Source of the DNA: Paenirhizobium cremeum
Lineage (GTDB): Bacteria > Pseudomonadota > Alphaproteobacteria > Rhizobiales > Rhizobiaceae
Assembly (NCBI RefSeq): GCF_022884085.1
Contig: NZ_JAGGCS010000004.1
Span: 176,599-240,598, forward strand
Reading direction: 5' to 3'
DNA length: 64,000 nucleotides
In this document: positions 1 to 64,000 of the stretch, piece by piece
How the letters are laid out: the number at the start of each line of letters is the position of its first letter
How positions within the stretch are numbered: position 1 is the stretch's first letter
Notes under the pieces: model-generated
What the model saw: the letters and a program-made list of their open reading frames with translations, nothing else
Told to the model about the DNA's origin: nothing
The model's database searches: none
Translations under genes and position numbers: made by a program

Positions 1-1
1 G

Positions 2-43
2 GACTATGCACAGAAGTTCAGGGCCTTTCTGAACGGTCAATAA
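2..43 (+). CDS. C-terminal end of a protein cut by the window edge
   Basis: An open frame runs in from the left edge and ends at a TAA at 41-43. The last 13 residues read DYAQKFRAFLNGQ. A terminator-like hairpin follows 24 bases later, which supports a real gene end. Too little is visible to name a family. Confidence 0.35.
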   Translation, partial: DYAQKFRAFLNGQ

Positions 44-66
44 GGCCGATTGGCAATCCGCCCGCG

Positions 67-115
67 GCCCGGTATGGATGGCGCATATAGCGTCGCCCAT
101 ACCGGGCTTCTCTCT
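67..115 (+). terminator. Hairpin after the truncated upstream gene
   Basis: An 11-base stem (67-77 with 97-107, arms GCCCGGTATGG and CCATACCGGGC) encloses a 19-base loop and is followed by TTCTCTCTGTT. It lies between the truncated gene and the LysE gene. The T-rich tail is weak, so this may be a terminator or only a stable stem. Confidence 0.5.
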
Positions 116-132
116 GTTGCGGACCTGCCTCC

Positions 133-774
133 ATGGAATTCATCCCGAGCCTTCCCACCCTCCTCGCTTTCAGCCTGGCTATTTTTCTGCTCGCCATCAC
201 GCCCGGACCGGACATGACGCTCTGGATCAGCCGCTCCCTGCGCGACGGCCGGGCAACAGGGCTTATGACCCTTGCAGGCACTAGTTTCGGGATTTCCATT
301 CACACCATGCTGGTGGCCTTCGGCATTTCGGCGCTGATCGTTGCTTCGCCCACTGCCTTCACCATCCTGAAGACCGGCGGCGCCGGCTATCTGCTGTGGC
401 TCGCCATCCAGGCGGTGCGTCACGGCTCGAACTTCGTCGTGCGCGCCGACGGCCAGCGCCAGTCGCAGCCGGTTCAGGCTTTCCTGAACGGGCTCTGGGT
501 CAATCTGCTGAACCCGAAGGTCATCATTTTCTTCATGACCTTCCTGCCGCAATTCGTCAGCGCCAGCGATCCGCATGTCACCGGCAAGCTGCTCTTTCTC
601 GGCATCTGGTCGATTTTCCTGTCGCTGCCGATTGGTCTCGGCATCATCTACATGGCCGACGTCCTGTCGAGTTGGCTGCAGGCGAACCGCAAGGTTCTCC
701 GCGCCGTCGACTACACTTTCGCTGGTGTTTTCTCGATTTTCGCCGTGAAGATCCTCTTCACCCAGGCCCGCTGA
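133..774 (+). CDS. LysE/RhtB-family amino-acid exporter
   Basis: A 213-residue inner-membrane protein of the LysE/RhtB family, which exports amino acids or related small metabolites by exchange with protons. The family signature near the N-terminus (AITPGPDM, about residues 21-28) is present, followed by alternating hydrophobic segments consistent with about six membrane helices and the NPK turn in the middle. Length is typical. The start puts the signature at the usual distance from the N-terminus. It stands alone between a hairpin and the convergent ABC operon. The exported substrate cannot be told from sequence. Confidence 0.9.
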   Translation: MEFIPSLPTLLAFSLAIFLLAITPGPDMTLWISRSLRDGRATGLMTLAGTSFGISIHTMLVAFGISALIVASPTAFTILKTGGAGYLLWLAIQAVRHGSNFVVRADGQRQSQPVQAFLNGLWVNLLNPKVIIFFMTFLPQFVSASDPHVTGKLLFLGIWSIFLSLPIGLGIIYMADVLSSWLQANRKVLRAVDYTFAGVFSIFAVKILFTQAR

Positions 775-782
775 ACACGAAA

Positions 783-814
783 CAAAAAGGCGCCCGGGGT
801 CGAAACCGGACGCC
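783..814 (-). terminator. Terminator of the TrpX-type ABC operon
   Basis: Read on the minus strand, a nine-pair stem with one mismatch (789-797 with 806-814) is followed by TTTTTGTTTC. It lies just past the stop of the ATP-binding gene and probably ends that operon. Confidence 0.6.
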
Positions 815-837
815 GCTCAAGAACGCGCCTTACCGGC

Positions 838-1632
838 TCAGCCGATCAGTAACTCGTCGTCATCAAGCGTCTGGCCGCGAATGCGTCGGAACATGTTTAT
901 CAGGTCTTCCACCTCGAGGTCCTTGCGGCTGTCGCCGGCAACGTCGAGAACGATCTCGCCGGCATGCAGCATGATGGTGCGGGCACCGAAATCCAGCGCC
1001 TGACGCATGGAATGCGTCACCATCAGGGTTGTCAGCTTGCGCTCCGATACAATGGACTGAGTGAGGTTCATGATGAACTCGGCCATGCCCGGGTCGAGCG
1101 CCGCCGTATGTTCGTCAAGCAACAGCACGTCGGAACCGCTGAGTGTCGCCATCACCAGAGAGACCGCCTGCCGCTGACCACCGGACAAAAGGTCCATCCG
1201 GTCGGTCATGCGATTTTCCAACCCGAGATTGAGCGCCGCCACGCGATCGCGAAATTCCCCGCGGCGATTGCCGCCAAGCGCCGCCGAAAGGCCCCGACGC
1301 TTGCCGCGCATGGCCGCAAGCGCGAGGTTCTCCTCGATGGAGAGCGCACCGCAACTGCCGGAGAGCGGATCCTGGAAGACGCGGGCCACGAGCCCGGCAC
1401 GGCTGGCGGTCGGCCTGCGAGACACATCCGCATTGCCGATGTTGACGTGGCCGGAGGTCGGCAAAACATCGCCGGCAAGCACGCCGAGCAGCGTCGACTT
1501 GCCGGCGCCGTTGGAGCCGATGACGGTGACGAAGGACCCCGTCTCGATGGTGAGACTGACGTTTTTCAGCGCTTGTTTTTGCAGCGGCGTGCCGCGGCCG
1601 AAGACGACATCGATGTTTTCGAGCGAAATCAT
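838..1632 (-). CDS. ABC transporter ATP-binding protein (TrpX-type uptake system)
   Basis: A 264-residue ATPase with Walker A (GSNGAGKST, about residues 38-46), the ABC signature LSGGQRQ, a Walker B ending LLLDEHTAALD, and a switch histidine in VTHS. The D-E-H at the end of Walker B, where most ABC proteins have D-E-P, is common in this subfamily. Its ATG overlaps the permease stop as ATGA, so the two are translationally coupled. With the permease and binding protein it forms a complete importer of the family that includes streptococcal TrpXYZ. The substrate is unknown; aromatic amino acids are one family precedent. Confidence 0.9.
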   Translation of the reverse strand: MISLENIDVVFGRGTPLQKQALKNVSLTIETGSFVTVIGSNGAGKSTLLGVLAGDVLPTSGHVNIGNADVSRRPTASRAGLVARVFQDPLSGSCGALSIEENLALAAMRGKRRGLSAALGGNRRGEFRDRVAALNLGLENRMTDRMDLLSGGQRQAVSLVMATLSGSDVLLLDEHTAALDPGMAEFIMNLTQSIVSERKLTTLMVTHSMRQALDFGARTIMLHAGEIVLDVAGDSRKDLEVEDLINMFRRIRGQTLDDDELLIG

Positions 1633-2510
1633 GCCGAAGCTCCTCCCCGGCGTAGTCTGGGAAGCACGAGCGCGACAGCAACCAGCACCGCCGTCACGAA
1701 GTTCAGATCGGAGGCCTTGAGGCCGAGCACGTCGCTGGACAGCGCAAGCTGGATGGCAAGGCGATAAGCGATCGAGCCGGCGACACAGCCGATAAGGGCA
1801 ACCAGCAGGCCGCGCTTGCCGAACAGTGTCTCACCGATGATGACGGCCGCAAGACCGACGACAATGGTGCCGACGCCGGAGGTAACGTCGGCAAAGCCGT
1901 TCGTCTGGGCAAACAATGCGCCGCCAAGCGCTACCAGCGCATTGGAAAGCGCGATGCCGAGATAGATCTGGTTATCCGTCTGCACGCCCTGCGCGCGAGC
2001 CATCCGCGCATTGGCGCCGGTCGCGCGCATGGCAAGACCGGCATCGCTTTCGAGAAAACGCCAAACGAGGAAGATCGCGATGGCGACCAGGGCAAAGAGG
2101 AAGAGTGGGCGCACGTAATATTCGGGAATCCCGTGACCGTAGAAAGGCGTCAGCATGGTGTCCTGATTGAGCAGCGCGACGTTCGGTTTGCCCATCACCC
2201 TGAGGTTCACGGAGAAAAGCGCAATCATCGTCAGGATCGAGGCCAACAGGTTGAGAATGCGAAAACGCACGTTCAACAGCGCGGTCACGAGACCAGCCGC
2301 CGATCCGGCCGCCATGGCGATGGCAGTCGCCACCCATGCGTTCAATCCCGCAATGATGAGGACTGCGGCAACCGCGGCCCCAAGAGGAAAAGAACCATCG
2401 ACGGTCAGGTCAGGAAAATCGAGGACACGGAAGGCAAGATAAACGCCAATCGCCACGAAGGCGAAGACCAGACCCAGCTCAACGGCACCCCAGAAGGCGA
2501 TTTGGCTCAC
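1629..2510 (-). CDS. ABC transporter permease (TrpX-type uptake system)
   Basis: A 293-residue hydrophobic protein with roughly eight or nine membrane segments, related to branched-chain-amino-acid-type permeases (LivH fold). The segment around residues 30-45 (LDFPDLTVDGSFPLG) is characteristic of permeases paired with PF04392-type binding proteins. A single permease gene implies a homodimeric channel. It lies 98 bases after the binding-protein stop and overlaps the ATPase gene by 4 bases. Middle gene of a three-gene operon read from 3562 down to 838. Confidence 0.88.
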   Translation of the reverse strand: MSQIAFWGAVELGLVFAFVAIGVYLAFRVLDFPDLTVDGSFPLGAAVAAVLIIAGLNAWVATAIAMAAGSAAGLVTALLNVRFRILNLLASILTMIALFSVNLRVMGKPNVALLNQDTMLTPFYGHGIPEYYVRPLFLFALVAIAIFLVWRFLESDAGLAMRATGANARMARAQGVQTDNQIYLGIALSNALVALGGALFAQTNGFADVTSGVGTIVVGLAAVIIGETLFGKRGLLVALIGCVAGSIAYRLAIQLALSSDVLGLKASDLNFVTAVLVAVALVLPRLRRGGASA

Positions 2511-2608
2511 GGCAGAAGTCCTTCAAGCTTGCGGCGAACGTCACGGCGTGCCCGCCTGCAGCCCGGCAAGAGCAAGGGCCGCGACCGCGCGGCCCCGCTG
2601 TCCGTTTG

Positions 2609-3562
2609 TTATTCGATCGTTTTGGTCGCGCGTTTCGTGACGCTTTCCGGGAAGGCGACGCCCATCTTGGCGGCCGCGGCCTTGTTAATCACGAGATCGG
2701 TGCCGGCTGCAACGCGAACCGCGATGTCGCCGGGCTTTTCGCCCTTCAGGACACGAGCGACGACTTCGCCGGTCTGTTTGCCCACGTCGAAATAGTTGAA
2801 GCCGAGGGCTGCGAGCGCGCCGCGGGAAACGGAATCCGTGTCACCTGCATAAAGCGGAATCTTCGCTTCCTCGGCAACGCCGACGGCGGCTTCGAATGCA
2901 GAAACGATCGTGTTGTCGGTCGGAATGTAGATCACATCGGCGCGGCCGACGAGTGCACGTGTCGCACCCTGTACTTCCGCCGACTTGGTGGCGACGGATT
3001 CGACGACCGTCAGGCCGGCCTTCTCGGCTTCAGCCTTGAGGGCTGCAAGCGTCGAGACGGAGTTGGCTTCGGCGGAGTTGTAGATGAAGCCGATCGACTT
3101 GGCGTTCGGCGTGATTTCCTTGATGAGCGCGACATGGTCGGCAACCGGCGACATGTCCGAAAGGCCGGTAACGTTTCCGCCGGGCTTTTCCATGTCCTTG
3201 ACGAGCTGCGCGCCGAGCGGATCGGAAACGGCGGTAAAGACAACCGGAATGTCGCGGGTGGCAGCGACCACGGCCTGGGCGGACGGCGTGGAGATCGGCA
3301 CGATGACAGTCGGGGCGTCGCCCACGAACTGGCGTGCGATCTGCGCGGCCGTGCCCGGATTGCCCTGGGCCGACTCGTAGACGAATTTCAGGTTTTCGCC
3401 GTCCTTGTAGCCGGCTTCGGCAAGCGCCTCCTTGATACCATCGCGCGCCGCATCGAGAGCGGGATGTTCGACGATTGCGGTAACCGCAACGGTGACGTCC
3501 TCGGCCTTGGCAGGCAGGACGATCGCAGTGGCTGCAAACAGGGCGAGCAGAATTGCGCGCAT
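2609..3562 (-). CDS. ABC transporter substrate-binding protein, TrpX/PF04392 family
   Basis: A 317-residue periplasmic binding protein with an N-terminal signal peptide (cleavage likely after AKA, about residue 20). It has a two-lobe periplasmic-binding fold with IVEHPALDA near residue 31 and the segment VVFTAVSDPLGAQLV in the middle, both typical of the TrpX family. A strong Shine-Dalgarno site (GGAGG) precedes the ATG. It is the first gene of the importer operon. The ligand is unknown. Confidence 0.9.
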   Translation of the reverse strand: MRAILLALFAATAIVLPAKAEDVTVAVTAIVEHPALDAARDGIKEALAEAGYKDGENLKFVYESAQGNPGTAAQIARQFVGDAPTVIVPISTPSAQAVVAATRDIPVVFTAVSDPLGAQLVKDMEKPGGNVTGLSDMSPVADHVALIKEITPNAKSIGFIYNSAEANSVSTLAALKAEAEKAGLTVVESVATKSAEVQGATRALVGRADVIYIPTDNTIVSAFEAAVGVAEEAKIPLYAGDTDSVSRGALAALGFNYFDVGKQTGEVVARVLKGEKPGDIAVRVAAGTDLVINKAAAAKMGVAFPESVTKRATKTIE

Positions 3563-3651
3563 GGGGTAACCTCCGGGATTTTGTTTTATCCGGTCTTCTT
3601 ATGGAAGCGACCGGTCAAAATCAATCGCGCAGGCCGAAGACACGTCAGACC

Positions 3652-4887
3652 TTAGTCGTCCTCGCCGTGGCCCACGATCATCATCGCCTCGAAAGCGAGG
3701 CGCTCGGTCTTGCGCATGCGCTCGGACTCCGACTTCAGCTGGCCGCAAGCAGCAAGGATATCGCGACCGCGCGGAGTGCGGATCGGCGAGGCATAGCCGG
3801 CCTGGTTGATGAAGTCGGCGAACTTCTCGATCTGCGCCCAGTCGGAACACTGGTAGTTGGTGCCGGGCCACGGATTGAACGGGATGAGATTGATCTTCGC
3901 AGGAACCCCTTTGAGGAGCTGCACCAACGCCTTGGCGTCCTCAAGACTGTCGTTCACGTCCTTCAGCATCACATATTCGAAGGTGATGCGGCGGGCATTC
4001 GAAAGGCCGGGATACTTCCGGCAGGCGTCGATCAGTTCTTTCAGCGGATACTTCTTGTTGATCGGCACCAGCATGTCGCGCAGCTCGTCGCGCACGGCGT
4101 GCAGAGAGATTGCCAGCATGCAGCCGATCTCCTCTCCGGTACGGAAGATTTCGGGCACGACGCCGGATGTGGAAAGCGTGATACGCCGCTTCGAAAGTGA
4201 CAGGCCGTCGCCATCCGAGGCGATCAGCAAGGCCTGCTTGACGTTCTCAAAATTGTAGAGCGGCTCGCCCATGCCCATCATGACGATGTTGGTGATCTTG
4301 CGATCGCTGGAAGGCACCATGGCACCGACAGGCACGTCGCGATCGGGGAAATCGCCCAGACGGTCGCGGGCAAGCAGAAGCTGCGAAAGAATTTCCTCCG
4401 CCGTCAGGTTGCGCACCAGCCGCTGCGTGCCGGTGTGGCAGAAGGAACAGGTGAGCGAACAGCCGACCTGGCTGGAAATACAAAGCGTTCCACGGCCTTC
4501 CTCGGGGATGTAGACGGTCTCGACCTCGACGGGCCGGCCGGCCCCGCGCGCGGGATAGCGCAGCAGCCACTTGCGGGTGCCATCGTTGGAGACCTGTTCC
4601 TCGACGATCTCCGGGCGGGCAATGGTGAAATGCGTCTTCAGCATTTCACGCATGTCCTTGGCGACATTGGTCATCGCGTCGAAGTCGGAAACGCCGCGCA
4701 CGTAGAGCCAGTTCCACAGCTGGCTGACGCGCATCTTGACCTGCCGTTCCGCCACACCCTTTTCGCGCAGGGCTGCCGCCATGTCCTCCCGGCTGAGGCC
4801 GATCAGGGACGGCTTCTCGGACAGCCTTGCCGGCCCGGGCGCCGCCGGTGCAACATCACGTGCGATCACATTTTCCATGACGGCCAT
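3652..4887 (-). CDS. rlmN: Dual-specificity 23S rRNA/tRNA adenine-C2 methyltransferase RlmN
   Basis: A radical-SAM enzyme that methylates C2 of A2503 in 23S rRNA and A37 of some tRNAs. From the start chosen at 4887 it has 411 residues. The radical-SAM cluster is CSLTCSFC (C143, C147, C150), followed by the SAM-binding GMGEP. The C-terminal AACGQ contains the cysteine that resolves the methylated intermediate. A longer frame reaches 4965, but 4887 has AGGAAGG nine bases upstream and gives the usual rhizobial N-terminus. It is monocistronic here, with 341 bases of noncoding sequence upstream. Confidence 0.95.
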
Positions 4888-5228
4888 GCCGCTCAACCTT
4901 CCTGACCCAATGCGCCGATCAAGCGACCGCCTTAAAAGCGGGCGCTTTCGATCGCTTCGATGCACCTAAGGCATGTCGGGCAAACGTGTCGATCGGTTTT
5001 GCAATCACGACATGCGAAAAACACGAAACCGAAGCGCAGGATGCTATCCGCAGGATCGCGACACGCTTCAGAAAAATCCGCAGGCGCGCAAATTTGTGCG
5101 GACCTTCCGGCTCGGGTCGCGCCTTTAGCAGTTTTTTTGCCCTGCGTCACGCCGAATATGAGGCTTCCCCGAAACGCGAAAAGCCGGCTTCCGCCGGCCC
5201 TTCGTGCACAGCCCTTGTCAGGCCGGAC
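4888..5228. other. Intergenic region upstream of rlmN
   Basis: No gene is recognised here. It holds the ialB terminator (5177-5198) and an 8-base perfect inverted repeat, GCATGTCG at 4971-4978 and CGACATGC at 5008-5015, in what would be the rlmN leader or promoter. No clear promoter hexamers are visible. Confidence 0.6.
5177..5198 (-). terminator. Terminator of the IalB-family gene
   Basis: On the minus strand a perfect six-pair GC stem (GCCGGC at 5183-5188 and 5193-5198) with a four-base loop is followed by TTTTCGCG. It lies 31 bases after the stop codon. Confidence 0.65.
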
Positions 5229-5732
5229 TTACTTGCAGCCTTCGATCTTTTTCAGCGCAGCCGAAATACCCGAAAGCGAATAGGTATAGGCAGTTCCGGT
5301 TCCACGGGCCGAAGTCGCCTTGACCGTCATCGAATGACCCGTCTTCATCGCCGCAACCAGCGCCGGTTCCTCGGCGGCATTTTCCACCCAGGCCGAAGTG
5401 TCCTTCACAAACATCACGAAATTCTTGTTGTCGACCGTGACGTTGACCTTCGAGTTCTCTTTCAACGGATAGCCCATCATGGCCTGAGGCTCATAGGAGA
5501 TGTTCTGGCCGGGGCGCTGGGATATGACAAAGAAGATATCCCCATGATTGACGGCAGGCGGCTGCTTGTCGGTCGGCACCGACAATACATAGCAGACCGT
5601 TCCGCTATTCGACTTGTAAGAATAGGCACCCCAGGCCTTGAACTGCTCGATGCGAGTGGGCGACTGGGCAGCAGCGATGCCGCCGCTTGCCAGGATGATT
5701 GCCACTGCGGTTACGGTACTTCTTGCGAACAT
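5229..5732 (-). CDS. Invasion-associated locus B (IalB) family protein
   Basis: A 167-residue secreted or periplasmic protein. The first 23 residues form a signal peptide ending in AAA before QSPTR. The remainder matches the IalB family: an early WGAY segment, a central CYVLS cysteine with a second cysteine three residues from the C-terminus, and a C-terminal helix. The family is named after a Bartonella erythrocyte-invasion factor, but it is widespread in free-living rhizobia, where its role is not established. It is a lone gene followed by a terminator. Confidence 0.85.
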   Translation of the reverse strand: MFARSTVTAVAIILASGGIAAAQSPTRIEQFKAWGAYSYKSNSGTVCYVLSVPTDKQPPAVNHGDIFFVISQRPGQNISYEPQAMMGYPLKENSKVNVTVDNKNFVMFVKDTSAWVENAAEEPALVAAMKTGHSMTVKATSARGTGTAYTYSLSGISAALKKIEGCK

Positions 5733-6036
5733 GTCTTCCTGCCGGTTGTGTTTCCATCCATCGCCCGATCGGGGAGATCGGGATATTTTTCGTCGAAACC
5801 TGATTCAGTTTGACTTAATTTAGGTTACCAAACCGTCAACGCCGCGATGTTTCTTGTCGCAGGTCGCTGCACAGTCTTGGTTTCCGTATATGACCGGGCC
5901 ATGGGGAGATGTTTACCGCACCATCCCTTCCGATGATTTGATCTAGATTCAAGAAATCGGGCAAGAGTTGGGCTGCATGCGTCTTTGTTCGCCGACCTTC
6001 GCAGTCCGGATTTTTCATCCGGCCCGTTTCAGTCGC
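5733..6036. other. Intergenic region between the IalB gene and the DUF1232 gene
   Basis: I see no gene, RNA or repeat I can support. The AT-rich stretch around 5800-5825 is a plausible promoter region for the minus-strand IalB gene, but no convincing hexamer pair stands out. Confidence 0.5.
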
Positions 6037-6426
6037 TCAGGCGGCGTCCTGCGCCGAGGGATTGTCCGCGAGCATCCGGTCCGCCGCCGTGTAATGCCGT
6101 TCCTTGATATGCCCGCTGATCAGCGCAATCGCCGTCGTCAGTACCGCGATATCGTCGGTGAATCCGATAAGGGCGAACATGTCCGGGATCGTGTCGAGCG
6201 GCAACACGAAATAACCGAGCGCGGCAAGGAGGATGCCACGCACCCGCAAGGGCGTTTCCCGGTCGGTCGCACAATAGAACGAAGCGACGACGTCACGCGA
6301 GAACGGGATCTGTCGCAACGCCCTCTTCAGCGTCGGCCAGAATTTCGCGCGGACATTCTCCTCCTGCCTCGCCTGCGTTTCCTCGTCACCGGGCAACAGG
6401 ATCTCGCCGATTTTGATATCGTCCAT
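6037..6426 (-). CDS. DUF1232 (YkvA-type) membrane-associated protein
   Basis: A 129-residue protein from the start at 6426, with the DUF1232 core LGYFVLPLDTIPDMFALIGFTDD in its second half (quoted in part as LPLDTIPD). One or two hydrophobic segments suggest membrane association. A TTG start at 6459 is possible, but it has no ribosome site, while the ATG at 6426 follows GAGGA. The function of the family is unknown. It lies 57 bases upstream of the pterin dehydratase stop on the same strand and could be cotranscribed with it. Confidence 0.75.
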   Translation of the reverse strand: MDDIKIGEILLPGDEETQARQEENVRAKFWPTLKRALRQIPFSRDVVASFYCATDRETPLRVRGILLAALGYFVLPLDTIPDMFALIGFTDDIAVLTTAIALISGHIKERHYTAADRMLADNPSAQDAA

Positions 6427-6483
6427 GCTTTCATGATCCTCGTGTTTGGACACGATCAAAATATGGTGAATGGCGAGATGAAA

Positions 6484-6783
6484 TCAATCGGCCGGCAACA
6501 GACGGTCGATCGCCTCCGCCATTTTGAAGTCCAGCGCACTCAGGCCCGAGACGGCATGGGTGGAAAGAATGATGTCGACGCGGTTATAGACGTTGAACCA
6601 TTCCGGATGGTGATCGATCTTTTCCGCAAGCAGGGCGCAGCGGGTCATGAAGGCGAAGGCTTCGCTGAAGTCCCTGAAGCGGAAGCTGCGGCTGATTGCG
6701 GCCCCATCCCGTCCGAGTTCCCACCCCCGTCGTTCCGCAAGCATCGTGTCGATTGCGGCTGGGTCCAGTTTTTCGTATTTCAT
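6484..6783 (-). CDS. 4a-hydroxytetrahydrobiopterin (pterin-4a-carbinolamine) dehydratase
   Basis: A 99-residue enzyme that dehydrates 4a-hydroxy-tetrahydropterin, recycling the cofactor of phenylalanine hydroxylase. The family motif is complete: [18 protein letters not shown], with the paired histidines and the later histidine in [10 protein letters not shown]. The ATG at 6783 has a near-perfect ribosome site (GAGGAGGT); an upstream extension to 6891 would overlap the divergent phosphatase gene. No phenylalanine hydroxylase is in the window. Confidence 0.93.
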
Positions 6784-6813
6784 AGCAGCGATACCTCCTC
6801 GATCAGGGCCTGG

Positions 6814-7293
6814 ATGACTGCGTTCCCAATCCTTTTCGTCTGCCTCGGCAATATCTGCCGCTCGCCATTGGCCGAAGGCATCTTTCGCCATCTGGCCGAG
6901 CAGCGCGGCCTCGCCTCCTCCTATCCGGCCGATTCAGCCGGAACGGGCGGCTGGCACATCGGCCATCCGCCGGACCATCGTTCCGTGAAAGTGGCCCTCG
7001 GCCACGGGATAGATATTTCCGGCCTTCGCGCGCGACGCGTCGACCCATCGGATTTCAAACGTCCCGGCCTGATCCTGGCTATGGACAAGAACAATCTCGC
7101 CCATGTGCGAAAGATGGCGCCATCCGGGTGCCGAAGCGATATCGCACTCTTCGGCGACTATGCCTTCGCGGATGAAACGGAGATCCCTGACCCCTATTAC
7201 GGCGGTCTTGCGGACTTCGAACGGGTCTACAGCATGCTCTTGACCGGCTGCAGTTCCATCTTGGAAAAACTGGAAGCGGCCCGGGCCTCGTGA
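6814..7293 (+). CDS. Low-molecular-weight protein tyrosine phosphatase
   Basis: A 159-residue cytoplasmic phosphatase. The active-site loop is C10-L-G-N-I-C-R16-S17, matching C-x5-R-S, and the general acid lies in DPYY (D126). The frame is open far upstream to 5968, but homology starts at this ATG, six residues before the catalytic loop. It is divergent from the pterin dehydratase with only 30 bases between starts. Its last 67 bases overlap the end of the convergent phosphodiesterase gene. The substrate is unknown; relatives act on tyrosine kinases of polysaccharide export or on arsenate-like substrates. Confidence 0.92.
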
Positions 7294-7820
7294 AGAGGGA
7301 AGACCTCTTCCGTCAGGTAAGGACCGCCGCCGACCGATTCCTTCGACGACAGCAGCACGAAGCGTGTGACGGTAAAGGGAGCCGTGTGGAAATCGCCGCG
7401 GCCGGCGAGGTAATGCACGACATCGTCGACACGCGCCGACTTGAGGCGCGCGAGCGTCACATGCGGCGTGAACTTTCGCGGATCCGGCGGCAGGCCTATG
7501 CGCTGGCAGATTCGTTCGATTTCCGCCTGCAAGGCATACATCTCCGGAGCGGGAGACACGCCGGCCCAGACCGAATGCGGTTTCTTCGATCCGAAAGAAC
7601 CGATGCCATTGAGACTGAGCTGGAATTCGGGACGGTCGATACGGTCGAGTCGGTCGACGATCTCGTCGGCGGTGCGACCATCCACATCGCCGATGAAGCG
7701 AAGGGTGATGTGGTAATTCTCCACATCGATCCATCGGGCACCGGGAAGACCACCGCGCAGAAGGGAGAGGCTTAATGCCGCATTGCGCGGAATTTCGAGG
7801 GCAGTAAATAATCTCGGCAT
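7227..7820 (-). CDS. thpR: RNA 2',3'-cyclic phosphodiesterase
   Basis: A 197-residue member of the 2H phosphoesterase superfamily (LigT/ThpR), which hydrolyses 2',3'-cyclic phosphates to 2'-phosphates on RNA ends. Both catalytic H-x-T motifs are present, HITL (H37) and HVTL (H120). The N-terminal MPRLFTALEIP is typical of the family. The C-terminus overlaps the phosphatase gene in antisense by 67 bases, so both 3' ends cannot be altered independently. Confidence 0.92.
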   Translation of the reverse strand: MPRLFTALEIPRNAALSLSLLRGGLPGARWIDVENYHITLRFIGDVDGRTADEIVDRLDRIDRPEFQLSLNGIGSFGSKKPHSVWAGVSPAPEMYALQAEIERICQRIGLPPDPRKFTPHVTLARLKSARVDDVVHYLAGRGDFHTAPFTVTRFVLLSSKESVGGGPYLTEEVFPLHEARAASSFSKMELQPVKSML

Positions 7821-7887
7821 AGCGAGCTCCCCGAATCTTTTTGCAGATGCTCATAGCGAATCACGCAATGGGCATGCGTGCAAGCTA

Positions 7888-8535
7888 TTATTTCGGCTTG
7901 TCCTTAATCGTTTTGAGGAAGCTCTCCGTGACCGGCAGCATGCGCTCGACCATGGTCGCCACACCCTTTGCATTCGGATGCATTCCGTCCTCCAATTGCA
8001 GTGCCGCCTGAGCGGCAACGCCATCGAGAACAAAGGGATAGAAGGCAAGCGCGTATTTTTCCGCAAGCCTCGGATAGATGCCGTTGAAACGCTGGGCATA
8101 GTCCTCGCCCATGTTGGGGGGCGCAAGCATCCCGACCAGCAACACCGGAATGCCGCGCTCTTCAAGCCGGCTAATGATTGCCTCGAGATTTCGTTCCGTC
8201 TCCTCCGGAGCGACGCCGCGTAGGGCATCGTTTGCGCCAAGCTCCAGGATCACGCCGCTCGTGCCCTCGGGGACGGACCAGTCGACACGGGAAAGCCCCG
8301 CCGAGGTCGTGTCACCCGAGACACCCGCATTGGCGATGACGACGTCATGCCCCCGCGCGACCAGCGCCGCCTGCAGACGGGCCGGCAACGCATCCTCCTG
8401 CGGCAATTGATAGCCCGCCATCAGGCTGTCGCCGAAGCCGACAAGCTGCAGGGACTCGGCCGACGCGAAAGACGCGAGCGGGAACATCCCGCCCAGGATC
8501 ACGGCTAAATGAAGAAGAGCGGCTTTAAATCTCAT
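7888..8535 (-). CDS. tesA: Arylesterase / TesA-type SGNH hydrolase
   Basis: A 215-residue secreted or periplasmic lipase-like esterase. A signal peptide spans about residues 1-26. The SGNH blocks are visible: GFGDSLMAGYQL with nucleophile S37, GANDA with N102, and DGMHPN with D183 and H186. The ATG at 8535 follows AGGAAAGG; the longer open frame would run antisense through the ABC gene. It is divergent from ybbA-ybbP with 78 bases between starts, the same neighbourhood as tesA-ybbA-ybbP in enterobacteria. Confidence 0.92.
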   Translation of the reverse strand: MRFKAALLHLAVILGGMFPLASFASAESLQLVGFGDSLMAGYQLPQEDALPARLQAALVARGHDVVIANAGVSGDTTSAGLSRVDWSVPEGTSGVILELGANDALRGVAPEETERNLEAIISRLEERGIPVLLVGMLAPPNMGEDYAQRFNGIYPRLAEKYALAFYPFVLDGVAAQAALQLEDGMHPNAKGVATMVERMLPVTESFLKTIKDKPK

Positions 8536-8613
8536 TGTGCCTTTCCTAAATTGGCGAGGCCGATGACGGTGCGCGGCGGCCTCTTCGCGCCAATCTATAT
8601 AAGGCGGGCAAGC

Positions 8614-9327
8614 GTGAGAAAAACCATCATCGAACTCAAGAAGGCCGATCTGACGCTCGGAAGCGCCGCAGCCTCGGTGCATGTGCTGAAGAATATAGAC
8701 CTTGCCATCTCCCAGGGTGAATCGGTTGGCATCGTCGGTCCCTCGGGTTCGGGAAAGTCCACCCTGTTGATGGTGCTCGCCGGACTGGAACGGCTCGACA
8801 GCGGCGAAATCAACGTCAACGGCGAACCGCTGCATCGCCTTGGGGAAGATGCGCTCGCCGATTTCCGCGGAAGGAACATCGGCATCGTTTTTCAGTCCTT
8901 TCACCTGATCGCCAACATGACCGCGCTTGAGAACGTGGCGGTTCCGCTGGAACTTGCGAACACGCGGAATCCCTTCGATATCGCGCGGAAGGAACTTCAG
9001 GCCGTTGGCCTCGGCGAACGCCTGGATCACTATCCCGGACAGCTTTCGGGCGGCGAACAGCAGCGCGTCGCCATAGCACGCGCCCTTGCCCCTTCGCCGG
9101 CCGTGCTGATCGCGGATGAACCGACGGGAAATCTCGACGTGGAAACCGGCCGCCAGATTGCCGATCTCCTGTTTGCCAAGCAGGCAGAGCGCGGCATGAC
9201 GCTGGTGCTGGTCACCCACGATCCGGCGCTCGCCGACCGCTGCTCCCGCCAAGTGCGCGTCGCCTCCGGGCGCATCGCCGCCGATCTCGTGGGTGACAAA
9301 AGACAGCCGGAACGGCAGCCGGCATGA
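8614..9327 (+). CDS. ybbA: ABC transporter ATP-binding protein, YbbA/LolD type
   Basis: A 237-residue ATPase of the MacB/LolD subgroup with Walker A GPSGSGKST, signature LSGGEQQR, Walker B VLIADEPTGNLD and the H-loop in VTHD. I place the start at the GTG at 8614, preceded by AAGGCGG, because homology begins there; an in-frame ATG at 8563 has a poorly spaced ribosome site. The stop overlaps the permease start (ATGA). Such pairs act as mechanotransmission ABC systems, moving or extracting envelope lipids or proteins rather than importing nutrients. Confidence 0.92.
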   Translation: MRKTIIELKKADLTLGSAAASVHVLKNIDLAISQGESVGIVGPSGSGKSTLLMVLAGLERLDSGEINVNGEPLHRLGEDALADFRGRNIGIVFQSFHLIANMTALENVAVPLELANTRNPFDIARKELQAVGLGERLDHYPGQLSGGEQQRVAIARALAPSPAVLIADEPTGNLDVETGRQIADLLFAKQAERGMTLVLVTHDPALADRCSRQVRVASGRIAADLVGDKRQPERQPA

Positions 9328-11870
9328 AGGACTTTACATCACGGCTCGGCATCGCCTTTCGAATAGCACTTCGGGAACTGCGCGGCGGCTTGAAAGGCTT
9401 TTACATCTTCCTCGCCTGCATCGCGCTCGGCACCGGGGCCATCGCGGCGGTAAATTCCGTCTCCACCGCGATTACCGATTCCATTTCCTCCGAAGGCCGC
9501 ACCCTCCTTGCCGGAGACGTCCGCTTCGAACTGACCAATCGCGAGGCGAACGGTGAAGAGATGCGCTTCCTGGAAGGCCTGGGAAAGGTATCCGCTTCGA
9601 CGGTGCTGCGTTCGATGGCCCGCCTGCCGGACGGATCGGATCAGTCGCTGGTTGAGGTCAAGGCCGTCGATGAGGCCTATCCCCTCTATGGCGCCCTCGT
9701 CACCGAGCCGCCCCTATCGATACTCGACCTCCTTGCCTTGAAAGACGGAGCCTATGGCGCCGTCGCAGCACCCCTGCTTCTGGAAAGGCTCGGCCTGTCG
9801 GTCGGCCAGGAGATCCTTGTCGGAAAAGCCCGCTTCAGGATCACCGGCGCCATCGTCAACGAACCGGATTCCATTTCCGACGGCTTCGGCTTCGCCCCGC
9901 GTCTCCTGACCAGCCGGGATGCGCTCAGGGCAACCGGCCTTATCGAAACCGGCAGCCTCGTCGAACACGCCTACAAAGTCCGCTATAACGACCCGGCACC
10001 CGGACCGGAGGACGTGCGTCAAAGAGCGCAGAAGGAACTGCCGAATGCCGGCTGGTCTATCCGCACCAGCGACCGCGCCGCTCCGTCGCTCACGGAGAAT
10101 ATAGACCGTTTCTCGCAGTTCCTGACGCTGGTCGGCCTGACGGCCCTGGTGGTCGGCGGCGTCGGCGTCGCCAATGCCGTGCGTGCCTTCCTCGATTCCA
10201 AGCGCACGGTGATCGCAACGCTGAAATGCCTCGGCGCCCCGGCCTCGGTGGTGGTGATGGTCTATCTCTTCCAGATCGCCATCGTCGCCGCGATCGGCAT
10301 CGGCATCGGTCTCCTGCTCGGCGCCATCGCCCCGATCGTTGCCGCAAGCTATCTGGCCGGCATCCTGCCGATCTCTCCGGCCCCCCGGCTTTATCCCGGA
10401 GCCCTGCTGCTTGCGACCGTATTCGGCATGCTGGTGACACTCGCCTTCGCGATCCTGCCGCTGGGTCACGCCCGCAAGGTCCCTGCGACGGCACTTTTCC
10501 GGGAACAGGGCTTTGAGGCACGCGGGCTTCCGGCATGGCCTTACGTCGCAGCGACCGCGCTGGCGCTGGCCGCGCTGGCGGCGCTTGCGATTTTCACGTC
10601 CGACGACCGTCGCATTGCGGCAATCTTTCTCGTGGCGATGGCCGCCGGTTTCCTCCTCCTAAGGCTTGTCGCGCTGCTGATCGCCTTCCTCGCCCGGCGC
10701 AGCCCGCATATGCCGTCCCCGGCGCTCCGGCTCGCCGTTGGAAACATACACCGGCCCGGCGCATTGACGCCGGCCGTGACGCTTTCGCTCGGGCTTGGTC
10801 TCAGCCTGCTTGTGGCGCTTGCTCTGATCGACGGCAACCTGCGCAAGGAACTAACCGGAAACCTGCCGGAAAGGGCGCCCAACTTCTTCTTCGTCGATAT
10901 CCAGAAGGCCGACCTCGACGGTTTCCGCTCGATCCTGCAGCAGCGGGCGCCGAAGGGAAATATCGTCGAAGTTCCTATGCTCAGGGGTCGCATCCTCGCC
11001 TTCAACGGCACCGACGTTACCAAAATGCAAGTCCCTCCGGAGGGGCGCTGGGTGCTGCGCGGCGACCGTGGAATCACCTATTCCGCCGATCTGCCGGAGA
11101 ACGCCTCCGTTACGGAAGGAAGCTGGTGGCCGGCCGATTACACCGGGGAACCGCTTGTATCCTTCTCCGCCGAGGAAGCGCGAGAGCTCGGCCTGAAACT
11201 CGGCGACACCGTCACAGTCAACGTGCTGGGACGAAACATCACGGCCAGGATTGCCAATTTCCGCAAGGTGGAATGGGAGTCGCTGTCGATCAACTTCGTC
11301 ATGGTCTTTTCTCCCAACACCTTTGCCGGTGCGCCGCATGCCTGGCTGGCGACATTGACCGATCCGGGCGCCACGACCTCGGACGAGGCGGCAATCCTGA
11401 AAGCCGTCACGCAGACCTATCCGACCATTACCAGCGTTCGGGTCAAGGATGCGCTTGACGTCGTCGACCGGCTGGTCGGACAGCTCGCAACCGCGATCCG
11501 GGCCGCGGCAGCGATTGCGTTGATCGCTTCGGTCCTGGTGCTCTCCGGCGCGCTCGCCGCCGGCAATCGCGCCCGCACCCACGATGCAGTCGTGCTGAAG
11601 ACGCTTGGGGCAACGCGGGCGATGCTGATCCGGGCATTTACCTACGAATACCTGCTGCTCGGCGCTGCGACCGCTATCTTCGCACTCATTGCCGGCGGCG
11701 GCGTCGCCTGGTTCGTCCTCGCCAGGATCATGAAACTGCCCTCCTCCTTCCTGCCCGATGTCGCGCTCATGACACTGGTGATCGCCCTGGCGACGACGAT
11801 CGGCATCGGCCTTGCCGGCACCTGGCGCATACTCGGGCAGAAGGCCGCACCCGTGCTGCGTGAACTCTGA
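9324..11870 (+). CDS. ybbP: Large FtsX-domain ABC permease, YbbP type
   Basis: An 848-residue inner-membrane permease with the YbbP layout: one N-terminal helix (about residues 22-45), a large periplasmic domain, three helices near residues 260-365, a second group near 400-510, a second periplasmic domain, and three C-terminal helices (about 720-835). Two FtsX-type modules carry the motif around SKRTVIATLKCLGA and its C-terminal counterpart VVLKTLGATRAM, which contact the ATPase. It is translationally coupled to ybbA. The cargo is unknown; proximity to the TesA esterase suggests a lipid-related role. Confidence 0.9.
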   Translation: MKDFTSRLGIAFRIALRELRGGLKGFYIFLACIALGTGAIAAVNSVSTAITDSISSEGRTLLAGDVRFELTNREANGEEMRFLEGLGKVSASTVLRSMARLPDGSDQSLVEVKAVDEAYPLYGALVTEPPLSILDLLALKDGAYGAVAAPLLLERLGLSVGQEILVGKARFRITGAIVNEPDSISDGFGFAPRLLTSRDALRATGLIETGSLVEHAYKVRYNDPAPGPEDVRQRAQKELPNAGWSIRTSDRAAPSLTENIDRFSQFLTLVGLTALVVGGVGVANAVRAFLDSKRTVIATLKCLGAPASVVVMVYLFQIAIVAAIGIGIGLLLGAIAPIVAASYLAGILPISPAPRLYPGALLLATVFGMLVTLAFAILPLGHARKVPATALFREQGFEARGLPAWPYVAATALALAALAALAIFTSDDRRIAAIFLVAMAAGFLLLRLVALLIAFLARRSPHMPSPALRLAVGNIHRPGALTPAVTLSLGLGLSLLVALALIDGNLRKELTGNLPERAPNFFFVDIQKADLDGFRSILQQRAPKGNIVEVPMLRGRILAFNGTDVTKMQVPPEGRWVLRGDRGITYSADLPENASVTEGSWWPADYTGEPLVSFSAEEARELGLKLGDTVTVNVLGRNITARIANFRKVEWESLSINFVMVFSPNTFAGAPHAWLATLTDPGATTSDEAAILKAVTQTYPTITSVRVKDALDVVDRLVGQLATAIRAAAAIALIASVLVLSGALAAGNRARTHDAVVLKTLGATRAMLIRAFTYEYLLLGAATAIFALIAGGGVAWFVLARIMKLPSSFLPDVALMTLVIALATTIGIGLAGTWRILGQKAAPVLREL

Positions 11871-11885
11871 GGCAGGTCGTTTACC

Positions 11886-11911
11886 AAGGCGCGTAATGAT
11901 TACGCCTTTTT
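11886..11911 (+). terminator. Terminator after ybbA-ybbP
   Basis: AAGGCG(cg)TAAT, one loop base, then ATTACGCCTT form a stem with a two-base bulge, followed by a run of T. It lies 16 bases past the ybbP stop. Confidence 0.75.
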
Positions 11912-11967
11912 AACTTGGGCGGGACTTGTCGCGGGCCACGATAAATCTCATATTATCCACAGGCATG

Positions 11968-12030
11968 CTGAGCTCCGCAGCGGCGCCCGGGCGTATTGCC
12001 CGACACCGTAACATCCATCGGAGCTTGAAA
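11968..12030 (+). ncRNA. ybhL-type structured leader upstream of the BI-1 gene
   Basis: A compact RNA structure can be drawn in the leader. The outer stem is AGCTCCG (11971-11977) with CGGAGCT (12019-12025). The inner hairpin is CGGGC (11988-11992) with GCCCG (11998-12002). The ribosome site AGAGGA follows at once, so refolding could control translation. The ybhL RNA motif is described upstream of ybhL, a BI-1 family gene, in Rhizobiales; position and gene match. I identify it by context and fold, not by covariance search. Confidence 0.55.
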
Positions 12031-12040
12031 AGAGGAAACA

Positions 12041-12787
12041 ATGTCTGAACTCCGCAACTACCAGAGTCGTGTGGGCCAGAATGGCGCCCAGTCGGCCGCG
12101 ATGATCGATGAAGGCCTTCGCGCCTACATGCTGAAGGTCTACAACCTGATGGCTCTCGGTCTCGCGATCACCGGTATTGCTGCATTCGTCACCTTCCAGA
12201 TGGCGGTCGGCAGCGACGGCCAGTTGACCGCCTTCGGCCAGGCGATCTATTTCAGCGCCCTGAAATGGGTGGTGATCTTTGCCCCTGTCGCGCTCGTGTT
12301 CTTCATGAGCTTCAGGATTAACTCGATGAGCGTTCCCGCCGCCCAGACAACCTTCTGGGTCTATGCTGCGCTGATGGGTCTCTCGCTGTCGTCGATTTTC
12401 CTGGTCTATACCGGTTCCAGCATCGTCCAGACCTTCTTCGTGACGGCCGCGTCCTTCGGCGCCCTGTCGCTCTATGGTTACACGACCAAGCGTGACCTCT
12501 CGGCCATGGGTTCGTTCCTGATCATGGGTCTGTTCGGCCTGATCATCGCTTCGCTGGTGAATATCTTCCTGGCCTCCTCGGCCCTGGAATTCGCCATCTC
12601 TGTGATTGGCGTCCTGATCTTCGCAGGCCTGACGGCCTACGACACCCAGAGCATCAAGGAATCCTACTATGAGGCCGATGGGGCGGAAATGGCCGGCCGC
12701 AAGGCGATCATGGGCGCTTTGCAGCTCTACCTCGACTTCATCAACCTCTTCCTGTTCCTCCTCCGTTTTCTCGGCAACCGCGAGTAA
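12041..12787 (+). CDS. Bax inhibitor-1 / YccA-YbhL family membrane protein
   Basis: A 248-residue inner-membrane protein with about seven hydrophobic helices after a polar N-terminus. The family block near the last helices, GLTAYDTQSIKE, is present. BI-1 proteins act as pH-sensitive calcium leak channels or protease modulators in studied bacteria; the role in rhizobia is not established. It is monocistronic, with a structured leader upstream and a strong terminator downstream. Confidence 0.92.
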   Translation: MSELRNYQSRVGQNGAQSAAMIDEGLRAYMLKVYNLMALGLAITGIAAFVTFQMAVGSDGQLTAFGQAIYFSALKWVVIFAPVALVFFMSFRINSMSVPAAQTTFWVYAALMGLSLSSIFLVYTGSSIVQTFFVTAASFGALSLYGYTTKRDLSAMGSFLIMGLFGLIIASLVNIFLASSALEFAISVIGVLIFAGLTAYDTQSIKESYYEADGAEMAGRKAIMGALQLYLDFINLFLFLLRFLGNRE

Positions 12788-12840
12788 CGGACGGAACATC
12801 GAACAGCGTCACATTCGGCGCCGTTTCGCTCAGTTTGAAG

Positions 12841-12868
12841 AAGCCCCGCCAATCGGCGGGGCTTTTTG
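12841..12868 (+). terminator. Terminator after the BI-1 gene
   Basis: A perfect ten-pair stem (AAGCCCCGCC with GGCGGGGCTT) with a four-base loop, followed by TTTGTT. Strong intrinsic terminator. Confidence 0.85.
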
Positions 12869-12971
12869 TTGAGATTAGTGCCCTCGGCGTCTCCCGGGGA
12901 TGTCCCGACGGGCATCGGAAAAGTTTGCAGAGCGAACCTGAAAGGTCGCGATGCACTTCAGGAGCCCAAGA

Positions 12972-13005
12972 AAAAAGCCTCCGGCGCAAACCCGGAGGCT
13001 TTTTC
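12972..13005 (-). terminator. Bidirectional terminator between the BI-1 gene and carD
   Basis: AAAAAGCCTCCGG and CCGGAGGCTTTTT form a long stem with a short loop. T runs follow on both strands, so it can end carD on the minus strand and any readthrough from the plus strand. Confidence 0.8.
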
Positions 13006-13050
13006 AAAAGTACGGCTGGCGATCCGAAATCGCCGCACGTAAGGCAAGTT

Positions 13051-13623
13051 TTACGCTGCCTCTTCTTCCGGTGCGTCGTCTTCCTCGATCGTCTTGCCGC
13101 GCTTGGGACCCTTGGCAAGGTTCACTTCGACGAGACGGACAGCTTCGGTTTCCGACATCTTGTTCACGGCCGCGATTTCGCGAGCCATGCGATCGAGAGC
13201 GGCTTCGTAGAGCTGACGCTCGGAATAGGACTGCTCCGGCTGGTTTTCGGCGCGATAAAGATCGCGAACCACTTCGGCGATCGAGATCAGGTCGCCGGAA
13301 TTGATCTTCGCATCATATTCCTGGGCGCGACGCGACCACATCGTGCGCTTCACGCGCGCCTTGCCTTGAACGACCTTCAGGGCGCGATCGACGAAATCGG
13401 TTTCGGACAGCTTGCGCATGCCGATGCTCACAGCTTTAGCGACCGGAACCTTCAGCCGCATCTTGTCCTTTTCGAAGTCGATCACGAAAAGCTCAAGCTT
13501 CATGCCTGCTACTTCTTGCTCTTCGATGGCGGTAATGGTACCGACACCATGTGCCGGGTAGACGATCGACTCGCCGGTCTTGAAGCCGTGGCGAGTCGGA
13601 GATTTCTTCTGCTGGGTCGTCAT
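13051..13623 (-). CDS. carD: CarD-family RNA polymerase-binding transcription factor
   Basis: A 190-residue regulator. The N-terminal RNA-polymerase-interacting Tudor-like domain spans about residues 10-75 (GESIVYPAHGVGTI). A helical DNA-contacting domain follows, with the conserved WSRRAQEY segment. The C-terminus is acidic. CarD stabilises open promoter complexes at rRNA and many other promoters. The start at 13623 gives MTTQQKKS, the usual rhizobial form; the longer frame to 13794 lacks family similarity. It lies next to fdxA, a common rhizobial arrangement. Confidence 0.95.
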   Translation of the reverse strand: MTTQQKKSPTRHGFKTGESIVYPAHGVGTITAIEEQEVAGMKLELFVIDFEKDKMRLKVPVAKAVSIGMRKLSETDFVDRALKVVQGKARVKRTMWSRRAQEYDAKINSGDLISIAEVVRDLYRAENQPEQSYSERQLYEAALDRMAREIAAVNKMSETEAVRLVEVNLAKGPKRGKTIEEDDAPEEEAA

Positions 13624-14014
13624 TCGTTTCAAAAACTCCCTGTTATGCTCCCGGCAAGATGCCGGCGCCGGGTCGGTCAGGCCCGGATGAGACGGGGGAA
13701 ACCGTCGGGTCACTCCATCCTGATCCAGCCCGTCACACGCAAACACAACCTTCTTCGCGACAGCGACCCGACAGTCAAATGTCGTTAATGTCACGGAACC
13801 CGCGGAGGATGATGAGTTTGCTTTCGTGATGGTTCAGGGCATGCTAATGCCGCAAAGTGGAACAGTTTCGACAACCTATCACAAAAAACTGAGGAAATCA
13901 ATATTTTACTGCCACGTCGCCTTAAATGCCGCGACGCAGACTTGACCCGGCCCTAAATGCGGCGAATCACCGACGAAGGGGGAGTATCAGGCGAGCGCTC
14001 CCCGATCCGCTCCC
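13624..14014. other. Intergenic region between fdxA and carD
   Basis: No gene is seen. It should contain the carD promoter (minus strand) and the fdxA 3' region. On the minus strand two short near-direct repeats, GCATTTAGGGC and GCATTTAAGGC, lie near 13950 and 13925. No intrinsic terminator for fdxA is obvious. Confidence 0.5.
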
Positions 14015-14353
14015 TCAGTCGCCCTGCCCTGGCTTGGGGGAGAAGTACATCTCGTACTTTCCTTCGACGCCATCCATCTCCTTGGCTTCCGGCAATGGAT
14101 CGCGCTTGACCGTGATGTTCGGCCAGATCTTGGCATATTCGGTATTGATCTGCAGCCACTTGTCGAGACCCGGCTCGGTATCCGGCTTGATCGCCTCGGC
14201 AGGACATTCGGGCTCGCAGACGCCGCAATCGATGCATTCATCGGGATGAATGACGAGGAAGTTCTCGCCCTCATAGAAACAGTCGACCGGGCAGACCTCC
14301 ACGCAATCGGTGTATTTGCAGCGGATGCAATTGTCGGTGACAATATAGGTCAT
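14015..14353 (-). CDS. fdxA: Seven-iron ferredoxin FdxA
   Basis: A 112-residue ferredoxin carrying one [3Fe-4S] and one [4Fe-4S] cluster. Nine cysteines appear in the FdxA pattern: C9, C12, C17, C21, C25 and C40, C43, C46, C50. The long C-terminal extension with [17 protein letters not shown] is typical. The ATG at 14353 follows TGGAG at good spacing. It is an electron carrier in the cytoplasm; partners are not encoded nearby. Confidence 0.95.
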
Positions 14354-14563
14354 TGCGGCACTCCAAAAGCTCGTTTTCCGCGCGAGGACGGTGACGACCG
14401 CGTGCCCGCGCAAATTTGGGTTCAGACCACGGCTGAACGCACTCGTTTAACCAATGGGAGGATCGGTCGGACGGCTTGTCAGCTACTGCGTTATTGGCGC
14501 TATAGCAAGGATAAACAATCCTGAAAATAGCCGCAGACACACACAGTTTTCTAATGGGAGACT

Positions 14564-14965
14564 TCAAGGTTCGTCCGGTCGCAGCCGGTCGATTGCCCGT
14601 CGCTCTTTTTTGGTGGGGCGGCCGCTTCCGGAAGAACGCATCGCCTGCTCCAGCGCGCTGATGCGTTCCGGTTCCGGCGGCGTCTGGTCCTCATAGAGTT
14701 GGCGGGCCTCTTCGTAGGGCCCGCGCCGCTCGCCCGGCTTCAAGACCACCACAACGAGATCGCGCCGCTCCAGCGCGATCTCAAGGCGATCTCCGGGTTT
14801 CAGGAGGTGACTGGGCTGGCGCACGTTCAAGCCATTGACCTTGACATGCCCGGCAGACACCCGCTCCTGCGCCAGCGTCCGGGACTTGAGTATCCGCGCA
14901 AAGAACAGCCACTTGTCGATACGCTGGCGCGAACCGGAAGGTGGCTGTTGATCGGCGGACGTCAC
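14564..14965 (-). CDS. S4-domain RNA-binding protein (Hsp15-like)
   Basis: A 133-residue protein with an S4 RNA-binding domain at about residues 13-60 (RIDKWLFFARILKSRTLAQ) and a basic C-terminal tail. It resembles the ribosome-rescue factor Hsp15, which binds 50S subunits carrying nascent chains. It starts at a GTG that overlaps the helicase stop (GTGA), so the two proteins are translationally coupled and probably both act on RNA. Confidence 0.88.
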   Translation of the reverse strand: MTSADQQPPSGSRQRIDKWLFFARILKSRTLAQERVSAGHVKVNGLNVRQPSHLLKPGDRLEIALERRDLVVVVLKPGERRGPYEEARQLYEDQTPPEPERISALEQAMRSSGSGRPTKKERRAIDRLRPDEP

Positions 14966-17900
14966 TTCTTCATCTGCTCCTTCAGAGCAGCGAGCTTCGC
15001 AAAGGGCGAATCCGGATCGATCGGCTTTTCCTTTCGCGGAGGCTTGGCCTCAAAACGGGCAGGCTGCGACTTGTTGTCGCGTTCGGGCCGGTTGGGCCGG
15101 TCCTTGCGCTCGCCCCGATCCGGACGACCGCCGTCCGACTTCTGGCCGAAACCGCCGCGTCCGCCTTCCTTGCCCTTGGGTTTTCCGCCATGGCGTTCGT
15201 CGTCGCGGCGACGGTCGTCACGGCGGGCTTCGCCGCGGCCTTCGGCCGGTGCGCGATTGCCGCCATGCCCGCGCCGGTCGCCACCGGGACGCGCGCCACG
15301 CTGATTGTCGTTACGACCGCCCGGACGCCACAGGAGAACCGGCTTCGGCTCTGCAGGCGCAGCCTCGTCAGCGGAAGTTGATGCCTCGACGGCGATAGCG
15401 GTTTCCGCTTCGCCGGCAGACGTGGCAATCGCCTCGTCCGTGCTTGCCGTCTCATCCTGCGTCGCATCGGCACTCTGCTCGTCCCCGGAGGAAATCTCTT
15501 CCGGAGCCGCCTCGCCATCCGCGACGACTTCACCTGCCGGCGCGGCATCCGCTGGAGACTGGGCTGCAAGGAAGGCAGCCGCTTCTTCCGCGGTCACGCT
15601 GTCGGCGCGATAGCCAAGGCCCTTCAGGATTTCTTCCATGTCGTCAGGCGTCGCACCGAGAATCGACAGCATGGCGGTGGTGGTCGTAAAACGGCGGCCG
15701 TCATAGGCGCCGTCCGGACGCGGGGTCGCGCCGGGCTTCCACTGCAGCAGCGGCCGGATGAGATCGGCCAGACGCTCGAGAATGTCGATCCGCACGGCCC
15801 GCTTCCCGAGGAAGCGGAAGCCGGCGAGCTTGTAGAACATCCGCTCGAAGCTCGCATCGGTCACCACGGACGTACGGCCGGCGGCAAGAACCGGAATCAA
15901 GTCGCCGTAGCCGGGCTTGTCGAGGCCGTCATTCTTCAGCGCCCAGAGAAGGGTGATGAGCTCCGCCGGAGCCGGCTTCAAAAGCGCCGGCATGAAGATG
16001 TGGTAGGCGCCGAAACGCACCCCATAGCGGCGCATCGAGGCGCGCGCATCCTGGTCGAGCGACTTCACGTCGTCGGAAACGTCGCGGCGGAACAGCACGC
16101 CGAGGTTTTCGACGAGCTGGAAAGCCAGTCCCTTGGCGAGCCCCTGAAGATCCTCGGCGCGCGAAAGATCGTCGAGAGGCTTCAGAACCGTCGAGATGTG
16201 ATGATTAACGAAGCGTTCGATGCGGGCAACCACATGATCGCGCGCATTGCCGGTCAACTGCTCGTCTGCAAGCAGAATGACACGCGGATGCAGGATGTGG
16301 TCGCTGCCCGTCAGCCGGGCGACGGGATCGCCGAGCCAGCGAACCAGACCTTCCGAACTGATCGCAAGATCGTTGTTGCCGGAAGCATGCAGCCTTGCCG
16401 CCCTTGCCTCGAATTCGAGACCAAGCGCCCTCTGCGCCGCGGCCTGCACGGCCTTGGCGTCCGGCCCCTCGGTTCCCGAAATGGGCGTGAACCGAAAACC
16501 GGCGAGCTGCCCCATGTGATGTCCCTCCACGAAGACATCGCCGTTCACACTGATTTCAGCTTCCAACATCGCATTCTCTCTCAAGCGCTTCATGAGCACA
16601 GATGTCCTGCGATCAACAAAGCGTTTCGTCAACCGTTCATGTAGCGCATCGGACAATCGGTCTTCGATTTCCCGCGTCTTTTCTTGCCAGTGTGTCGGAT
16701 CGGCAAGCCAGCCGGGCCTGTTCGACACATAGGTCCATGTCCTGATCTGGGCGATTCGCGCGGAAAGCGTGTCGATTTCACCATCGGTGCGATCGGCGCG
16801 TTTCACCTGTTCGGCCAGGAAATCCTCGTTCACCGTGCCATGCCTGACGAGATCCGAAAAGAGGCTTTGGATCAGATCTGCATGCTGCGCCGGCGTGATT
16901 CGGCGATAATCCGGCAGCGCACAGGCATCCCAGAGCTTTTCGACCCGCGCCGGCGTGTTCGCAAGATCGATGACTTCCGGATAGCGGGCAAGGAAATCCA
17001 GCGCCTGCTGATCGATAGCCGGCAATGCACGTGTCAGTCCCTCGATGCGGGGCGCCGCTTCCAGGCTGCGCTGTAACGCCGTGATCGAGGAAAAATCGAA
17101 GGCGGCAGTGCGCCACTGCAAAATCTTCACAGTATCGAATTCATGTCCTTCGAGGCGCTCAACGAGTTCGTCGTCGAAGGGATCGACCCGTCCCGTCACC
17201 CCGAAAGTACCGTCCTTGAGATGCCGGCCGGCACGTCCCGCAATCTGCCCGAGTTCCGCGGGATTGAGATTGCGGAACTGGTAGCCATCGAACTTGCGGT
17301 CCTGAGCGAAGGCAACGTGGTCGACGTCGAGATTGAGACCCATGCCGATGGCGTCGGTCGCGACGAGATATTCGACGTCGCCCGCCTGATAGAGCCCTAC
17401 CTGTGCATTGCGGGTACGTGGGCTGAGCGCCCCGAGCACCACGGCGGCACCGCCCCGCTGGCGCCGGATGAGTTCAGCGATGGCGTAGACCTCGTCTGCC
17501 GAGAAGGCGACAATGGCGGTCCGCTGCGGCAGGCGGGTGATTTTCTTCTGCCCAGCATAGAAAAGCTGCGACAGGCGCGGCCTTTCGATGACGGTAATGC
17601 CCGGCAGCAATTGCAGGAGAATCGGCTTCATCGTACCGGAGCCGAGAAGCAGCGTCTCGTCGCGCCCGCGAAGATGCAGCAGCCGGTCGGTGAAGATGTG
17701 CCCGCGCTCGAGATCGCCGGCAAGCTGGATCTCGTCGATCGCCACGAAGGAGGCCTTGGTCTCCCGCGGCATCGCCTCAACCGTGCAGACGGAAAAACGG
17801 GCATTCGGCGGCGCGATCTTTTCTTCGCCCGTCACCAGCGCGACATGCTGGGCACCGACGCGCTCGACAAGCCGCGTATAGACTTCACGGGCGAGCAGCC

Positions 17901-18033
17901 GCAGCGGCAGGCCGATGATCCCGGAACCATGGGCGACCATGCGGTCGATGGCGAAATGGGTCTTGCCGGTATTGGTCGGCCCCAGCACAGCAGTGACGCC
18001 GCGGCCGCTCAGGATCATGGGTTGCGAATTCAA
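14962..18033 (-). CDS. Suv3-like ATP-dependent RNA helicase with a disordered RNA-binding tail
   Basis: A 1023-residue superfamily-2 helicase resembling mitochondrial Suv3. Walker A is GPTNTGKT (residues 18-25), the DEAD-equivalent box is DEIQ (about 97-100), and motif VI is QIAGRAGR (about 262-269). A Suv3-type helical C-terminal module follows. Beyond about residue 830 the protein is disordered: first acidic and Ala/Thr-rich, then Arg/Gly/Asp-rich with many RGG-like repeats, ending in a basic stretch. Alphaproteobacterial homologs are common, but their role, perhaps RNA turnover, is not well established. Confidence 0.88.
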   Translation of the reverse strand: MNSQPMILSGRGVTAVLGPTNTGKTHFAIDRMVAHGSGIIGLPLRLLAREVYTRLVERVGAQHVALVTGEEKIAPPNARFSVCTVEAMPRETKASFVAIDEIQLAGDLERGHIFTDRLLHLRGRDETLLLGSGTMKPILLQLLPGITVIERPRLSQLFYAGQKKITRLPQRTAIVAFSADEVYAIAELIRRQRGGAAVVLGALSPRTRNAQVGLYQAGDVEYLVATDAIGMGLNLDVDHVAFAQDRKFDGYQFRNLNPAELGQIAGRAGRHLKDGTFGVTGRVDPFDDELVERLEGHEFDTVKILQWRTAAFDFSSITALQRSLEAAPRIEGLTRALPAIDQQALDFLARYPEVIDLANTPARVEKLWDACALPDYRRITPAQHADLIQSLFSDLVRHGTVNEDFLAEQVKRADRTDGEIDTLSARIAQIRTWTYVSNRPGWLADPTHWQEKTREIEDRLSDALHERLTKRFVDRRTSVLMKRLRENAMLEAEISVNGDVFVEGHHMGQLAGFRFTPISGTEGPDAKAVQAAAQRALGLEFEARAARLHASGNNDLAISSEGLVRWLGDPVARLTGSDHILHPRVILLADEQLTGNARDHVVARIERFVNHHISTVLKPLDDLSRAEDLQGLAKGLAFQLVENLGVLFRRDVSDDVKSLDQDARASMRRYGVRFGAYHIFMPALLKPAPAELITLLWALKNDGLDKPGYGDLIPVLAAGRTSVVTDASFERMFYKLAGFRFLGKRAVRIDILERLADLIRPLLQWKPGATPRPDGAYDGRRFTTTTAMLSILGATPDDMEEILKGLGYRADSVTAEEAAAFLAAQSPADAAPAGEVVADGEAAPEEISSGDEQSADATQDETASTDEAIATSAGEAETAIAVEASTSADEAAPAEPKPVLLWRPGGRNDNQRGARPGGDRRGHGGNRAPAEGRGEARRDDRRRDDERHGGKPKGKEGGRGGFGQKSDGGRPDRGERKDRPNRPERDNKSQPARFEAKPPRKEKPIDPDSPFAKLAALKEQMKK

Positions 18034-18207
18034 TTACCGCTCCGGACTGCAAATGGCCGCCGGCAGGAACGAAAATCCGACCCGCAAACCTCGCCCACAC
18101 ATGGCGACGAACGCCGTCAAAGGCAAGGCCGATCATCGCCAAACTCCGAAAAGCGATGTGTTTCGGAAGACAAAAGCGCGCATTTTTCCGATTCCGGAAC
18201 AGGCTGC

Positions 18208-18270
18208 GAACGAATCGGCGACGAATCGACGACTCCAGCGGATTCAGCATTTGTTCACGGCTACATATCG
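18208..18270 (+). repeat. Two-box element, copy 1
   Basis: A 21-base block beginning GAACGAATCG is identical to the block at 19354. After 22 mostly different bases comes TTGTTCAC, followed by GCTA and ATAT, again as in copy 2. The spacing between the blocks is the same in both copies. Function unknown; it could be a promoter or a protein-binding site. Confidence 0.65.
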
Positions 18271-18362
18271 TCGGACTCTTGCCGGACTCCTACGAAATGC
18301 TGAATCAAATCATGAAGTTCCTGCTTTAAGGCAATCAGTTTGCTGGCAAAGCGGAGAATCGG

Positions 18363-18387
18363 GGAACTTCCGTCTGTCAATAGCGTT
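18363..18387 (+). promoter_or_regulatory. EcfG (general stress response) type promoter
   Basis: GGAAC at 18363-18367 and CGTT at 18384-18387 are separated by exactly 16 bases, an exact match to the alphaproteobacterial EcfG consensus GGAAC-N16/17-CGTT. No recognisable gene starts within the next 300 bases. Confidence 0.6.
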
Positions 18388-18697
18388 TCTGCCGGCGAGG
18401 TTGACACGAAATAAAACTTCCCCGCCACCGGCAGAATGGATCAGCAGAAGGAACGGCTATAACTTCGTTCTGCTCCACGTCATCGTCATGGCTCCCGTCT
18501 TCTGGCAGGTCTTTGGTCCCGACATCTGCTGGCAAGGAAGGACGGTCGCCTGTCCGTTGCCGGGCCATCATCCCTGGAAGCTGGCCCTTGCCGGCCAGTT
18601 TCTTTCGGCTGAAACCGTCGTCGCCTGCACGCCGAACACCCGCATATGCCGGAAATTCCCCTGGTTTGCCGCACTGTTGCAAGGGAAACGGCGCGAT

Positions 18698-18722
18698 GGA
18701 ACAAACTTGCCCACGCCGCGTT
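18698..18722 (+). promoter_or_regulatory. EcfG-type promoter of the DUF3309 gene
   Basis: GGAAC at 18698-18702 and CGTT at 18719-18722 with a 16-base spacer match the EcfG consensus exactly. It ends 48 bases upstream of the ATG at 18771, a normal promoter distance. The small gene is therefore probably part of the general stress regulon. Confidence 0.72.
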
Positions 18723-18770
18723 GAAGGCCAAGGCAGAACCGAGCTTTGCATCTGAATGGGGAGGGCCGCC

Positions 18771-18926
18771 ATGCTGAGTACTATTCTCGTCGTTATCATC
18801 ATTCTGCTCCTGATCGGCGCGCTGCCGAACTGGGGTTATAGTCGTAGTTGGGGCTATGGCCCTTCCGGTGGATTGGGCCTTGTGCTGCTCATCCTTGTCA
18901 TTCTCTTGCTCATGGGCCGGATTTGA
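18771..18926 (+). CDS. DUF3309-family small membrane protein
   Basis: A 51-residue peptide. Two hydrophobic segments (residues 4-18 and 35-49) flank a Trp/Tyr/Gly-rich hinge, WGYSRSWGYGPSGG, the hallmark of DUF3309. A good ribosome site (GGGGAGGG) precedes the ATG. Such proteins are abundant in rhizobia and often stress-induced; their function is unknown. It lies 28 bases upstream of the lipoprotein gene, so the two are probably cotranscribed from the EcfG-type promoter. Confidence 0.85.
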   Translation: MLSTILVVIIILLLIGALPNWGYSRSWGYGPSGGLGLVLLILVILLLMGRI

Positions 18927-18954
18927 GCCCACGTTCCATCGAAAGGAAAAGACG

Positions 18955-19209
18955 ATGAAAAAAACTCTTCTTGCTCTGGCATTGATCGCTCCTCTCGCAT
19001 CCTGCACGGCTACGGAAAAAGGCGCGAGCATCGGCGCGGCTACCGGCGCCGTAGTCGGCGGCGTTGCAACGAACTCTTGGGGCGGAGCGGCGGTCGGCGC
19101 AGCGGTCGGCGGTGTTGCCGGCGCCCTGATCGGGCAATCCCAGGAACGACCGGGCTATTGCATCTATCGCGACAGGTATGGTCGCCGATATGAAGCGCGC
19201 TGCCGATAA
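18955..19209 (+). CDS. Glycine-zipper lipoprotein
   Basis: An 84-residue predicted lipoprotein. The signal peptide ends in the lipobox LASC, with the cysteine at residue 17. The body is a glycine zipper (GAATGAVVGG ... GAAVGGVAGALIG, about residues 27-60) of the kind that inserts in or lines membranes. The C-terminus is Tyr/Arg-rich. The ribosome site AAAGGA precedes the ATG. It follows the DUF3309 gene closely and probably shares its stress promoter. It likely sits in the outer membrane; the precise role is unknown. Confidence 0.85.
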   Translation: MKKTLLALALIAPLASCTATEKGASIGAATGAVVGGVATNSWGGAAVGAAVGGVAGALIGQSQERPGYCIYRDRYGRRYEARCR

Positions 19210-19276
19210 ACGCACGAGGAGGATTGCGGTTCCGGAACGAACCGCAGCCGCTTGATCGGCGAAACCAGCGCTTCCG

Positions 19277-19309
19277 AAAAGCCACCGGCCCCACCGCCGG
19301 TGGCTTTTT
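19277..19309 (+). terminator. Terminator of the DUF3309-lipoprotein unit
   Basis: GCCACCGGC (19281-19289) pairs with GCCGGTGGC (19296-19304), followed by five T. A smaller hairpin, GCGGTTC/GAACCGC at 19226-19245, precedes it. Confidence 0.85.
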
Positions 19310-19353
19310 GCCGACCGTTTTCAGCACCCGCGTTAAGACTTCGACCAAAGCCG

Positions 19354-19416
19354 GAACGAATCGGCGACGAATCGCTTACGCAGCGGGTTTCCCGCTTTGT
19401 TCACCGCTATATATTG
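19354..19416 (+). repeat. Two-box element, copy 2
   Basis: Second copy of the element at 18208, 1146 bases away in the same orientation. The 21-base block is identical, the middle differs, and TTGTTCAC and the ATAT-containing end recur at the same spacing. Two GAATC sites lie 11 bases apart in both copies. Confidence 0.65.
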
Positions 19417-19445
19417 TTGAATAACAAACGGTTAACCATAGAGAA

Positions 19446-19478
19446 CGGTGGATATTAAGGGATTTCCCTTAGCCACCG
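19446..19478. other. Long hairpin downstream of copy 2
   Basis: CGGTGG pairs with CCACCG, and inside it TAAGGGA pairs with TCCCTTA around a two-base loop, giving a 13-pair interrupted stem. It lies 30 bases after the two-box element and may be part of a small RNA or a binding site. Confidence 0.5.
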
Positions 19479-19501
19479 GATCGGATCGTTAACGTATGCG
19501 C

Positions 19502-19536
19502 AAAAGGCATGAGGCCGGCACGAAGGCCGGCCTCAT
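19502..19536 (-). terminator. Terminator of the phbA-phbB region
   Basis: ATGAGGCCGGC and GCCGGCCTCAT form a perfect 11-pair stem with a six-base loop. On the minus strand GCCTTTTG follows. It lies 20 bases after the phbB stop. Confidence 0.75.
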
Positions 19537-19556
19537 ATTATGACAGGCGAATTTTC

Positions 19557-20282
19557 TCAGACGAAAAACTGTCCGCCATTGGCCGAAATCGTTGAACCGG
19601 TAATAAACCCTGCATCGTCTGACGCAAGAAACACCACGATGCGCGCGACCTCTTCCGGTTCGCCGAGGCGACCAACCGGGATTTGCGGAATGATGCGTTC
19701 GTTCAGCACCTTTTCCGGGATGGCGCGGACCATCTCCGTACCGATGTAGCCGGGGCAGATGGCATTGACGGTGATGCCCTTGGCGGCCCCTTCCTGGGCG
19801 AGTGCCTTGGTGAAACCGAGATCGCCGGCCTTGGCGGCGGAATAGTTGGCCTGCCCCATCTGCCCCTTCTGTCCGTTGATCGAGGAAATGGTAATGACGC
19901 GCCCGAAATTGCGGTCCCTCATGCCGGACCAGATGGGGTGGGTCATGTTGAAGACACCGTTGAGATTGGTGTTGATGACCTCGCTCCATTGCTCCGGCGT
20001 CATCTTGTGAAACATCGCATCCCGGGTGATACCGGCATTGTTGACGAGCACGTCGACCGGACCCAGTTCCGCCTCCACACTGGCAATCCCTTCGACGCAG
20101 GCGCTGTAGCTGGAAACGTCCCATTTGAAGATCGGGATACCCGTCTCCTGCCTGAAGGCCTGCGCCTTCTCGTCGTTGCCGGCATAATTTGCCGCCACCG
20201 AATAGCCGGCGTCCTTGAGCGCGACCGAGATCGCCGCTCCGATGCCCCGCGTTCCACCCGTCACCAATGCCACTCTGCCCAT
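19557..20282 (-). CDS. phbB: Acetoacetyl-CoA reductase
   Basis: A 241-residue short-chain dehydrogenase that reduces acetoacetyl-CoA to (R)-3-hydroxybutyryl-CoA with NADPH, the second step of PHB synthesis. The cofactor loop is GGTRGIG (residues 9-15), NNAG follows at 81-84, and the catalytic set is S133/S134, Y147, K151. It lies 144 bases downstream of phbA on the same strand, so the two are probably cotranscribed. The PHB synthase gene is not in the window. Confidence 0.95.
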   Translation of the reverse strand: MGRVALVTGGTRGIGAAISVALKDAGYSVAANYAGNDEKAQAFRQETGIPIFKWDVSSYSACVEGIASVEAELGPVDVLVNNAGITRDAMFHKMTPEQWSEVINTNLNGVFNMTHPIWSGMRDRNFGRVITISSINGQKGQMGQANYSAAKAGDLGFTKALAQEGAAKGITVNAICPGYIGTEMVRAIPEKVLNERIIPQIPVGRLGEPEEVARIVVFLASDDAGFITGSTISANGGQFFV

Positions 20283-20426
20283 GAGCTGTCACTCCCTCTC
20301 TGTAAAGCTTCGCCGGCCACCGACTTTTCTTCCGAAGCCGTTGTTAGGATAGTTTTATGACACTTGATCAGACCCGCCCGGCGGCGTTTCCCACCCCGCC
20401 GGCTCCCGCAGGTCTTCGTTCCTCCC

Positions 20427-21608
20427 TTAAAGAGCCTCGAGGCACATGGCGATGCCCATGCCGCCGCCGATGCAAAGCGTGGCAAGTCCCTTTTTCGCAC
20501 CGCGGCGCTTCATCTCGAACAGCAGCGTATTGAGAATACGCGCGCCGGAAGCGCCGACCGGATGACCGATTGCGATGGCGCCGCCATTGACGTTCACGAT
20601 GGAGGTATCCCAGCCGAGGTCCTTGTTGACCGCGCAGGCCTGCGCCGCAAAGGCCTCATTTGCCTCGACCAGATCGAGATCCGCGACGTTCCAGCCGGCT
20701 TTTTTCAGCGCCTTGCGCGAGGCCGGGATCGGTCCCGTGCCCATGACCTGCGGATCCACACCTGCGGTTGCCCAGGACGCAATGCGGGCAAGCGGCGCGA
20801 TACCGCGTCGGCCGGCCTCCTCCTCGGTCATCAGCAGTGCCGCTGCCGCACCGTCATTGATGCCGGACGCATTGGCCGCGGTGACCGTGCCTTCCTTGTC
20901 GAAGGCAGGCTTGAGCTTGGTCATGCTGTCGAGCGTCGCGCCGAAGCGGATATATTCGTCGGCATCGACCGTGATGTCGCCCTTGCGGCTGGGCACGACC
21001 ACCGGCACGATCTCGTCCTTGAAACGGCCGGCAACCTGCGCCGCCTCAGCCTTGTTCTGCGAGGAAACGGCGAAGGCATCCTGCTCGTCGCGCGAAAGCT
21101 GCCACTGGCGGGCGACGTTTTCGGCGGTGATGCCCATGTGATAGCCGTAGAAAGCGTCGGTCAGCCCGTCCTTGATCATGCTGTCGATCATCTTCAGATC
21201 ACCCATCTTGGTGCCGCCGCGAAGATGCGCAACATGGGGCGCCATGGACATTGATTCCTGGCCACCGGCAACAATGATTGCAGCATCGCCCGTCGCGATC
21301 TGTTGCATGCCCAGCGCAACGGCGCGCAGACCCGAACCGCAGAGCTGGTTCATGCCCCATGCCGTCGCTTCCTGCGGAATGCCGGCCTTCATCGCGGCCT
21401 GCCGCGCCGGATTCTGCCCCTGTCCCGCTGTGAGAATCTGACCGAGGATCACCTCGTCAACTTCCTTGGCGTCGACGCCCGCCCGCTCCAGAACGCCCTT
21501 GATCGCAACCGCGCCGAGTTCGTGAGCCGGCACATTGGCGAAGACGCCGTTGAAAGATCCAACCGGGGTGCGCGCCGCGCTGGCGATGACAATGGATGCA
21601 CTGCTCAT
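20427..21608 (-). CDS. phbA: Acetyl-CoA acetyltransferase (beta-ketothiolase)
   Basis: A 393-residue thiolase that condenses two acetyl-CoA to acetoacetyl-CoA. The acyl-enzyme cysteine is C90 (NQLCGSG), the histidine lies in [10 protein letters not shown], and the second cysteine in CIGGGMG near the C-terminus. Length and start are typical. It is the first gene of the phbAB pair, with phaR divergent 230 bases away and a palindrome between them. Confidence 0.95.
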
Positions 21609-21730
21609 GGGTGGTCTCCTCGCGTTTATCAGTCGTTGACGATGAAACTGGCAAAGCTTTCACCCGGTGTCAAACAGGAAGAAAGCAGACCCGTTTCATT
21701 CCTTGGTTGTACCCTCTTGAATTTCGTCAA

Positions 21731-21745
21731 ATGCGGGTCCCGCAT
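21731..21745. promoter_or_regulatory. Palindrome between phbA and phaR
   Basis: ATGCGGGTCCCGCAT is a perfect 15-base palindrome centred on one base, 93 bases from the phaR start and 122 from the phbA start. PhaR repressors in other alphaproteobacteria bind palindromic GC-containing sites near pha genes, so this is a candidate PhaR operator. Confidence 0.45.
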
Positions 21746-21838
21746 TGCACAAAGAGATTGTCACCGCGCTTCGTTTGCGTTTACATTCATGGAGGGAAGA
21801 GCAAAAATTCACAATAACGACGGGGTTAGGAGGCACGA

Positions 21839-22414
21839 ATGGCCAAGACAGAGGGCGAGATTGTCATAAAAAAATATGCCAACCGCCGGCTCTACAACAC
21901 AGGCACCAGCACTTACGTCACGCTGGAGGACCTGGCCAAGATGGTGAAGAAGGGAGAGGAATTCGTCGTACAGGATGCCAAGACCGGTGAGGACATCACC
22001 CATTCCGTCCTGACGCAGATCATTTTCGAGCAGGAGTCGAAGACAGGCAATACGCTATTGCCGATCTCCTTCCTGCGCCAGCTCATCGGCTATTACGGCG
22101 ACCAGATGCAGATGGTCGTACCGAGCTTTCTCGAACACTCGATGAAGGCCTTCACCGAACAGCAGACCCAGATGCGGGAACAGATCACCAAGGCGTTCGG
22201 CGAAACGCCGCTGACCAAGAATCTGCAGATGCCCATACAGCTCATGGAAGAGCAGGTGAAGCGCAATACCGAAATGTTCCACCAGGCGATGCAGATGTTC
22301 TCGCCCTTCCTCGGCAGCCAACCTCCGAAGGAAAGCCGCAAGGCGGAGGCCAAGGACATCGATGAACTCAAGGAACAGCTTCGCACGCTGCAGAACAAGC
22401 TCGACAGCCTCTGA
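21839..22414 (+). CDS. phaR: Polyhydroxyalkanoate synthesis repressor PhaR
   Basis: A 191-residue DNA- and PHB-binding repressor. The N-terminal PHB/PHA-accumulation regulator domain (about residues 8-70) carries the hallmark KKYANRRLYNTGTSTYVTL. A phasin-like helical region follows (about 75-150), and the C-terminus is a short coiled coil rich in E, K and L. It senses PHB granules and represses phasin and related genes. A strong ribosome site (TTAGGAGG) precedes the ATG. It is divergent from phbA. Confidence 0.95.
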   Translation: MAKTEGEIVIKKYANRRLYNTGTSTYVTLEDLAKMVKKGEEFVVQDAKTGEDITHSVLTQIIFEQESKTGNTLLPISFLRQLIGYYGDQMQMVVPSFLEHSMKAFTEQQTQMREQITKAFGETPLTKNLQMPIQLMEEQVKRNTEMFHQAMQMFSPFLGSQPPKESRKAEAKDIDELKEQLRTLQNKLDSL

Positions 22415-22445
22415 GCCAATTACAGAGAGGTACGCGACACGAAGG

Positions 22446-22471
22446 GCGGAAGCATGGCTTCCGCTTTTTTT
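22446..22471 (+). terminator. Terminator of phaR
   Basis: GCGGAAGC and GCTTCCGC form a perfect eight-pair stem with a three-base loop, followed by seven T. Strong intrinsic terminator 31 bases after the phaR stop. Confidence 0.88.
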
Positions 22472-22494
22472 GTGGGCCGAGAACAAGCCTGCAA

Positions 22495-22902
22495 TCAGAG
22501 ACCGATCGAAACGTCCCGGCCGGCCGAGCGGATGGAAACCGCAAAGCCTCCGACGACGTCGATGAAGGCGATCGTCATCAAGATGAAGAAATTCTGCGTC
22601 GCCGCGTCCCGCACCAGCAGGAACTCGACCAGAAACGCGATGAAGACCAGCATCGACAGCATATGGTTGAGAAGCGAACCGGATCCGTTCCGGGTGGCCT
22701 TCAGGATCTCGACGAACAGCACGACGAGGCCGACGAGAATGAACACGTCGCCGACCGACAGGGTCCAGATCGCGCCTGAGAGCATCAACAGCGACATCAC
22801 GTCGTGCTGCAGCGCCCCGATACCGCCGGCTCCGAAAACGCCGAGCATGGCGAGATTGTAGAGCACGAACGGCACGATCATCAGCGGGATGGCGGCAACC
22901 AT
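22495..22902 (-). CDS. Conserved four-helix membrane protein of unknown function
   Basis: A 135-residue protein with four hydrophobic segments (about residues 3-25, 37-66, 80-98, 103-123) and very little soluble sequence. I do not recognise the family beyond a general resemblance to rhizobial hypothetical membrane proteins. It is downstream of rpmF on the same strand but separated by the rpmF terminator. Confidence 0.75.
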   Translation of the reverse strand: MVAAIPLMIVPFVLYNLAMLGVFGAGGIGALQHDVMSLLMLSGAIWTLSVGDVFILVGLVVLFVEILKATRNGSGSLLNHMLSMLVFIAFLVEFLLVRDAATQNFFILMTIAFIDVVGGFAVSIRSAGRDVSIGL

Positions 22903-22973
22903 GAGAAAGTCCTTCAGCCGGCGGGAAACGAACTCCCTGTCTCATTTCGGGACGATTAATTGCCGGCTGGCCG

Positions 22974-23004
22974 GAAAAAGTAAAGGCCGGCGCAAAGGCC
23001 GGCC
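22974..23004 (-). terminator. Terminator of rpmF
   Basis: On the minus strand GGCCGGC and GCCGGCC form a seven-pair stem with a short loop, followed by TTTACTTTTT. It starts 28 bases after the rpmF stop. Confidence 0.8.
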
Positions 23005-23031
23005 CTTGAAAGATCTCTGCGTAAGCAGGAC

Positions 23032-23217
23032 TTATGCGCTTTCCTTCGGCGTCAGCACCTGACGGCCGCGATACATACCGGTCTTCAGATCGATATGGTG
23101 CGGGCGGCGCAGTTCGCCGGAGTTCTTGTCCTCGACATAAGCCGGGGCCTTAAGACCGTCAGCAGAACGGCGCATACCGCGCTTGGACGGGCTTGTTTTT
23201 CTTTTCGGTACAGCCAT
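23032..23217 (-). CDS. rpmF: 50S ribosomal protein L32
   Basis: A 61-residue ribosomal protein starting [18 protein letters not shown], the invariant L32 opening. It lacks the zinc-binding cysteines found in some lineages, as is usual in alphaproteobacteria. The start at 23217 follows GGAG; the frame upstream is not part of the protein. A strong terminator follows. Confidence 0.97.
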
Positions 23218-23375
23218 TTCAGTTACTCCACATGACGGGCAAAACAGATTCCGCGGCCCGGTGAGGCCGAACAGCATCTGTCTCGATCTCGGAATTTTGC
23301 GGGCTTATACATGCCCGGCAGGGCTTTGACCAGTCCCTGGCGCATTTTTTTCGCCCGGCCCTGACAGAAATGGCG

Positions 23376-24023
23376 TCATGCCTCGTCCTCGGGCACGATC
23401 CAGGTTTCCTGAAGGGCTGCGTCCCGCCAGGCGACCCATGCCGGGTGAGCCTGCATTGCCGACATGTATTCCAGCGTATCCTCGCTGGAAACCAGATCGT
23501 AGACATCAAACCGATTGACCACCGGTGCATACATGGCATCGGCCGCCGAGAACCCTCCGAACAGGAAGGGTCCGCCCGAGCGCCGGCGCATCTCCCGCCA
23601 GATGTTCTCGATCCGCTGGACGTCGGCCGTGACGCCTTCCGGCAGGTCGATCGCCCGCTTCTCCCGCCGGATGTTCATCGGGCAGGCGCCGCGCAGCGCG
23701 CGGAAGCCGGAGAGCATTTCCATCGCGATCGAGCGCGCCATCGCCCGGTCACCGACATCCTCGGGCCAGATTCCTACATCGGGAAAGAGTTCACCGGCAT
23801 ATTCGATGATCGAGAGCGACTCCCAGACCCGCAATGCGCCGTGATGCAGCACCGGCACCCGCCCTGTCGGGGAGATATCCCGGAAGCGAGGATTGCCCGC
23901 TTCGAAGTCGAACGGGATCAATTGCTCCTCGAAAGGGACACCGGCCGCCGTCAGCGCGATCCAGGGCCGGAACGACCATGAGGAATAATTCTTGTTGCCG
24001 ATATAGAGAACGAGCCCGTCCAT
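23376..24023 (-). CDS. Glutathione S-transferase family protein
   Basis: A 215-residue protein with an N-terminal thioredoxin-like domain (residues 1-80) starting LYIGNKNYSSWSFRPW and containing the cis-proline segment TGRVPVL and the ES pair that binds glutathione (WESLSI). An all-helical C-terminal domain follows. The NKNYSSWS opening marks a subgroup of bacterial GSTs of unknown substrate. The ATG at 24023 has a strong ribosome site, GGAGGAAGG. It is a single gene. Confidence 0.9.
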   Translation of the reverse strand: MDGLVLYIGNKNYSSWSFRPWIALTAAGVPFEEQLIPFDFEAGNPRFRDISPTGRVPVLHHGALRVWESLSIIEYAGELFPDVGIWPEDVGDRAMARSIAMEMLSGFRALRGACPMNIRREKRAIDLPEGVTADVQRIENIWREMRRRSGGPFLFGGFSAADAMYAPVVNRFDVYDLVSSEDTLEYMSAMQAHPAWVAWRDAALQETWIVPEDEA

Positions 24024-24099
24024 TGCCTTCCTCCTGCTGGTTACGCCGGTTTCGAGCTTAGGGTCGCCCACCGTTCAGCACCAACAAATCTTTTGAAAG

Positions 24100-24789
24100 T
24101 CAGTCATAAAGGCAAGTGATATAGTCGCCTGAACGCTTGGCGCGCCGGTCGACGACGCCGGCCAGACGCTTCATGCCGTTGCCCGGCTTGCTGGCTACCC
24201 GGGTGATCGGATTGGGCAGCGAAACGGCAAGCAGCGCCGCCTGCCGCGCATTGAGCTTTGCCGCCGGGATCTTGAAATGGTGCTGGGCCGCAGCCTCGAC
24301 GCCATAAATGCCCGGCCCCCATTCCGCGACATTAAGGTAAATTTCCATCGTCCGCTGTTTGGACCAGACGGCGTCGGCGACAATTGCCAGCGGCAACTCC
24401 ATTGCCTTGCGCAGCATCGACCGACCATTCCAGAGATAGAGGTTCTTCACCGTCTGCATCGGAATTGTACTTGCGCCGCGAGTGGCCTCTCCGGCAAGCG
24501 CGTCATCGATCACGCTTTTCATCTCGCCCCAGTCGACACCGTGATGAGAACAGAATTGCCCGTCCTCCGACATCATCACGGCGCGCACGAGGTTCGGCGA
24601 AATGTCTTCGAAATCGACCCAGCGGCGGTCATAGCCCTGAAACGTCACGAGATCGGCGAGCATGAGCGTCGAGACCGGATGGATGAAATCGAGACGGTAG
24701 AGAACGATCAGGGCATAGGGCAGCAGGAGAAGTGCGGCCACCACACCCGCGATCCGCCTTGCCGTCTGCGGTATCCGCCGCGGTGGCAC
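24100..24789 (-). CDS. mtgA: Monofunctional biosynthetic peptidoglycan transglycosylase
   Basis: A glycosyltransferase-51 enzyme that polymerises lipid II glycan strands. From the GTG at 24789 it has 229 residues: one N-terminal membrane anchor (about residues 13-33), then the GT51 domain with catalytic E75 in [14 protein letters not shown], the GASTIPMQ motif, and [11 protein letters not shown] chose this GTG because GGAGG lies eight bases upstream; a TTG at 24837 would add 16 acidic residues and cannot be excluded. It is divergent from ispA. Confidence 0.93.
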
Positions 24790-24975
24790 CGGTTCCTCCT
24801 CCGGGCCTGCATACCCGATATCGCTGTCCTCAGCCAATGAAACCCTGTCCGATGTTAGACTTTCCGTTTCTCTTAGCCGCCCTTGGCGGCCAATGCCAGA
24901 CCGCTTTCGCCTATGGCTCGCCAAGCCCCCAGATTCCCGTTGCCTGCGCTTGAAGAGCATGCCAAATAGCCGCCC

Positions 24976-25905
24976 ATGAGCGCGATGACAAAGAGCCCGA
25001 CGACACCTTCCTTCGAAAGCCGCCTGCTGACAACCGCTTCGAGGGTCGAGGCGCTTCTGGACAAACTCCTCTCGTCCGGCTGTCTGCATGACGAACTCGT
25101 CCGGCCGCAACGGCTGCTTAATGCCATGCGCCACGGGACGCTCAACGGCGGAAAGCGCATCCGCCCCTTCCTCGTGGTCGAAAGCACCGCCCTCTTCGGC
25201 GGCGACGCCGGGGCGGCATTGCGCATTGGCTGCGCGCTTGAATGTCTTCACAGCTATTCGCTGGTGCATGACGACCTGCCGGCGATGGACGACGACGACC
25301 TGCGCCGTGGCAAGCCGACGGTTCATGTCGCTTATGACGAGGCGACCGCCATTCTCGCCGGCGACAGCCTTTTGACCTACGCCTTCGACGTGATTGCGGC
25401 ACCGGAAACCGCGCTTTCCGATCGCGCCCGGATCGAACTGGTACTGGCGCTTGCCCGCGCCGCCGGCATCGGCGGCATGGCCGGCGGTCAGGCCCTCGAC
25501 CTTGCGGCCGAGAAGCAGGCGCCGGACGAGGCCGGCATCGTGCTTCTGCAGTCGATGAAAACCGGCGCCCTCCTGCGCTTTGCCTGCGAGGCCGGCGCCA
25601 TCATCGCCGAGGCGCCGGCTGAAGATCGTGCCCGCCTCAGGTGTTTCGGCGAGGTGATCGGCCGTGCGTTCCAGCTTGCCGACGACCTGCTCGACCTCAC
25701 CTCCAACGCCGCCACGCTCGGCAAGGCCGCCGGTAAGGACGCCGCTCGCGGCAAGGGAACGCTGGTGGCGCTCAAAGGGCAGGAATGGGCGGAGGCCGAA
25801 CTCGACCGGCTGGTGGCGGAGGCGGAAAGCCTGATCGGCGCCTATGGCGAGAAGGCAACAACCCTCATTGAAGCCGCCCGTTTCGTCGCCAACCGAAAGC
25901 ACTGA
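24976..25905 (+). CDS. ispA: Polyprenyl synthetase, probable farnesyl diphosphate synthase
   Basis: A 309-residue trans-prenyltransferase that condenses IPP with DMAPP and GPP. The first aspartate-rich motif is [10 protein letters not shown] (about residues 98-107) and the second is DDLLD near residue 237. The two residues between the aspartates of the first motif and the length fit short-chain (FPP) synthases. The stop is one base before the aminotransferase ATG, so they form an operon. The start is uncertain between 24976 and 24985. Confidence 0.88.
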
Positions 25906-25906
25906 C

Positions 25907-26962
25907 ATGAGCAAGTTCTGGTCGCCGATCGTCACCGCGCTCGAACCCTATGTCGCCGGAGAACAGCCGGCGATCGCGAACCTCGTGAAGCTGAATACCA
26001 ACGAGAACCCCTGGGGTCCCTCACGGAAGGTGCTGGAGGCGATCCACGCCGCGATCAATGACGATCTGCGCCGCTATCCCGACCCTTCAGCAAGGGCGCT
26101 GAAGGAGGCTATAGCCCGCTATCATGGCGTAGCATCGGAACAGGTCTTCGTCGGCAACGGCTCGGATGAGGTTCTGGCCTTCATCTTCGCAAGCCTGCTG
26201 AAGCACGATGCGCCGTTGCTCTATCCGGACATCACCTACAGCTTCTACCCGACCTATAGCCGTCTCTTCGACATCGAGACGCGCACGATCCCGCTCGACG
26301 CGGATTACCGCATCCGCCCGGAAGACTATAACGCCCCCTGCGGTGCGATCATCCTGCCCAATCCGAACGCACCGACAGGCGTCGGCCTACCGCTTGGCGA
26401 TATCGAACGGCTTGCCACAGCCCATTCCGATCAGGTCGTGGCGGTTGATGAAGCCTATGTCGACTTCGGTGGCGAGACGGCGATCCCTTTGATCGCCGAC
26501 CATGAAAATGTCATCGTCATCCGCACCTTCTCGAAGTCGCGCTCGCTCGCCGGCCTCAGGGTCGGTTACGCCATCGCCCAGCGCCCGCTGATCGAGGCGC
26601 TGGAGCGGATGAAGGACAGCTTCAATTCCTATCCGCTGGATCGCATCGCTCAGGTTGCCGCGGTCGCCTCGATCGAGGATGATGCCTGGTTTACCGCCCG
26701 CCGGGACGAACTGATCGAAAACCGCAGACAATTGACGGTCGAACTGGAAAACCGCAGCTTCGTGGTGCTGCCGTCGCAAGCGAATTTCGTCTTCGCCCGC
26801 AAACCGGGCTTCGAAGGAAAGGAGCTTGCCGCAGCGCTGCGGCAGCGGGCCGTCCTGGTACGCCACTTCAACAAGCCGCGCATCGCCGACTTCCTGCGCA
26901 TTTCCATCGGTACGCAAGCCGAATGCCGCCGCCTTATCGAAGCGATGGATGACATTCTCTAA
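25907..26962 (+). CDS. hisC: Histidinol-phosphate aminotransferase
   Basis: A 351-residue fold-type I PLP aminotransferase of the HisC family. PLP lysine is K210 in [22 protein letters not shown] at the N-terminus and NPNAPTG around residues 152-158 are family motifs. It converts histidinol phosphate to imidazole-acetol phosphate in histidine synthesis. The start at 25907 immediately follows the ispA stop. Rhizobia often carry more than one hisC, so this may be a paralog with aromatic-amino-acid activity. Confidence 0.9.
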
Positions 26963-27039
26963 GGCTCGCCCAGGCAAAACGCAGTCAGTGCAGCGCACTT
27001 CATTGAACCGGACACGCTGCAGCAAGGCCGCCGATAACA

Positions 27040-27076
27040 AACAAGGCCGGAGCATCTTGTCCGATGCTCCGGCCTG
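27040..27076 (-). terminator. Terminator between hisC and bfr
   Basis: AGGCCGGAGCAT and ATGCTCCGGCCT form a perfect 12-pair stem. On the minus strand TTGTTTGTTATC follows, so it most likely ends bfr; it may also stop readthrough from hisC. Confidence 0.7.
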
Positions 27077-27145
27077 TTGATAGGTGAGGCTGCGGGCGCC
27101 GAAGACCGCCCGCCTTTTCACGCGGTGATGGCGTCGGGCCCGAGG

Positions 27146-27631
27146 TTATTCCGCTTCGTCAGCGGAAGCGGCGTTGAGCTGGCCGTATTTTTCCTCGCCG
27201 ATCTTCGAAAGCAGTTCGAGCTGGGTCTCGAGGAAGTCGATATGACCCTCCTCGTCCGCCAGAAGGGTCTCGAACAGTTTCATAGAGACATAGTCACCGG
27301 CCTCATAACAGATGTCGCGGGACTTTTTATAGGAGGTGCGAGCGTCATATTCGCCGGCGAGATCGGCTTCCAGAACTTCCTTGACGTTCTGGCCGATGCG
27401 CAGCGGTGCGACCGTTTGCAGGTTCGGATGACCTTCGAGGAAGATAATGCGGGCAACCAGCTTGTCGGCATGCTGCATTTCCTCGATGGACTCAGCACGT
27501 TCCTTCTTCGCAAGCTTCAGATAGCCCCAGTCTTCCAGCAGGCGATAGTGCAGCCAGTACTGGTTGACCGCGCCAAGTTCGAGGAACAATGCCTCGTTCA
27601 ATCTTTCGATGACTTTCTTATCGCCCTTCAT
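27146..27631 (-). CDS. bfr: Bacterioferritin
   Basis: A 161-residue iron-storage protein that assembles into a 24-mer. The dinuclear ferroxidase ligands are all present (E18, E51, H54, E94, E127, H130), and the haem ligand M52 lies in EEMQHAD. The start at 27631 follows GAGG; the longer frame adds unrelated residues. An Irr-type iron box and promoter lie directly upstream, so synthesis should rise when iron is plentiful. Its ferredoxin partner bfd lies upstream on the same strand. Confidence 0.96.
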
Positions 27632-27667
27632 GGTGGTGATATCCTCTACCTGTGTTGCAATAACTGA

Positions 27668-27696
27668 CATAAACCCTGCATCCAGTGTCATGTCAA
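27668..27696 (-). promoter_or_regulatory. Probable bfr promoter
   Basis: On the minus strand TTGACA (27696-27691), a 17-base spacer and TTTATG (27673-27668) resemble a housekeeping promoter. The predicted start is about 30 bases upstream of the bfr ATG, and the iron box abuts its -35 element. Confidence 0.5.
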
Positions 27697-27699
27697 ACT

Positions 27700-27716
27700 T
27701 TTAGAATGATTCTAAT
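27700..27716. promoter_or_regulatory. Iron control element (ICE), probable Irr site
   Basis: TTTAGAATGATTCTAAT matches the rhizobial ICE consensus TTTAGAA-N3-TTCTAAA at all but the last base. It lies just upstream of the -35 of bfr. Irr is a haem-responsive Fur-family regulator that represses iron-storage genes when iron is scarce; irr itself is not in the window. Confidence 0.75.
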
Positions 27717-27871
27717 CCAAACTACTGTGTATGCTGCACCGGCCATCCTAGAACATCAACGCGTTCTTGAAAACGGGCCGACCGACGGCCGGTTCCTTGC
27801 CGGACATGGAAATGAAACGGGATTCAATGGAAGCCGGCGCGGGACATATGCGCGCCTGAAGTCATCGGATA

Positions 27872-28183
27872 TCAGGCGACCTTGCCGAGGTTTCGGCGGC
27901 GCTCAAGATTGGCAAGTCGCTGTTCTTCATGGAAACGGCGCAGGCGTTCCATGAAGTCGCAGACCTTCACGCCGTCCGTCTTGTGTGTAGCGTGATACTC
28001 TTCCGTCGTTTTGATGATGATATCGACGACGTTGGGGAAGCAGCCGCAACACCGCCCGCGCTTGCCCATGGCATGGTAAACCTTGGCGGGCACGATAAGC
28101 TGCCAACAGTCCTCATCAAGGAGTTCGTTGATAACCTCCCTGATTTCTTTGTCGGTAATAAAGTTGCAGCTACAAACCAGCAT
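27872..28183 (-). CDS. bfd: Bacterioferritin-associated ferredoxin
   Basis: A 103-residue [2Fe-2S] protein that delivers electrons to bacterioferritin to release stored iron. The cluster cysteines are C4 and C6 (LVCSCN) and C45/C48 in GRCCGCFP. The BFD domain ends near residue 60; the basic C-terminal third is longer than in E. coli Bfd. It is upstream of bfr on the same strand with 240 bases between, and bfr has its own iron box, so the two genes may be regulated separately. Confidence 0.9.
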   Translation of the reverse strand: MLVCSCNFITDKEIREVINELLDEDCWQLIVPAKVYHAMGKRGRCCGCFPNVVDIIIKTTEEYHATHKTDGVKVCDFMERLRRFHEEQRLANLERRRNLGKVA

Positions 28184-28398
28184 GGTTTCGTTGCCCAGGA
28201 AACATGACTTTCAGCCACTTCTTTCTGCAAAACCCGATGACCGTTGTCAAGAAAAGAATCCGCTAAAGGACGCATGGGAGCCATGCGCGGTGGCGTCCCG
28301 AACATCCCATCTGGCCGGGACATCGCTAAAGAGGCAACGCAATCCGAAATCCCCCAAGATTTCATCGGCGCCGATGAACGCCGCGAAGGAGCCTGTCG

Positions 28399-30159
28399 TT
28401 ACTGGCCTTGCGTATCGGAAAGCAGGCCGCTGGTGCGCAGCAGCGAGGCGAAACGGCCGCCTCTTGCGCTCAGTTCGTCATAACCGCCCATTTCGATGAT
28501 CCGGCCCTGGTCGAGAAACAGCACGAGGTCGGCTTCGCGCACGGTCGACAGGCGATGGGCGATGATGAAGGTGGTGCGGTCCTTGCGCAGCCTGTCGATG
28601 GCGTCCTTGACGCGGGCTTCGGTTTCAACGTCGAGCGCACTCGTCGCTTCGTCGAGCACGAGGATCGGGGCATTCTTCAGGATTGCACGGGCAATCGCGA
28701 TGCGTTGACGCTCGCCGCCCGAAAGCCGGTTGCCGCGTTCGCCGACCACTGTGGTATAACCCGTCAGGCGGCTCTCGATGAAATCGGTGGCAGCGGCAGC
28801 CTCTGCCGCCTTCATGACCTCTTCTTCGGTCGCATCCTCGCGGCCAAGGCGGATGTTTTCCTGGATCGAGCGGTTGAGCAGGCCCGCATCCTGGAACACG
28901 GTCGCGATCGAATGACGCAACGATTTCCGGGTGACGGTGGAGATATCGACGCCGTCGATCAGGATCTTGCCCTTCCGGGGCTCGTAGACACGCTGCAAGA
29001 GATTGATGAGCGTGGTCTTGCCGGCACCCGTCGGCCCGACGATCGCGATCGTCTGGCCGGCCTTTACCGAAAAGGATACGTCGTGGACGCCCTGTCCGGT
29101 ATTGGCGAAATCGAAGGAAATGTCGCGGAATTCCACGTCGCCCTTGACGTTCCGCAGTTCGACGGCGCCGGCCGGCTCCTCACGTTCCTGCACCGCATCC
29201 TCCAGCTTGTAAAAGTCCTCCAGCTTCGAGCGGGCCTCGAATATCTGGGTCGCGAACTGCCGCATCTGGTCGAGACGGCCGATCAGAAGGGTGGCAAAAC
29301 CGGTGAATGCGATGACGTCGCCGACCTTGAGGTCGCCGCTCTGGACGAGCAGGGTGCCGATGACCAGAATGATGAGCATCGACAGGGTCGAGGCGATGCG
29401 GTTCAGCGCGCTGGCGATGGCCCACCAGTCGAGTACGGGATACTGTGCGGCGAGAAGCTGCTCGGCATAGCGTTTTAGCGCGCGCGTCTCGGCTTCGATG
29501 CGGTTATAGCTATGCAGCACCGACACGTTGCTGATCGAGTCGCTGACGTGGGAAAAGACGGTATGGTAATGGCTCTCGACGGATGCCTGCCCTTCCTTGG
29601 TGCGGGTCATCACCGTCTTGCCGATCAGAACGTAGAAGATGCTGAGCACGACCAGGACGGCGGTAAGGCGGACATCCATGGAAAACGCGGTCGGAACCAG
29701 AAGCGCAATCGCAACAGCGGTTGAAAGATGCGTGCGCATGAACTCGAGCCAGAGGCCGAAGAGCGTTTCGCTGGCGCGCAGCAACGTGTGGAGGGCATTC
29801 GAGGTGCCGCGCTTCTGGTGCCAGCTGAGCGGCATGGAAATGATGCGGCCGAAAGCCTCGGTCAGCAGGTCGGCCCGCCGGCCGTGCGCGAGACGGTCAG
29901 CCTCGCGTGCGACAAGAACGAAGGCGAAAGTATTGAAGACGCCGAAACAGCCCCAGGCGATGAGGATCATCTTCGGATCGCGCTTTTCGGAGATCGCGTC
30001 GATGATGCGACCGAAGAGAATGGGTTCGGCAATGGTGATGACGGCGAGAATGATGTTGGCGAACACTACCAGCGCCACCCGGAACCTGTAGGTCGCGAGG
30101 TATTTGAGCGCCTTTATATAGACTTGAAACAGGGACAATTGCGTTCTCTCGTCGGTCAA
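28399..30159 (-). CDS. ndvA: Cyclic beta-1,2-glucan exporter ATPase NdvA/ChvA
   Basis: A 586-residue half-transporter with fused membrane and ATPase domains. Six helices lie in residues 20-310. The nucleotide-binding domain has Walker A GPTGAGKTT, signature LSGGERQR, Walker B LVLDEATSALD and the H-loop AHRLS. It moves cyclic beta-1,2-glucan to the periplasm, where it is needed for osmoadaptation and plant infection. The matching synthase ndvB is 4.7 kb away on the same strand, with expR and pyc between them on the opposite strand. Confidence 0.95.
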   Translation of the reverse strand: MTDERTQLSLFQVYIKALKYLATYRFRVALVVFANIILAVITIAEPILFGRIIDAISEKRDPKMILIAWGCFGVFNTFAFVLVAREADRLAHGRRADLLTEAFGRIISMPLSWHQKRGTSNALHTLLRASETLFGLWLEFMRTHLSTAVAIALLVPTAFSMDVRLTAVLVVLSIFYVLIGKTVMTRTKEGQASVESHYHTVFSHVSDSISNVSVLHSYNRIEAETRALKRYAEQLLAAQYPVLDWWAIASALNRIASTLSMLIILVIGTLLVQSGDLKVGDVIAFTGFATLLIGRLDQMRQFATQIFEARSKLEDFYKLEDAVQEREEPAGAVELRNVKGDVEFRDISFDFANTGQGVHDVSFSVKAGQTIAIVGPTGAGKTTLINLLQRVYEPRKGKILIDGVDISTVTRKSLRHSIATVFQDAGLLNRSIQENIRLGREDATEEEVMKAAEAAAATDFIESRLTGYTTVVGERGNRLSGGERQRIAIARAILKNAPILVLDEATSALDVETEARVKDAIDRLRKDRTTFIIAHRLSTVREADLVLFLDQGRIIEMGGYDELSARGGRFASLLRTSGLLSDTQGQ

Positions 30160-30466
30160 CCGCTATCCGTTCAAAGCTTCAAGCGCTTTTCGCGTAGGAA
30201 GGCAAGAGTGAGGCGGGAAACCGGGGCATATGGTTGTTGTGCAGCTCAAGCCACGCGCTCGATAAAAAGAACACTGCAACCGGGACGGGCGGCGGATTTC
30301 GATTGGTTGTTCCGGCGGCAATGGCTAGATTTCGGATGTCGAATTTAAACGCCTCCTAACCGAATATGGTAGCAAATGATTTACATCGTGCCGGACGGGC
30401 ACAAGACAAACGCGACGGCTATGGCTTTTTCGTGGTGTTGCCGCTTCGGCGGCCTTGGGGGTTTAA
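30160..30466. other. Divergent intergenic region ndvA/expR
   Basis: A 307-base region that must hold promoters for both ndvA (minus) and expR (plus). I see no terminator, repeat or clear regulator palindrome. Confidence 0.5.
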
Positions 30467-31207
30467 GTGAGTGTCAATCAGATAATCCAGTTCCTTGTGG
30501 TTGCCGACGAATGCAGGTCGCCGGAAGAGGTCGTCGTCGAGCTGGAAAAGCTCCTTCGCACCTATCGCTTTGATTATTATGGAATTCTGCGGCATCCGAA
30601 ACCGCACGAAAATCCCATGAAGCTGGTGCTTGTCGGCCGTTGGCCGGAGCGCTGGCCGGAAACCTACATTTCCAAGAAATTCGTGCTGATCGATCCGACC
30701 ATCCGCTATCTTGCGCAGGCCCAGAAGGGATTCCGCTGGCGCGACACGATTGTCGCATTCCGCAACGATCCGCACCGCAAGCGCATGGAACGCATGATGG
30801 GCGAATCGATACGCTTCGGCCTTGAGGACGGTTACATCTTCCCGGTTCACGGACGACAGGGGCTGCTGGGCAACATGACGCTCGGCGGCAAGCCCGTTGA
30901 CCTGTCGCCGGTGGAAATCACGCTGTTCGACGCCGTGGCCAAGAAGGCCTTCTGGCGTCTTCTGGAGTTGAAACAGGAGACCGGCGAGCTTGAGGCTGCC
31001 GCCACGGTCGACACGAAAATGACGCGGCGCGAGATGGAGGTTCTGAACTATCTCGCCGACGGCATGACGTCCAACGAGATCAGCAAGGTGCTGCAGATAT
31101 CCAACCACACCGTGGATTGGTACATGAATGGCATCCAGGACAAGTTGAAGGCAAAGAACCGCCAGCATGTCGTGGCGCTAGCGCTCCGGCTCGGGCTCAT
31201 CACCTGA
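30467..31207 (+). CDS. expR: LuxR-family quorum-sensing regulator, ExpR type
   Basis: A 246-residue regulator with an N-terminal acyl-homoserine-lactone binding domain (residues 15-165) and a C-terminal LuxR helix-turn-helix (about 180-240, MTRREMEVLNYLADGMTSNE). The residues that contact the signal in TraR-like proteins are present: W63, Y67, D76, P77, W91 and G122. The GTG start follows GGGGG. In S. meliloti, ExpR controls exopolysaccharide and motility and lies between ndvA and pyc, as here. There is no luxI-type synthase in the window. Confidence 0.85.
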   Translation: MSVNQIIQFLVVADECRSPEEVVVELEKLLRTYRFDYYGILRHPKPHENPMKLVLVGRWPERWPETYISKKFVLIDPTIRYLAQAQKGFRWRDTIVAFRNDPHRKRMERMMGESIRFGLEDGYIFPVHGRQGLLGNMTLGGKPVDLSPVEITLFDAVAKKAFWRLLELKQETGELEAAATVDTKMTRREMEVLNYLADGMTSNEISKVLQISNHTVDWYMNGIQDKLKAKNRQHVVALALRLGLIT

Positions 31208-31330
31208 CGGCATCGGGCGTGGGCTAAAATTTCCAGAAAACGACGCAGATGGGGCTTGCCCCGGACACCAGGTTATGAAGATATTTCGCAGTTGCAAAAA
31301 TACCTTGGCCTGTCGTTTGAGGAGACCGAT

Positions 31331-34300
31331 TTGCCCATTTCCAAGATACTTGTCGCCAACCGATCCGAAATTGCCATTCGCGTCTTTCGCGCCGCCAACG
31401 AACTCGGCCTGAAAACAGTCGCGATATGGGCGGAGGAAGACAAGCTTTCGCTGCATCGCTTCAAGGCTGACGAAAGTTACCAGATCGGCCGCGGCCCGCA
31501 TCTTTCCCGCGAACTCGGACCGATCGAAAGCTATCTTTCGATCGAGGAGATCATTCGGGTTGCGAAGCTTTCCGGCGCCGATGCTATCCATCCAGGCTAC
31601 GGTCTCCTGTCGGAGAGTCCCGAGTTCGTCGACGCCTGCAACGTTGCAGGTATCACTTTCATCGGTCCTCGCGCCGAAACCATGCGGCAATTGGGCAACA
31701 AGGTCGCTGCCCGCAATCTGGCGATTTCGGTCGGTGTGCCTGTCGTCCCGGCGACCGATCCGCTGCCGGACGATCCAGCGGAAATTCATCGGCTGGCGGA
31801 GGAGATCGGCTATCCCGTGATGCTGAAGGCGTCCTGGGGCGGGGGCGGGCGCGGCATGCGCGCGATCCGTGACCCGAAGGACTTGATCCGCGAGGTGACG
31901 GAAGCCAGACGCGAGGCGAAGGCTGCATTCGGCAAGGACGAGGTCTATCTGGAGAAACTCGTCGAGCGGGCGCGGCACGTGGAGAGCCAGATCCTCGGCG
32001 ATACTCACGGCAATGTCGTGCATCTGTTCGAGCGCGACTGTTCCATCCAGCGGCGCAATCAGAAGGTCGTCGAGCGCGCACCGGCTCCGTATCTTTCGGA
32101 GGCGCAGCGCCAGGAACTGGCCGCCTATTCGCTGAAGATCGCCAAGGCGACAAACTATGTCGGCGCCGGCACCGTCGAATATCTGATGGATGCGGATACC
32201 GGCAAGTTCTACTTCATCGAGGTCAATCCGCGCATTCAGGTCGAGCACACCGTCACCGAAGTGGTGACCGGCATCGACATCGTGAAGGCGCAGATCCACA
32301 TCCTCGATGGCCACGCGATCGGCACTCCGGGGTCGGGCGTGCCGAAGCAGGAGGACATCCGGCTGAACGGCCATGCGCTCCAGTGCCGCATCACGACCGA
32401 GGATCCGGAGCAGAACTTCATTCCGGACTATGGCCGGATCACAGGCTACCGCTCGGCTTCGGGCTTCGGCATCCGTCTCGACGGCGGCACCGCCTATCCG
32501 GGCGCGGTTATTACCCGTTTCTACGATCCGTTGCTGGTCAAGGTAACGGCCTGGGCACCCGATCCGCTCGAAGCCATCCAGCGCATGGACCGCGCGCTTC
32601 GCGAGTTCCGTATTCGCGGGGTTGCCACCAACCTCACCTTCCTCGAAGCGATCATCACGCATCCGAAGTTCCGCGACAACAGCTACACCACCCGCTTCAT
32701 CGACACGACGCCGGAGCTGTTCCAGCAGGTCAAGCGCCAGGACCGCGCCACGAAGCTGCTCACCTATCTTGCGGACGTGACCGTCAATGGCCATCCGGAA
32801 GCCAAGGGACGACCGAAACCTCCCGCGGATATCGCAGCACCGGTAGTGCCCTTCATCGAAGGAGATATCCCGGCCGGCACGAAGCAGAAACTCGACGAAC
32901 TCGGCCCGAAAAAATTCGCCGAATGGGTTCGCGCCCAGAAACAGGTGCTGGTCACCGATACCACCATGCGCGACGGTCACCAGTCGCTTCTGGCGACGCG
33001 CATGCGCACCTACGATATCGCGCGGGTCGCCGGCACCTATGCCCGGGCGCTTCCGCAGCTCTTCTCCCTGGAATGCTGGGGCGGCGCGACCTTCGACGTT
33101 TCCATGCGCTTCCTGACCGAGGACCCCTGGGACCGCCTTGCCCGGATTCGTGAAGATGCTCCGAACCTGCTTTTGCAGATGCTGCTGCGCGGCGCAAACG
33201 GCGTCGGCTACAAGAACTATCCCGACAATGTCGTGAAGTATTTTGTAAGACAGGCGGCGAAGGGCGGCATCGATGTGTTCCGCGTGTTCGACTGCCTCAA
33301 CTGGGTCGAGAACATGCGTGTCTCGATGGATGCCATCGCAGAAGAAAACCGGATCTGCGAGGCGGCAATCTGCTATACCGGCGACATTCTGAATTCCGCC
33401 CGGCCGAAATACGACCTCAAATACTACACCGCCCTCGCCGCCGAGCTGGAACGGGCCGGCGCCCACATGATCGCGGTGAAGGACATGGCGGGCCTGCTGA
33501 AGCCCGCAGCCGCCCGCGTGCTCTTCAAGGCCTTGCGCGAGGCGACCGACCTGCCGATCCACTTCCATACGCACGACACCTCCGGCATTGCGGCTGCGAC
33601 CGTGCTGGCGGCGGTGGAAACGGGCGTCGACGTGGTGGATGCGGCGATGGATGCCCTGTCCGGCAACACCTCGCAGCCCTGCCTCGGCTCCATCGTGGAA
33701 GCGCTCAAGAGTTCGGAGCGCGATCCGGGCCTCGATCCGCAATGGATCCGCCGGATCTCCTTCTATTGGGAAGCCGTCCGTAACCAGTATGCGGCCTTCG
33801 AAAGCGACCTCAAGGGACCGGCTTCCGAGGTCTACCTGCACGAAATGCCCGGTGGCCAGTTCACCAATCTCAAGGAACAGGCCCGTTCGCTGGGGCTGGA
33901 AACGCGCTGGCATCAGGTCGCACAGGCCTATGCCGATGCCAACCAGATGTTCGGCGATATCGTGAAGGTGACGCCGTCCTCCAAGGTGGTCGGCGACATG
34001 GCGCTGATGATGGTCAGCCAGGATCTCTCCGTGGCCGACGTCGAAAATCCGGACAAGGACATCGCTTTCCCGGATTCGGTGGTTTCCATGCTGAAGGGTG
34101 ACCTCGGTCAGCCTCCGGGCGGCTGGCCGGAGGCCCTGCAGAAGAAAGCGCTCAAGGGTGAGAAGCCCTATACGGCGGTTCCGGGCTCGCTGTTGCCGCC
34201 GGCCGATCTCGATGCGGAGCGCAAGGCGATCGAGACCAAGCTGGAACGCGCGGTTTCGGACTTTGAATTCGCCTCCTATCTGATGTATCCCAAGGTCTTC

Positions 34301-34789
34301 ACCGACTACGCGCTGGTCGCCGAGACCTATGGCCCGGTGGGCGTTCTGCCGACGCCTGCCTATTTCTACGGGCTGGCGCCGGGCGAGGAACTGCAGCCCG
34401 AGATCGAGCGGGGCAAGTCGCTGGTCATTCTGCATCAGGCCAAGAGCGAGCCGGACGAGCAGGCTATGGTGAAGGTGTTCTTCGAGCTGAACGGCCAGCC
34501 ACGCCTGATCAAGGTCCCGGACCGCAACCGCGCCGCCACCTCGCTGGTACGCCGGAAGGCCGATGTGACCAACGCCGCCCATCTTGGCGCGCCGATGCCG
34601 GGTGTCGTATCGACAGTGGCTGTCTCTGCTGGTCAGGCGGTCAAGGTCGGCGACGTGCTGCTTTCCATCGAGGCGATGAAGATGGAAACCGCACTCCATG
34701 CGGACCGCGACGGAACCATCTCCGAAGTCCTCGTCAAGGCCGGCGACCAGATCGATGCAAAGGACCTGCTGGTGGTTTTTGCCGGCTGA
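31331..34789 (+). CDS. pyc: Pyruvate carboxylase
   Basis: An 1152-residue single-chain biotin enzyme that carboxylates pyruvate to oxaloacetate. Order: biotin carboxylase (residues 1-450; ATP-grasp loop with GGGGRGM), carboxyltransferase (about 530-810; TTMRDGHQS and the metal ligands in HFHTHDT), tetramerisation region, and biotin carrier (K1117 in EAMKM). The TTG at 31331 is the start: GAGGAG lies upstream and the protein then begins MPISKILVANRSEIAIR, as in rhizobial Pyc, with the same total length. A terminator shared with ndvB follows. Confidence 0.96.
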   Translation: MPISKILVANRSEIAIRVFRAANELGLKTVAIWAEEDKLSLHRFKADESYQIGRGPHLSRELGPIESYLSIEEIIRVAKLSGADAIHPGYGLLSESPEFVDACNVAGITFIGPRAETMRQLGNKVAARNLAISVGVPVVPATDPLPDDPAEIHRLAEEIGYPVMLKASWGGGGRGMRAIRDPKDLIREVTEARREAKAAFGKDEVYLEKLVERARHVESQILGDTHGNVVHLFERDCSIQRRNQKVVERAPAPYLSEAQRQELAAYSLKIAKATNYVGAGTVEYLMDADTGKFYFIEVNPRIQVEHTVTEVVTGIDIVKAQIHILDGHAIGTPGSGVPKQEDIRLNGHALQCRITTEDPEQNFIPDYGRITGYRSASGFGIRLDGGTAYPGAVITRFYDPLLVKVTAWAPDPLEAIQRMDRALREFRIRGVATNLTFLEAIITHPKFRDNSYTTRFIDTTPELFQQVKRQDRATKLLTYLADVTVNGHPEAKGRPKPPADIAAPVVPFIEGDIPAGTKQKLDELGPKKFAEWVRAQKQVLVTDTTMRDGHQSLLATRMRTYDIARVAGTYARALPQLFSLECWGGATFDVSMRFLTEDPWDRLARIREDAPNLLLQMLLRGANGVGYKNYPDNVVKYFVRQAAKGGIDVFRVFDCLNWVENMRVSMDAIAEENRICEAAICYTGDILNSARPKYDLKYYTALAAELERAGAHMIAVKDMAGLLKPAAARVLFKALREATDLPIHFHTHDTSGIAAATVLAAVETGVDVVDAAMDALSGNTSQPCLGSIVEALKSSERDPGLDPQWIRRISFYWEAVRNQYAAFESDLKGPASEVYLHEMPGGQFTNLKEQARSLGLETRWHQVAQAYADANQMFGDIVKVTPSSKVVGDMALMMVSQDLSVADVENPDKDIAFPDSVVSMLKGDLGQPPGGWPEALQKKALKGEKPYTAVPGSLLPPADLDAERKAIETKLERAVSDFEFASYLMYPKVFTDYALVAETYGPVGVLPTPAYFYGLAPGEELQPEIERGKSLVILHQAKSEPDEQAMVKVFFELNGQPRLIKVPDRNRAATSLVRRKADVTNAAHLGAPMPGVVSTVAVSAGQAVKVGDVLLSIEAMKMETALHADRDGTISEVLVKAGDQIDAKDLLVVFAG

Positions 34790-34821
34790 CAGCCGGGCGC
34801 AGACACCGTCCTTCAACAAAG

Positions 34822-34850
34822 AAGCCCGGCTCGTCGAGCCGGGCTTTTGT
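34822..34850. terminator. Terminator between convergent pyc and ndvB
   Basis: AAGCCCGGCTC and GAGCCGGGCTT form an 11-pair stem with a three-base loop, followed by TTGTTTTG on the plus strand. It ends pyc; the minus side is followed by CTTTGTTG and may serve ndvB too. Confidence 0.85.
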
Positions 34851-34872
34851 TTTGTCGAACCTCGAAGTCGGG

Positions 34873-37800
34873 TTACTTCGTCTTTGCGAGCTTGAAGCCC
34901 TTTTCCGGATCGGCAACCTTCTTGCCGTTGATCGTCACGGCATAAGCCGCATCGCCTCTGCGCTCGACCACGATTGCGTAAGCCGTTTCGTCGATCGTTA
35001 CCGTCGCTTCGAAGGTCTTCCATTCCGGCGGCAGGACCGGACGGACGAACAGAAGATTGCCCTTGCGGCTGATGCCGAGCAGCCCTTCGACAGCGAAGCG
35101 GTAGAGCCAGCCGGCCGAGCCGGTATACCAGGTCCAGCCACCGCGGCCGAGATAGGCCTCCCCGCCATAGACATCGGCTGCGACGACATAGGGCTCGACG
35201 CGGTAGCGCTCGGCGGCCTCCGCATCCCGGGCGTGATTGACCGGGTTGAGGATTTCGAAGCAGCGCCAGGCGTCTGACGCCCGGCCGGCCCTGGCGAGCG
35301 CCAGACCGAGCCAGATCGCGGCATGGGTATACTGGCCACCGTTTTCGCGCACACCCGGCGGATAGGCCTTGATGTAGCCGGGATCGAGCGGCGACTTGGC
35401 AAAGGGCGGCGTGAACAGGCGAACGATGCCCGCCTCTTCATCGACCAGTTCGGAAACGGCCGCGTCGAGCGCCTTGACAGTACGCTCAGGCTTGCCCTGA
35501 CCGGAAAGCACGCTCCAGGACTGTGCAATCGAGTCGATCCGGCACTCCTGCGAGTCCTTCGAACCGAGCGGCGTGCCGTCGTCGAAGTAGCCGCGACGAT
35601 AGTAGTCGCCATCCCAGCCGGCAGTCTCCAGAGCTTCGGAAAGCGTTGCAAGATGGGCCGTCCAGCGAGACACGCGGTTCTTGTCTCCCCGCTCCTCGGC
35701 ATAGATGAGGAAGGATTTCAGCGTTGCCGCAAGGAACCAGCCGAGCCAGACGCTTTCGCCCTGCCCCTTGGCGCCGACGCGGTTCATGCCATCGTTCCAG
35801 TCTCCACCGAGGATCAGCGGCAGGCCGTGCGGACCGGTGCGGGCAACCGCAAGGTCGAGCGCCCGGGCTGCATGTTCGTAGAGATCCGCTTCCTGTTCCG
35901 ACACGGTCGGCTGGAAGAACGAGTCGTGCTGGTTCGCGTCAAGCAGCGGCCCCTCAAGGAAAGCGAGCTTCTCGTCGAGGAAGCTCTTGTCGCCGGTTGC
36001 CGTGATGTACTCGTCCACCGCATGGGCAAGCCACACCACGTCGTCAGAGATGTGGGTACGCACGCCAGCGCCCGTCTGGGGCAACCACCAGTGCTGGACA
36101 TCGCCTTCGAGGAACTGGCGTGCAGCCGCGTTGAGGATCTGGCGGCGGGCAAGTGCGGGCTGGTGCAGCAGGAAGGCGAGAGTATCTTGCAGCTGGTCGC
36201 GGAAGCCATAGGCACCACTGGCCTGATAGAAGCCGGCGCGGGCGAAGATGCGGCAGGCGAGCGCCTGATAGGGCAGCCAGCGGTTGACGAGGTTGTCAAA
36301 GGACTGGTCACCCGTCCTGACCTGCAGCTTGCCGGTGAAATCGCTCCAGAAGGACTTTGTTGTCGACAGGATCGACTGGAAGTCCTCCTTCCTGATGTCG
36401 CCGATCAGTGCGCGGGCGGCGTCCGCCGTTGCTGTCTCGCCGAGCAGGAAGGTCACGTCCTTTTCCGCTCCCGCCGGCACTTCGATGTCGAAGGCGATGG
36501 CCGCGCAGGGATCGCCCTCGGTATCGATGGAACCAGAGAGGCGCGACTGGCGGGCGAGCGCCTGCGGCATCCGGATCGTGCCATGGCGTCCGATGAACTC
36601 CCTCCGGCTCGCGGTGAAGCCGGTCGGCGTTTCAACGCCGGCGAGGAAAGCGATACGGCCAGGATAGTTGATGTCATACGGATTGGTGGCGAAGAGTGCG
36701 CCCGTTTCCTCGTCATGGGAGGCGAGAACGAAGGGAGCCGTCTTCTGGGCGTTGTTGCCCAGCACCCATTCCGCATAGCCGTAGACCCGGTAGGTGCGGG
36801 CTTCGCTGCCGGTGTTCTTCAGCACCAGACGTGAAAGCTTGACCGGGCGGTTCCTGTCGACCGTTTGGGTCAGTTCCAGTTCGAGACCGTCGTGATGGCT
36901 GGTGAAGACCGAATAGCCGAGGCCGTGGCGTGTCTCGAAACGGGCGCTGTCGCTGAGGTTCAGCGACTGGAACGGCACATAGGTGTTGCGGCTTTCAAGA
37001 TCGACCACATAGAAAGCCTCGCCGGGACGGTTTGTCACCGGATCGTTCGACCATGGCGTAACCTGATAGTCGCGGGAGTTCTGGCTCCAGCTGAAACCGG
37101 CACCCTCGGCGGAAACGTGGAAGCCGAATTGTTCGTTGGCGATCACGTTGATCCACGGCTGCGGCGTCGAGGTCGCGGCATCGAGACGCACGACATATTC
37201 CGTGCCGTCCTTGGCGAAGCCGCCGAAACCGTTCCACATGTCGAGGTCATCGGCCGTTGCGGGTGTCGTTGCGACCGGGGCCGAAGCCGGCGTTGCCGGC
37301 AGAAGACCGGCCCATTCGCCTTCGGATCCGTCAGGAATGCGCGGCGTGGCAAACAGCGAGACCGCGCGGTTGATCTGGTCGACGATCTTGCCGTTGCGGG
37401 CATGGAAGACGACGCGCGCGGCGGCAAGAAGGGCCTGGGAGCCGTTCTCGTCCATAAGGTCATGGCGGACCGTGAAGACGTGCTGGCGGCCTGACACATC
37501 CTGCAGGCGGTTGCGCATGTTCTCCGCAATGCGATCCAGCGCATGCTGCATGTCCTGGATGTAGGAGGTCGCACGCTCATTGACGATGGCGAGGTCGGCG
37601 GTGACGCCTCGGCGACGCAGGTATTCGAGACCGCTCAGCGCTTCGCGGGCGATGTCGATATCCATGTCGTCGTTGATGCGCAGCGCAAAGATCGGGAAGT
37701 CGCCCGAGATCGCCATCGGCCAGAGCGCCGATTGCGAACGCAGGCCGTTGCGGACCGTTTCCGGGTCTGCACGCAGATGCGGGTCGGGATAGACGAGGTA

Positions 37801-40800
37801 GCGGCCGAGATGCTGGAAGGCCGCGGCCTGTTGCGAGGTGATGCCGATGTGGCGCAGTTCCACCTGGGCGCGGGTCCAGGCGTGAATGAGTTCGTGGGCG
37901 AAGGCATCCGGGTGCCGGTAGCGCTCGATGGCCTTGTCCACCTCTTCGCGGCTCGGCGTGGCGATGGTCCAGAAGATCACGCTGACTTTCTTACCCGAGG
38001 GTACGCGCACGACGCGGCGCAGGCTGAGCACCGGATCGAGTGTGAAACCCTCTGTGCCAGAAAGCGTCGCACCCGGATCGAAGGCGGCCGCCTCCGCGAG
38101 GCTGCGGCCGCGGCCGAGGAAACGACGGCGATCCGTCTCGAATTCGGTCGGACGGCCGGGGCCGGCATTGTCGACCACCAGATGGGCGACGCAGATATCG
38201 GGATCGCTGGGGCTGCGCTTGTTGCGCTCGGCGCGGATAACGTCGCGACGGCGGCCGAACTCGGTCTTGACGAACATGCGCGAGAACAGCGGATGGGCGT
38301 TGTCGGCGTCGTCGAAGCCCAGCACCGGTTCCAGATAGGAGGTCACTTCGATGAAGCGGTCTTCCGGGCCGGTGTTGAGGATGGTCAGGCGGCGGCCTTC
38401 CGCATCGTGCTCGGTAGCGACGATGCATTCGACGCTCGTCTGGATATCGCCGACCGTCTTGAAGAATTCGGCCTTGTCGTCGCCGAAGATGACCTTGGTC
38501 TTTTCGTCTTCGGCGCGGCGCGGCGCTGCGGTCGCGGACCACCACTGGCCGCTTGCCGTGTCGCGCAGGAAGATGAAGGTGCCCCAGCGGTCTTCGGTCG
38601 GGTCGGCCTTCCAGCGGGAAACCGACTGACCGTTCCAGCGCGAATAGCCCGAGCCGGTTGCCGTCAGCATCACCGAGTAATGTCCGTTCGACAGGAATGC
38701 GACTTCACGTTCCTTGTTGGCCGGATCTGTGATGGTGCGGATTTCCGGACGCAACAGGTCGGCCTGTCCCTTGCCGGGGGTCTGGGGCTCGTACTTGGCG
38801 CTCATCACCGGGATTTCGCGCGGCGGCTTTTCCTGCAGCAGGAGTTCGGCGGCTTCGATCACCGGATCGGAGTGGAAGAGTTCGCGCAGGCGGCCGTTGA
38901 AGGCGACGTTGGCAATTGCCGCGATCGACATGCCGTGGTGGTGGGCATAGTAGTTGTAGACCACCGCGCAGGTCTTGCCATCCGGAATACGGGTGGGCGT
39001 GAAGTCGACGGCATCGTGGAAGCCGTAGGCGCCGAGCGCGCCGAGCTTTCGCAGGCGTTCCAGGTTCCTGAGGGACTCCTCCGGATAATACTGGCTGGCA
39101 AGGATCGAGGCATAGGGCGCAATGACGGCATTCTGCCCGAGGCCGCGCTTGAGGCCGAGCGTCGGTACGCCGAAGTTGGTGTACTGGTAGTTCATCTCGT
39201 GGTCGCGGGCATTGAAGGCCGCTTCCGAGATACCCCAGGGGATGTTGAGCCGGCGACCATGGTTCATCTGTTCGACGACAACCAGATTATTGGTCTGGTT
39301 CAGAATACCTCCCTGACGCTCCTGCATGACGAGCGGCGGCATCAGATATTCGAACATCGAGCCAGACCAAGAGATCAGCGCCGCACGGGCGCCGATCGGC
39401 ACCACCTGACGGCCGAGCTTGTACCAGTGTTCGGTCGGAAGGTCGCCCTTCGCCACCGCGAACAGGCTGGTCAGGCGGCATTCGGATGCGAGCAGGTCGT
39501 AGCAGGCCTCATCGAGCTCGCGGCTTTCGACGCGGTAGCCGATCGACAGCAGGCGGCGCTCCGGCCGGTAGAGGAAGCTGAAGTCCATCGAGAAGGCGAG
39601 GTCGCGGGCACGGTCTCGCAGAACGCAGAGACGCTGGCGCAGCGGGTCGATGTTCGACAGGTCGAAAGACGAGTCGGCGATATGCGCCTCGCAGACGCCG
39701 ACCAGCGATTCCGTCCAGCGGGTGACTTCGGCGCTCTGTTCCGAGCGGACCTCGTGATGCAGGTTGGCGGCGAGCTTCTGGATGTCGCGGGCGAGCACGG
39801 CGAGATTGGCGATGCGGATCGAGGCAAATTCCCGTTCGCGCTTGATCGAGGCAAGGCCGGTCTTGAAGCCGAGGATACGTTCTTCCAAGCGCCGGCGCAG
39901 CGGACGCACCGTCTTGCGGTCGTCAGGCAGTTCCTTCAGCGTCTCATAGAGGATGCCGCAGACATCGCCGATGCCGTCGAGATTGCCCTGCAGATGGGCG
40001 GAAGGAGCTTCGCCCCATTCGCGGCACGCCGATGAAATCGCGATCAGGTGGCCGGCGAGGTTACCGCTGTCGACGGCGGAGATGTAGCGCGGACCGAGCG
40101 TCTTCAGCGTATCGGTGTGATACCAGTTGAAGAGATGGCCACGGAACTTGTCCATCCGCTCCACCGTCGAAATCGTCTGTTCGAGACGCTCGATGGTCTG
40201 CTCGAAGCTCAGCCAGCCGAAGTGCCGCGCCGAAACCGTGGAAAGCAGATAGACGCCGATATTCGTCGGTGAGGTGCGGTGCGCGACGATCGGCTCCGGC
40301 TCCTCCTGGTAGTTGTCCGGCGGCAGGTAGTTGTCTCCGGCGGTCACGAAGGTCTCGTAGAAACGCCAGGTGCGGCGGGCGATCTTGCGCAGTTCGACGG
40401 TGACCTGTTCGGGAACTTCCAGGCTGTCTTCGGTTTCCGCCGACTGGCTGACATACCAGGCGACGAGCGGAGAAAAGACCCAGAGCACGACGAAGGGCAG
40501 GCCGGTCAGGTAGCCGTAGTCGCCCGACAGCGATGCGGCGAGAACCGCGAGCACGGCCAGAACCGGCGCGTGCCGCATCGAGCGGTAATAGGAAGCGATA
40601 TCACCCTGGGCGACCGACTGCACGCTTGCGGCGGTCCGCCATTCCAAAAGCAGCCTGCGACTCACCAGCATGCGGTAGAGCGACCGGATGATGGCGTCGG
40701 CCATCATGTAGGCGGTATCGGCGATGAAGACGATACGCAGCGCGACCTGGGCGTTGACCGAGCGGACTTCGGACCACAGGGTCTGGAAGTGCGCAGCCGG

Positions 40801-43365
40801 CACGATGTCGGTCTGGCGCGGGATGAGGCCGGAAAGCAGCGAAATGGTGGGAGCGACGAAAAGGCTGAAGATCAGCACCAGCTGCCAGACCATGGCACCC
40901 ATCGGCCCCATGGTGGCCCAACCGAGCACGGAGGCGATGAACCAGGCGATCGGGGTTAGCGAGCGGCGCAGGTTGTCGACCATCTTCCAGCGGCCGAGCG
41001 CCGTGATGCCGCGGGCAGGATCGAGGATATAAGGCAGAAGCTGCCAGTCGCCACGACCCCAGCGATGCTGACGTGAGATTTCCACCTCGTATCGGGTCGG
41101 AAAATCCTCCACCAGCTCCACATCGGTCACCAGCGCGCAACGGGCGAAGGAGCCTTCCAGCAGGTCGTGGCTGAGAACGGTGTTTTCGTCGATACGTCCC
41201 TTGATCGATGTCTCGAAGGCATCGACGTCGTAGAGGCCCTTTCCGGTAAAGGTGCCTTCGCCGGTGATGTCCTGATAGACGTCCGAAACGGTGAAGACGT
41301 AGGGATCGAGGCCGCGGTTGATCGAGAAGATTCGCTGGAAGACCGAGGCGTCCTCACCGGTGGTGAGCGAAGGCGTTACGCGCGGCTGAAGGAGGCCGTA
41401 GCCGCTGACGACCCGACCGCTCTTCGGATCGTGGACCGGGCGGTTGATCGGATGATGCAGCTTGCCGACCAGCTTGGTGACGGCGTCGCGCATCAGGCGC
41501 GTATCGGCATCGAGCGTCATCACGTATTTCACGTCTTCGGGCACCATGTTGGCGCCCGGCAGATAGGATGTGTCGCGATCGCCGCGCAGAAGCAGGTTCA
41601 TCTCGTGCAGCTTGCCGCGCTTGCGTTCCCAGCCCATCCAGCAGCCTTCAGCCGGATTGTAGAGCCGGCGGCGATGCAGCAGATAAAACAGCGTCCTTCC
41701 CACATGGGCATAGCGGGCGTTCAACTCTGCCACTTCCTGCTTGGCATATTCGAGGACCTCTAGGTCTGCAGGGCTTTCCTCCACGGGACTGTCCCGCCAG
41801 TCGCTCAGCAGTGCGAAATAGATCTCGCCATGCGGATTGGTGAGGTAATGGACCTCGAGATTGCGGATGAGTTCGTCGACATCGTCGCGCTTGGCAATCA
41901 GGCAGGGCACCGCGACAAGAGTACGCGCATCGGCTGGAATTCCAGCCTTGAACTCGTAGCCGGTAAGCCGCGATGGCTTGACCATCAGGGTCACAAGCGT
42001 GTTGAACAGGCCGGTAGCGCCCTCGGAGGCCGGAAGCGAGAACATCGCCAGCAGGATTAGGATGAGCGGCGTGGACAGGCCCGCCTGAGCGAGGAAATAG
42101 CCGACAAGGGCCAGCGCTGCGATCGTCAGGCCGACGACGGGCACGGCAATGGCAAGCCAGTTCAGCCGCTTGATGCCGTCGGCGAGACGGCGCCACAGCG
42201 GCACGCGATAGTCGATCGCCTGTTCGAGCAATGGACGCCGGGTGCCGACGAGATAGCTGCCGACATCGGGAGCGGCGCCGGCTTCGCCCGAGCGCGTAGC
42301 GGCAAGCGCGAGATCGATCGCCACCTGGGCGATTTCGATTTCCGACTTTTCGGAACGGCGGGCAAGCTTTTCGATGGTGTTGCGATAGGCGTTGCGCGAA
42401 CCGAAGTCGAGCTGACGGTAGTCTGTGTGCTGGCTGAGAACCTTGTCGACCAGACAGACGTCTTCCACCCAGACCGACCATTCCTTGTCGTCGATCTCCC
42501 GCAGTCCCTTGACGATATTGCCGGTGGTCACGTTACCGGAGGACAGGCGGTTCTGCTCGGCGGTCATCGCCTCTTCGGCGCTGCGACCCGCCTGTTCCAG
42601 TCGCTGCTCCTGCCAGCTGACGGCAAAGCTCGTGTCCTGGGAACCGTTGCGCAGACGGTAGAGGAACTGCGTGGCGAAGGTATTGTCTTCTGCCAGCTGC
42701 TCGATCTGCTTCAGGATGTCCGCCGAGGCGTCGGCGTCGTTGATGCGAATGATCTCGTCGGCGACCTCGTTGGCCTTGCGGCGCATGCGCCGCGAGCGGT
42801 CGACGCGGGTGGAGATACGCCGCAGGTTTTCGATCAGCACGAAACGAACGATGGAGGGCAGCGCCCAGAGTTCGCCGATTTCCAGCACCTGATGCTTCTG
42901 GAAGCCTTCGACGAGCGCCGTCATGCTTTCCATCGACACGGTCGAATGGGTATGGGCGACATAGAGCCAGGCCAGCGCCATGGTGCGCGGGATCTCGCGG
43001 TTGCCGATTTTCATCGTCGGAAGCTGGCGGTAGAAACGCCGCGGGAAGTCACGCCGGACTTCCTGGATCGCCTCCTCGATGATGTAGTGATTGTCGAGCA
43101 GCCATTCGGCAGCAGGCGTGATGGTTGCGCCGGCCTCGACATCCGCCGCCGTCGCGCGATAGACGCGCAGGATTTCCCGTTCGTTTTCCTTGTGCCGGGC
43201 AAAGAAATCGAAATCGATCAGGCCCGGTAACTCGCTTGCGCCATCCCGCGCGAGCGCTTCGGCGCTTTCACGCAGCTCGTCGATCGTGAAATAGGCGGCC
43301 CGGATCGAGTCATTGTGATCGATCTGTCTGGATTCAAAGTCGCGCGACGGAACATGCGGAGTCAT
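34873..43365 (-). CDS. ndvB: Cyclic beta-1,2-glucan synthase NdvB/ChvB
   Basis: A very large inner-membrane enzyme of 2830 residues from the ATG at 43365. It primes, elongates and cyclises beta-1,2-glucan. The glycosyltransferase (GT84) region lies about residues 450-880: DADTR, then an ED pair and the QHRWGRGDW (Q-x3-RW) motif, flanked by membrane helices. Large middle domains follow, and the C-terminal third is a GH94 glycoside phosphorylase with GGDWNDGMNRVG, which sets chain length. An upstream TTG at 43476 is possible; the chosen start gives the length known for rhizobial NdvB. Confidence 0.96.
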   Translation of the reverse strand: MTPHVPSRDFESRQIDHNDSIRAAYFTIDELRESAEALARDGASELPGLIDFDFFARHKENEREILRVYRATAADVEAGATITPAAEWLLDNHYIIEEAIQEVRRDFPRRFYRQLPTMKIGNREIPRTMALAWLYVAHTHSTVSMESMTALVEGFQKHQVLEIGELWALPSIVRFVLIENLRRISTRVDRSRRMRRKANEVADEIIRINDADASADILKQIEQLAEDNTFATQFLYRLRNGSQDTSFAVSWQEQRLEQAGRSAEEAMTAEQNRLSSGNVTTGNIVKGLREIDDKEWSVWVEDVCLVDKVLSQHTDYRQLDFGSRNAYRNTIEKLARRSEKSEIEIAQVAIDLALAATRSGEAGAAPDVGSYLVGTRRPLLEQAIDYRVPLWRRLADGIKRLNWLAIAVPVVGLTIAALALVGYFLAQAGLSTPLILILLAMFSLPASEGATGLFNTLVTLMVKPSRLTGYEFKAGIPADARTLVAVPCLIAKRDDVDELIRNLEVHYLTNPHGEIYFALLSDWRDSPVEESPADLEVLEYAKQEVAELNARYAHVGRTLFYLLHRRRLYNPAEGCWMGWERKRGKLHEMNLLLRGDRDTSYLPGANMVPEDVKYVMTLDADTRLMRDAVTKLVGKLHHPINRPVHDPKSGRVVSGYGLLQPRVTPSLTTGEDASVFQRIFSINRGLDPYVFTVSDVYQDITGEGTFTGKGLYDVDAFETSIKGRIDENTVLSHDLLEGSFARCALVTDVELVEDFPTRYEVEISRQHRWGRGDWQLLPYILDPARGITALGRWKMVDNLRRSLTPIAWFIASVLGWATMGPMGAMVWQLVLIFSLFVAPTISLLSGLIPRQTDIVPAAHFQTLWSEVRSVNAQVALRIVFIADTAYMMADAIIRSLYRMLVSRRLLLEWRTAASVQSVAQGDIASYYRSMRHAPVLAVLAVLAASLSGDYGYLTGLPFVVLWVFSPLVAWYVSQSAETEDSLEVPEQVTVELRKIARRTWRFYETFVTAGDNYLPPDNYQEEPEPIVAHRTSPTNIGVYLLSTVSARHFGWLSFEQTIERLEQTISTVERMDKFRGHLFNWYHTDTLKTLGPRYISAVDSGNLAGHLIAISSACREWGEAPSAHLQGNLDGIGDVCGILYETLKELPDDRKTVRPLRRRLEERILGFKTGLASIKREREFASIRIANLAVLARDIQKLAANLHHEVRSEQSAEVTRWTESLVGVCEAHIADSSFDLSNIDPLRQRLCVLRDRARDLAFSMDFSFLYRPERRLLSIGYRVESRELDEACYDLLASECRLTSLFAVAKGDLPTEHWYKLGRQVVPIGARAALISWSGSMFEYLMPPLVMQERQGGILNQTNNLVVVEQMNHGRRLNIPWGISEAAFNARDHEMNYQYTNFGVPTLGLKRGLGQNAVIAPYASILASQYYPEESLRNLERLRKLGALGAYGFHDAVDFTPTRIPDGKTCAVVYNYYAHHHGMSIAAIANVAFNGRLRELFHSDPVIEAAELLLQEKPPREIPVMSAKYEPQTPGKGQADLLRPEIRTITDPANKEREVAFLSNGHYSVMLTATGSGYSRWNGQSVSRWKADPTEDRWGTFIFLRDTASGQWWSATAAPRRAEDEKTKVIFGDDKAEFFKTVGDIQTSVECIVATEHDAEGRRLTILNTGPEDRFIEVTSYLEPVLGFDDADNAHPLFSRMFVKTEFGRRRDVIRAERNKRSPSDPDICVAHLVVDNAGPGRPTEFETDRRRFLGRGRSLAEAAAFDPGATLSGTEGFTLDPVLSLRRVVRVPSGKKVSVIFWTIATPSREEVDKAIERYRHPDAFAHELIHAWTRAQVELRHIGITSQQAAAFQHLGRYLVYPDPHLRADPETVRNGLRSQSALWPMAISGDFPIFALRINDDMDIDIAREALSGLEYLRRRGVTADLAIVNERATSYIQDMQHALDRIAENMRNRLQDVSGRQHVFTVRHDLMDENGSQALLAAARVVFHARNGKIVDQINRAVSLFATPRIPDGSEGEWAGLLPATPASAPVATTPATADDLDMWNGFGGFAKDGTEYVVRLDAATSTPQPWINVIANEQFGFHVSAEGAGFSWSQNSRDYQVTPWSNDPVTNRPGEAFYVVDLESRNTYVPFQSLNLSDSARFETRHGLGYSVFTSHHDGLELELTQTVDRNRPVKLSRLVLKNTGSEARTYRVYGYAEWVLGNNAQKTAPFVLASHDEETGALFATNPYDINYPGRIAFLAGVETPTGFTASRREFIGRHGTIRMPQALARQSRLSGSIDTEGDPCAAIAFDIEVPAGAEKDVTFLLGETATADAARALIGDIRKEDFQSILSTTKSFWSDFTGKLQVRTGDQSFDNLVNRWLPYQALACRIFARAGFYQASGAYGFRDQLQDTLAFLLHQPALARRQILNAAARQFLEGDVQHWWLPQTGAGVRTHISDDVVWLAHAVDEYITATGDKSFLDEKLAFLEGPLLDANQHDSFFQPTVSEQEADLYEHAARALDLAVARTGPHGLPLILGGDWNDGMNRVGAKGQGESVWLGWFLAATLKSFLIYAEERGDKNRVSRWTAHLATLSEALETAGWDGDYYRRGYFDDGTPLGSKDSQECRIDSIAQSWSVLSGQGKPERTVKALDAAVSELVDEEAGIVRLFTPPFAKSPLDPGYIKAYPPGVRENGGQYTHAAIWLGLALARAGRASDAWRCFEILNPVNHARDAEAAERYRVEPYVVAADVYGGEAYLGRGGWTWYTGSAGWLYRFAVEGLLGISRKGNLLFVRPVLPPEWKTFEATVTIDETAYAIVVERRGDAAYAVTINGKKVADPEKGFKLAKTK

Positions 43366-43656
43366 GGGAAGACTTAATTTCTCGGGTTCTGGGTTTAGAA
43401 GGCGTTCGTCAGGGTTTGTCTCGACCACTGCCGTCCTTCGGCGCCTCGCTTTGCACAAATCCGGCCGGTCGTTCAATCATCCGAACTCAAAAAGCCGGTT
43501 TGCGCAGCGATGCCGATCAGAAAACTGGTCTAGGCGGAAATCTTTCGTGCCTTCGCTGGGAAAATTGGCTTTTTTATGCCGTATTTCAAAGCCGTAGCCA
43601 AGGGGTATTACATCGAGAGCCTTGGCCCGGCCCATGGGACGCGACGCCGGAAAGCG
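43366..43656. other. Intergenic region upstream of ndvB
   Basis: A 291-base region holding the ndvB promoter and the end of the XRE-cupin gene transcript, both minus strand. I see no convincing terminator or operator. Confidence 0.45.
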
Positions 43657-44352
43657 TCACGGATTTTCAGGACGGTCGGGATAGCAGATGATCGACAAGA
43701 AGCGGATCGGCAGGCGTACCAGCACTTCCGGCCCGTGGCGGGCATCGGCGTCGAAGAACAGGCTGTCGCCGGGAAGCATGGTGTAGAGCCTGTCGCCGTG
43801 ACGGTATTTCACCTCGCCTTCCAGCATGTAGATAAATTCCATGCCGGCATGCTGGAAAGCGGGGAAAACGTCGGAATCTGCGGTCAGGGTGATGAGATAG
43901 GGCTCCACCTGCACGCCGTTGCCGCTCGTCGGGATGTGACCGAGCAGGTTGTACTGATGGCCGGCACGGGTGCCGCGGCGCTCGATCTCCACGCCTTCGC
44001 CCGCCTTGACGAAGACGGCATTGCGCGGCTCCTCGAAACGGCGGAAGAAGGTGGTGACCGGCACTCCGAGCGCCCGCGCCAGCGATTGCAGCGTGGTGAG
44101 CGAGGGCGAGGTATTGCCGTTTTCGATCTTCGACAGCATGCCGAGCGATATGCCGGTCGCGGCGGCCAGGTCGGAGCCGGTGATACCGAGCTTCTTGCGG
44201 AAGGCCCTGACCTCGTGACCGATCGCGATTTCCAGATTGTTTTCCTTGGGATCGCGCACGGCATGCGGGTCCTGCCGCAGCGGCGCCCGCAAAGGCTCGT
44301 TATCCGCCTCGGTCTTGTGCTGTCTCTTCCGTTCCGGTGTTCTGTCGGTCAT
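43657..44352 (-). CDS. XRE-family regulator with cupin sensor domain
   Basis: A 231-residue regulator. The XRE helix-turn-helix covers about residues 45-105 (LAAATGISLGMLSKIENGN) and a C-terminal cupin covers about 155-225 (FIYMLEGEVKYR ... LPGDSLFFDA), a likely ligand pocket. Proteins of this layout (PuuR-like) often control amino-acid or polyamine catabolism. GGGGAG precedes the ATG at 44352. It lies 94 bases downstream of the ThDP enzyme on the same strand, so it may belong to the arginine-type cluster as a second regulator. Confidence 0.88.
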   Translation of the reverse strand: MTDRTPERKRQHKTEADNEPLRAPLRQDPHAVRDPKENNLEIAIGHEVRAFRKKLGITGSDLAAATGISLGMLSKIENGNTSPSLTTLQSLARALGVPVTTFFRRFEEPRNAVFVKAGEGVEIERRGTRAGHQYNLLGHIPTSGNGVQVEPYLITLTADSDVFPAFQHAGMEFIYMLEGEVKYRHGDRLYTMLPGDSLFFDADARHGPEVLVRLPIRFLSIICYPDRPENP

Positions 44353-44446
44353 CGTCTTCTCCCCACCGGCCGACTGATAGTCTCTGGGCAGGGGCCATGG
44401 CAATCAGACATTTTGCTGATCGCCGCCGATAGTCGCCATGCGGGTA

Positions 44447-46060
44447 TCAATCGACCATGCCGGCGGTCTTCCGTTCATGAATTTCTATCAGCGCAAGGCC
44501 GCCATTGTCCCGGGCTTTGCGCAGAGCCGCAGGAAGATCATCGACATGCCCGAGCCGTTCCGCGGAGATACCGTAGGCCGTGGCGATCTTCAGGAAATCG
44601 GGCGCCGAAGGTTTCACGCCTTCCGGCACGATCCCCTGCTCGATCATATAGGTCTCAATCTCCCTGTAGCCGTCATTGTTCCAGACGAGGAAGATGACGC
44701 GGACGCCGGCATCCCTGGCGGAGCCGAGTTCGGCAAGCGAAAACTGCAGGCCGCCGTCGCCCGTCAGGCAGACGATCTGCGTGTCCGGTTCGGCGAGACT
44801 TGCACCGACCGATGCCGGCGCGGCATAGCCAAGCGCGCCGTAGCCGGTCGCCGAATTGAACCAGCCATGCGGGCGGCCCGCTTCGAAATAGAGATTGCCG
44901 GCATAGACGGCCTGGGTGGAATCGCCGACGATGATCGCGCCCTGAAGCGTATCCCGGATGGTCTCCAGGATGGAGATTTCGGCGCGCATTTTGTCCGTCA
45001 GTTCGGCATGGGCCGCGGTTCTCGCAGCGGCGGCACGCCCTCTTCCGCCGGAAGATGTCTTCTCCTCGCCGATCTCCGTCAGAAGATCCTCGACCAGCGT
45101 GCCGACGTCCGACAGGATCGACAGGACGGCCCGTGGGCCCCGTGCGAGCTGCATGGCGTCGATATCGACGCGAACGAGATTGTCGAGTTCCGGAAAACCG
45201 TCATCGGCAAACATGCCGTAGTCGGTCTGCCCCATCTGGGTGCCGAGCGCCAGCACGAGGTCAGCCTCGGCGACAAGCTTTCTCATGGCCTTGAGGCTCG
45301 GGCTTGCCGGCACCGACAGGGGATGCCCCGAAAGCATGCCGCGGGCGTTCACGGTGCTAACAACAGGCGCATCGAGCCGTTCGGCAAGCGTTGCGACCGC
45401 CTTTGCCGCATCAACCGCGCCGCCGCCCAGAAGAATGACCGGATTTCGGGCGCGTTCGCAGCGTTCCGCCAGATCGAGCACGCTGGCAAGATCGGCGCGG
45501 GGCAAGAAGGCCGGACTTTGAAGAAGCCTCGGCAGAGGGATCTCCATCGACATGACGTCGATCGGGATTTCGATATGAACCGGTCCCGGGCGGCCGGAAC
45601 GCAGGATGGTGAAGGCTCTCGCCATCACCGCAGGCAGATCGGCCGGATCGAGAAGGGTCTGACTCATCAGCGTGAAGGAAGCCATCATCGCATGCTGGTC
45701 AGGCAGTTCATGCAGCCGGCCGCGTCCGTGGCCGAGGCTCGACCGCGCATTGACGCCGGAGATAACGAGGAGCGGCACGGAATCCTGCTGGGCCTGCGCC
45801 ATGGCGGTTATCGCATTGGTAAGGCCGGGGCCGGTAATCAGCAGACAGACGCCCGGTTTTCCGCTGACGCGGGCATAGCCGTCAGCCATGAAACCTGCAC
45901 CCTGTTCGTGGCGAGGGGTGATATGGCGGATGTTGGAAGCGGCAAGCCCGCGATAGAGTTCGACGGTGTGGACGCCCGGAATGCCGAAGACGGTATCGAC
46001 GCCATTGGCTTCCAGAATATCGATCAGTGCTTCTCCGACTGTCTTCATTTCGCCGCCCAT
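44447..46060 (-). CDS. ThDP-dependent enzyme, 2-ketoarginine decarboxylase (AruI)-like
   Basis: A 537-residue enzyme of the acetolactate synthase/decarboxylase superfamily. The catalytic Glu is E52 (RHEQGAGFMADG), and the ThDP-Mg motif is GDGGLQF ending in N-N-D. By itself it would be called acetolactate-synthase-like, but it overlaps an arginine:pyruvate-type aminotransferase, and the pair aruH-aruI in Pseudomonas turns arginine into 2-ketoarginine and then 4-guanidinobutanal. No small regulatory subunit is nearby, which argues against acetolactate synthase. The start is at 46060 or 46048; the latter makes an ATGA overlap. Confidence 0.8.
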   Translation of the reverse strand: MGGEMKTVGEALIDILEANGVDTVFGIPGVHTVELYRGLAASNIRHITPRHEQGAGFMADGYARVSGKPGVCLLITGPGLTNAITAMAQAQQDSVPLLVISGVNARSSLGHGRGRLHELPDQHAMMASFTLMSQTLLDPADLPAVMARAFTILRSGRPGPVHIEIPIDVMSMEIPLPRLLQSPAFLPRADLASVLDLAERCERARNPVILLGGGAVDAAKAVATLAERLDAPVVSTVNARGMLSGHPLSVPASPSLKAMRKLVAEADLVLALGTQMGQTDYGMFADDGFPELDNLVRVDIDAMQLARGPRAVLSILSDVGTLVEDLLTEIGEEKTSSGGRGRAAAARTAAHAELTDKMRAEISILETIRDTLQGAIIVGDSTQAVYAGNLYFEAGRPHGWFNSATGYGALGYAAPASVGASLAEPDTQIVCLTGDGGLQFSLAELGSARDAGVRVIFLVWNNDGYREIETYMIEQGIVPEGVKPSAPDFLKIATAYGISAERLGHVDDLPAALRKARDNGGLALIEIHERKTAGMVD

Positions 46061-47262
46061 TTCTGTTCATCCTCCCGCTCGATCAGTTCCGTCGCCAGTT
46101 CGGCCATGCGTCCGGTGGCTTCCTCGAGCTTTTCGTCATCGACGGTGAGCGACACCCGGATGAAACCTTCCGCCTGCTTGCCGAAGGAGCCGCCCGGCAT
46201 GACGGCGACGTTCTTCTCGTCCAGGAGGCGGTGAGCAAACTCTAGGCCAGTGAGCCCGGTCGCGCTGACGTCGATCACGATGAACATTCCGCCTTCTGGC
46301 ATCATCGGCTGCAGCGGTCCGTTGCCGGCAAGGCCTTCGGCCACAAGTCGCGCGCGGCGTGCATAATTACCTCGCATGACGGCGGAGGTGTCGAAGGGTT
46401 CGGAGAGCGCCATTGCCGTCATGTCGGCGATGAAGGGCTGGACGCCGAACAGCATGGTTTCCGAAACCGGCAGCAGGCGATCACAGAATTCGACGGGACC
46501 GGCGGCCCACCCGCTGCGGAAACCGGGGGCTGCGTGGGACTTGGAAATCGAGGAGACGACGACGGTCCGTTCCGCCAGATCCGGCTGGTCGAAGGGCGAG
46601 GCGAAGGGTTTGTCGAAGATCAGTTCTTCGTAAACCTCGTCGCAGACGATCCAGAGATCGTGATCGCGACAGACCTTGCCGATGGCGGCAATCTCGTCTG
46701 CCGACAGAACGGCGCCGGTCGGATTGTGCGGCGTATTAAGAAGCAACACGCGCGAGCGGGGCGTAATCGCCCGGCCAAGATCGTCCGGCTGCAGATGGAA
46801 GTGGTGTTCCGGCCGAAGCGGAACGGGCGCCATGCGCGCGCCGCTGGAGGCGATGACGCCTTCGTACGTTGCGTAAAAGGGGTCGCCGACCAGCACCTCA
46901 TCGCCCGGTTCGAGCAGGCCGAGCATCACCGTGAAGAGAGCGGTCTGGGTGCCTGGAAAGCAGAGAATGTTGCGCTCGGTAACGTCAGGACGGCGTTTTA
47001 CGTATTTGGCGGCCAGCGCCTTTACCACGCTCGGTTCGCCGCGGCCGTTCGAATAGCGGGTGCGGCCCGCATACATGGCGCGGGCACATTCGGCGAGCAG
47101 GGCCGGATCTGGTGCCACGTCCGGCTCCCCGATCGTCAGTTCGATGACGGGAATGCCCTTCGCGGCTTTGCGACGGGCCTCGATGTGAACGGCCCATTTT
47201 CCCGAACCAAGGTGAGCAAGCCGCTCGGTGATGGAGGCGTAACGCATGGGTGTTCCGATCAT
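46045..47262 (-). CDS. PLP aminotransferase, arginine:pyruvate transaminase (AruH)-like
   Basis: A 405-residue fold-type I aminotransferase. The PLP lysine is K241 (SSISKSHAAPGFRSGW); N180 (NTPHNPTG) and D208 (CDEVY) are the other cofactor contacts. SKSHAAPGFRSGW is the form seen in AruH-like enzymes. The start at 47262 forms ATGA with the TetR stop; an ATG at 47247 is an alternative. It is followed at once by the decarboxylase, suggesting that the 2-oxo acid made here is decarboxylated next. The substrate is inferred from context, not proven. Confidence 0.82.
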   Translation of the reverse strand: MIGTPMRYASITERLAHLGSGKWAVHIEARRKAAKGIPVIELTIGEPDVAPDPALLAECARAMYAGRTRYSNGRGEPSVVKALAAKYVKRRPDVTERNILCFPGTQTALFTVMLGLLEPGDEVLVGDPFYATYEGVIASSGARMAPVPLRPEHHFHLQPDDLGRAITPRSRVLLLNTPHNPTGAVLSADEIAAIGKVCRDHDLWIVCDEVYEELIFDKPFASPFDQPDLAERTVVVSSISKSHAAPGFRSGWAAGPVEFCDRLLPVSETMLFGVQPFIADMTAMALSEPFDTSAVMRGNYARRARLVAEGLAGNGPLQPMMPEGGMFIVIDVSATGLTGLEFAHRLLDEKNVAVMPGGSFGKQAEGFIRVSLTVDDEKLEEATGRMAELATELIEREDEQKWAAK

Positions 47263-47924
47263 TTTTCGTTGGTGCCGGCATCTGGCCCGGTAAGGCGCAG
47301 GCCACCGAGCAGGGCCTCGACCGATTTCAGAGCGATACGCGGCAGAGCATGGTCGTCAAAAAGATCCTGGGCAAGCGAACCCTCGAGCCAGAGACCGTCG
47401 ATCAGGCCGTTGATGGCAATGGCCAGCTTGCGGCTCTCGCCCGATGCCGGCGTGCGGCCGCATTCGGCGAGAAAGTCGGAGATGAGTTCTTCCAGCGCAT
47501 CGCGGAAGATCAGGTAGTTCTCGCGGTGGATGCGGGCAAATTCCGGATCGACGCGGATGTGGCTGATGAACCCGGCCCAAAGCGAGAGCGTGCGCGGATC
47601 GGTGACCGGCGGACTGACATTGGCGATGATAAAATCATGCAGTCTGAGGCGCGCGCTCTTCACGTCGCCCCCGCCCTCGACCCCAGCCGCGCTGATCGCC
47701 GTCGTGGTCATCGATGCCATGGTCTCGCGATAGGCGGCCTGCAGCATCTGGTCCTTGCTGGCGAAGTAATGGCGGATCAGGCCGCCGGTGACGCCGGCGC
47801 GGGCCGCGATCTCGCGTACGGTCGCGCCCTCCAGTCCCTTCTCCGAAATGCAGTCCAGCGTTGCCCTGATCAGGTCCTGCCGCCGCTCCGCCTCCCCGGC
47901 GCGATGGAAGACCCGCCGGCTCAT
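47259..47924 (-). CDS. TetR/AcrR-family regulator of the arginine-type cluster
   Basis: A 221-residue repressor-type protein. The N-terminal helix-turn-helix (about residues 15-62) contains ATVREIAARAGVTGGLIRHY, similar to the BetI branch of the family; the C-terminal ligand domain is helical. Its start overlaps the hydrolase stop (ATGA) and its stop overlaps the aminotransferase start, so it is embedded in the operon it probably controls. A palindrome in the divergent region (48876-48887) is a candidate operator. Confidence 0.88.
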   Translation of the reverse strand: MSRRVFHRAGEAERRQDLIRATLDCISEKGLEGATVREIAARAGVTGGLIRHYFASKDQMLQAAYRETMASMTTTAISAAGVEGGGDVKSARLRLHDFIIANVSPPVTDPRTLSLWAGFISHIRVDPEFARIHRENYLIFRDALEELISDFLAECGRTPASGESRKLAIAINGLIDGLWLEGSLAQDLFDDHALPRIALKSVEALLGGLRLTGPDAGTNEK

Positions 47925-48799
47925 GACGCCAGTCTCAATATCGGCCGGGTCAGGCAGGTGGGACCGCCTTCGCAGGCGATGCAGAGCGCGTCGGCGGCAA
48001 AGGTCTGTACCTCGCAGCCGGCTGCCTCCATGGCGGCGCGGGTTCCGGGGAAGCCTTCCACCATGATGACCTTGCGCGGCGAGGTCGGCAGGACGTTGAG
48101 GTTCAGGCCGTTGCTGGCGGCAAACTCCTCTTCTGGAGCAAGGACAAGCCGGATGCCCTTTTCCTTCAAGAGGAAATAGAAGGCGGCCGGCAGCAGCGGC
48201 GCATGGACGAGCGCCAGATCCTTGGCGAGCGGGCTGATGACCGACATGAGGTGCAGGCAGGCTTCCTCGCCCTGCCAGAGCGGCAGGTCGAAGCCGAGAA
48301 CCGTGACACCATGGGGTGCCAGCATCGCCGTCATCTGCTCGATGCCGGCCTGGTTGGAGCGCACACCGCGGCCGATCGCAAGCGTTGTTGCGTCCACCCA
48401 CACACAGTCGCCACCTTCGATCGTGCCGGGAGCTTCGATGCGACCGAGAATCGGAATGCCGGCCTTGCTATAGACTGCCTCGTGCAGTTCCGGTTCGCGC
48501 TGGCGCAGCGGCTTGCCCATGTTGAGGATGATGGCGCCGTGATCTGTCATCAGCGAGGGATCGTGGGTGAACATGGCGTCCGCCAAACCGTCGCCGCGGT
48601 CCTCTAGCCACAGGATTTCAGCCCCGGCGCCCGCCACCAGATCGGCAAAATGCCCGTATTGCTGGACGGCTCTCGCGCCGTCGAAGGTCGGCCCGTAATG
48701 CCAGACGGAGGGATCGGCATCCCTGAGGCTCGCACCCGGCCGGCGCATCACCACCCTCAAGAGTTTCCCCGACATGTCCTGAGAGCCGTAATTCTTCAT
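47921..48799 (-). CDS. Guanidine-modifying hydrolase (arginine deiminase / DDAH family)
   Basis: A 292-residue enzyme of the amidinotransferase superfamily. The catalytic triad can be placed: E128 in EGGD, H183 in ACLHLM, and nucleophile C282 in GGPTCLTRP, with D80 as a substrate contact. The size fits dimethylarginine dimethylaminohydrolases rather than the longer arginine deiminases (about 400 residues). It should convert a guanidine compound to the ureido product, for example dimethylarginine or arginine to citrulline. First gene of the minus operon, with GGGAAGGG before its ATG. Confidence 0.82.
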   Translation of the reverse strand: MKNYGSQDMSGKLLRVVMRRPGASLRDADPSVWHYGPTFDGARAVQQYGHFADLVAGAGAEILWLEDRGDGLADAMFTHDPSLMTDHGAIILNMGKPLRQREPELHEAVYSKAGIPILGRIEAPGTIEGGDCVWVDATTLAIGRGVRSNQAGIEQMTAMLAPHGVTVLGFDLPLWQGEEACLHLMSVISPLAKDLALVHAPLLPAAFYFLLKEKGIRLVLAPEEEFAASNGLNLNVLPTSPRKVIMVEGFPGTRAAMEAAGCEVQTFAADALCIACEGGPTCLTRPILRLAS

Positions 48800-48875
48800 G
48801 CGCCCTTCCCGATCCCACGGCCTGGCATGTCTGACCGCACTGCAAACTGATTTACTTATACGCTTGAATAATTAC

Positions 48876-48887
48876 TGCACAAGTGCA
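48876..48887. promoter_or_regulatory. Candidate operator in the divergent arginine-type promoter region
   Basis: TGCAC-aa-GTGCA is a short perfect inverted repeat. It lies between the divergent operons, 77 bases from the hydrolase start and 117 bases from the transporter start. An AT-rich stretch (48850-48875) beside it could hold the promoters. The TetR protein is the natural candidate to bind here. Confidence 0.35.
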
Positions 48888-49003
48888 AAACTCCCGGGCA
48901 ATCCACCGGGCGGGATCCAGCGCCGCACCGGGCAGACAAGAAGCTGGCGGGAACAGTGGCAACCATCTTGCCGGGGCTTTGCCTCCGGGCATTGGCGGTA
49001 TTC

Positions 49004-49777
49004 ATGACGATATCGGCGCAAGCCATTGACGTGCAGGATCTGTACAAGCGGTTCGGTCCGCTCGAGGTCCTGAAGGGTGTTTCGCTATCGGCAAGGCAGG
49101 GCGACGTGATCGCCATCATCGGCGGCAGCGGCTCGGGAAAATCCACCTTCCTCAGATGCATCAACATGCTGGAACTGCCGAGCGCGGGCTCGGTGACGAT
49201 CCATGGCGAGACGATCGCCATGAAGAAGGACGGTCATGGCGGCCTGATGCCGGCGGACCGCAGGCAGGTGCAGCGCATCCGCAGCCGGCTCGGCATGGTG
49301 TTCCAGAACTTCAATCTCTGGCAGCACATGACGGTGCTGCAGAATGTCATCGAGGTGCCGGTGCATGTCCTGGGCATGCGCAAGGACGAAGCGGTCGCCA
49401 TCGCCGAAACGCTGCTCAGGCGGGTCGGTCTTTACGAGAAGCGGGACGCCTATCCGGCCTTCCTTTCCGGCGGGCAGCAGCAGCGTGCCGCTATCGCCCG
49501 GGCGCTGGCCATCCAACCGCTAGTCATGCTGTTCGACGAGCCGACCTCGGCGCTCGATCCGGAGCTTGTCGGCGAGGTTCTCTCCGTCATCGGCGATCTC
49601 GCCCGGGAAAAGCGCACGATGATCCTCGTCACCCATGAAATGAAGTTCGCCCGCGAAGTCTCCAACCATGTGGTCTTTCTCGCCAACGGCGTGATCGAGG
49701 AACAGGGACCGCCGGAACAGCTGTTCGGCGCGCCGAAATCCGAACGGCTCAAGAAATTCATCAGCTCAATCCATTGA
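49004..49777 (+). CDS. ABC transporter ATP-binding protein, basic amino acid type
   Basis: A 257-residue ATPase of the polar-amino-acid family (HisP/AotP). Walker A is GGSGSGKST, the signature LSGGQQQR, Walker B VMLFDEPTSALDPE and the H-loop VTHEM. The insert after INMLELPSAG, with RIRSRLGMVFQNFNLW, is typical. The start at 49004 matches family length; a GTG at 48956 is an alternative. It is the first gene of the plus operon divergent from the hydrolase operon. Confidence 0.9.
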   Translation: MTISAQAIDVQDLYKRFGPLEVLKGVSLSARQGDVIAIIGGSGSGKSTFLRCINMLELPSAGSVTIHGETIAMKKDGHGGLMPADRRQVQRIRSRLGMVFQNFNLWQHMTVLQNVIEVPVHVLGMRKDEAVAIAETLLRRVGLYEKRDAYPAFLSGGQQQRAAIARALAIQPLVMLFDEPTSALDPELVGEVLSVIGDLAREKRTMILVTHEMKFAREVSNHVVFLANGVIEEQGPPEQLFGAPKSERLKKFISSIH

Positions 49778-49812
49778 GACTTCATCAAACCTAAAAACAA
49801 CAGGGGAACATA

Positions 49813-50595
49813 ATGAAGAATGCAATGAAGATCACCCTTATCGCACTGGCCATCGGCGGAGCGGCCTTTGGCAACGCTGCCGCCGAACAGGTCAAGGTCG
49901 GCTTCTCCGCCGAGCCCTATCCGCCCTTCGCATCGCCGGATGCTGCCGGCAAATGGGTCGGCTGGGAGGTCGATTTCATGGAGGCCATCTGCGCCGAGGC
50001 CAAGCTCGACTGCGTCATCACTCCGGTCGCCTGGGACGGCATCATTCCGGCATTGACCTCGAAGAAGATCGACATGATCGTCGGCTCGATGTCGATCACG
50101 GAGGAACGCCTGAAGACCATCGACTTCTCCGACAAATACTACAACACGCCGACCGGCATTGTCGGGCCGAAGAGCGAAAAGTTCGAAGCGACGCCCGAAG
50201 GGCTTGCCGGCAAGATCCTCGGTGTACAGGTTTCGACCGTCCACGCCGATTACGCTCACAAGTATTTCGGCGACAAGGCATCGGAAATCAAGGAATACCA
50301 GACCCAGGACGAGGCAAACCAGGACCTCGCCGCCGGCCGTCTCGATGCCGTTCAGGCCGATGCCATCGCGCTCGACGCCTTCCTGAAGTCCGAAGCCGGC
50401 GCTACCTGCTGTGAGCTCAAGGGCAATGTGAAGGACGATCCGGCCATCCTCGGAGCGGGCGTTGGCGTCGGTCTGCGCAAGGGCGAAACCGAGCTGAAGG
50501 ATAAGGTCAACGCTGCGATCAAGGCGATCCGTGCCAACGGCACCTACGACACCTTCTCGAAGAAGTATTTCGACTTCGACATCTACGGCGGTTGA
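49813..50595 (+). CDS. Periplasmic basic-amino-acid binding protein
   Basis: A 260-residue family-3 solute-binding protein. A signal peptide ends near AAA at residues 22-24. Family features include PYPPFAS, WDGIIPALTSKKIDMIVGSM, and the arginine in SITEER that contacts the ligand carboxylate. Four cysteines suggest disulfides. It resembles arginine/histidine/ornithine and opine receptors (AotJ, HisJ, NocT). It lies 35 bases after the ATPase gene. The ligand cannot be assigned from sequence alone. Confidence 0.9.
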   Translation: MKNAMKITLIALAIGGAAFGNAAAEQVKVGFSAEPYPPFASPDAAGKWVGWEVDFMEAICAEAKLDCVITPVAWDGIIPALTSKKIDMIVGSMSITEERLKTIDFSDKYYNTPTGIVGPKSEKFEATPEGLAGKILGVQVSTVHADYAHKYFGDKASEIKEYQTQDEANQDLAAGRLDAVQADAIALDAFLKSEAGATCCELKGNVKDDPAILGAGVGVGLRKGETELKDKVNAAIKAIRANGTYDTFSKKYFDFDIYGG

Positions 50596-50668
50596 CCGTT
50601 TCCCCGGACATGCGGCGGGGGTCCGCCGCATGCCTTCTCCGCACTTCTGACAATCGAGGCGTTTCAAG

Positions 50669-51400
50669 ATGGCGGCAGCGTCCGGCAGCCTTTTCGACTG
50701 GAGCCTTCTGGCGCTTTCGCCGCCGGGCTGGGGCGGCGTGCTTCTGCAAGGCTTTGCGCAATCGCTGCAGCTTGCGGTGGGCGGCTACGGGCTCGGCATC
50801 CTGATCGGGATCGGCGGAGCCTTCGGCAAGCTTTATGGCGGGCCTATCCTTCGTGACCTCCTGGAGGTCTATACCACCGTCATTAGGGCCGTACCGGAAC
50901 TGGTCCTGATCCTTCTCCTCTATTATGCCGGCACGGACGCGGTGAACGCGCTGCTTTCGCTGGCCGGACTGCCCTCGGTCGACATCAGCGGACTTGCGGC
51001 CGGTGTCTTTGTCATCGGCGTGGTGCAGGGGGCCTATTCGACCGAGGTATTGCGCGGCGCGATCAAGGCCGTGCCGCCTGGGCAGATCGAGGCTGCGCGG
51101 GCCTATGGCATGTCGCCGATCAAGGTGATGATCCGCGTCACGCTTCCTGCCATGCTGCCCTTTGCCATTCCCGGACTCGCCAATCTCTGGCTGATCGCCA
51201 CCAAGGACACCGCTCTGCTAGCGGTCGTCGGGTTCAGCGAACTGACACTCGTGACGCGCCAGGCGGCCGGCAGCACCAAGGCCTACATGCTGTTCTTCTG
51301 CGCGGCAGGCGCCCTCTACCTGCTGCTGACGCTCGTTTCCAACGTCGTGATCGGCATCGTCGAGCGCCGGGCGCGGCGCGGAATTGCGGAGCCGGTGTAA
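50669..51400 (+). CDS. ABC permease, basic amino acid type (HisQ-like)
   Basis: A 243-residue membrane protein with about five helices. The permease-ATPase contact loop (EAA region, GQIEAARAYGMSPIKVM) is at about residues 140-160. It forms a heterodimer with the next gene's product, as HisQ with HisM. It lies 73 bases after the binding protein and ends four bases before the next ATG. Confidence 0.9.
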   Translation: MAAASGSLFDWSLLALSPPGWGGVLLQGFAQSLQLAVGGYGLGILIGIGGAFGKLYGGPILRDLLEVYTTVIRAVPELVLILLLYYAGTDAVNALLSLAGLPSVDISGLAAGVFVIGVVQGAYSTEVLRGAIKAVPPGQIEAARAYGMSPIKVMIRVTLPAMLPFAIPGLANLWLIATKDTALLAVVGFSELTLVTRQAAGSTKAYMLFFCAAGALYLLLTLVSNVVIGIVERRARRGIAEPV

Positions 51401-51404
51401 CGAG

Positions 51405-52220
51405 ATGACCGAGATCGCGTCCGGAATGCCCGCCTATCAGCCGCCAAAGGCGCGGCACCTGTTCGAGCCGCACCGGCTATTCATGATGGCGGTTTTTGCG
51501 GCAATCGTCCTTTGCGCCGCTTGGTTCATGCGCTGGGACTGGTTGCCGAAATACCAGTGGCGTCTTGTCGCCGGCGTCTGGCAGACATTGCTGCTGCTGT
51601 TTTTGACCGCCTTTTTCGGATTTCTGCTGGCGGTTCCGATCGGGCTCGTGCAGGTCACGGGTCCGAAACTGCTGGCCTGGCCGGCCAAAATATTCTGCAC
51701 GATCATTCGCGGCACGCCGCTGCTGCTGCAGCTCTGGCTGCTCTATTACGGTCTCGGCTCGCTCTTCGCCCAGTATCCCGAGATCCGTTCGTCCTTTCTC
51801 TGGCCCTATCTCCGGCAGGCATGGCCCTATGGTTTTGCGGCGCTGATGCTGTCCTTTGCGGCCTACGAGGGCGAGGTGATGCGCGGCGCGTTTGCCGGGG
51901 TTCCGAAGGGTGAGCTCGAAGCAGCGCGTGCCTTCGGCATGAGCCGGCTAACGATGTTTCGCCGAATCTGGCTGCCACGGGCGATCCATCGGGTGCTTCC
52001 CACCCTGACCGGCGAAACCGTGCTGCAGCTCAAATCCACACCGCTTGTCGCCACCATCACGGTGGTCGATGTCTATGCCGTGATATCGAAAGTCAGGCAG
52101 GAGACTTATCTCACCTACGAACCGCTGCTATTGCTGGCGCTGATCTACCTCTGCCTGACCGGTCTTCTGGTCATGGCATTCCGCTTTCTCGAAAACCGCA
52201 TTCCAAACCGTGGTGCATGA
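51405..52220 (+). CDS. ABC permease, basic amino acid type (HisM-like)
   Basis: A 271-residue membrane protein with a polar N-terminal extension and about five helices. The EAA loop reads GELEAARAFGMSRLTMF. RGTPLLLQLWLLYYG is the usual conserved helix of this family. The start at 51405 follows the preceding stop by four bases. Its own stop overlaps the amidohydrolase start (ATGA), tying import to hydrolysis. Confidence 0.9.
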   Translation: MTEIASGMPAYQPPKARHLFEPHRLFMMAVFAAIVLCAAWFMRWDWLPKYQWRLVAGVWQTLLLLFLTAFFGFLLAVPIGLVQVTGPKLLAWPAKIFCTIIRGTPLLLQLWLLYYGLGSLFAQYPEIRSSFLWPYLRQAWPYGFAALMLSFAAYEGEVMRGAFAGVPKGELEAARAFGMSRLTMFRRIWLPRAIHRVLPTLTGETVLQLKSTPLVATITVVDVYAVISKVRQETYLTYEPLLLLALIYLCLTGLLVMAFRFLENRIPNRGA

Positions 52221-53386
52221 CGATGACGATACAATTCTCGAACTACATGGCCGATGTGCTGGCGACCCGTCACCATCTCCACCAGTATCCGGAGATCGGC
52301 CTTTCCGAGTTCGATACATCGGATTACGTGGCAAAGCAGCTCGAGGCGCTTGGTTACGAGGTGCATCGCGGGCTGGCGAAAACCGGCGTCGTGGCGACCC
52401 TCAGAAACGGGACGAGCACGAAGAGCATCGGCATCCGCGCGGATTTCGATGCCCTGCCGATCCTCGAGGAGACGGGCGCGGCCTATGCCAGCAAGAACCC
52501 CGGTGTCATGCATGCCTGCGGTCACGACGGACATACCGCCATGCTGCTCGGCGCCGCGCGCATCCTTGCCGAGCGCCGCAATTTCGATGGCGTCGTGCAT
52601 CTGATCTTCCAGCCGGCCGAAGAGAATTTCGGCGGCGCCAGGATCATGATGGAGGACGGCCTGTTCGAGAAATTTCCCTGCGATGCCGTATTCGCGCTGC
52701 ATAACGACCCGACCATTCCCTTCGGCAAGTTCGCCCTGCGCGAAGGGCCGATCATGGCGGCGGTCGACGAATGCGTCATCACGGTCAACGGCCGCGGCGG
52801 CCATGGCGCGGAGCCGCAGGATACCGCCGACCCCATTGTCTGCGGTGCCTCGATCATCATGGCTTTACAGACCGTCGTCTCGCGCAACATCCACCCCATC
52901 GATCCGAGCGTCATTACGGTCGGGGCCTTTCATGCGGGTGCGGCGAGCAACGTCATTCCCGAACGGGCGGAAATGAAGCTTTCCATCCGCTCCTTCGACC
53001 CTAAGGTGCGCGACCAGCTCGAGGAGCGCATCCGCACCATTGCCGAGGGACAGGCCGCCAGCTACGGCATGAGCGTCACGCTCGACTACCAACGCGGCTA
53101 CAACGCCACGATCAATCACAAGGCGGAAACCGACTTCATCCGTGCGCTCGCCATCGATTTTGCCGGCGCCGACAAGGTCTACGACATGGACCGGCCGACC
53201 ATGGGCAGCGAGGATTTCGCCTACATGCTGGAGAAGCGGCCGGGCTGCTATTTCTTCCTCGGCACGCAGCGCACGCCCAACGACCCGCCGCTGCACCATC
53301 CACGTTACGACTTCAACGACGACATCCTGCCGGTCGGCACCAGCTTCTGGGTCGAACTGACGGAGAAGTGGCTGGCTGCGAAGTAG
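52217..53386 (+). CDS. M20-family amidohydrolase (aminoacylase/hippurate hydrolase type)
   Basis: A 389-residue zinc- or manganese-dependent hydrolase of the M20D family. Metal ligands can be placed at C101 and H103 (MHACGHDGHT), E135/E136 (QPAEE), H162 (ALHN) and the late histidine in LHHPRYDF. It has no signal peptide, so it acts in the cytoplasm. It overlaps the importer permease gene by four bases. In this context it may remove an acyl group from an imported N-acyl-arginine or a related conjugate, but family members also hydrolyse other amides. Confidence 0.88.
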   Translation: MTMTIQFSNYMADVLATRHHLHQYPEIGLSEFDTSDYVAKQLEALGYEVHRGLAKTGVVATLRNGTSTKSIGIRADFDALPILEETGAAYASKNPGVMHACGHDGHTAMLLGAARILAERRNFDGVVHLIFQPAEENFGGARIMMEDGLFEKFPCDAVFALHNDPTIPFGKFALREGPIMAAVDECVITVNGRGGHGAEPQDTADPIVCGASIIMALQTVVSRNIHPIDPSVITVGAFHAGAASNVIPERAEMKLSIRSFDPKVRDQLEERIRTIAEGQAASYGMSVTLDYQRGYNATINHKAETDFIRALAIDFAGADKVYDMDRPTMGSEDFAYMLEKRPGCYFFLGTQRTPNDPPLHHPRYDFNDDILPVGTSFWVELTEKWLAAK

Positions 53387-53395
53387 CGGCAAAAG

Positions 53396-53420
53396 GCCCC
53401 TCCCCAACCCTTGGAGGGGC
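53396..53420 (+). terminator. Hairpin after the amidohydrolase operon
   Basis: GCCCCTCC and GGAGGGGC form an eight-pair stem with a nine-base loop ten bases after the stop. No T run follows, so termination is uncertain. Confidence 0.4.
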
Positions 53421-53512
53421 TCGATCAACACCTGCTTCAATACAGCAAGGACCGGTGCACCATCTTGCTTGCCGGTCGCTCCTGCAGAAGCCTGACGAAG
53501 CATTGCCACGAA

Positions 53513-53560
53513 TGGTCTCCCCCCTTGTGGGAGAGATGGCCGGCAGGCCAGAGGGGTTGT
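53513..53560. repeat. Rhizobiales-type intergenic repeat fragment
   Basis: The stretch CTCCCCCCTTGTGGGAGAG, followed by ATGGCCGGCAGGCCAGAGGG, resembles a palindromic intergenic sequence that recurs widely in Rhizobiales genomes. It lies in the gap between the amidohydrolase and the RND pump. I recognise it from memory, and no second copy is in the window. Confidence 0.45.
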
Positions 53561-53600
53561 CATCCGATCTTGCGGAATCGGATGCACACAAGATCCGCTT

Positions 53601-56600
53601 TCAAGTCCGCAACACCCGGTAGATCGCCGGGATCACCAGCACGGTCAGAAGCGTCGAGGAGGCGAGGCCAAAGAGCAGCGAGATTGCCAACCCCTGGAAA
53701 ATGGGGTCGGTCAGGATCACCGCGGCACCGATCATGGCGGCGAGCGCCGTCAGCAGGATTGGCTTGAAGCGTATGGAGCCGGCTTCGATCAGGACCTCTG
53801 TTAGCGGGCGTTCGGGCGAAGCGGCATGGCGGATGAAATCCACCAGCAGGATCGAATTGCGCACGATAATGCCTGCCAGCGCGATGAACCCGATCATCGA
53901 GGTCGCGGTGAAGGGCGCATGGAACAGCCAGTGACCGCCGAGGATGCCGATGAAGGTCAGCGGGATCGGCGTCAGGATGACCAAAGGCAGTTTGAACGAG
54001 CCGAACTGGGCGACCACGAGGATGTAGATCCCGAGCAGCGCCACCATGAAGGCCGCCCCCATGTCGCGGAAGGTGACCCAGGTCACTTCCCACTCGCCGT
54101 CCCACAGAAGCACGGACTTGCTTTCATCTGCCGGCTGGCCATGAAGAGCGACGTCCGGCTTTTCGAGGCCGGTCCAATCCTGCTTGTCCAGCGCATCCTG
54201 AACGGCGAGCATGCCATAGAGCGGTGCCTCGAAATCGCCGGCCAGCTCGGCTGTGACCATCTCGGCATAGCGGCCGTTGTGCCGGAAGATCGGGAATGAC
54301 GCCTTTTCCTCCGTGACGCGGATGACGTCGCCGAGTTCGACGACCGAGCGCGAACCCGGCAGCAGATTGGCAGGAATCGGCGTCGAGAGGAACTTTTCGT
54401 CGAGCACTTTCGCGCCCTTCGGCCGGCTGATGACGATCGGGATCGGCGCGCGGCCTTCCCCACGATGGGAATAGCCGATGGTCGTGGTGCCGTTCAGGAT
54501 CGACAACGTGTCGAAGACATCGTCTTCCGATACGCCGAAGAAATCGAGGTCGTCGGTCGAGATCGTCGCGCGCAGACGCGGGGAGGGCGTTCCGTAGCTA
54601 TCGTCGACATCGACGATGAAGGGCACGGACTGGAAGGCTTCCTTCACCTTGCCGGCGGTCGCACGGCGGGTGTCGGCGTCGGGGCCGTAGATCTCCGCCA
54701 GCAGTGTCGCCATGACAGGCGGTCCGGGCGGCGGTTCCACCACCTTCAGCACGGTTCCTTCCGGCATGGCAACCTCCGTCAGAAGCCGCTTGCGCAGGTC
54801 GAGCGCGATGTCATGGCTCGAACGGTCACGCTCGCCCTTCGGCGTCAGGTTGAGCTGCACGTCACCCATATAGGCGCTCGAACGCAGATAGGCGTGACGC
54901 ACCAGTCCGTTGAAGTTGAAGGGTGAGGCCGTTGCCGCGTGGGTCTGGACGCTGACGACCTCCGGCGTGGCAAGCGCGACCCTCGCCACATCTTGGGCCA
55001 CCGCATCGGTTGCCTCGACGGATGAACCTTCCGGCAGGTCGATCTGGACCTGCAGTTCCGATTTGTTGTCGAAGGGCAGGAGCTTCACCGTGACATGCTT
55101 CGTGTAGAAGAGCGAGAGGGAGCCGAGGGTTGCGACGCCGACGAGAAGGAGGAAGACCCAGCTTGCCCTTTTCGAGGCGAGGACCGGGCGGGCGACCGCG
55201 GCATAGCCATCGCCGAGCCTGCCGCCGGTGCCGTGAGCGGCGTCATGATGCAGCTTCGCTTTTCCGGCAATCTTCAACATCAGCCAGGGCGTGACCACGA
55301 CGGCGACGAAGAAGGAGAAGATCATCGCGGCCGAGGCGTTTGCCGGGATCGGGCTCATATACGGACCCATCATGCCGGAAACGAACATCATCGGCAGAAG
55401 GGCGGCAACCACGGTGAGCGTGGCCACAATGGTCGGATTGCCGACTTCGGCAACGGCGTCGATGGCCGCTTGACGGCGATCCTTGCCGTCGTTGAAACCC
55501 CAGTGCCTCGCGATGTTTTCGATGACGACGATGGCGTCGTCGACAAGAATGCCGATCGAGAAGATCAGGGCAAAGAGCGAGACGCGGTTCAGCGTGTAGC
55601 CCATCAGGTTCGCAGCAAAGAGGGTAAGCAAGATCGTCATCGGGATGACGATCGCGACAACGACGGCCTCGCGGCGACCGATGGCGACCCAAACGAGCGC
55701 GATAATGGAAAGCGTCGCCAATCCGAGATGAAAGAGCAGTTCGTTGGCCTTCTCGTTGGCGGTTTCGCCGTAATTGCGGGTGACCTCGACCGACATGCTG
55801 TCCGGGATCAGCTTGCCCTTCAGTTCCTCGACACGGTGGAGGATCTCTTCGGAAACGACGACGGCGTTGGCGCCGGCGCGCTTGGCAAGCGCCAAGGTGA
55901 CGGCCGGCACACGCTTCATGTCGCCGCTCTCGCCCCGCGTAACGGTCGAGGTGCGGGCTTCTTCCGTATCGGTGACGAAAGAAACGTCCGCGACATCGCG
56001 TACATATACGGGGCGGTTGTCACGGGTGGTCAGCAACAGGTTGCCGATCTCGGTGGGCGTAGAGAGGGTTTCTCCTGCAACGACGTTGATCTGCCGGCCG
56101 TCGTTCCTGATCTCTCCGGTCGGGAAGGCGCGGTTGGCCGCCGTGACCTTTGAGGAAAGCTGCTGCAGCGTTACCCCGTTGAGCGCCAGTTTTTCGGGAT
56201 CAGGCGCGATACGAATGGCGTCGCCCGTCTCCCCGACGAGGTAACTGAGGCCGACGTCGTCGATCTTTGCCATTTCGACGCGCAGTTCGCGGGCGATGCG
56301 GGTGATCGCGGTGTCATCGACGCCGGCACCCTTGTCTTCGGAGGGCGTCAGCGTCAGCGAAACGATCGCCACATCGTCGATGGTGCGCCCGACGACCAGC
56401 GGTTCGGGAATGCCGACCGGGATCGAGCCCATATTGGCGCGGATCTTGTCGTGGACGCGCAAAACCGCGCTGTCTCCGGAGGTTCCGACGATGAAGCGCG
56501 CGGTGACCACTGCCTTGTCATCATAGGTCGTGCTGTAGACGTGTTCGACGTCATTGATACCCTTGACGATAGTCTCCAGTGGCTCGGTGACGAGCTTGAC

Positions 56601-56801
56601 CGCGTCTTCCGCCTTCAGTCCGTCGGCCTGCACGATGATATCGACCATCGGCACGGAGATTTGCGGCTCCTCCTCGCGCGGCAGCGTCATCAGCGCGACA
56701 AGGCCGAGCGCCAGCGCGGCAAGCAGAAAAAGCGGGGTAAGCGGCGAGGTGATGAAGCTTTTCGTCAGGCCGCCGGCAATACCAAGACCGGGAATCTTCA
56801 T
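53601..56801 (-). CDS. RND efflux transporter permease
   Basis: A 1066-residue inner-membrane pump of the RND superfamily with the usual twelve helices and two large periplasmic loops. The helix-4 motif GILVDDAIVVIENI contains the paired aspartates that relay protons. The N-terminal LPREEEPQISVPMVDI is typical of the subgroup often annotated as AcrB/HAE-like. Its start overlaps the adaptor stop (ATGA). No outer-membrane factor is encoded here, so it must share one elsewhere. The substrate is unknown. Confidence 0.92.
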   Translation of the reverse strand: MKIPGLGIAGGLTKSFITSPLTPLFLLAALALGLVALMTLPREEEPQISVPMVDIIVQADGLKAEDAVKLVTEPLETIVKGINDVEHVYSTTYDDKAVVTARFIVGTSGDSAVLRVHDKIRANMGSIPVGIPEPLVVGRTIDDVAIVSLTLTPSEDKGAGVDDTAITRIARELRVEMAKIDDVGLSYLVGETGDAIRIAPDPEKLALNGVTLQQLSSKVTAANRAFPTGEIRNDGRQINVVAGETLSTPTEIGNLLLTTRDNRPVYVRDVADVSFVTDTEEARTSTVTRGESGDMKRVPAVTLALAKRAGANAVVVSEEILHRVEELKGKLIPDSMSVEVTRNYGETANEKANELLFHLGLATLSIIALVWVAIGRREAVVVAIVIPMTILLTLFAANLMGYTLNRVSLFALIFSIGILVDDAIVVIENIARHWGFNDGKDRRQAAIDAVAEVGNPTIVATLTVVAALLPMMFVSGMMGPYMSPIPANASAAMIFSFFVAVVVTPWLMLKIAGKAKLHHDAAHGTGGRLGDGYAAVARPVLASKRASWVFLLLVGVATLGSLSLFYTKHVTVKLLPFDNKSELQVQIDLPEGSSVEATDAVAQDVARVALATPEVVSVQTHAATASPFNFNGLVRHAYLRSSAYMGDVQLNLTPKGERDRSSHDIALDLRKRLLTEVAMPEGTVLKVVEPPPGPPVMATLLAEIYGPDADTRRATAGKVKEAFQSVPFIVDVDDSYGTPSPRLRATISTDDLDFFGVSEDDVFDTLSILNGTTTIGYSHRGEGRAPIPIVISRPKGAKVLDEKFLSTPIPANLLPGSRSVVELGDVIRVTEEKASFPIFRHNGRYAEMVTAELAGDFEAPLYGMLAVQDALDKQDWTGLEKPDVALHGQPADESKSVLLWDGEWEVTWVTFRDMGAAFMVALLGIYILVVAQFGSFKLPLVILTPIPLTFIGILGGHWLFHAPFTATSMIGFIALAGIIVRNSILLVDFIRHAASPERPLTEVLIEAGSIRFKPILLTALAAMIGAAVILTDPIFQGLAISLLFGLASSTLLTVLVIPAIYRVLRT

Positions 56802-57781
56802 GGCAATACGATCTCGTCGCCGGCGGAAAGGCCGGTCAGGATTTCAGTCATCGGCTGGCCGTCGATCCGGATCGGTTTCGCGGTCACGACAGCGCGCTCG
56901 GCCGTCCCCTCGCCGGCCCTGATGGTGACATAGTCGACGCCGTAGCGGTTCTTCAGCGCGGTTCGCGGCAGGAAGAGCGCGTTGCGTTCGCCAACCGGCA
57001 CCCGCACGAGGACACGCTTGTTGACGAAGGAGGTCGGCAGATCGCTGACTTCGACATCGGCGATGACCCGGCCGTTGTCGATCTCCGGATAGATCTTGGC
57101 CAGGCGCCCCTTGTTTTCATGGCCGTTGCCGCTGTCGATCTCGATCGAAGCGCCTTCCTCAAGAAGGTCGGCATGGCGTTCGGGGATGGCGAGGCGCAGG
57201 TAAAAGCCGCCGCCGCCGATCGTGGCAACGGTCTCGCCGGCCATGACGACGGCATCTCTGGTGACGGGAACGGTCAGGACCTTGCCGGCGGTCGGAGCGA
57301 GGACGTCGCCCTCCTTGCCCTGCTCTATGTAGACAGACCGCTGCGCTTCGGCGGCTGCGATTTGGTTGCGCACGACATCGACCTGCGTGCGCAGGGCATC
57401 GAGCCGCTGGGCAGTGGTCACCCCACGCTTGATAAGTTCCTCGCCGCGGCTCAGTTCCGACTGGGCGTTGTCCAGCGATGCCTTCAACCCAAGGAGCTGG
57501 GCATCGATCGCGGCGATCTGGAAGTCGATCTTATCGTCCTTGACCGTGGCGATCACGTCACCCGTACCGACGCTGTCGCCCTCCGTGACCTTGAGGTCGA
57601 CAACGGTTCCGCCGATGCGCGCGCGGGCAGCTACGCTGTTGCGGGCCTCCACGCGGCCATAGACCGCCTTCCATTCCGGGACCGGCATCGGCTGAAGTTG
57701 AAGGGTTTCGGCGTGCAGCGCGCTGGTCGCCATGAGTGCAAGGGTGAACGCCGTAAGGCGGGCAAGCGGCTGGACAGTCAT
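56798..57781 (-). CDS. RND efflux periplasmic adaptor subunit
   Basis: A 327-residue membrane-fusion protein. An N-terminal signal peptide (about residues 1-24) precedes a lipoyl/barrel-sandwich region, a coiled-coil hairpin (about residues 85-155) and beta-barrel domains. It links the inner-membrane pump to an outer-membrane channel. GAGGAACGG precedes the ATG. It lies 25 bases after the DUF2892 gene and overlaps the pump gene, so all three form one operon. Confidence 0.9.
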   Translation of the reverse strand: MTVQPLARLTAFTLALMATSALHAETLQLQPMPVPEWKAVYGRVEARNSVAARARIGGTVVDLKVTEGDSVGTGDVIATVKDDKIDFQIAAIDAQLLGLKASLDNAQSELSRGEELIKRGVTTAQRLDALRTQVDVVRNQIAAAEAQRSVYIEQGKEGDVLAPTAGKVLTVPVTRDAVVMAGETVATIGGGGFYLRLAIPERHADLLEEGASIEIDSGNGHENKGRLAKIYPEIDNGRVIADVEVSDLPTSFVNKRVLVRVPVGERNALFLPRTALKNRYGVDYVTIRAGEGTAERAVVTAKPIRIDGQPMTEILTGLSAGDEIVLP

Positions 57782-57806
57782 GGTGCCGTTCCTCGTGGCA
57801 GGTGAA

Positions 57807-58007
57807 TCAGAATGCCGTTCCCGGGCGGATGCCGAGCTTCTTGAAGATCGTCGCGGCCGGGCAGAAGCCGGTAAAGGCGGATTGCAGCAGGTTGGCGCCG
57901 ATAAAAACGGTAAACCAGACGAACAGCGGATGCACGAAGACCGTCAGGGCGACGGAAAGAAGGACCATCACACCGGCAAAAGCCAGAACCATGCGATCGA
58001 GAGACAT
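57807..58007 (-). CDS. DUF2892-family small membrane protein
   Basis: A 66-residue protein with two hydrophobic helices (about residues 6-24 and 27-45) and the motif TGFCPAATIFKKLG, which marks DUF2892, the membrane domain seen in YgaP-like rhodanese proteins. The ATG at 58007 follows GGAGGTTG; upstream in-frame codons belong to the operator. It is the first gene of the RND operon. The single conserved cysteine and the family link to sulfur proteins hint at thiol or sulfide stress, but this is inference. Confidence 0.85.
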   Translation of the reverse strand: MSLDRMVLAFAGVMVLLSVALTVFVHPLFVWFTVFIGANLLQSAFTGFCPAATIFKKLGIRPGTAF

Positions 58008-58030
58008 TTCAACCTCCGGGAAAATACATA

Positions 58031-58067
58031 CATATATTCGTATATATGATGATTTATATTCTATCAA
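58031..58067 (-). promoter_or_regulatory. AT-rich palindromic operator at the RND operon promoter
   Basis: CATATAT-N4-ATATATG (58031-58048) is an 18-base palindrome just upstream of the ribosome site of the DUF2892 gene. On the minus strand TTGATA (58067-58062) lies 17 bases before TATACG (58044-58039), so the palindrome covers the likely -10. The shape is reminiscent of operators of ArsR/SmtB-type repressors. No such regulator is in the window. Confidence 0.6.
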
Positions 58068-58111
58068 GTGCTATTTCGCGGAGGGAGGTCGGCGGAGGAG
58101 AGGAGAGATTT

Positions 58112-58975
58112 CTAGCTCCTGGCCGTCAGCCGCTCGCTGAAAACGATAATCAGGCCAGCGCTGCAGATCAGCGCGGCACCGATGAAGACGTTGGCGGCGG
58201 GGATATCGCCCCAGATTGCATAGCCCAGCACGAAGGCCCAGACGAGCGAGGTATATTCGAACGGCGCGAGAACGGAGATCGGAGCACGTCGCATACCTTC
58301 GAAAAAGGCGAGTTGGGCAACGCCGCCGATGATGCCGGTCGCCAGCGAGAGCGCAAGCTCGCCGGTAGTCGGCGTGTGCCAGACCTGCATCAGCATCCCT
58401 CCGGTCAGGACCAGGAAGAAGCTGTTCGTCACCGTCATCTGCACCAGCGAGCGGGCGCCCATGGCGGTGCGCCGCAGCAGAACGGTCGAAAACGCCCAGA
58501 GGCAGGCAGCCTGAAGGGCGAGATAGACCGGAAACGTGATCTTCATGCCGATGGGATTGCTGGCGATCAGAACACCGAGAAAGCCGACGATGACCGCGAT
58601 CCAGCGCGGTGGTGTCACCCGTTCCTTGAGGATCGGGACGGCAAGCAGGGTCGCAACCACCGGAGCGGCATAGTAGAGCGTCTGCAAGGCCGCAAGCTGC
58701 ATGCTCTTTGCCGCGTTGTAATAGGAGAGCCAGGCGGTCAGAAGCAGCACGCTGCGGATCATCATCGGCTTCACGACCGGAGACGACAAAGTTTCGCGAA
58801 CGAGGGAAGGGCCGCCGAAAATCAGGCAGCCGACGAGGATTGTGGCGCTGCGGAAGAAGAGGATCTGCCAGACCGCCGTGGTTTCCACGAGGATCTTGAT
58901 GGTGCCATCGTGCAGGGTGAACAGGAAATAGGAAAGGCTGGTCAGCAGGATGCCGATGCCGACGGAGGTTTTCAC
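58112..58975 (-). CDS. EamA-domain (DMT superfamily) transporter
   Basis: A 287-residue membrane protein with ten hydrophobic segments arranged as two EamA repeats (about residues 5-140 and 150-285). Such proteins usually export amino acids or small metabolites. APFEYTSLVWAFVLGY near residue 237 is typical of the second repeat. It is upstream of the RND operon on the same strand, but the palindrome-promoter separates them. The substrate is unknown. Confidence 0.9.
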   Translation of the reverse strand: MKTSVGIGILLTSLSYFLFTLHDGTIKILVETTAVWQILFFRSATILVGCLIFGGPSLVRETLSSPVVKPMMIRSVLLLTAWLSYYNAAKSMQLAALQTLYYAAPVVATLLAVPILKERVTPPRWIAVIVGFLGVLIASNPIGMKITFPVYLALQAACLWAFSTVLLRRTAMGARSLVQMTVTNSFFLVLTGGMLMQVWHTPTTGELALSLATGIIGGVAQLAFFEGMRRAPISVLAPFEYTSLVWAFVLGYAIWGDIPAANVFIGAALICSAGLIIVFSERLTARS

Positions 58976-59188
58976 TCTTGCACCTGTAGCGGATCTTTAG
59001 GGAAACGACGGGCGCGGGCGCGCCGGCCGGAGGAAGCGATCCACATCTTTCCCGTTACGAACTGCGTGTCAATCGGGATGAATTCGCCCATGTCGCAAAG
59101 ACACAAATCGTGAAAAGAAGAGGCCAACTCGGCCGTTGTGAATTCAATCGATTTAAATAGAGTCGCGCCGAGGCGAAGGGAGACCGCT

Positions 59189-60382
59189 ATGGTGGAGATT
59201 GTCAAAGAAGCTGCCGCACCGGATGCAGGTGGATGCATGATTACCCGCTCTCGGGCGGCGGTTTCGGTGCTGTTCTTTCTCAACGGGCTGATGATGGGTG
59301 CTTGGGCGCCGAAGATCCCCATCTTCGCATCGGCGTTACAGCTCAGCGAGGCGGGCCTCGGCGTCATGCTGTTCGTTTTCGGTATCGGCTCTCTTCTTCT
59401 CATGCCGATTGCCGGCGTGCAGATCGCCCGGTACGGCTCGAGCCGCGTCGTTCAGGTCGTCGCGTTCTTCTTCCTGCCGACAATCGTCGGGCTGACGCTC
59501 GTTCATTCCGTCTGGGCGGGAGCCATTGCCATTTTCCTGTTCGGGGGCATCGGTGGTGCGATGGATGTTGCGATGAACGCAAACGCGGTCGAGGTCGAGC
59601 GGTCGATGCGCCGCTCCATCATGTCGTCCTGCCATGCGTTTTGGAGCCTGGGATGCCTAGTCGGTTCGGCAACCGGCGGGATTCTCATCGCAGTTCTAGG
59701 GCCTCTGGGCCACGCTCTGATCGTAGCGGGCGTAGGACTGGCTCTCTTCTTCATCATCCGGCCGATGATCTTCGCCGACACTCCGCATCCCTCGGAACAG
59801 CGGGAGCGCGCCCGTTTTCCGCTTTCGCCGCTGCCTTGGCTGATCGGCATCGTCGCACTGTTTTCGATGATTCCGGAAGGCTCCATTCTAGACTGGGGCG
59901 CGCTCTACCTGCGAGACGAACTCAACGCGCCGACCGCACTGTCCGGCTTCGCCTTTGCCGCTTTTTCTCTCGCCATGGCGGCAATGCGGTTTGCCGGCGA
60001 TCTGGTACGCGACCGGCTGGGTGCCGTCAGAACGCTGCGGATCTGTGCCGCCATATCCTTCGTCGGCCTCGTTATCGCCGGGCAGGCACCCGATGTGACG
60101 GTCGCACTGATCGGCTTCGGCATTGCAGGCATCGGCATTTCCAACATGGTGCCGATCGCCTTTTCGGCCGGCGGCAATATTCCCGGACTTGCCCCTGGGA
60201 TCGGGCTTTCGGTTGTCACCTCGCTCGGTTATTCGGGTATCCTGTTTGCGCCGTCGGTGATCGGCTTCATCGCCGAATACACATCGCTTTCGACCGTCTA
60301 TACCGGAGCATCCCTGCTGACCCTTGTGGTATTGGCATTATCGGGCCTCGCCCGGCATGCCGACAGCGTTCGGGGACACTGA
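59189..60382 (+). CDS. Major facilitator superfamily transporter
   Basis: A 397-residue permease with about twelve hydrophobic segments in two halves. The opening RAAVSVLFFLNGLMMGAWAPK and the GGAMDVAMNANAVEVE block place it in a group of MFS proteins resembling YbjJ and sugar or drug transporters of unknown substrate. The ATG at 59189 has a good ribosome site (AAGGGAG); a GTG at 59138 would add 17 residues without one. It converges on the molybdenum hydroxylase operon with 13 bases between stops. Confidence 0.88.
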   Translation: MVEIVKEAAAPDAGGCMITRSRAAVSVLFFLNGLMMGAWAPKIPIFASALQLSEAGLGVMLFVFGIGSLLLMPIAGVQIARYGSSRVVQVVAFFFLPTIVGLTLVHSVWAGAIAIFLFGGIGGAMDVAMNANAVEVERSMRRSIMSSCHAFWSLGCLVGSATGGILIAVLGPLGHALIVAGVGLALFFIIRPMIFADTPHPSEQRERARFPLSPLPWLIGIVALFSMIPEGSILDWGALYLRDELNAPTALSGFAFAAFSLAMAAMRFAGDLVRDRLGAVRTLRICAAISFVGLVIAGQAPDVTVALIGFGIAGIGISNMVPIAFSAGGNIPGLAPGIGLSVVTSLGYSGILFAPSVIGFIAEYTSLSTVYTGASLLTLVVLALSGLARHADSVRGH

Positions 60383-60395
60383 CGGCCTCGACCGG

Positions 60396-62678
60396 TCAGG
60401 CAAATTCGATTTCGTTTGCAAAAGGCAGGCGGCGGAGCCGCTTGCCGGTCAGTGCGAAGATCGCATTGCCGAGCGCCGGCATCGACGGCGGAGTGCCGGG
60501 CTCGCCCGCGCCGCCCATGTGCGTCGAGTTTTCCAGAAGCTCGACCTCGATCCTCGGACATCTGTCGATGCGCAATGCATCGTGATCGTGGAAATTGGAT
60601 TGCTCGACCACGCCGTCTGCAAAGGTGATCTGCTGGCCGATGGCCGCCGACAGGCCGAAAACGATGCCCGACATCATCTGGGCCTTGAAGTTGAGCGGAT
60701 CGAGCACGAGACCCGGATCTGCAGCGCACCAGACGTTCTCGATGTGGATCGCACCATTCCGGTCGGACACTTCCACCACCTCGGCAACCCATGTGCCGAA
60801 GGAGAGCGAGAAGGCGAGGCCCCGGGCATGGCCGGGCCGGGCGGGCGTTCCCCAGCCGGCCATGTCGGCCGCTTTCTCGACGACGGTGCGGGCGACGGGA
60901 AAATCCGCCATCAGGTCTCTGCGGAGATCGAGCGGATCTCGGCCGCCGGCATGAGCAATCTCGTCGATGAAGCTTTCATGCATGAACACGTTGTAGGAGT
61001 TGCCGACCGAACGCCAGAAGCCGACCGGAACCGCCAGCGGCACCTTGCGACCGTCGATGCGATAGTTCTCGATACCATAGGGCTGGTTGAAGGCGCCGTC
61101 GATAAGGGCGTTGTCAGGTCCTCCCATGGGTATGTCAGGATAATAGCGACCGATGGCGCTCTCCATCACCGAAGGCGAGGCAACTGACCCTGCAAGCGCA
61201 CGGGGGACGCCCTTTTCGCCGAGAACCGCCTTGTAGCGCGCCTTGGCCACCGGACGATAGGGACCATGCGTCATGTCCTCCTCGCGGGTCCAGGTCACCT
61301 TTACCGGCCTCCCCTCTGCTTCGAGAGCAAGCCGGATCGCGTAATCGGAAAAATCCGGTTCGATACGACGCCCGAAACCGCCGCCGAGAAAGGTGGTATG
61401 GACCCTGATCTTTTCCTTCGGCAGGCCTGTGATGCGGGAACCCACCGTATCGATCAGCGTCGGTCCCTGATTCGGCGCCCAGACCTCCAGCAGACCGTCC
61501 TTTAGCCTTGCGGTGGCATTCATCGGTTCCATGGCGGCATGGGAGAGGAATGGCGCGTCGTATTCCGCCTCAACGATGCTGTCATGGGGAGCGTCGGCGA
61601 AGACGAGGTCCGGATCGCCGAGCGTGCGCAAGCTGAAGGAATCCGATCCCTTGAGGGCTTCCGTGAGCAAGGCCTGCATATCGGCGGATGAGGGCGGGAT
61701 CGGTCCCTTTTCCCATTCGATGGTGACGGCTTCCGCCGCCTTGAAAGCACGCCAGGTATTGTCAGCGATCACGCCGATGCCATGCCCATAGGGGCTGTCT
61801 ATCGCGACGACCTTCTTCACGCCTGGCATGGCGAGCGCTGCGGCGGCATCGAAGGTTTTCATCCTGCCGCCGGGACTCGGGTTCATCCTGACCGTACCGT
61901 AAAGTATGTCGGGCAGGTCGACGTCGACGCCGTAGATCGGCGCGCCGGTAACCTTGGCCAGCATGTCCTTGCGCGGCTGCGGCTTGCCGAGGAGCTTCCA
62001 GTCCTTTCGCTCACGCAAGGCAATGTCGGACGGTGGCACCAGTTCCGCGGCTTCCAGCGCCACTTCCCCGTAATAGAGCACCCTGCCGGATGCAGTATCA
62101 GTGATGATGCCGTCTTTCGTCGTCAGCGATCCCACCCCCACTCCGAGCCGACGGCCGGCCGCCTGCTTCAGGGTCTCGCGCGCGGCGGCACCTGCCTGAC
62201 GCATCCTGTCGAAACCGTCGATCATCGAGGTCGAACCGCCGGTGAACTGCAAGGCGACGAATTTCGCGACGACGCCCATGGTGCCGCGCAGGCTCTCGGC
62301 CAGGAAGCTTTCGTCGAAGCGCGGAAACGGCGCGCCTTCACGCATGGCCGCCGCATTGTAATAGGCAGGCGCCGACGGTCCGTGTTCGATGACCACCTGA
62401 TCCAGCGAAACGTCGAGTTCCTCGCAGACAAGGGCGATAAGCGTCGTGTAGCTGCCCTGCCCCATCTCGGCCCGCGGGGCAATGATGGTGATACGGTTGT
62501 CGGAACCGATCTTGATATAGGGATTGAAGGTCGCCTCGCCTTCTGCAAGTTCATCCTTCAGCGGGTTGGCGAAGGGCTTCCTGTAGCTGTAGTAGCCGAA
62601 GGCGACGCCACCCGCGACCGCGGCCGTGCCGAGAAGAAAGGTGCGCCGCGCGATCTTGCCGATGCTCGCCATGGTCAT
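60396..62678 (-). CDS. Molybdopterin-binding subunit, isoquinoline 1-oxidoreductase type
   Basis: A 760-residue large subunit of the xanthine-oxidase family, IorB branch. An N-terminal [14 protein letters not shown] resembles a twin-arginine signal, so export of the folded holoenzyme to the periplasm is likely. The molybdenum-site glutamate lies in [10 protein letters not shown] near the C-terminus; MGQGSYT and GGGFGRR are cofactor segments. These enzymes hydroxylate N-heterocycles or oxidise aldehydes; the true substrate is unknown. Its ATG overlaps the small-subunit stop (ATGA). Confidence 0.88.
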
Positions 62679-63133
62679 GCCCCCGCCATTTGCACGGCTG
62701 CCCTGTGTATCGCGGCGCGGATGCGCGGATATGTGCCGCAGCGACAGAGATTGCCGGCCATGGCGGCGTCGATCTCCTCATCCGTGGGAGAGGGATTGTT
62801 CTCCAGCAGCGCTACGGCGCTCATGATCTGGCCGGCCTGGCAATAGCCGCACTGCGCCACCTGTTCGTCGATCCATGCCTGCTGGACCGCATGAAGCTCA
62901 TTCCCGGAGGCAAGCCCGTCGATGGTGCGGACGGGCGAGGTGACGTCTGCTGCCGCGATCTGGCACGAGCGCACCGCCTCGCCGTCGATGATGACCGTGC
63001 AGGCCCCGCACAGACCCGCGCCGCAGCCGAATTTCGGCCCCTTTATGTTGAGCGCATCGCGCAGCGCCCAAAGGAGCGGCATGTCCGGTTCCACCTCGAC
63101 GGCGCGTGCCGTACCATTGACGATCAGGTTCAC
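62675..63133 (-). CDS. [2Fe-2S] subunit, isoquinoline 1-oxidoreductase type
   Basis: A 152-residue small subunit with two [2Fe-2S] clusters. The plant-ferredoxin-type set is C37, C42, C45 and C57; the second set is C95, C98, C130 and C132. It passes electrons from the molybdenum subunit. No FAD subunit is adjacent, as expected for this two-subunit branch, which uses a membrane cytochrome or other acceptor. First gene of the operon and divergent from a TetR gene, 67 bases apart. Confidence 0.92.
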
Positions 63134-63175
63134 TTCGAAGCCCTCCTGCTTTAGGGTCGTCCGGGATTATCGTCG

Positions 63176-63209
63176 TGACAAAATAACAAAATATGTCAGA
63201 ATGTCAAAT
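63176..63209. promoter_or_regulatory. Candidate TetR operator between the oxidoreductase and its regulator
   Basis: TGACA (63176-63180) and TGTCA (63194-63198) are inverted around an AT-rich centre, and a further TGTCA follows at 63202-63206. The cluster abuts the TetR start. TetR-family proteins usually bind such sites beside their own gene. No clear ribosome site is visible here. Confidence 0.4.
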
Positions 63210-63797
63210 ATGGCTGATTTGAAAACCGATCACAAACGGACGGCAGCGCTGGCGGCGGCGCTCGCCACCTTCATAACCTACGGCTATAAGCGCACGACGA
63301 TGGACGACATCGCCAGGGCCGCAGGGCTTTCCCGCCCCGCGCTCTATCTTCTATACCGCAACAAGGCGGACATCTTCGGCGCCTGCGTTGAAATGAAGAT
63401 GGAGGAAATGCGGGAGAAGGTCGCCGGATGCTTCGACGGGCGAAGGTCTGTCAGCGAAGAGGTCGAGGCGGCGCTGATCGAGGGCATCCTGCGTCCGCAC
63501 CAGGAGATTGCCGAAACGCCGCATGGCGCGGAAATTTTCGACGTGAAGCACGAATTTGCCGGTGACCTGTTCCTCGCCTGGATGAGGACCGTTGAAACGG
63601 AGATTGCCAGGGGATTGCTGTCAGCCTCCAAGGCGGGTCGGATCGGCACCGCGGCGGGCGACATTTCCCTGGAGGAGATTGCATCAATTCTTCTTGATGC
63701 CGCCGAGGGCATGAAGATGCGGACACGGGACATAGAGGCGCTCTCCCGCAAGCTTCCGGTGCTGGTGCGTCTGCTTGTGACCCCGCTCGAGACATGA
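63201..63797 (+). CDS. TetR/AcrR-family regulator of the molybdenum hydroxylase
   Basis: A 198-residue regulator. Helix-turn-helix at about residues 10-55 (TTMDDIARAAGLSRPALYLLYRNK). The C-terminal ligand domain is helical and not of a recognised subtype. Starts at 63201 and 63210 are both possible. Divergent position suggests it represses the iorAB-like operon and its own gene, and that the inducer is the substrate of the oxidoreductase. Confidence 0.88.
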   Translation: MSNMADLKTDHKRTAALAAALATFITYGYKRTTMDDIARAAGLSRPALYLLYRNKADIFGACVEMKMEEMREKVAGCFDGRRSVSEEVEAALIEGILRPHQEIAETPHGAEIFDVKHEFAGDLFLAWMRTVETEIARGLLSASKAGRIGTAAGDISLEEIASILLDAAEGMKMRTRDIEALSRKLPVLVRLLVTPLET

Positions 63798-63878
63798 AGG
63801 TTTTTTAGCCTGCGGTTGACAAGCGACCCCGTTTGATCCACCTCAGTCGTGCAGTTTTCTGCCGTTCGAGAGACTCCG

Positions 63879-64000
63879 ATGGCTTCAGCAGACGAATTTG
63901 ATCCCAAACCGCGCCGTGCAACCGTGGCTGTCGACGTCGGCGGCGTGATCGTCGGCGGCGGCGCGCCCGTCGTCGTGCAATCGATGACCAACACAGATAC
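63879..64000 (+). CDS. ispG: 4-hydroxy-3-methylbut-2-enyl diphosphate synthase, N-terminal part
   Basis: The first 40 residues of IspG (GcpE), cut by the window end. The [13 protein letters not shown] block is the family N-terminal signature. The [4Fe-4S] enzyme makes HMBPP in the MEP isoprenoid pathway, so the cell produces IPP for the farnesyl diphosphate synthase at 24976. It lies 81 bases after the TetR gene with its own apparent start. Confidence 0.93.

Follow-up and report, generated by a model that had tools for sequence, protein, structure and literature searches.

A dense GANTC cluster in Paenirhizobium cremeum as one copy of an apparently old, tandemly repeated element upstream of a Suv3-like RNA helicase gene

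Why does one 171-bp stretch of the Paenirhizobium cremeum genome hold nine GANTC sites, the sequence methylated by CcrM, and is that cluster part of anything larger? The window analyzed here is a stretch of 64,000 nucleotides of this genome, and all coordinates refer to it. An initial annotation of the window had placed GANTC sites at 18190, 18212, 18223, 18231, 18241, 18274, 18285, 18302, and 18356, all of which proved exact. It had also pointed to spacings of 11, 22, or 33 bp, and four of the eight intervals (22, 11, 8, 10, 33, 11, 17, and 54 bp) fit this description. Fewer than one site was said to be expected by chance per 171 bp, in agreement with a sampled genome average of 0.21, and the short tandem repeats that had been described are present as an 11-bp tandem within the cluster.

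The GANTC cluster and its setting

The window contains 93 GANTC sites in 64 kb, and its second-densest 171-bp stretch holds three. As assessed by counting 452,001 bp, i.e. the window plus 20 sampled stretches or ∼8% of the 5.33-Mb genome, comparable clusters are not common in the DNA counted: among 543 GANTC sites, the cluster has nine per 171 bp and the best stretch elsewhere has four. Genome-wide (5.33 Mb), two GANTC sites are separated by exactly 11 bp at 16 places, three of which are at the cluster locus, and the backward pattern, used as control, occurs at 11 places. The cluster is real and was understated by the initial annotation, which lacked a second copy at 19343–19416. The runner-up cluster (four sites in 171 bp) lies near base 9601 of the stretch L210 (G000:C11), by hemE. 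This stretch holds hemE and parS-like sites and is the presumed origin region; a chromosome origin (oriC) at the cluster itself was rejected, these markers being located elsewhere.

By sequence comparison, the cluster is one copy (copy A) of a ∼75-bp, old, tandemly repeated element upstream of a Suv3-like RNA helicase gene. The helicase gene, an open reading frame on the minus strand (14962–18033) with a match to PF22527 (DEXQc_Suv3, E 9.8e-26), is divergent from the element, which points away from it. The core of copy A extends from 18196 to 18270 on the plus strand, as defined by conserved columns and a 63.1-bit match to R1, a sequence-only model made from 30 family copies. On the plus strand, this core consists of GGAAC (18196–18200) and GAAC (18208–18211), four GANTC sites (GAATC at 18212 and 18223, GACTC at 18231, and GATTC at 18241), TTTGTTC (18250–18256), and then a box, named box 1, reading CTACATATCG (18261–18270). 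The remainder of unit A (18271–18306, plus strand), delimited using the sequence, the family pattern, and an inverted repeat, has a spacer with GACTC at 18274 and 18285 and GAATC at 18302, together with a second box-like sequence, CGAAATGCTG (18293–18302), all on the plus strand. The centers of the two boxes are 32 bp apart in the window and 31 bp apart in the family consensus, and the inverted repeat, GATTCAGCATTT/AAATGCTGAATC, is 12 bp long.

Copy B (19343–19416, plus strand; R1 match of 67.4 bits) lies 1,146 bp beyond copy A and is alignable with it over the conserved part. Reading along the plus strand, it contains CAAAGCCGG, GAACGAATC (19354–19362), GAATC at 19369, TTTGTTC (19396–19402), and a box 1 that reads CTATATATTG (19407–19416). 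Model R1 detected no third copy in 452 kb of the genome, and a search of the whole genome at E ≤ 0.01 returned two matches and no further copy. A dispersed mobile repeat was rejected, there being two copies only and the six other matches listed at two mismatches stopping short of the element. A protein gene beneath the cluster was considered unlikely, the overlapping open reading frames being collectively set aside as probably due to chance.

Two plus-strand genes lie between copies A and B, one for a DUF3309 small protein (18772–18927; PF11752, E 2.8e-22) and one for a glycine-zipper lipoprotein-like protein (18955–19209; PF13488, E 4.1e-10). Beyond copy B there is a convergent short-chain reductase gene (phbB-like); phbB, like phbA and phaR, is a designation of our own. 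A candidate EcfG/RpoE2-like promoter, GGAAC-N16-CGTT, is found at 18363–18387 on the plus strand by match to the EcfG/RpoE2 consensus. This stress-type promoter candidate looks separate from the element, of which it is probably not part, and it would perhaps have the DUF3309 gene as target. By eye, EcfG-like GGAAC..GTT motifs were also seen before the DUF3309 gene in Rhizobium loci (e.g. L107, L184, and L200). In Rhizobium, the DUF3309 gene comes after the last element copy, and on a by-eye reading the gene downstream of the element varies among genera.

Conservation of the element

Whether the sites are conserved in relatives, a question raised by the initial annotation, has a clear answer, because the element is kept across the family, the order, and beyond. 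The 17-base core was found with at most one mismatch in 123 of 199 family genomes, frequently in copies ∼200–283 bp apart. In the 59 family genomes inspected, the first copy always points away from the helicase, three chance matches aside (L012, L018, and L020, which lie away from the helicase and were left out of the family set), and the core is ∼130–330 bp away from where the helicase match starts, with G210 as the exception (∼790 bp). An exact 21-base pattern run over 84,980 species genomes hit at least 119 stretches, in hosts including Rhizobium, Mesorhizobium, Ensifer, Hoeflea, Nitratireductor, Brucella, and Bartonella. Among the matches listed, in which two contigs occur twice, the helicase is present in 109 of 119 stretches, and eight of the ten stretches that lack it have their match within ∼400 bases of the stretch end.

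With model R1 at E ≤ 0.01, 214 of 297 order genomes were matched, against ∼3 genomes expected by chance, and there were up to five matches per genome. Although a local 11-bp tandem does exist, this conservation refutes the notion of a chance cluster or a meaningless local repeat, which we regard as practically impossible. All 30 loci retained from the order search adjoin the helicase, and 18 of them are outside the family. When 50 further families of the order were represented by one genome apiece, selected by the helicase only, without the motif, the element was found upstream of the helicase in 34 families (worst best-match E 0.002; the L356 stretch in this set is shorter than intended). In all 34, the best match is directed away from the helicase, and 21 of them have two or more copies within ∼1 kb, with counts and directions read from tables. 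Outside the order, the regions upstream of the helicase were compared in 40 class genomes from 34 families, hand-picked from 119 helicase-bearing ones rather than taken as one per family. The element is present at E ≤ 0.004 in 11 of these genomes, which represent 10 families; all 11 matches share the same direction, one of them being a partial match over 26 positions. One locus in a family far from Rhizobiaceae (L329; G388:C40:46000-51000) carries four tandem copies ∼225–236 bp apart. As judged from this distribution, the element is older than the family. No description of it was found in the literature searched, which leaves out most subscription journals and supplementary tables.

Anatomy of the element

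The core consensus is GAAC..CGAATCR..TTC..GTTC..CnAnATnTnG. An alignment of 72 distinct copies, drawn from both order and class, has CGAATCR in 70. Three of its rows are matches to places already represented, on the opposite strand, several rows come from close relatives, and the class part drew on 10 of the 40 class loci, taken after an earlier result was seen. All six letters of CnAnATnTnG are present in 42 of 48 gap-free order/class copies. Constancy of the core is partly by construction, because the copies were found via the GAATC core; this also applies to the family sets used below (62 A and 68 B sequences), which stem largely from searches for that core. The other GANTC sites are less constant: in the order and class, 28 of 60 copies retain the first one (offset 4), 29 of 72 the one at offset 23, and 25 of 69 the one at offset 33. 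Among the 153 family sequences of copy A, 47% have a GANTC at −7, 86% at 23, 66% at 33, and 71% at 93, and sites 4 and 15, by which these sequences were found, are present in 153 of 153. Units are bracketed by GTTAAC, which in 68 reduced B sequences falls in bins −30 (38) and +130 (33).

In many Rhizobiaceae (28 family sequences; 19430–19439 in the window), the last copy is followed ∼22 bp after box 1 by TTAACCATA, which is similar to a CtrA half-site. In 24 Mesorhizobium loci, the A–B interval contains a conserved AT-rich block that reads approximately CAAnATTATGAAATnGTTGATCTTTC. CenR was considered as a binding protein and rejected, the motif given for it in the available part of one study, TGA-N8-TGA (PMC9275681), not fitting the element. 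For ChvI, the literature passages at hand offered no motif to compare with the element.

The 11-bp spacing of GAACN7GAAC and GTTCN7GTTC raises the alternative that the locus is mainly a LexA/SOS operator array whose boxes the GANTC sites overlap. Such overlap is on record, LexA boxes being able to share bases with GANTC according to the accessible passages of PMC7987155, and LexA may play some role, given that 54 of 62 sequences of copy A have GAACN7GAAC ahead of the core and 55 of 62 have nTTC-N7-GTTC (49 of 68 for copy B). However, the left box GAACN7GAAC is present in only 16 of 68 B copies, perfect GTTCN7GTTC is limited to 10 of the 62 A copies and 13 of the 68 B copies, and the constant core repeat is GAATC rather than GAAC. 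An operator array would also leave the GANTC excess of the spacer, described below, unexplained, and we consider it highly unlikely as the main function.

GANTC counts and DNA methylation

The spacer between the boxes of copy A, in 62 divergent sequences, holds 16 GANTC sites versus 3.6 ± 2.0 in shuffles (0 of 500 reach this number), with the control words GTNAC, CANTG, and CTNAG at expectation (4, 4, and 2, respectively). Further along copy A, at 98–200, 48 GANTC sites were counted versus 22.7 ± 4.6 expected, distributed over 20 of the 62 sequences and with T (16), A (15), C (9), or G (8) as middle base. There is no excess upstream of copy A (21 versus 21.5 expected), nor in copy B outside the core, at 63–84 (3 versus 3.9) or 98–200 (15 versus 23.5). 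Because the excess of GANTC with a free middle base is also seen in non-conserved stretches, methylation itself is probably selected in copy A. In the helicase upstream regions of the 50 order families, GANTC occurs at 6.45 per kb, versus 2.2, 3.9, and 1.8 for the control words, but it exceeds every control word in only 24 of the 50; a 171-bp stretch with at least six GANTC sites is found in 10 of the 50. Outside the order, no overall GANTC excess was found (76 versus 60, 77, and 30 for the control words). These counts support selection on methylatable sites only for copy A, across the family as well as part of the order.

Of what the initial annotation suggested, that the cluster may couple DNA methylation or replication timing to expression of a neighboring RNA or gene, the role in methylation is partly supported. 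The excess in the copy A spacer and a constant site that fits the GcrA/CcrM motif speak for it. On the other hand, A is fixed as the middle base of both GAATC sites in the core, copy B lacks an excess outside the core, only 28 of 60 more distant copies retain the first GANTC, and there is no overall excess outside the order. On this comparative evidence, methylation is only part of the story.

GcrA and NrdR motifs

An extended motif, YGAKTCG/K, has been proposed for GcrA acting with CcrM in Caulobacter, whereas no extended GcrA motif was found in Brevundimonas, as stated in the portions of PMC7987155 that were available. CGAATCR is the reverse complement of YGATTCG and thus fits this motif, and the P. 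cremeum genome encodes GcrA (PF07750, 200 bits). Among the genomes outside the order, a GcrA scoring at least 150 bits is encoded in 10 of 11 with the element versus 6 of 29 without it (Fisher p 8.5e-5), in a comparison for which the cut was set after the scores were seen and which is confounded by shared ancestry. When any GcrA-family match is counted (10 of 11 versus 23 of 29), there is no separation, again with phylogeny as confounder. Our odds were slightly lowered by this finding that simply having a GcrA does not tell the two groups of genomes apart.

Box 1 is reminiscent of the boxes bound by NrdR. In the family, it has at least five of its six fixed letters in 52 of 59 A copies and 48 of 52 B copies, and a second box 31 bp on is found in 34 of 59 A copies and 5 of 52 B copies (32 bp on in the window). 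The nrdJ gene of the same genome is preceded by CTATATCTAG and CAATATAGAC, 31 bp apart and themselves preceded by TTTGTTAACA, and such a box pair is present in 11 of 18 family nrdJ upstream regions. A scan for box pairs in 444 kb of the genome found none, the window copies included. In an NrdR–DNA structure, conserved G-C pairs are at 9/18 and 40/49, 31 bp apart, according to the consulted part of PMC9110341. The likeness is a resemblance and not membership, because there is no reductase gene near the element; the sole ribonucleotide reductase (RNR) locus found in the genome is on another contig. A further sequence, CCACAAGATGTGGTGTTAACCATTT, which resembles box 1 of the element plus its TTAACC end, is located ∼250 bp upstream of the nrdJ box pair (L209; G000:C23:33000-41000).

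Transcript, DNA site, or operator

Each copy could instead be the promoter of a fast-changing, trans-acting non-coding RNA, the locus then being a set of tandem small-RNA genes. The copies do repeat together with a promoter-like half, in which box 1 could serve as a CTATAT-like −10 element, and the A–B interval is fairly conserved among the 24 Mesorhizobium loci. In the window, the sequence beyond copy B has a better fold than 200 of 200 shuffles (z −5.3), but this score includes a hairpin (19509–19536) that is probably the terminator of the convergent phbB-like gene. Moreover, conservation within the family is poor beyond box 1, and no known RNA family was recognized, Rfam giving zero matches in 17900–19700 of the window and in 11 loci. 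An RNA hairpin in the core, in which GAACGAATC would pair with TTTGTTC, was rejected, no covariation being detected over 72 distinct rows in a check that covered the core stem: pair (4,44) is GT in 24 rows, GC in 20, AT in 11, and AC in 8, and for pair (19,33) the count is 35 of 68. Small-RNA genes are thus a plausible but unlikely explanation.

A purely DNA-based function, in which the array makes no product and serves to titrate or load a protein of replication or the cell cycle, has in its favor that no conserved product was found and that GANTC number is kept while positions shift. It would also suit the location of the element: of 14 genomes in which a single large contig carries both it and hemE, 13 have the two 63–483 kb apart (the G210 distance is counted round a circle). 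Gene order by itself may, however, account for this proximity to the origin, and in G033 the distance is 810 kb, measured to the hemE next to parS-like sites. Words resembling DnaA boxes come after copy B in 10 of 68 sequences (0–1 for control words) but after copy A in just 1 of 62. A titration site, in addition, has no need to be tied to one gene and one direction, as the element is. We consider that such a DNA-only site is doubtful, though not far-fetched. A related and more specific proposal, that the element is an ancient alphaproteobacterial DNA site that would sense fork passage via GANTC methylation and dNTP supply via NrdR, acting in cis or by titration with no conserved product, seems distinctly unlikely. 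To our knowledge, no counterpart of SeqA or datA is known in alphaproteobacteria.

We favor protein-bound DNA, because the downstream genes vary, Rfam gives no match, the core stem does not covary, and the sequence after box 1 is poorly conserved. The proteins bound would control the helicase and perhaps also a short transcript. More precisely, we assign a probability of roughly 45% to the element being a cis-regulatory promoter/operator array, upstream of the helicase gene, that reads the state of the cell cycle and of DNA synthesis. In brief, (i) GcrA with RNA polymerase would read CcrM-methylated GANTC, i.e. the constant CGAATCR and the free-middle-base sites of copy A, (ii) NrdR or a relative would bind the palindromic box, as expected at nrdJ promoters, (iii) copy A additionally bears the LexA-type GAACN7GAAC, and (iv) what is transcribed in response would be the helicase gene, a short divergent RNA, or both. 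The sequence data establish that the element exists, is conserved, keeps its place and direction, and has a GANTC excess in copy A; which proteins bind, whether the sites are methylated, and what the output is are parts of this scheme that we infer, and the term promoter region is an assumption.

Comparison with known systems

The targets of the CcrM/GcrA switch differ even between close relatives, as reported in the part of PMC7987155 available to us. Should the array be read by CcrM and GcrA, it would represent a methylation-switch target that is kept across many families beside one gene, and the scheme, if true, would link cell-cycle methylation and dNTP sensing to a little-studied Suv3-like RNA helicase. 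The element would also offer a compact repeated site for asking whether GANTC number and spacing matter.

The element is like the GcrA/CcrM promoters of Caulobacter (mipZ, ctrA P1, and podJ) in having intergenic GANTC sites, the constant one of which fits YGAKTCG/K. Unlike them, it comes in tandem copies, with up to ten GANTC sites per 171 bp in other families, and is kept beside one gene over a large group. With the RNR promoters that carry NrdR boxes, it shares CnAnATnTnG, with a partner ∼31 bp on in copy A, and TTTGTTnAC just before the palindrome, as at nrdJ of the same genome, whereas it has no adjoining reductase gene and its box 2 is poor or absent in copy B. It resembles the alphaproteobacterial LexA operators (GTTCN7GTTC) through the GAACN7GAAC of most A copies, although the half-site in its core is GAATC and GAACN7GAAC is not kept in most B copies. 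In Escherichia coli, datA and DARS act on DnaA, and SeqA sites act on hemimethylated GATC. The element is similar to these sites in being non-coding and origin-proximal, with helically spaced methylation sites, and in having some DnaA-box-like words nearby in a minority of copies, but unlike them it is fixed to one gene.
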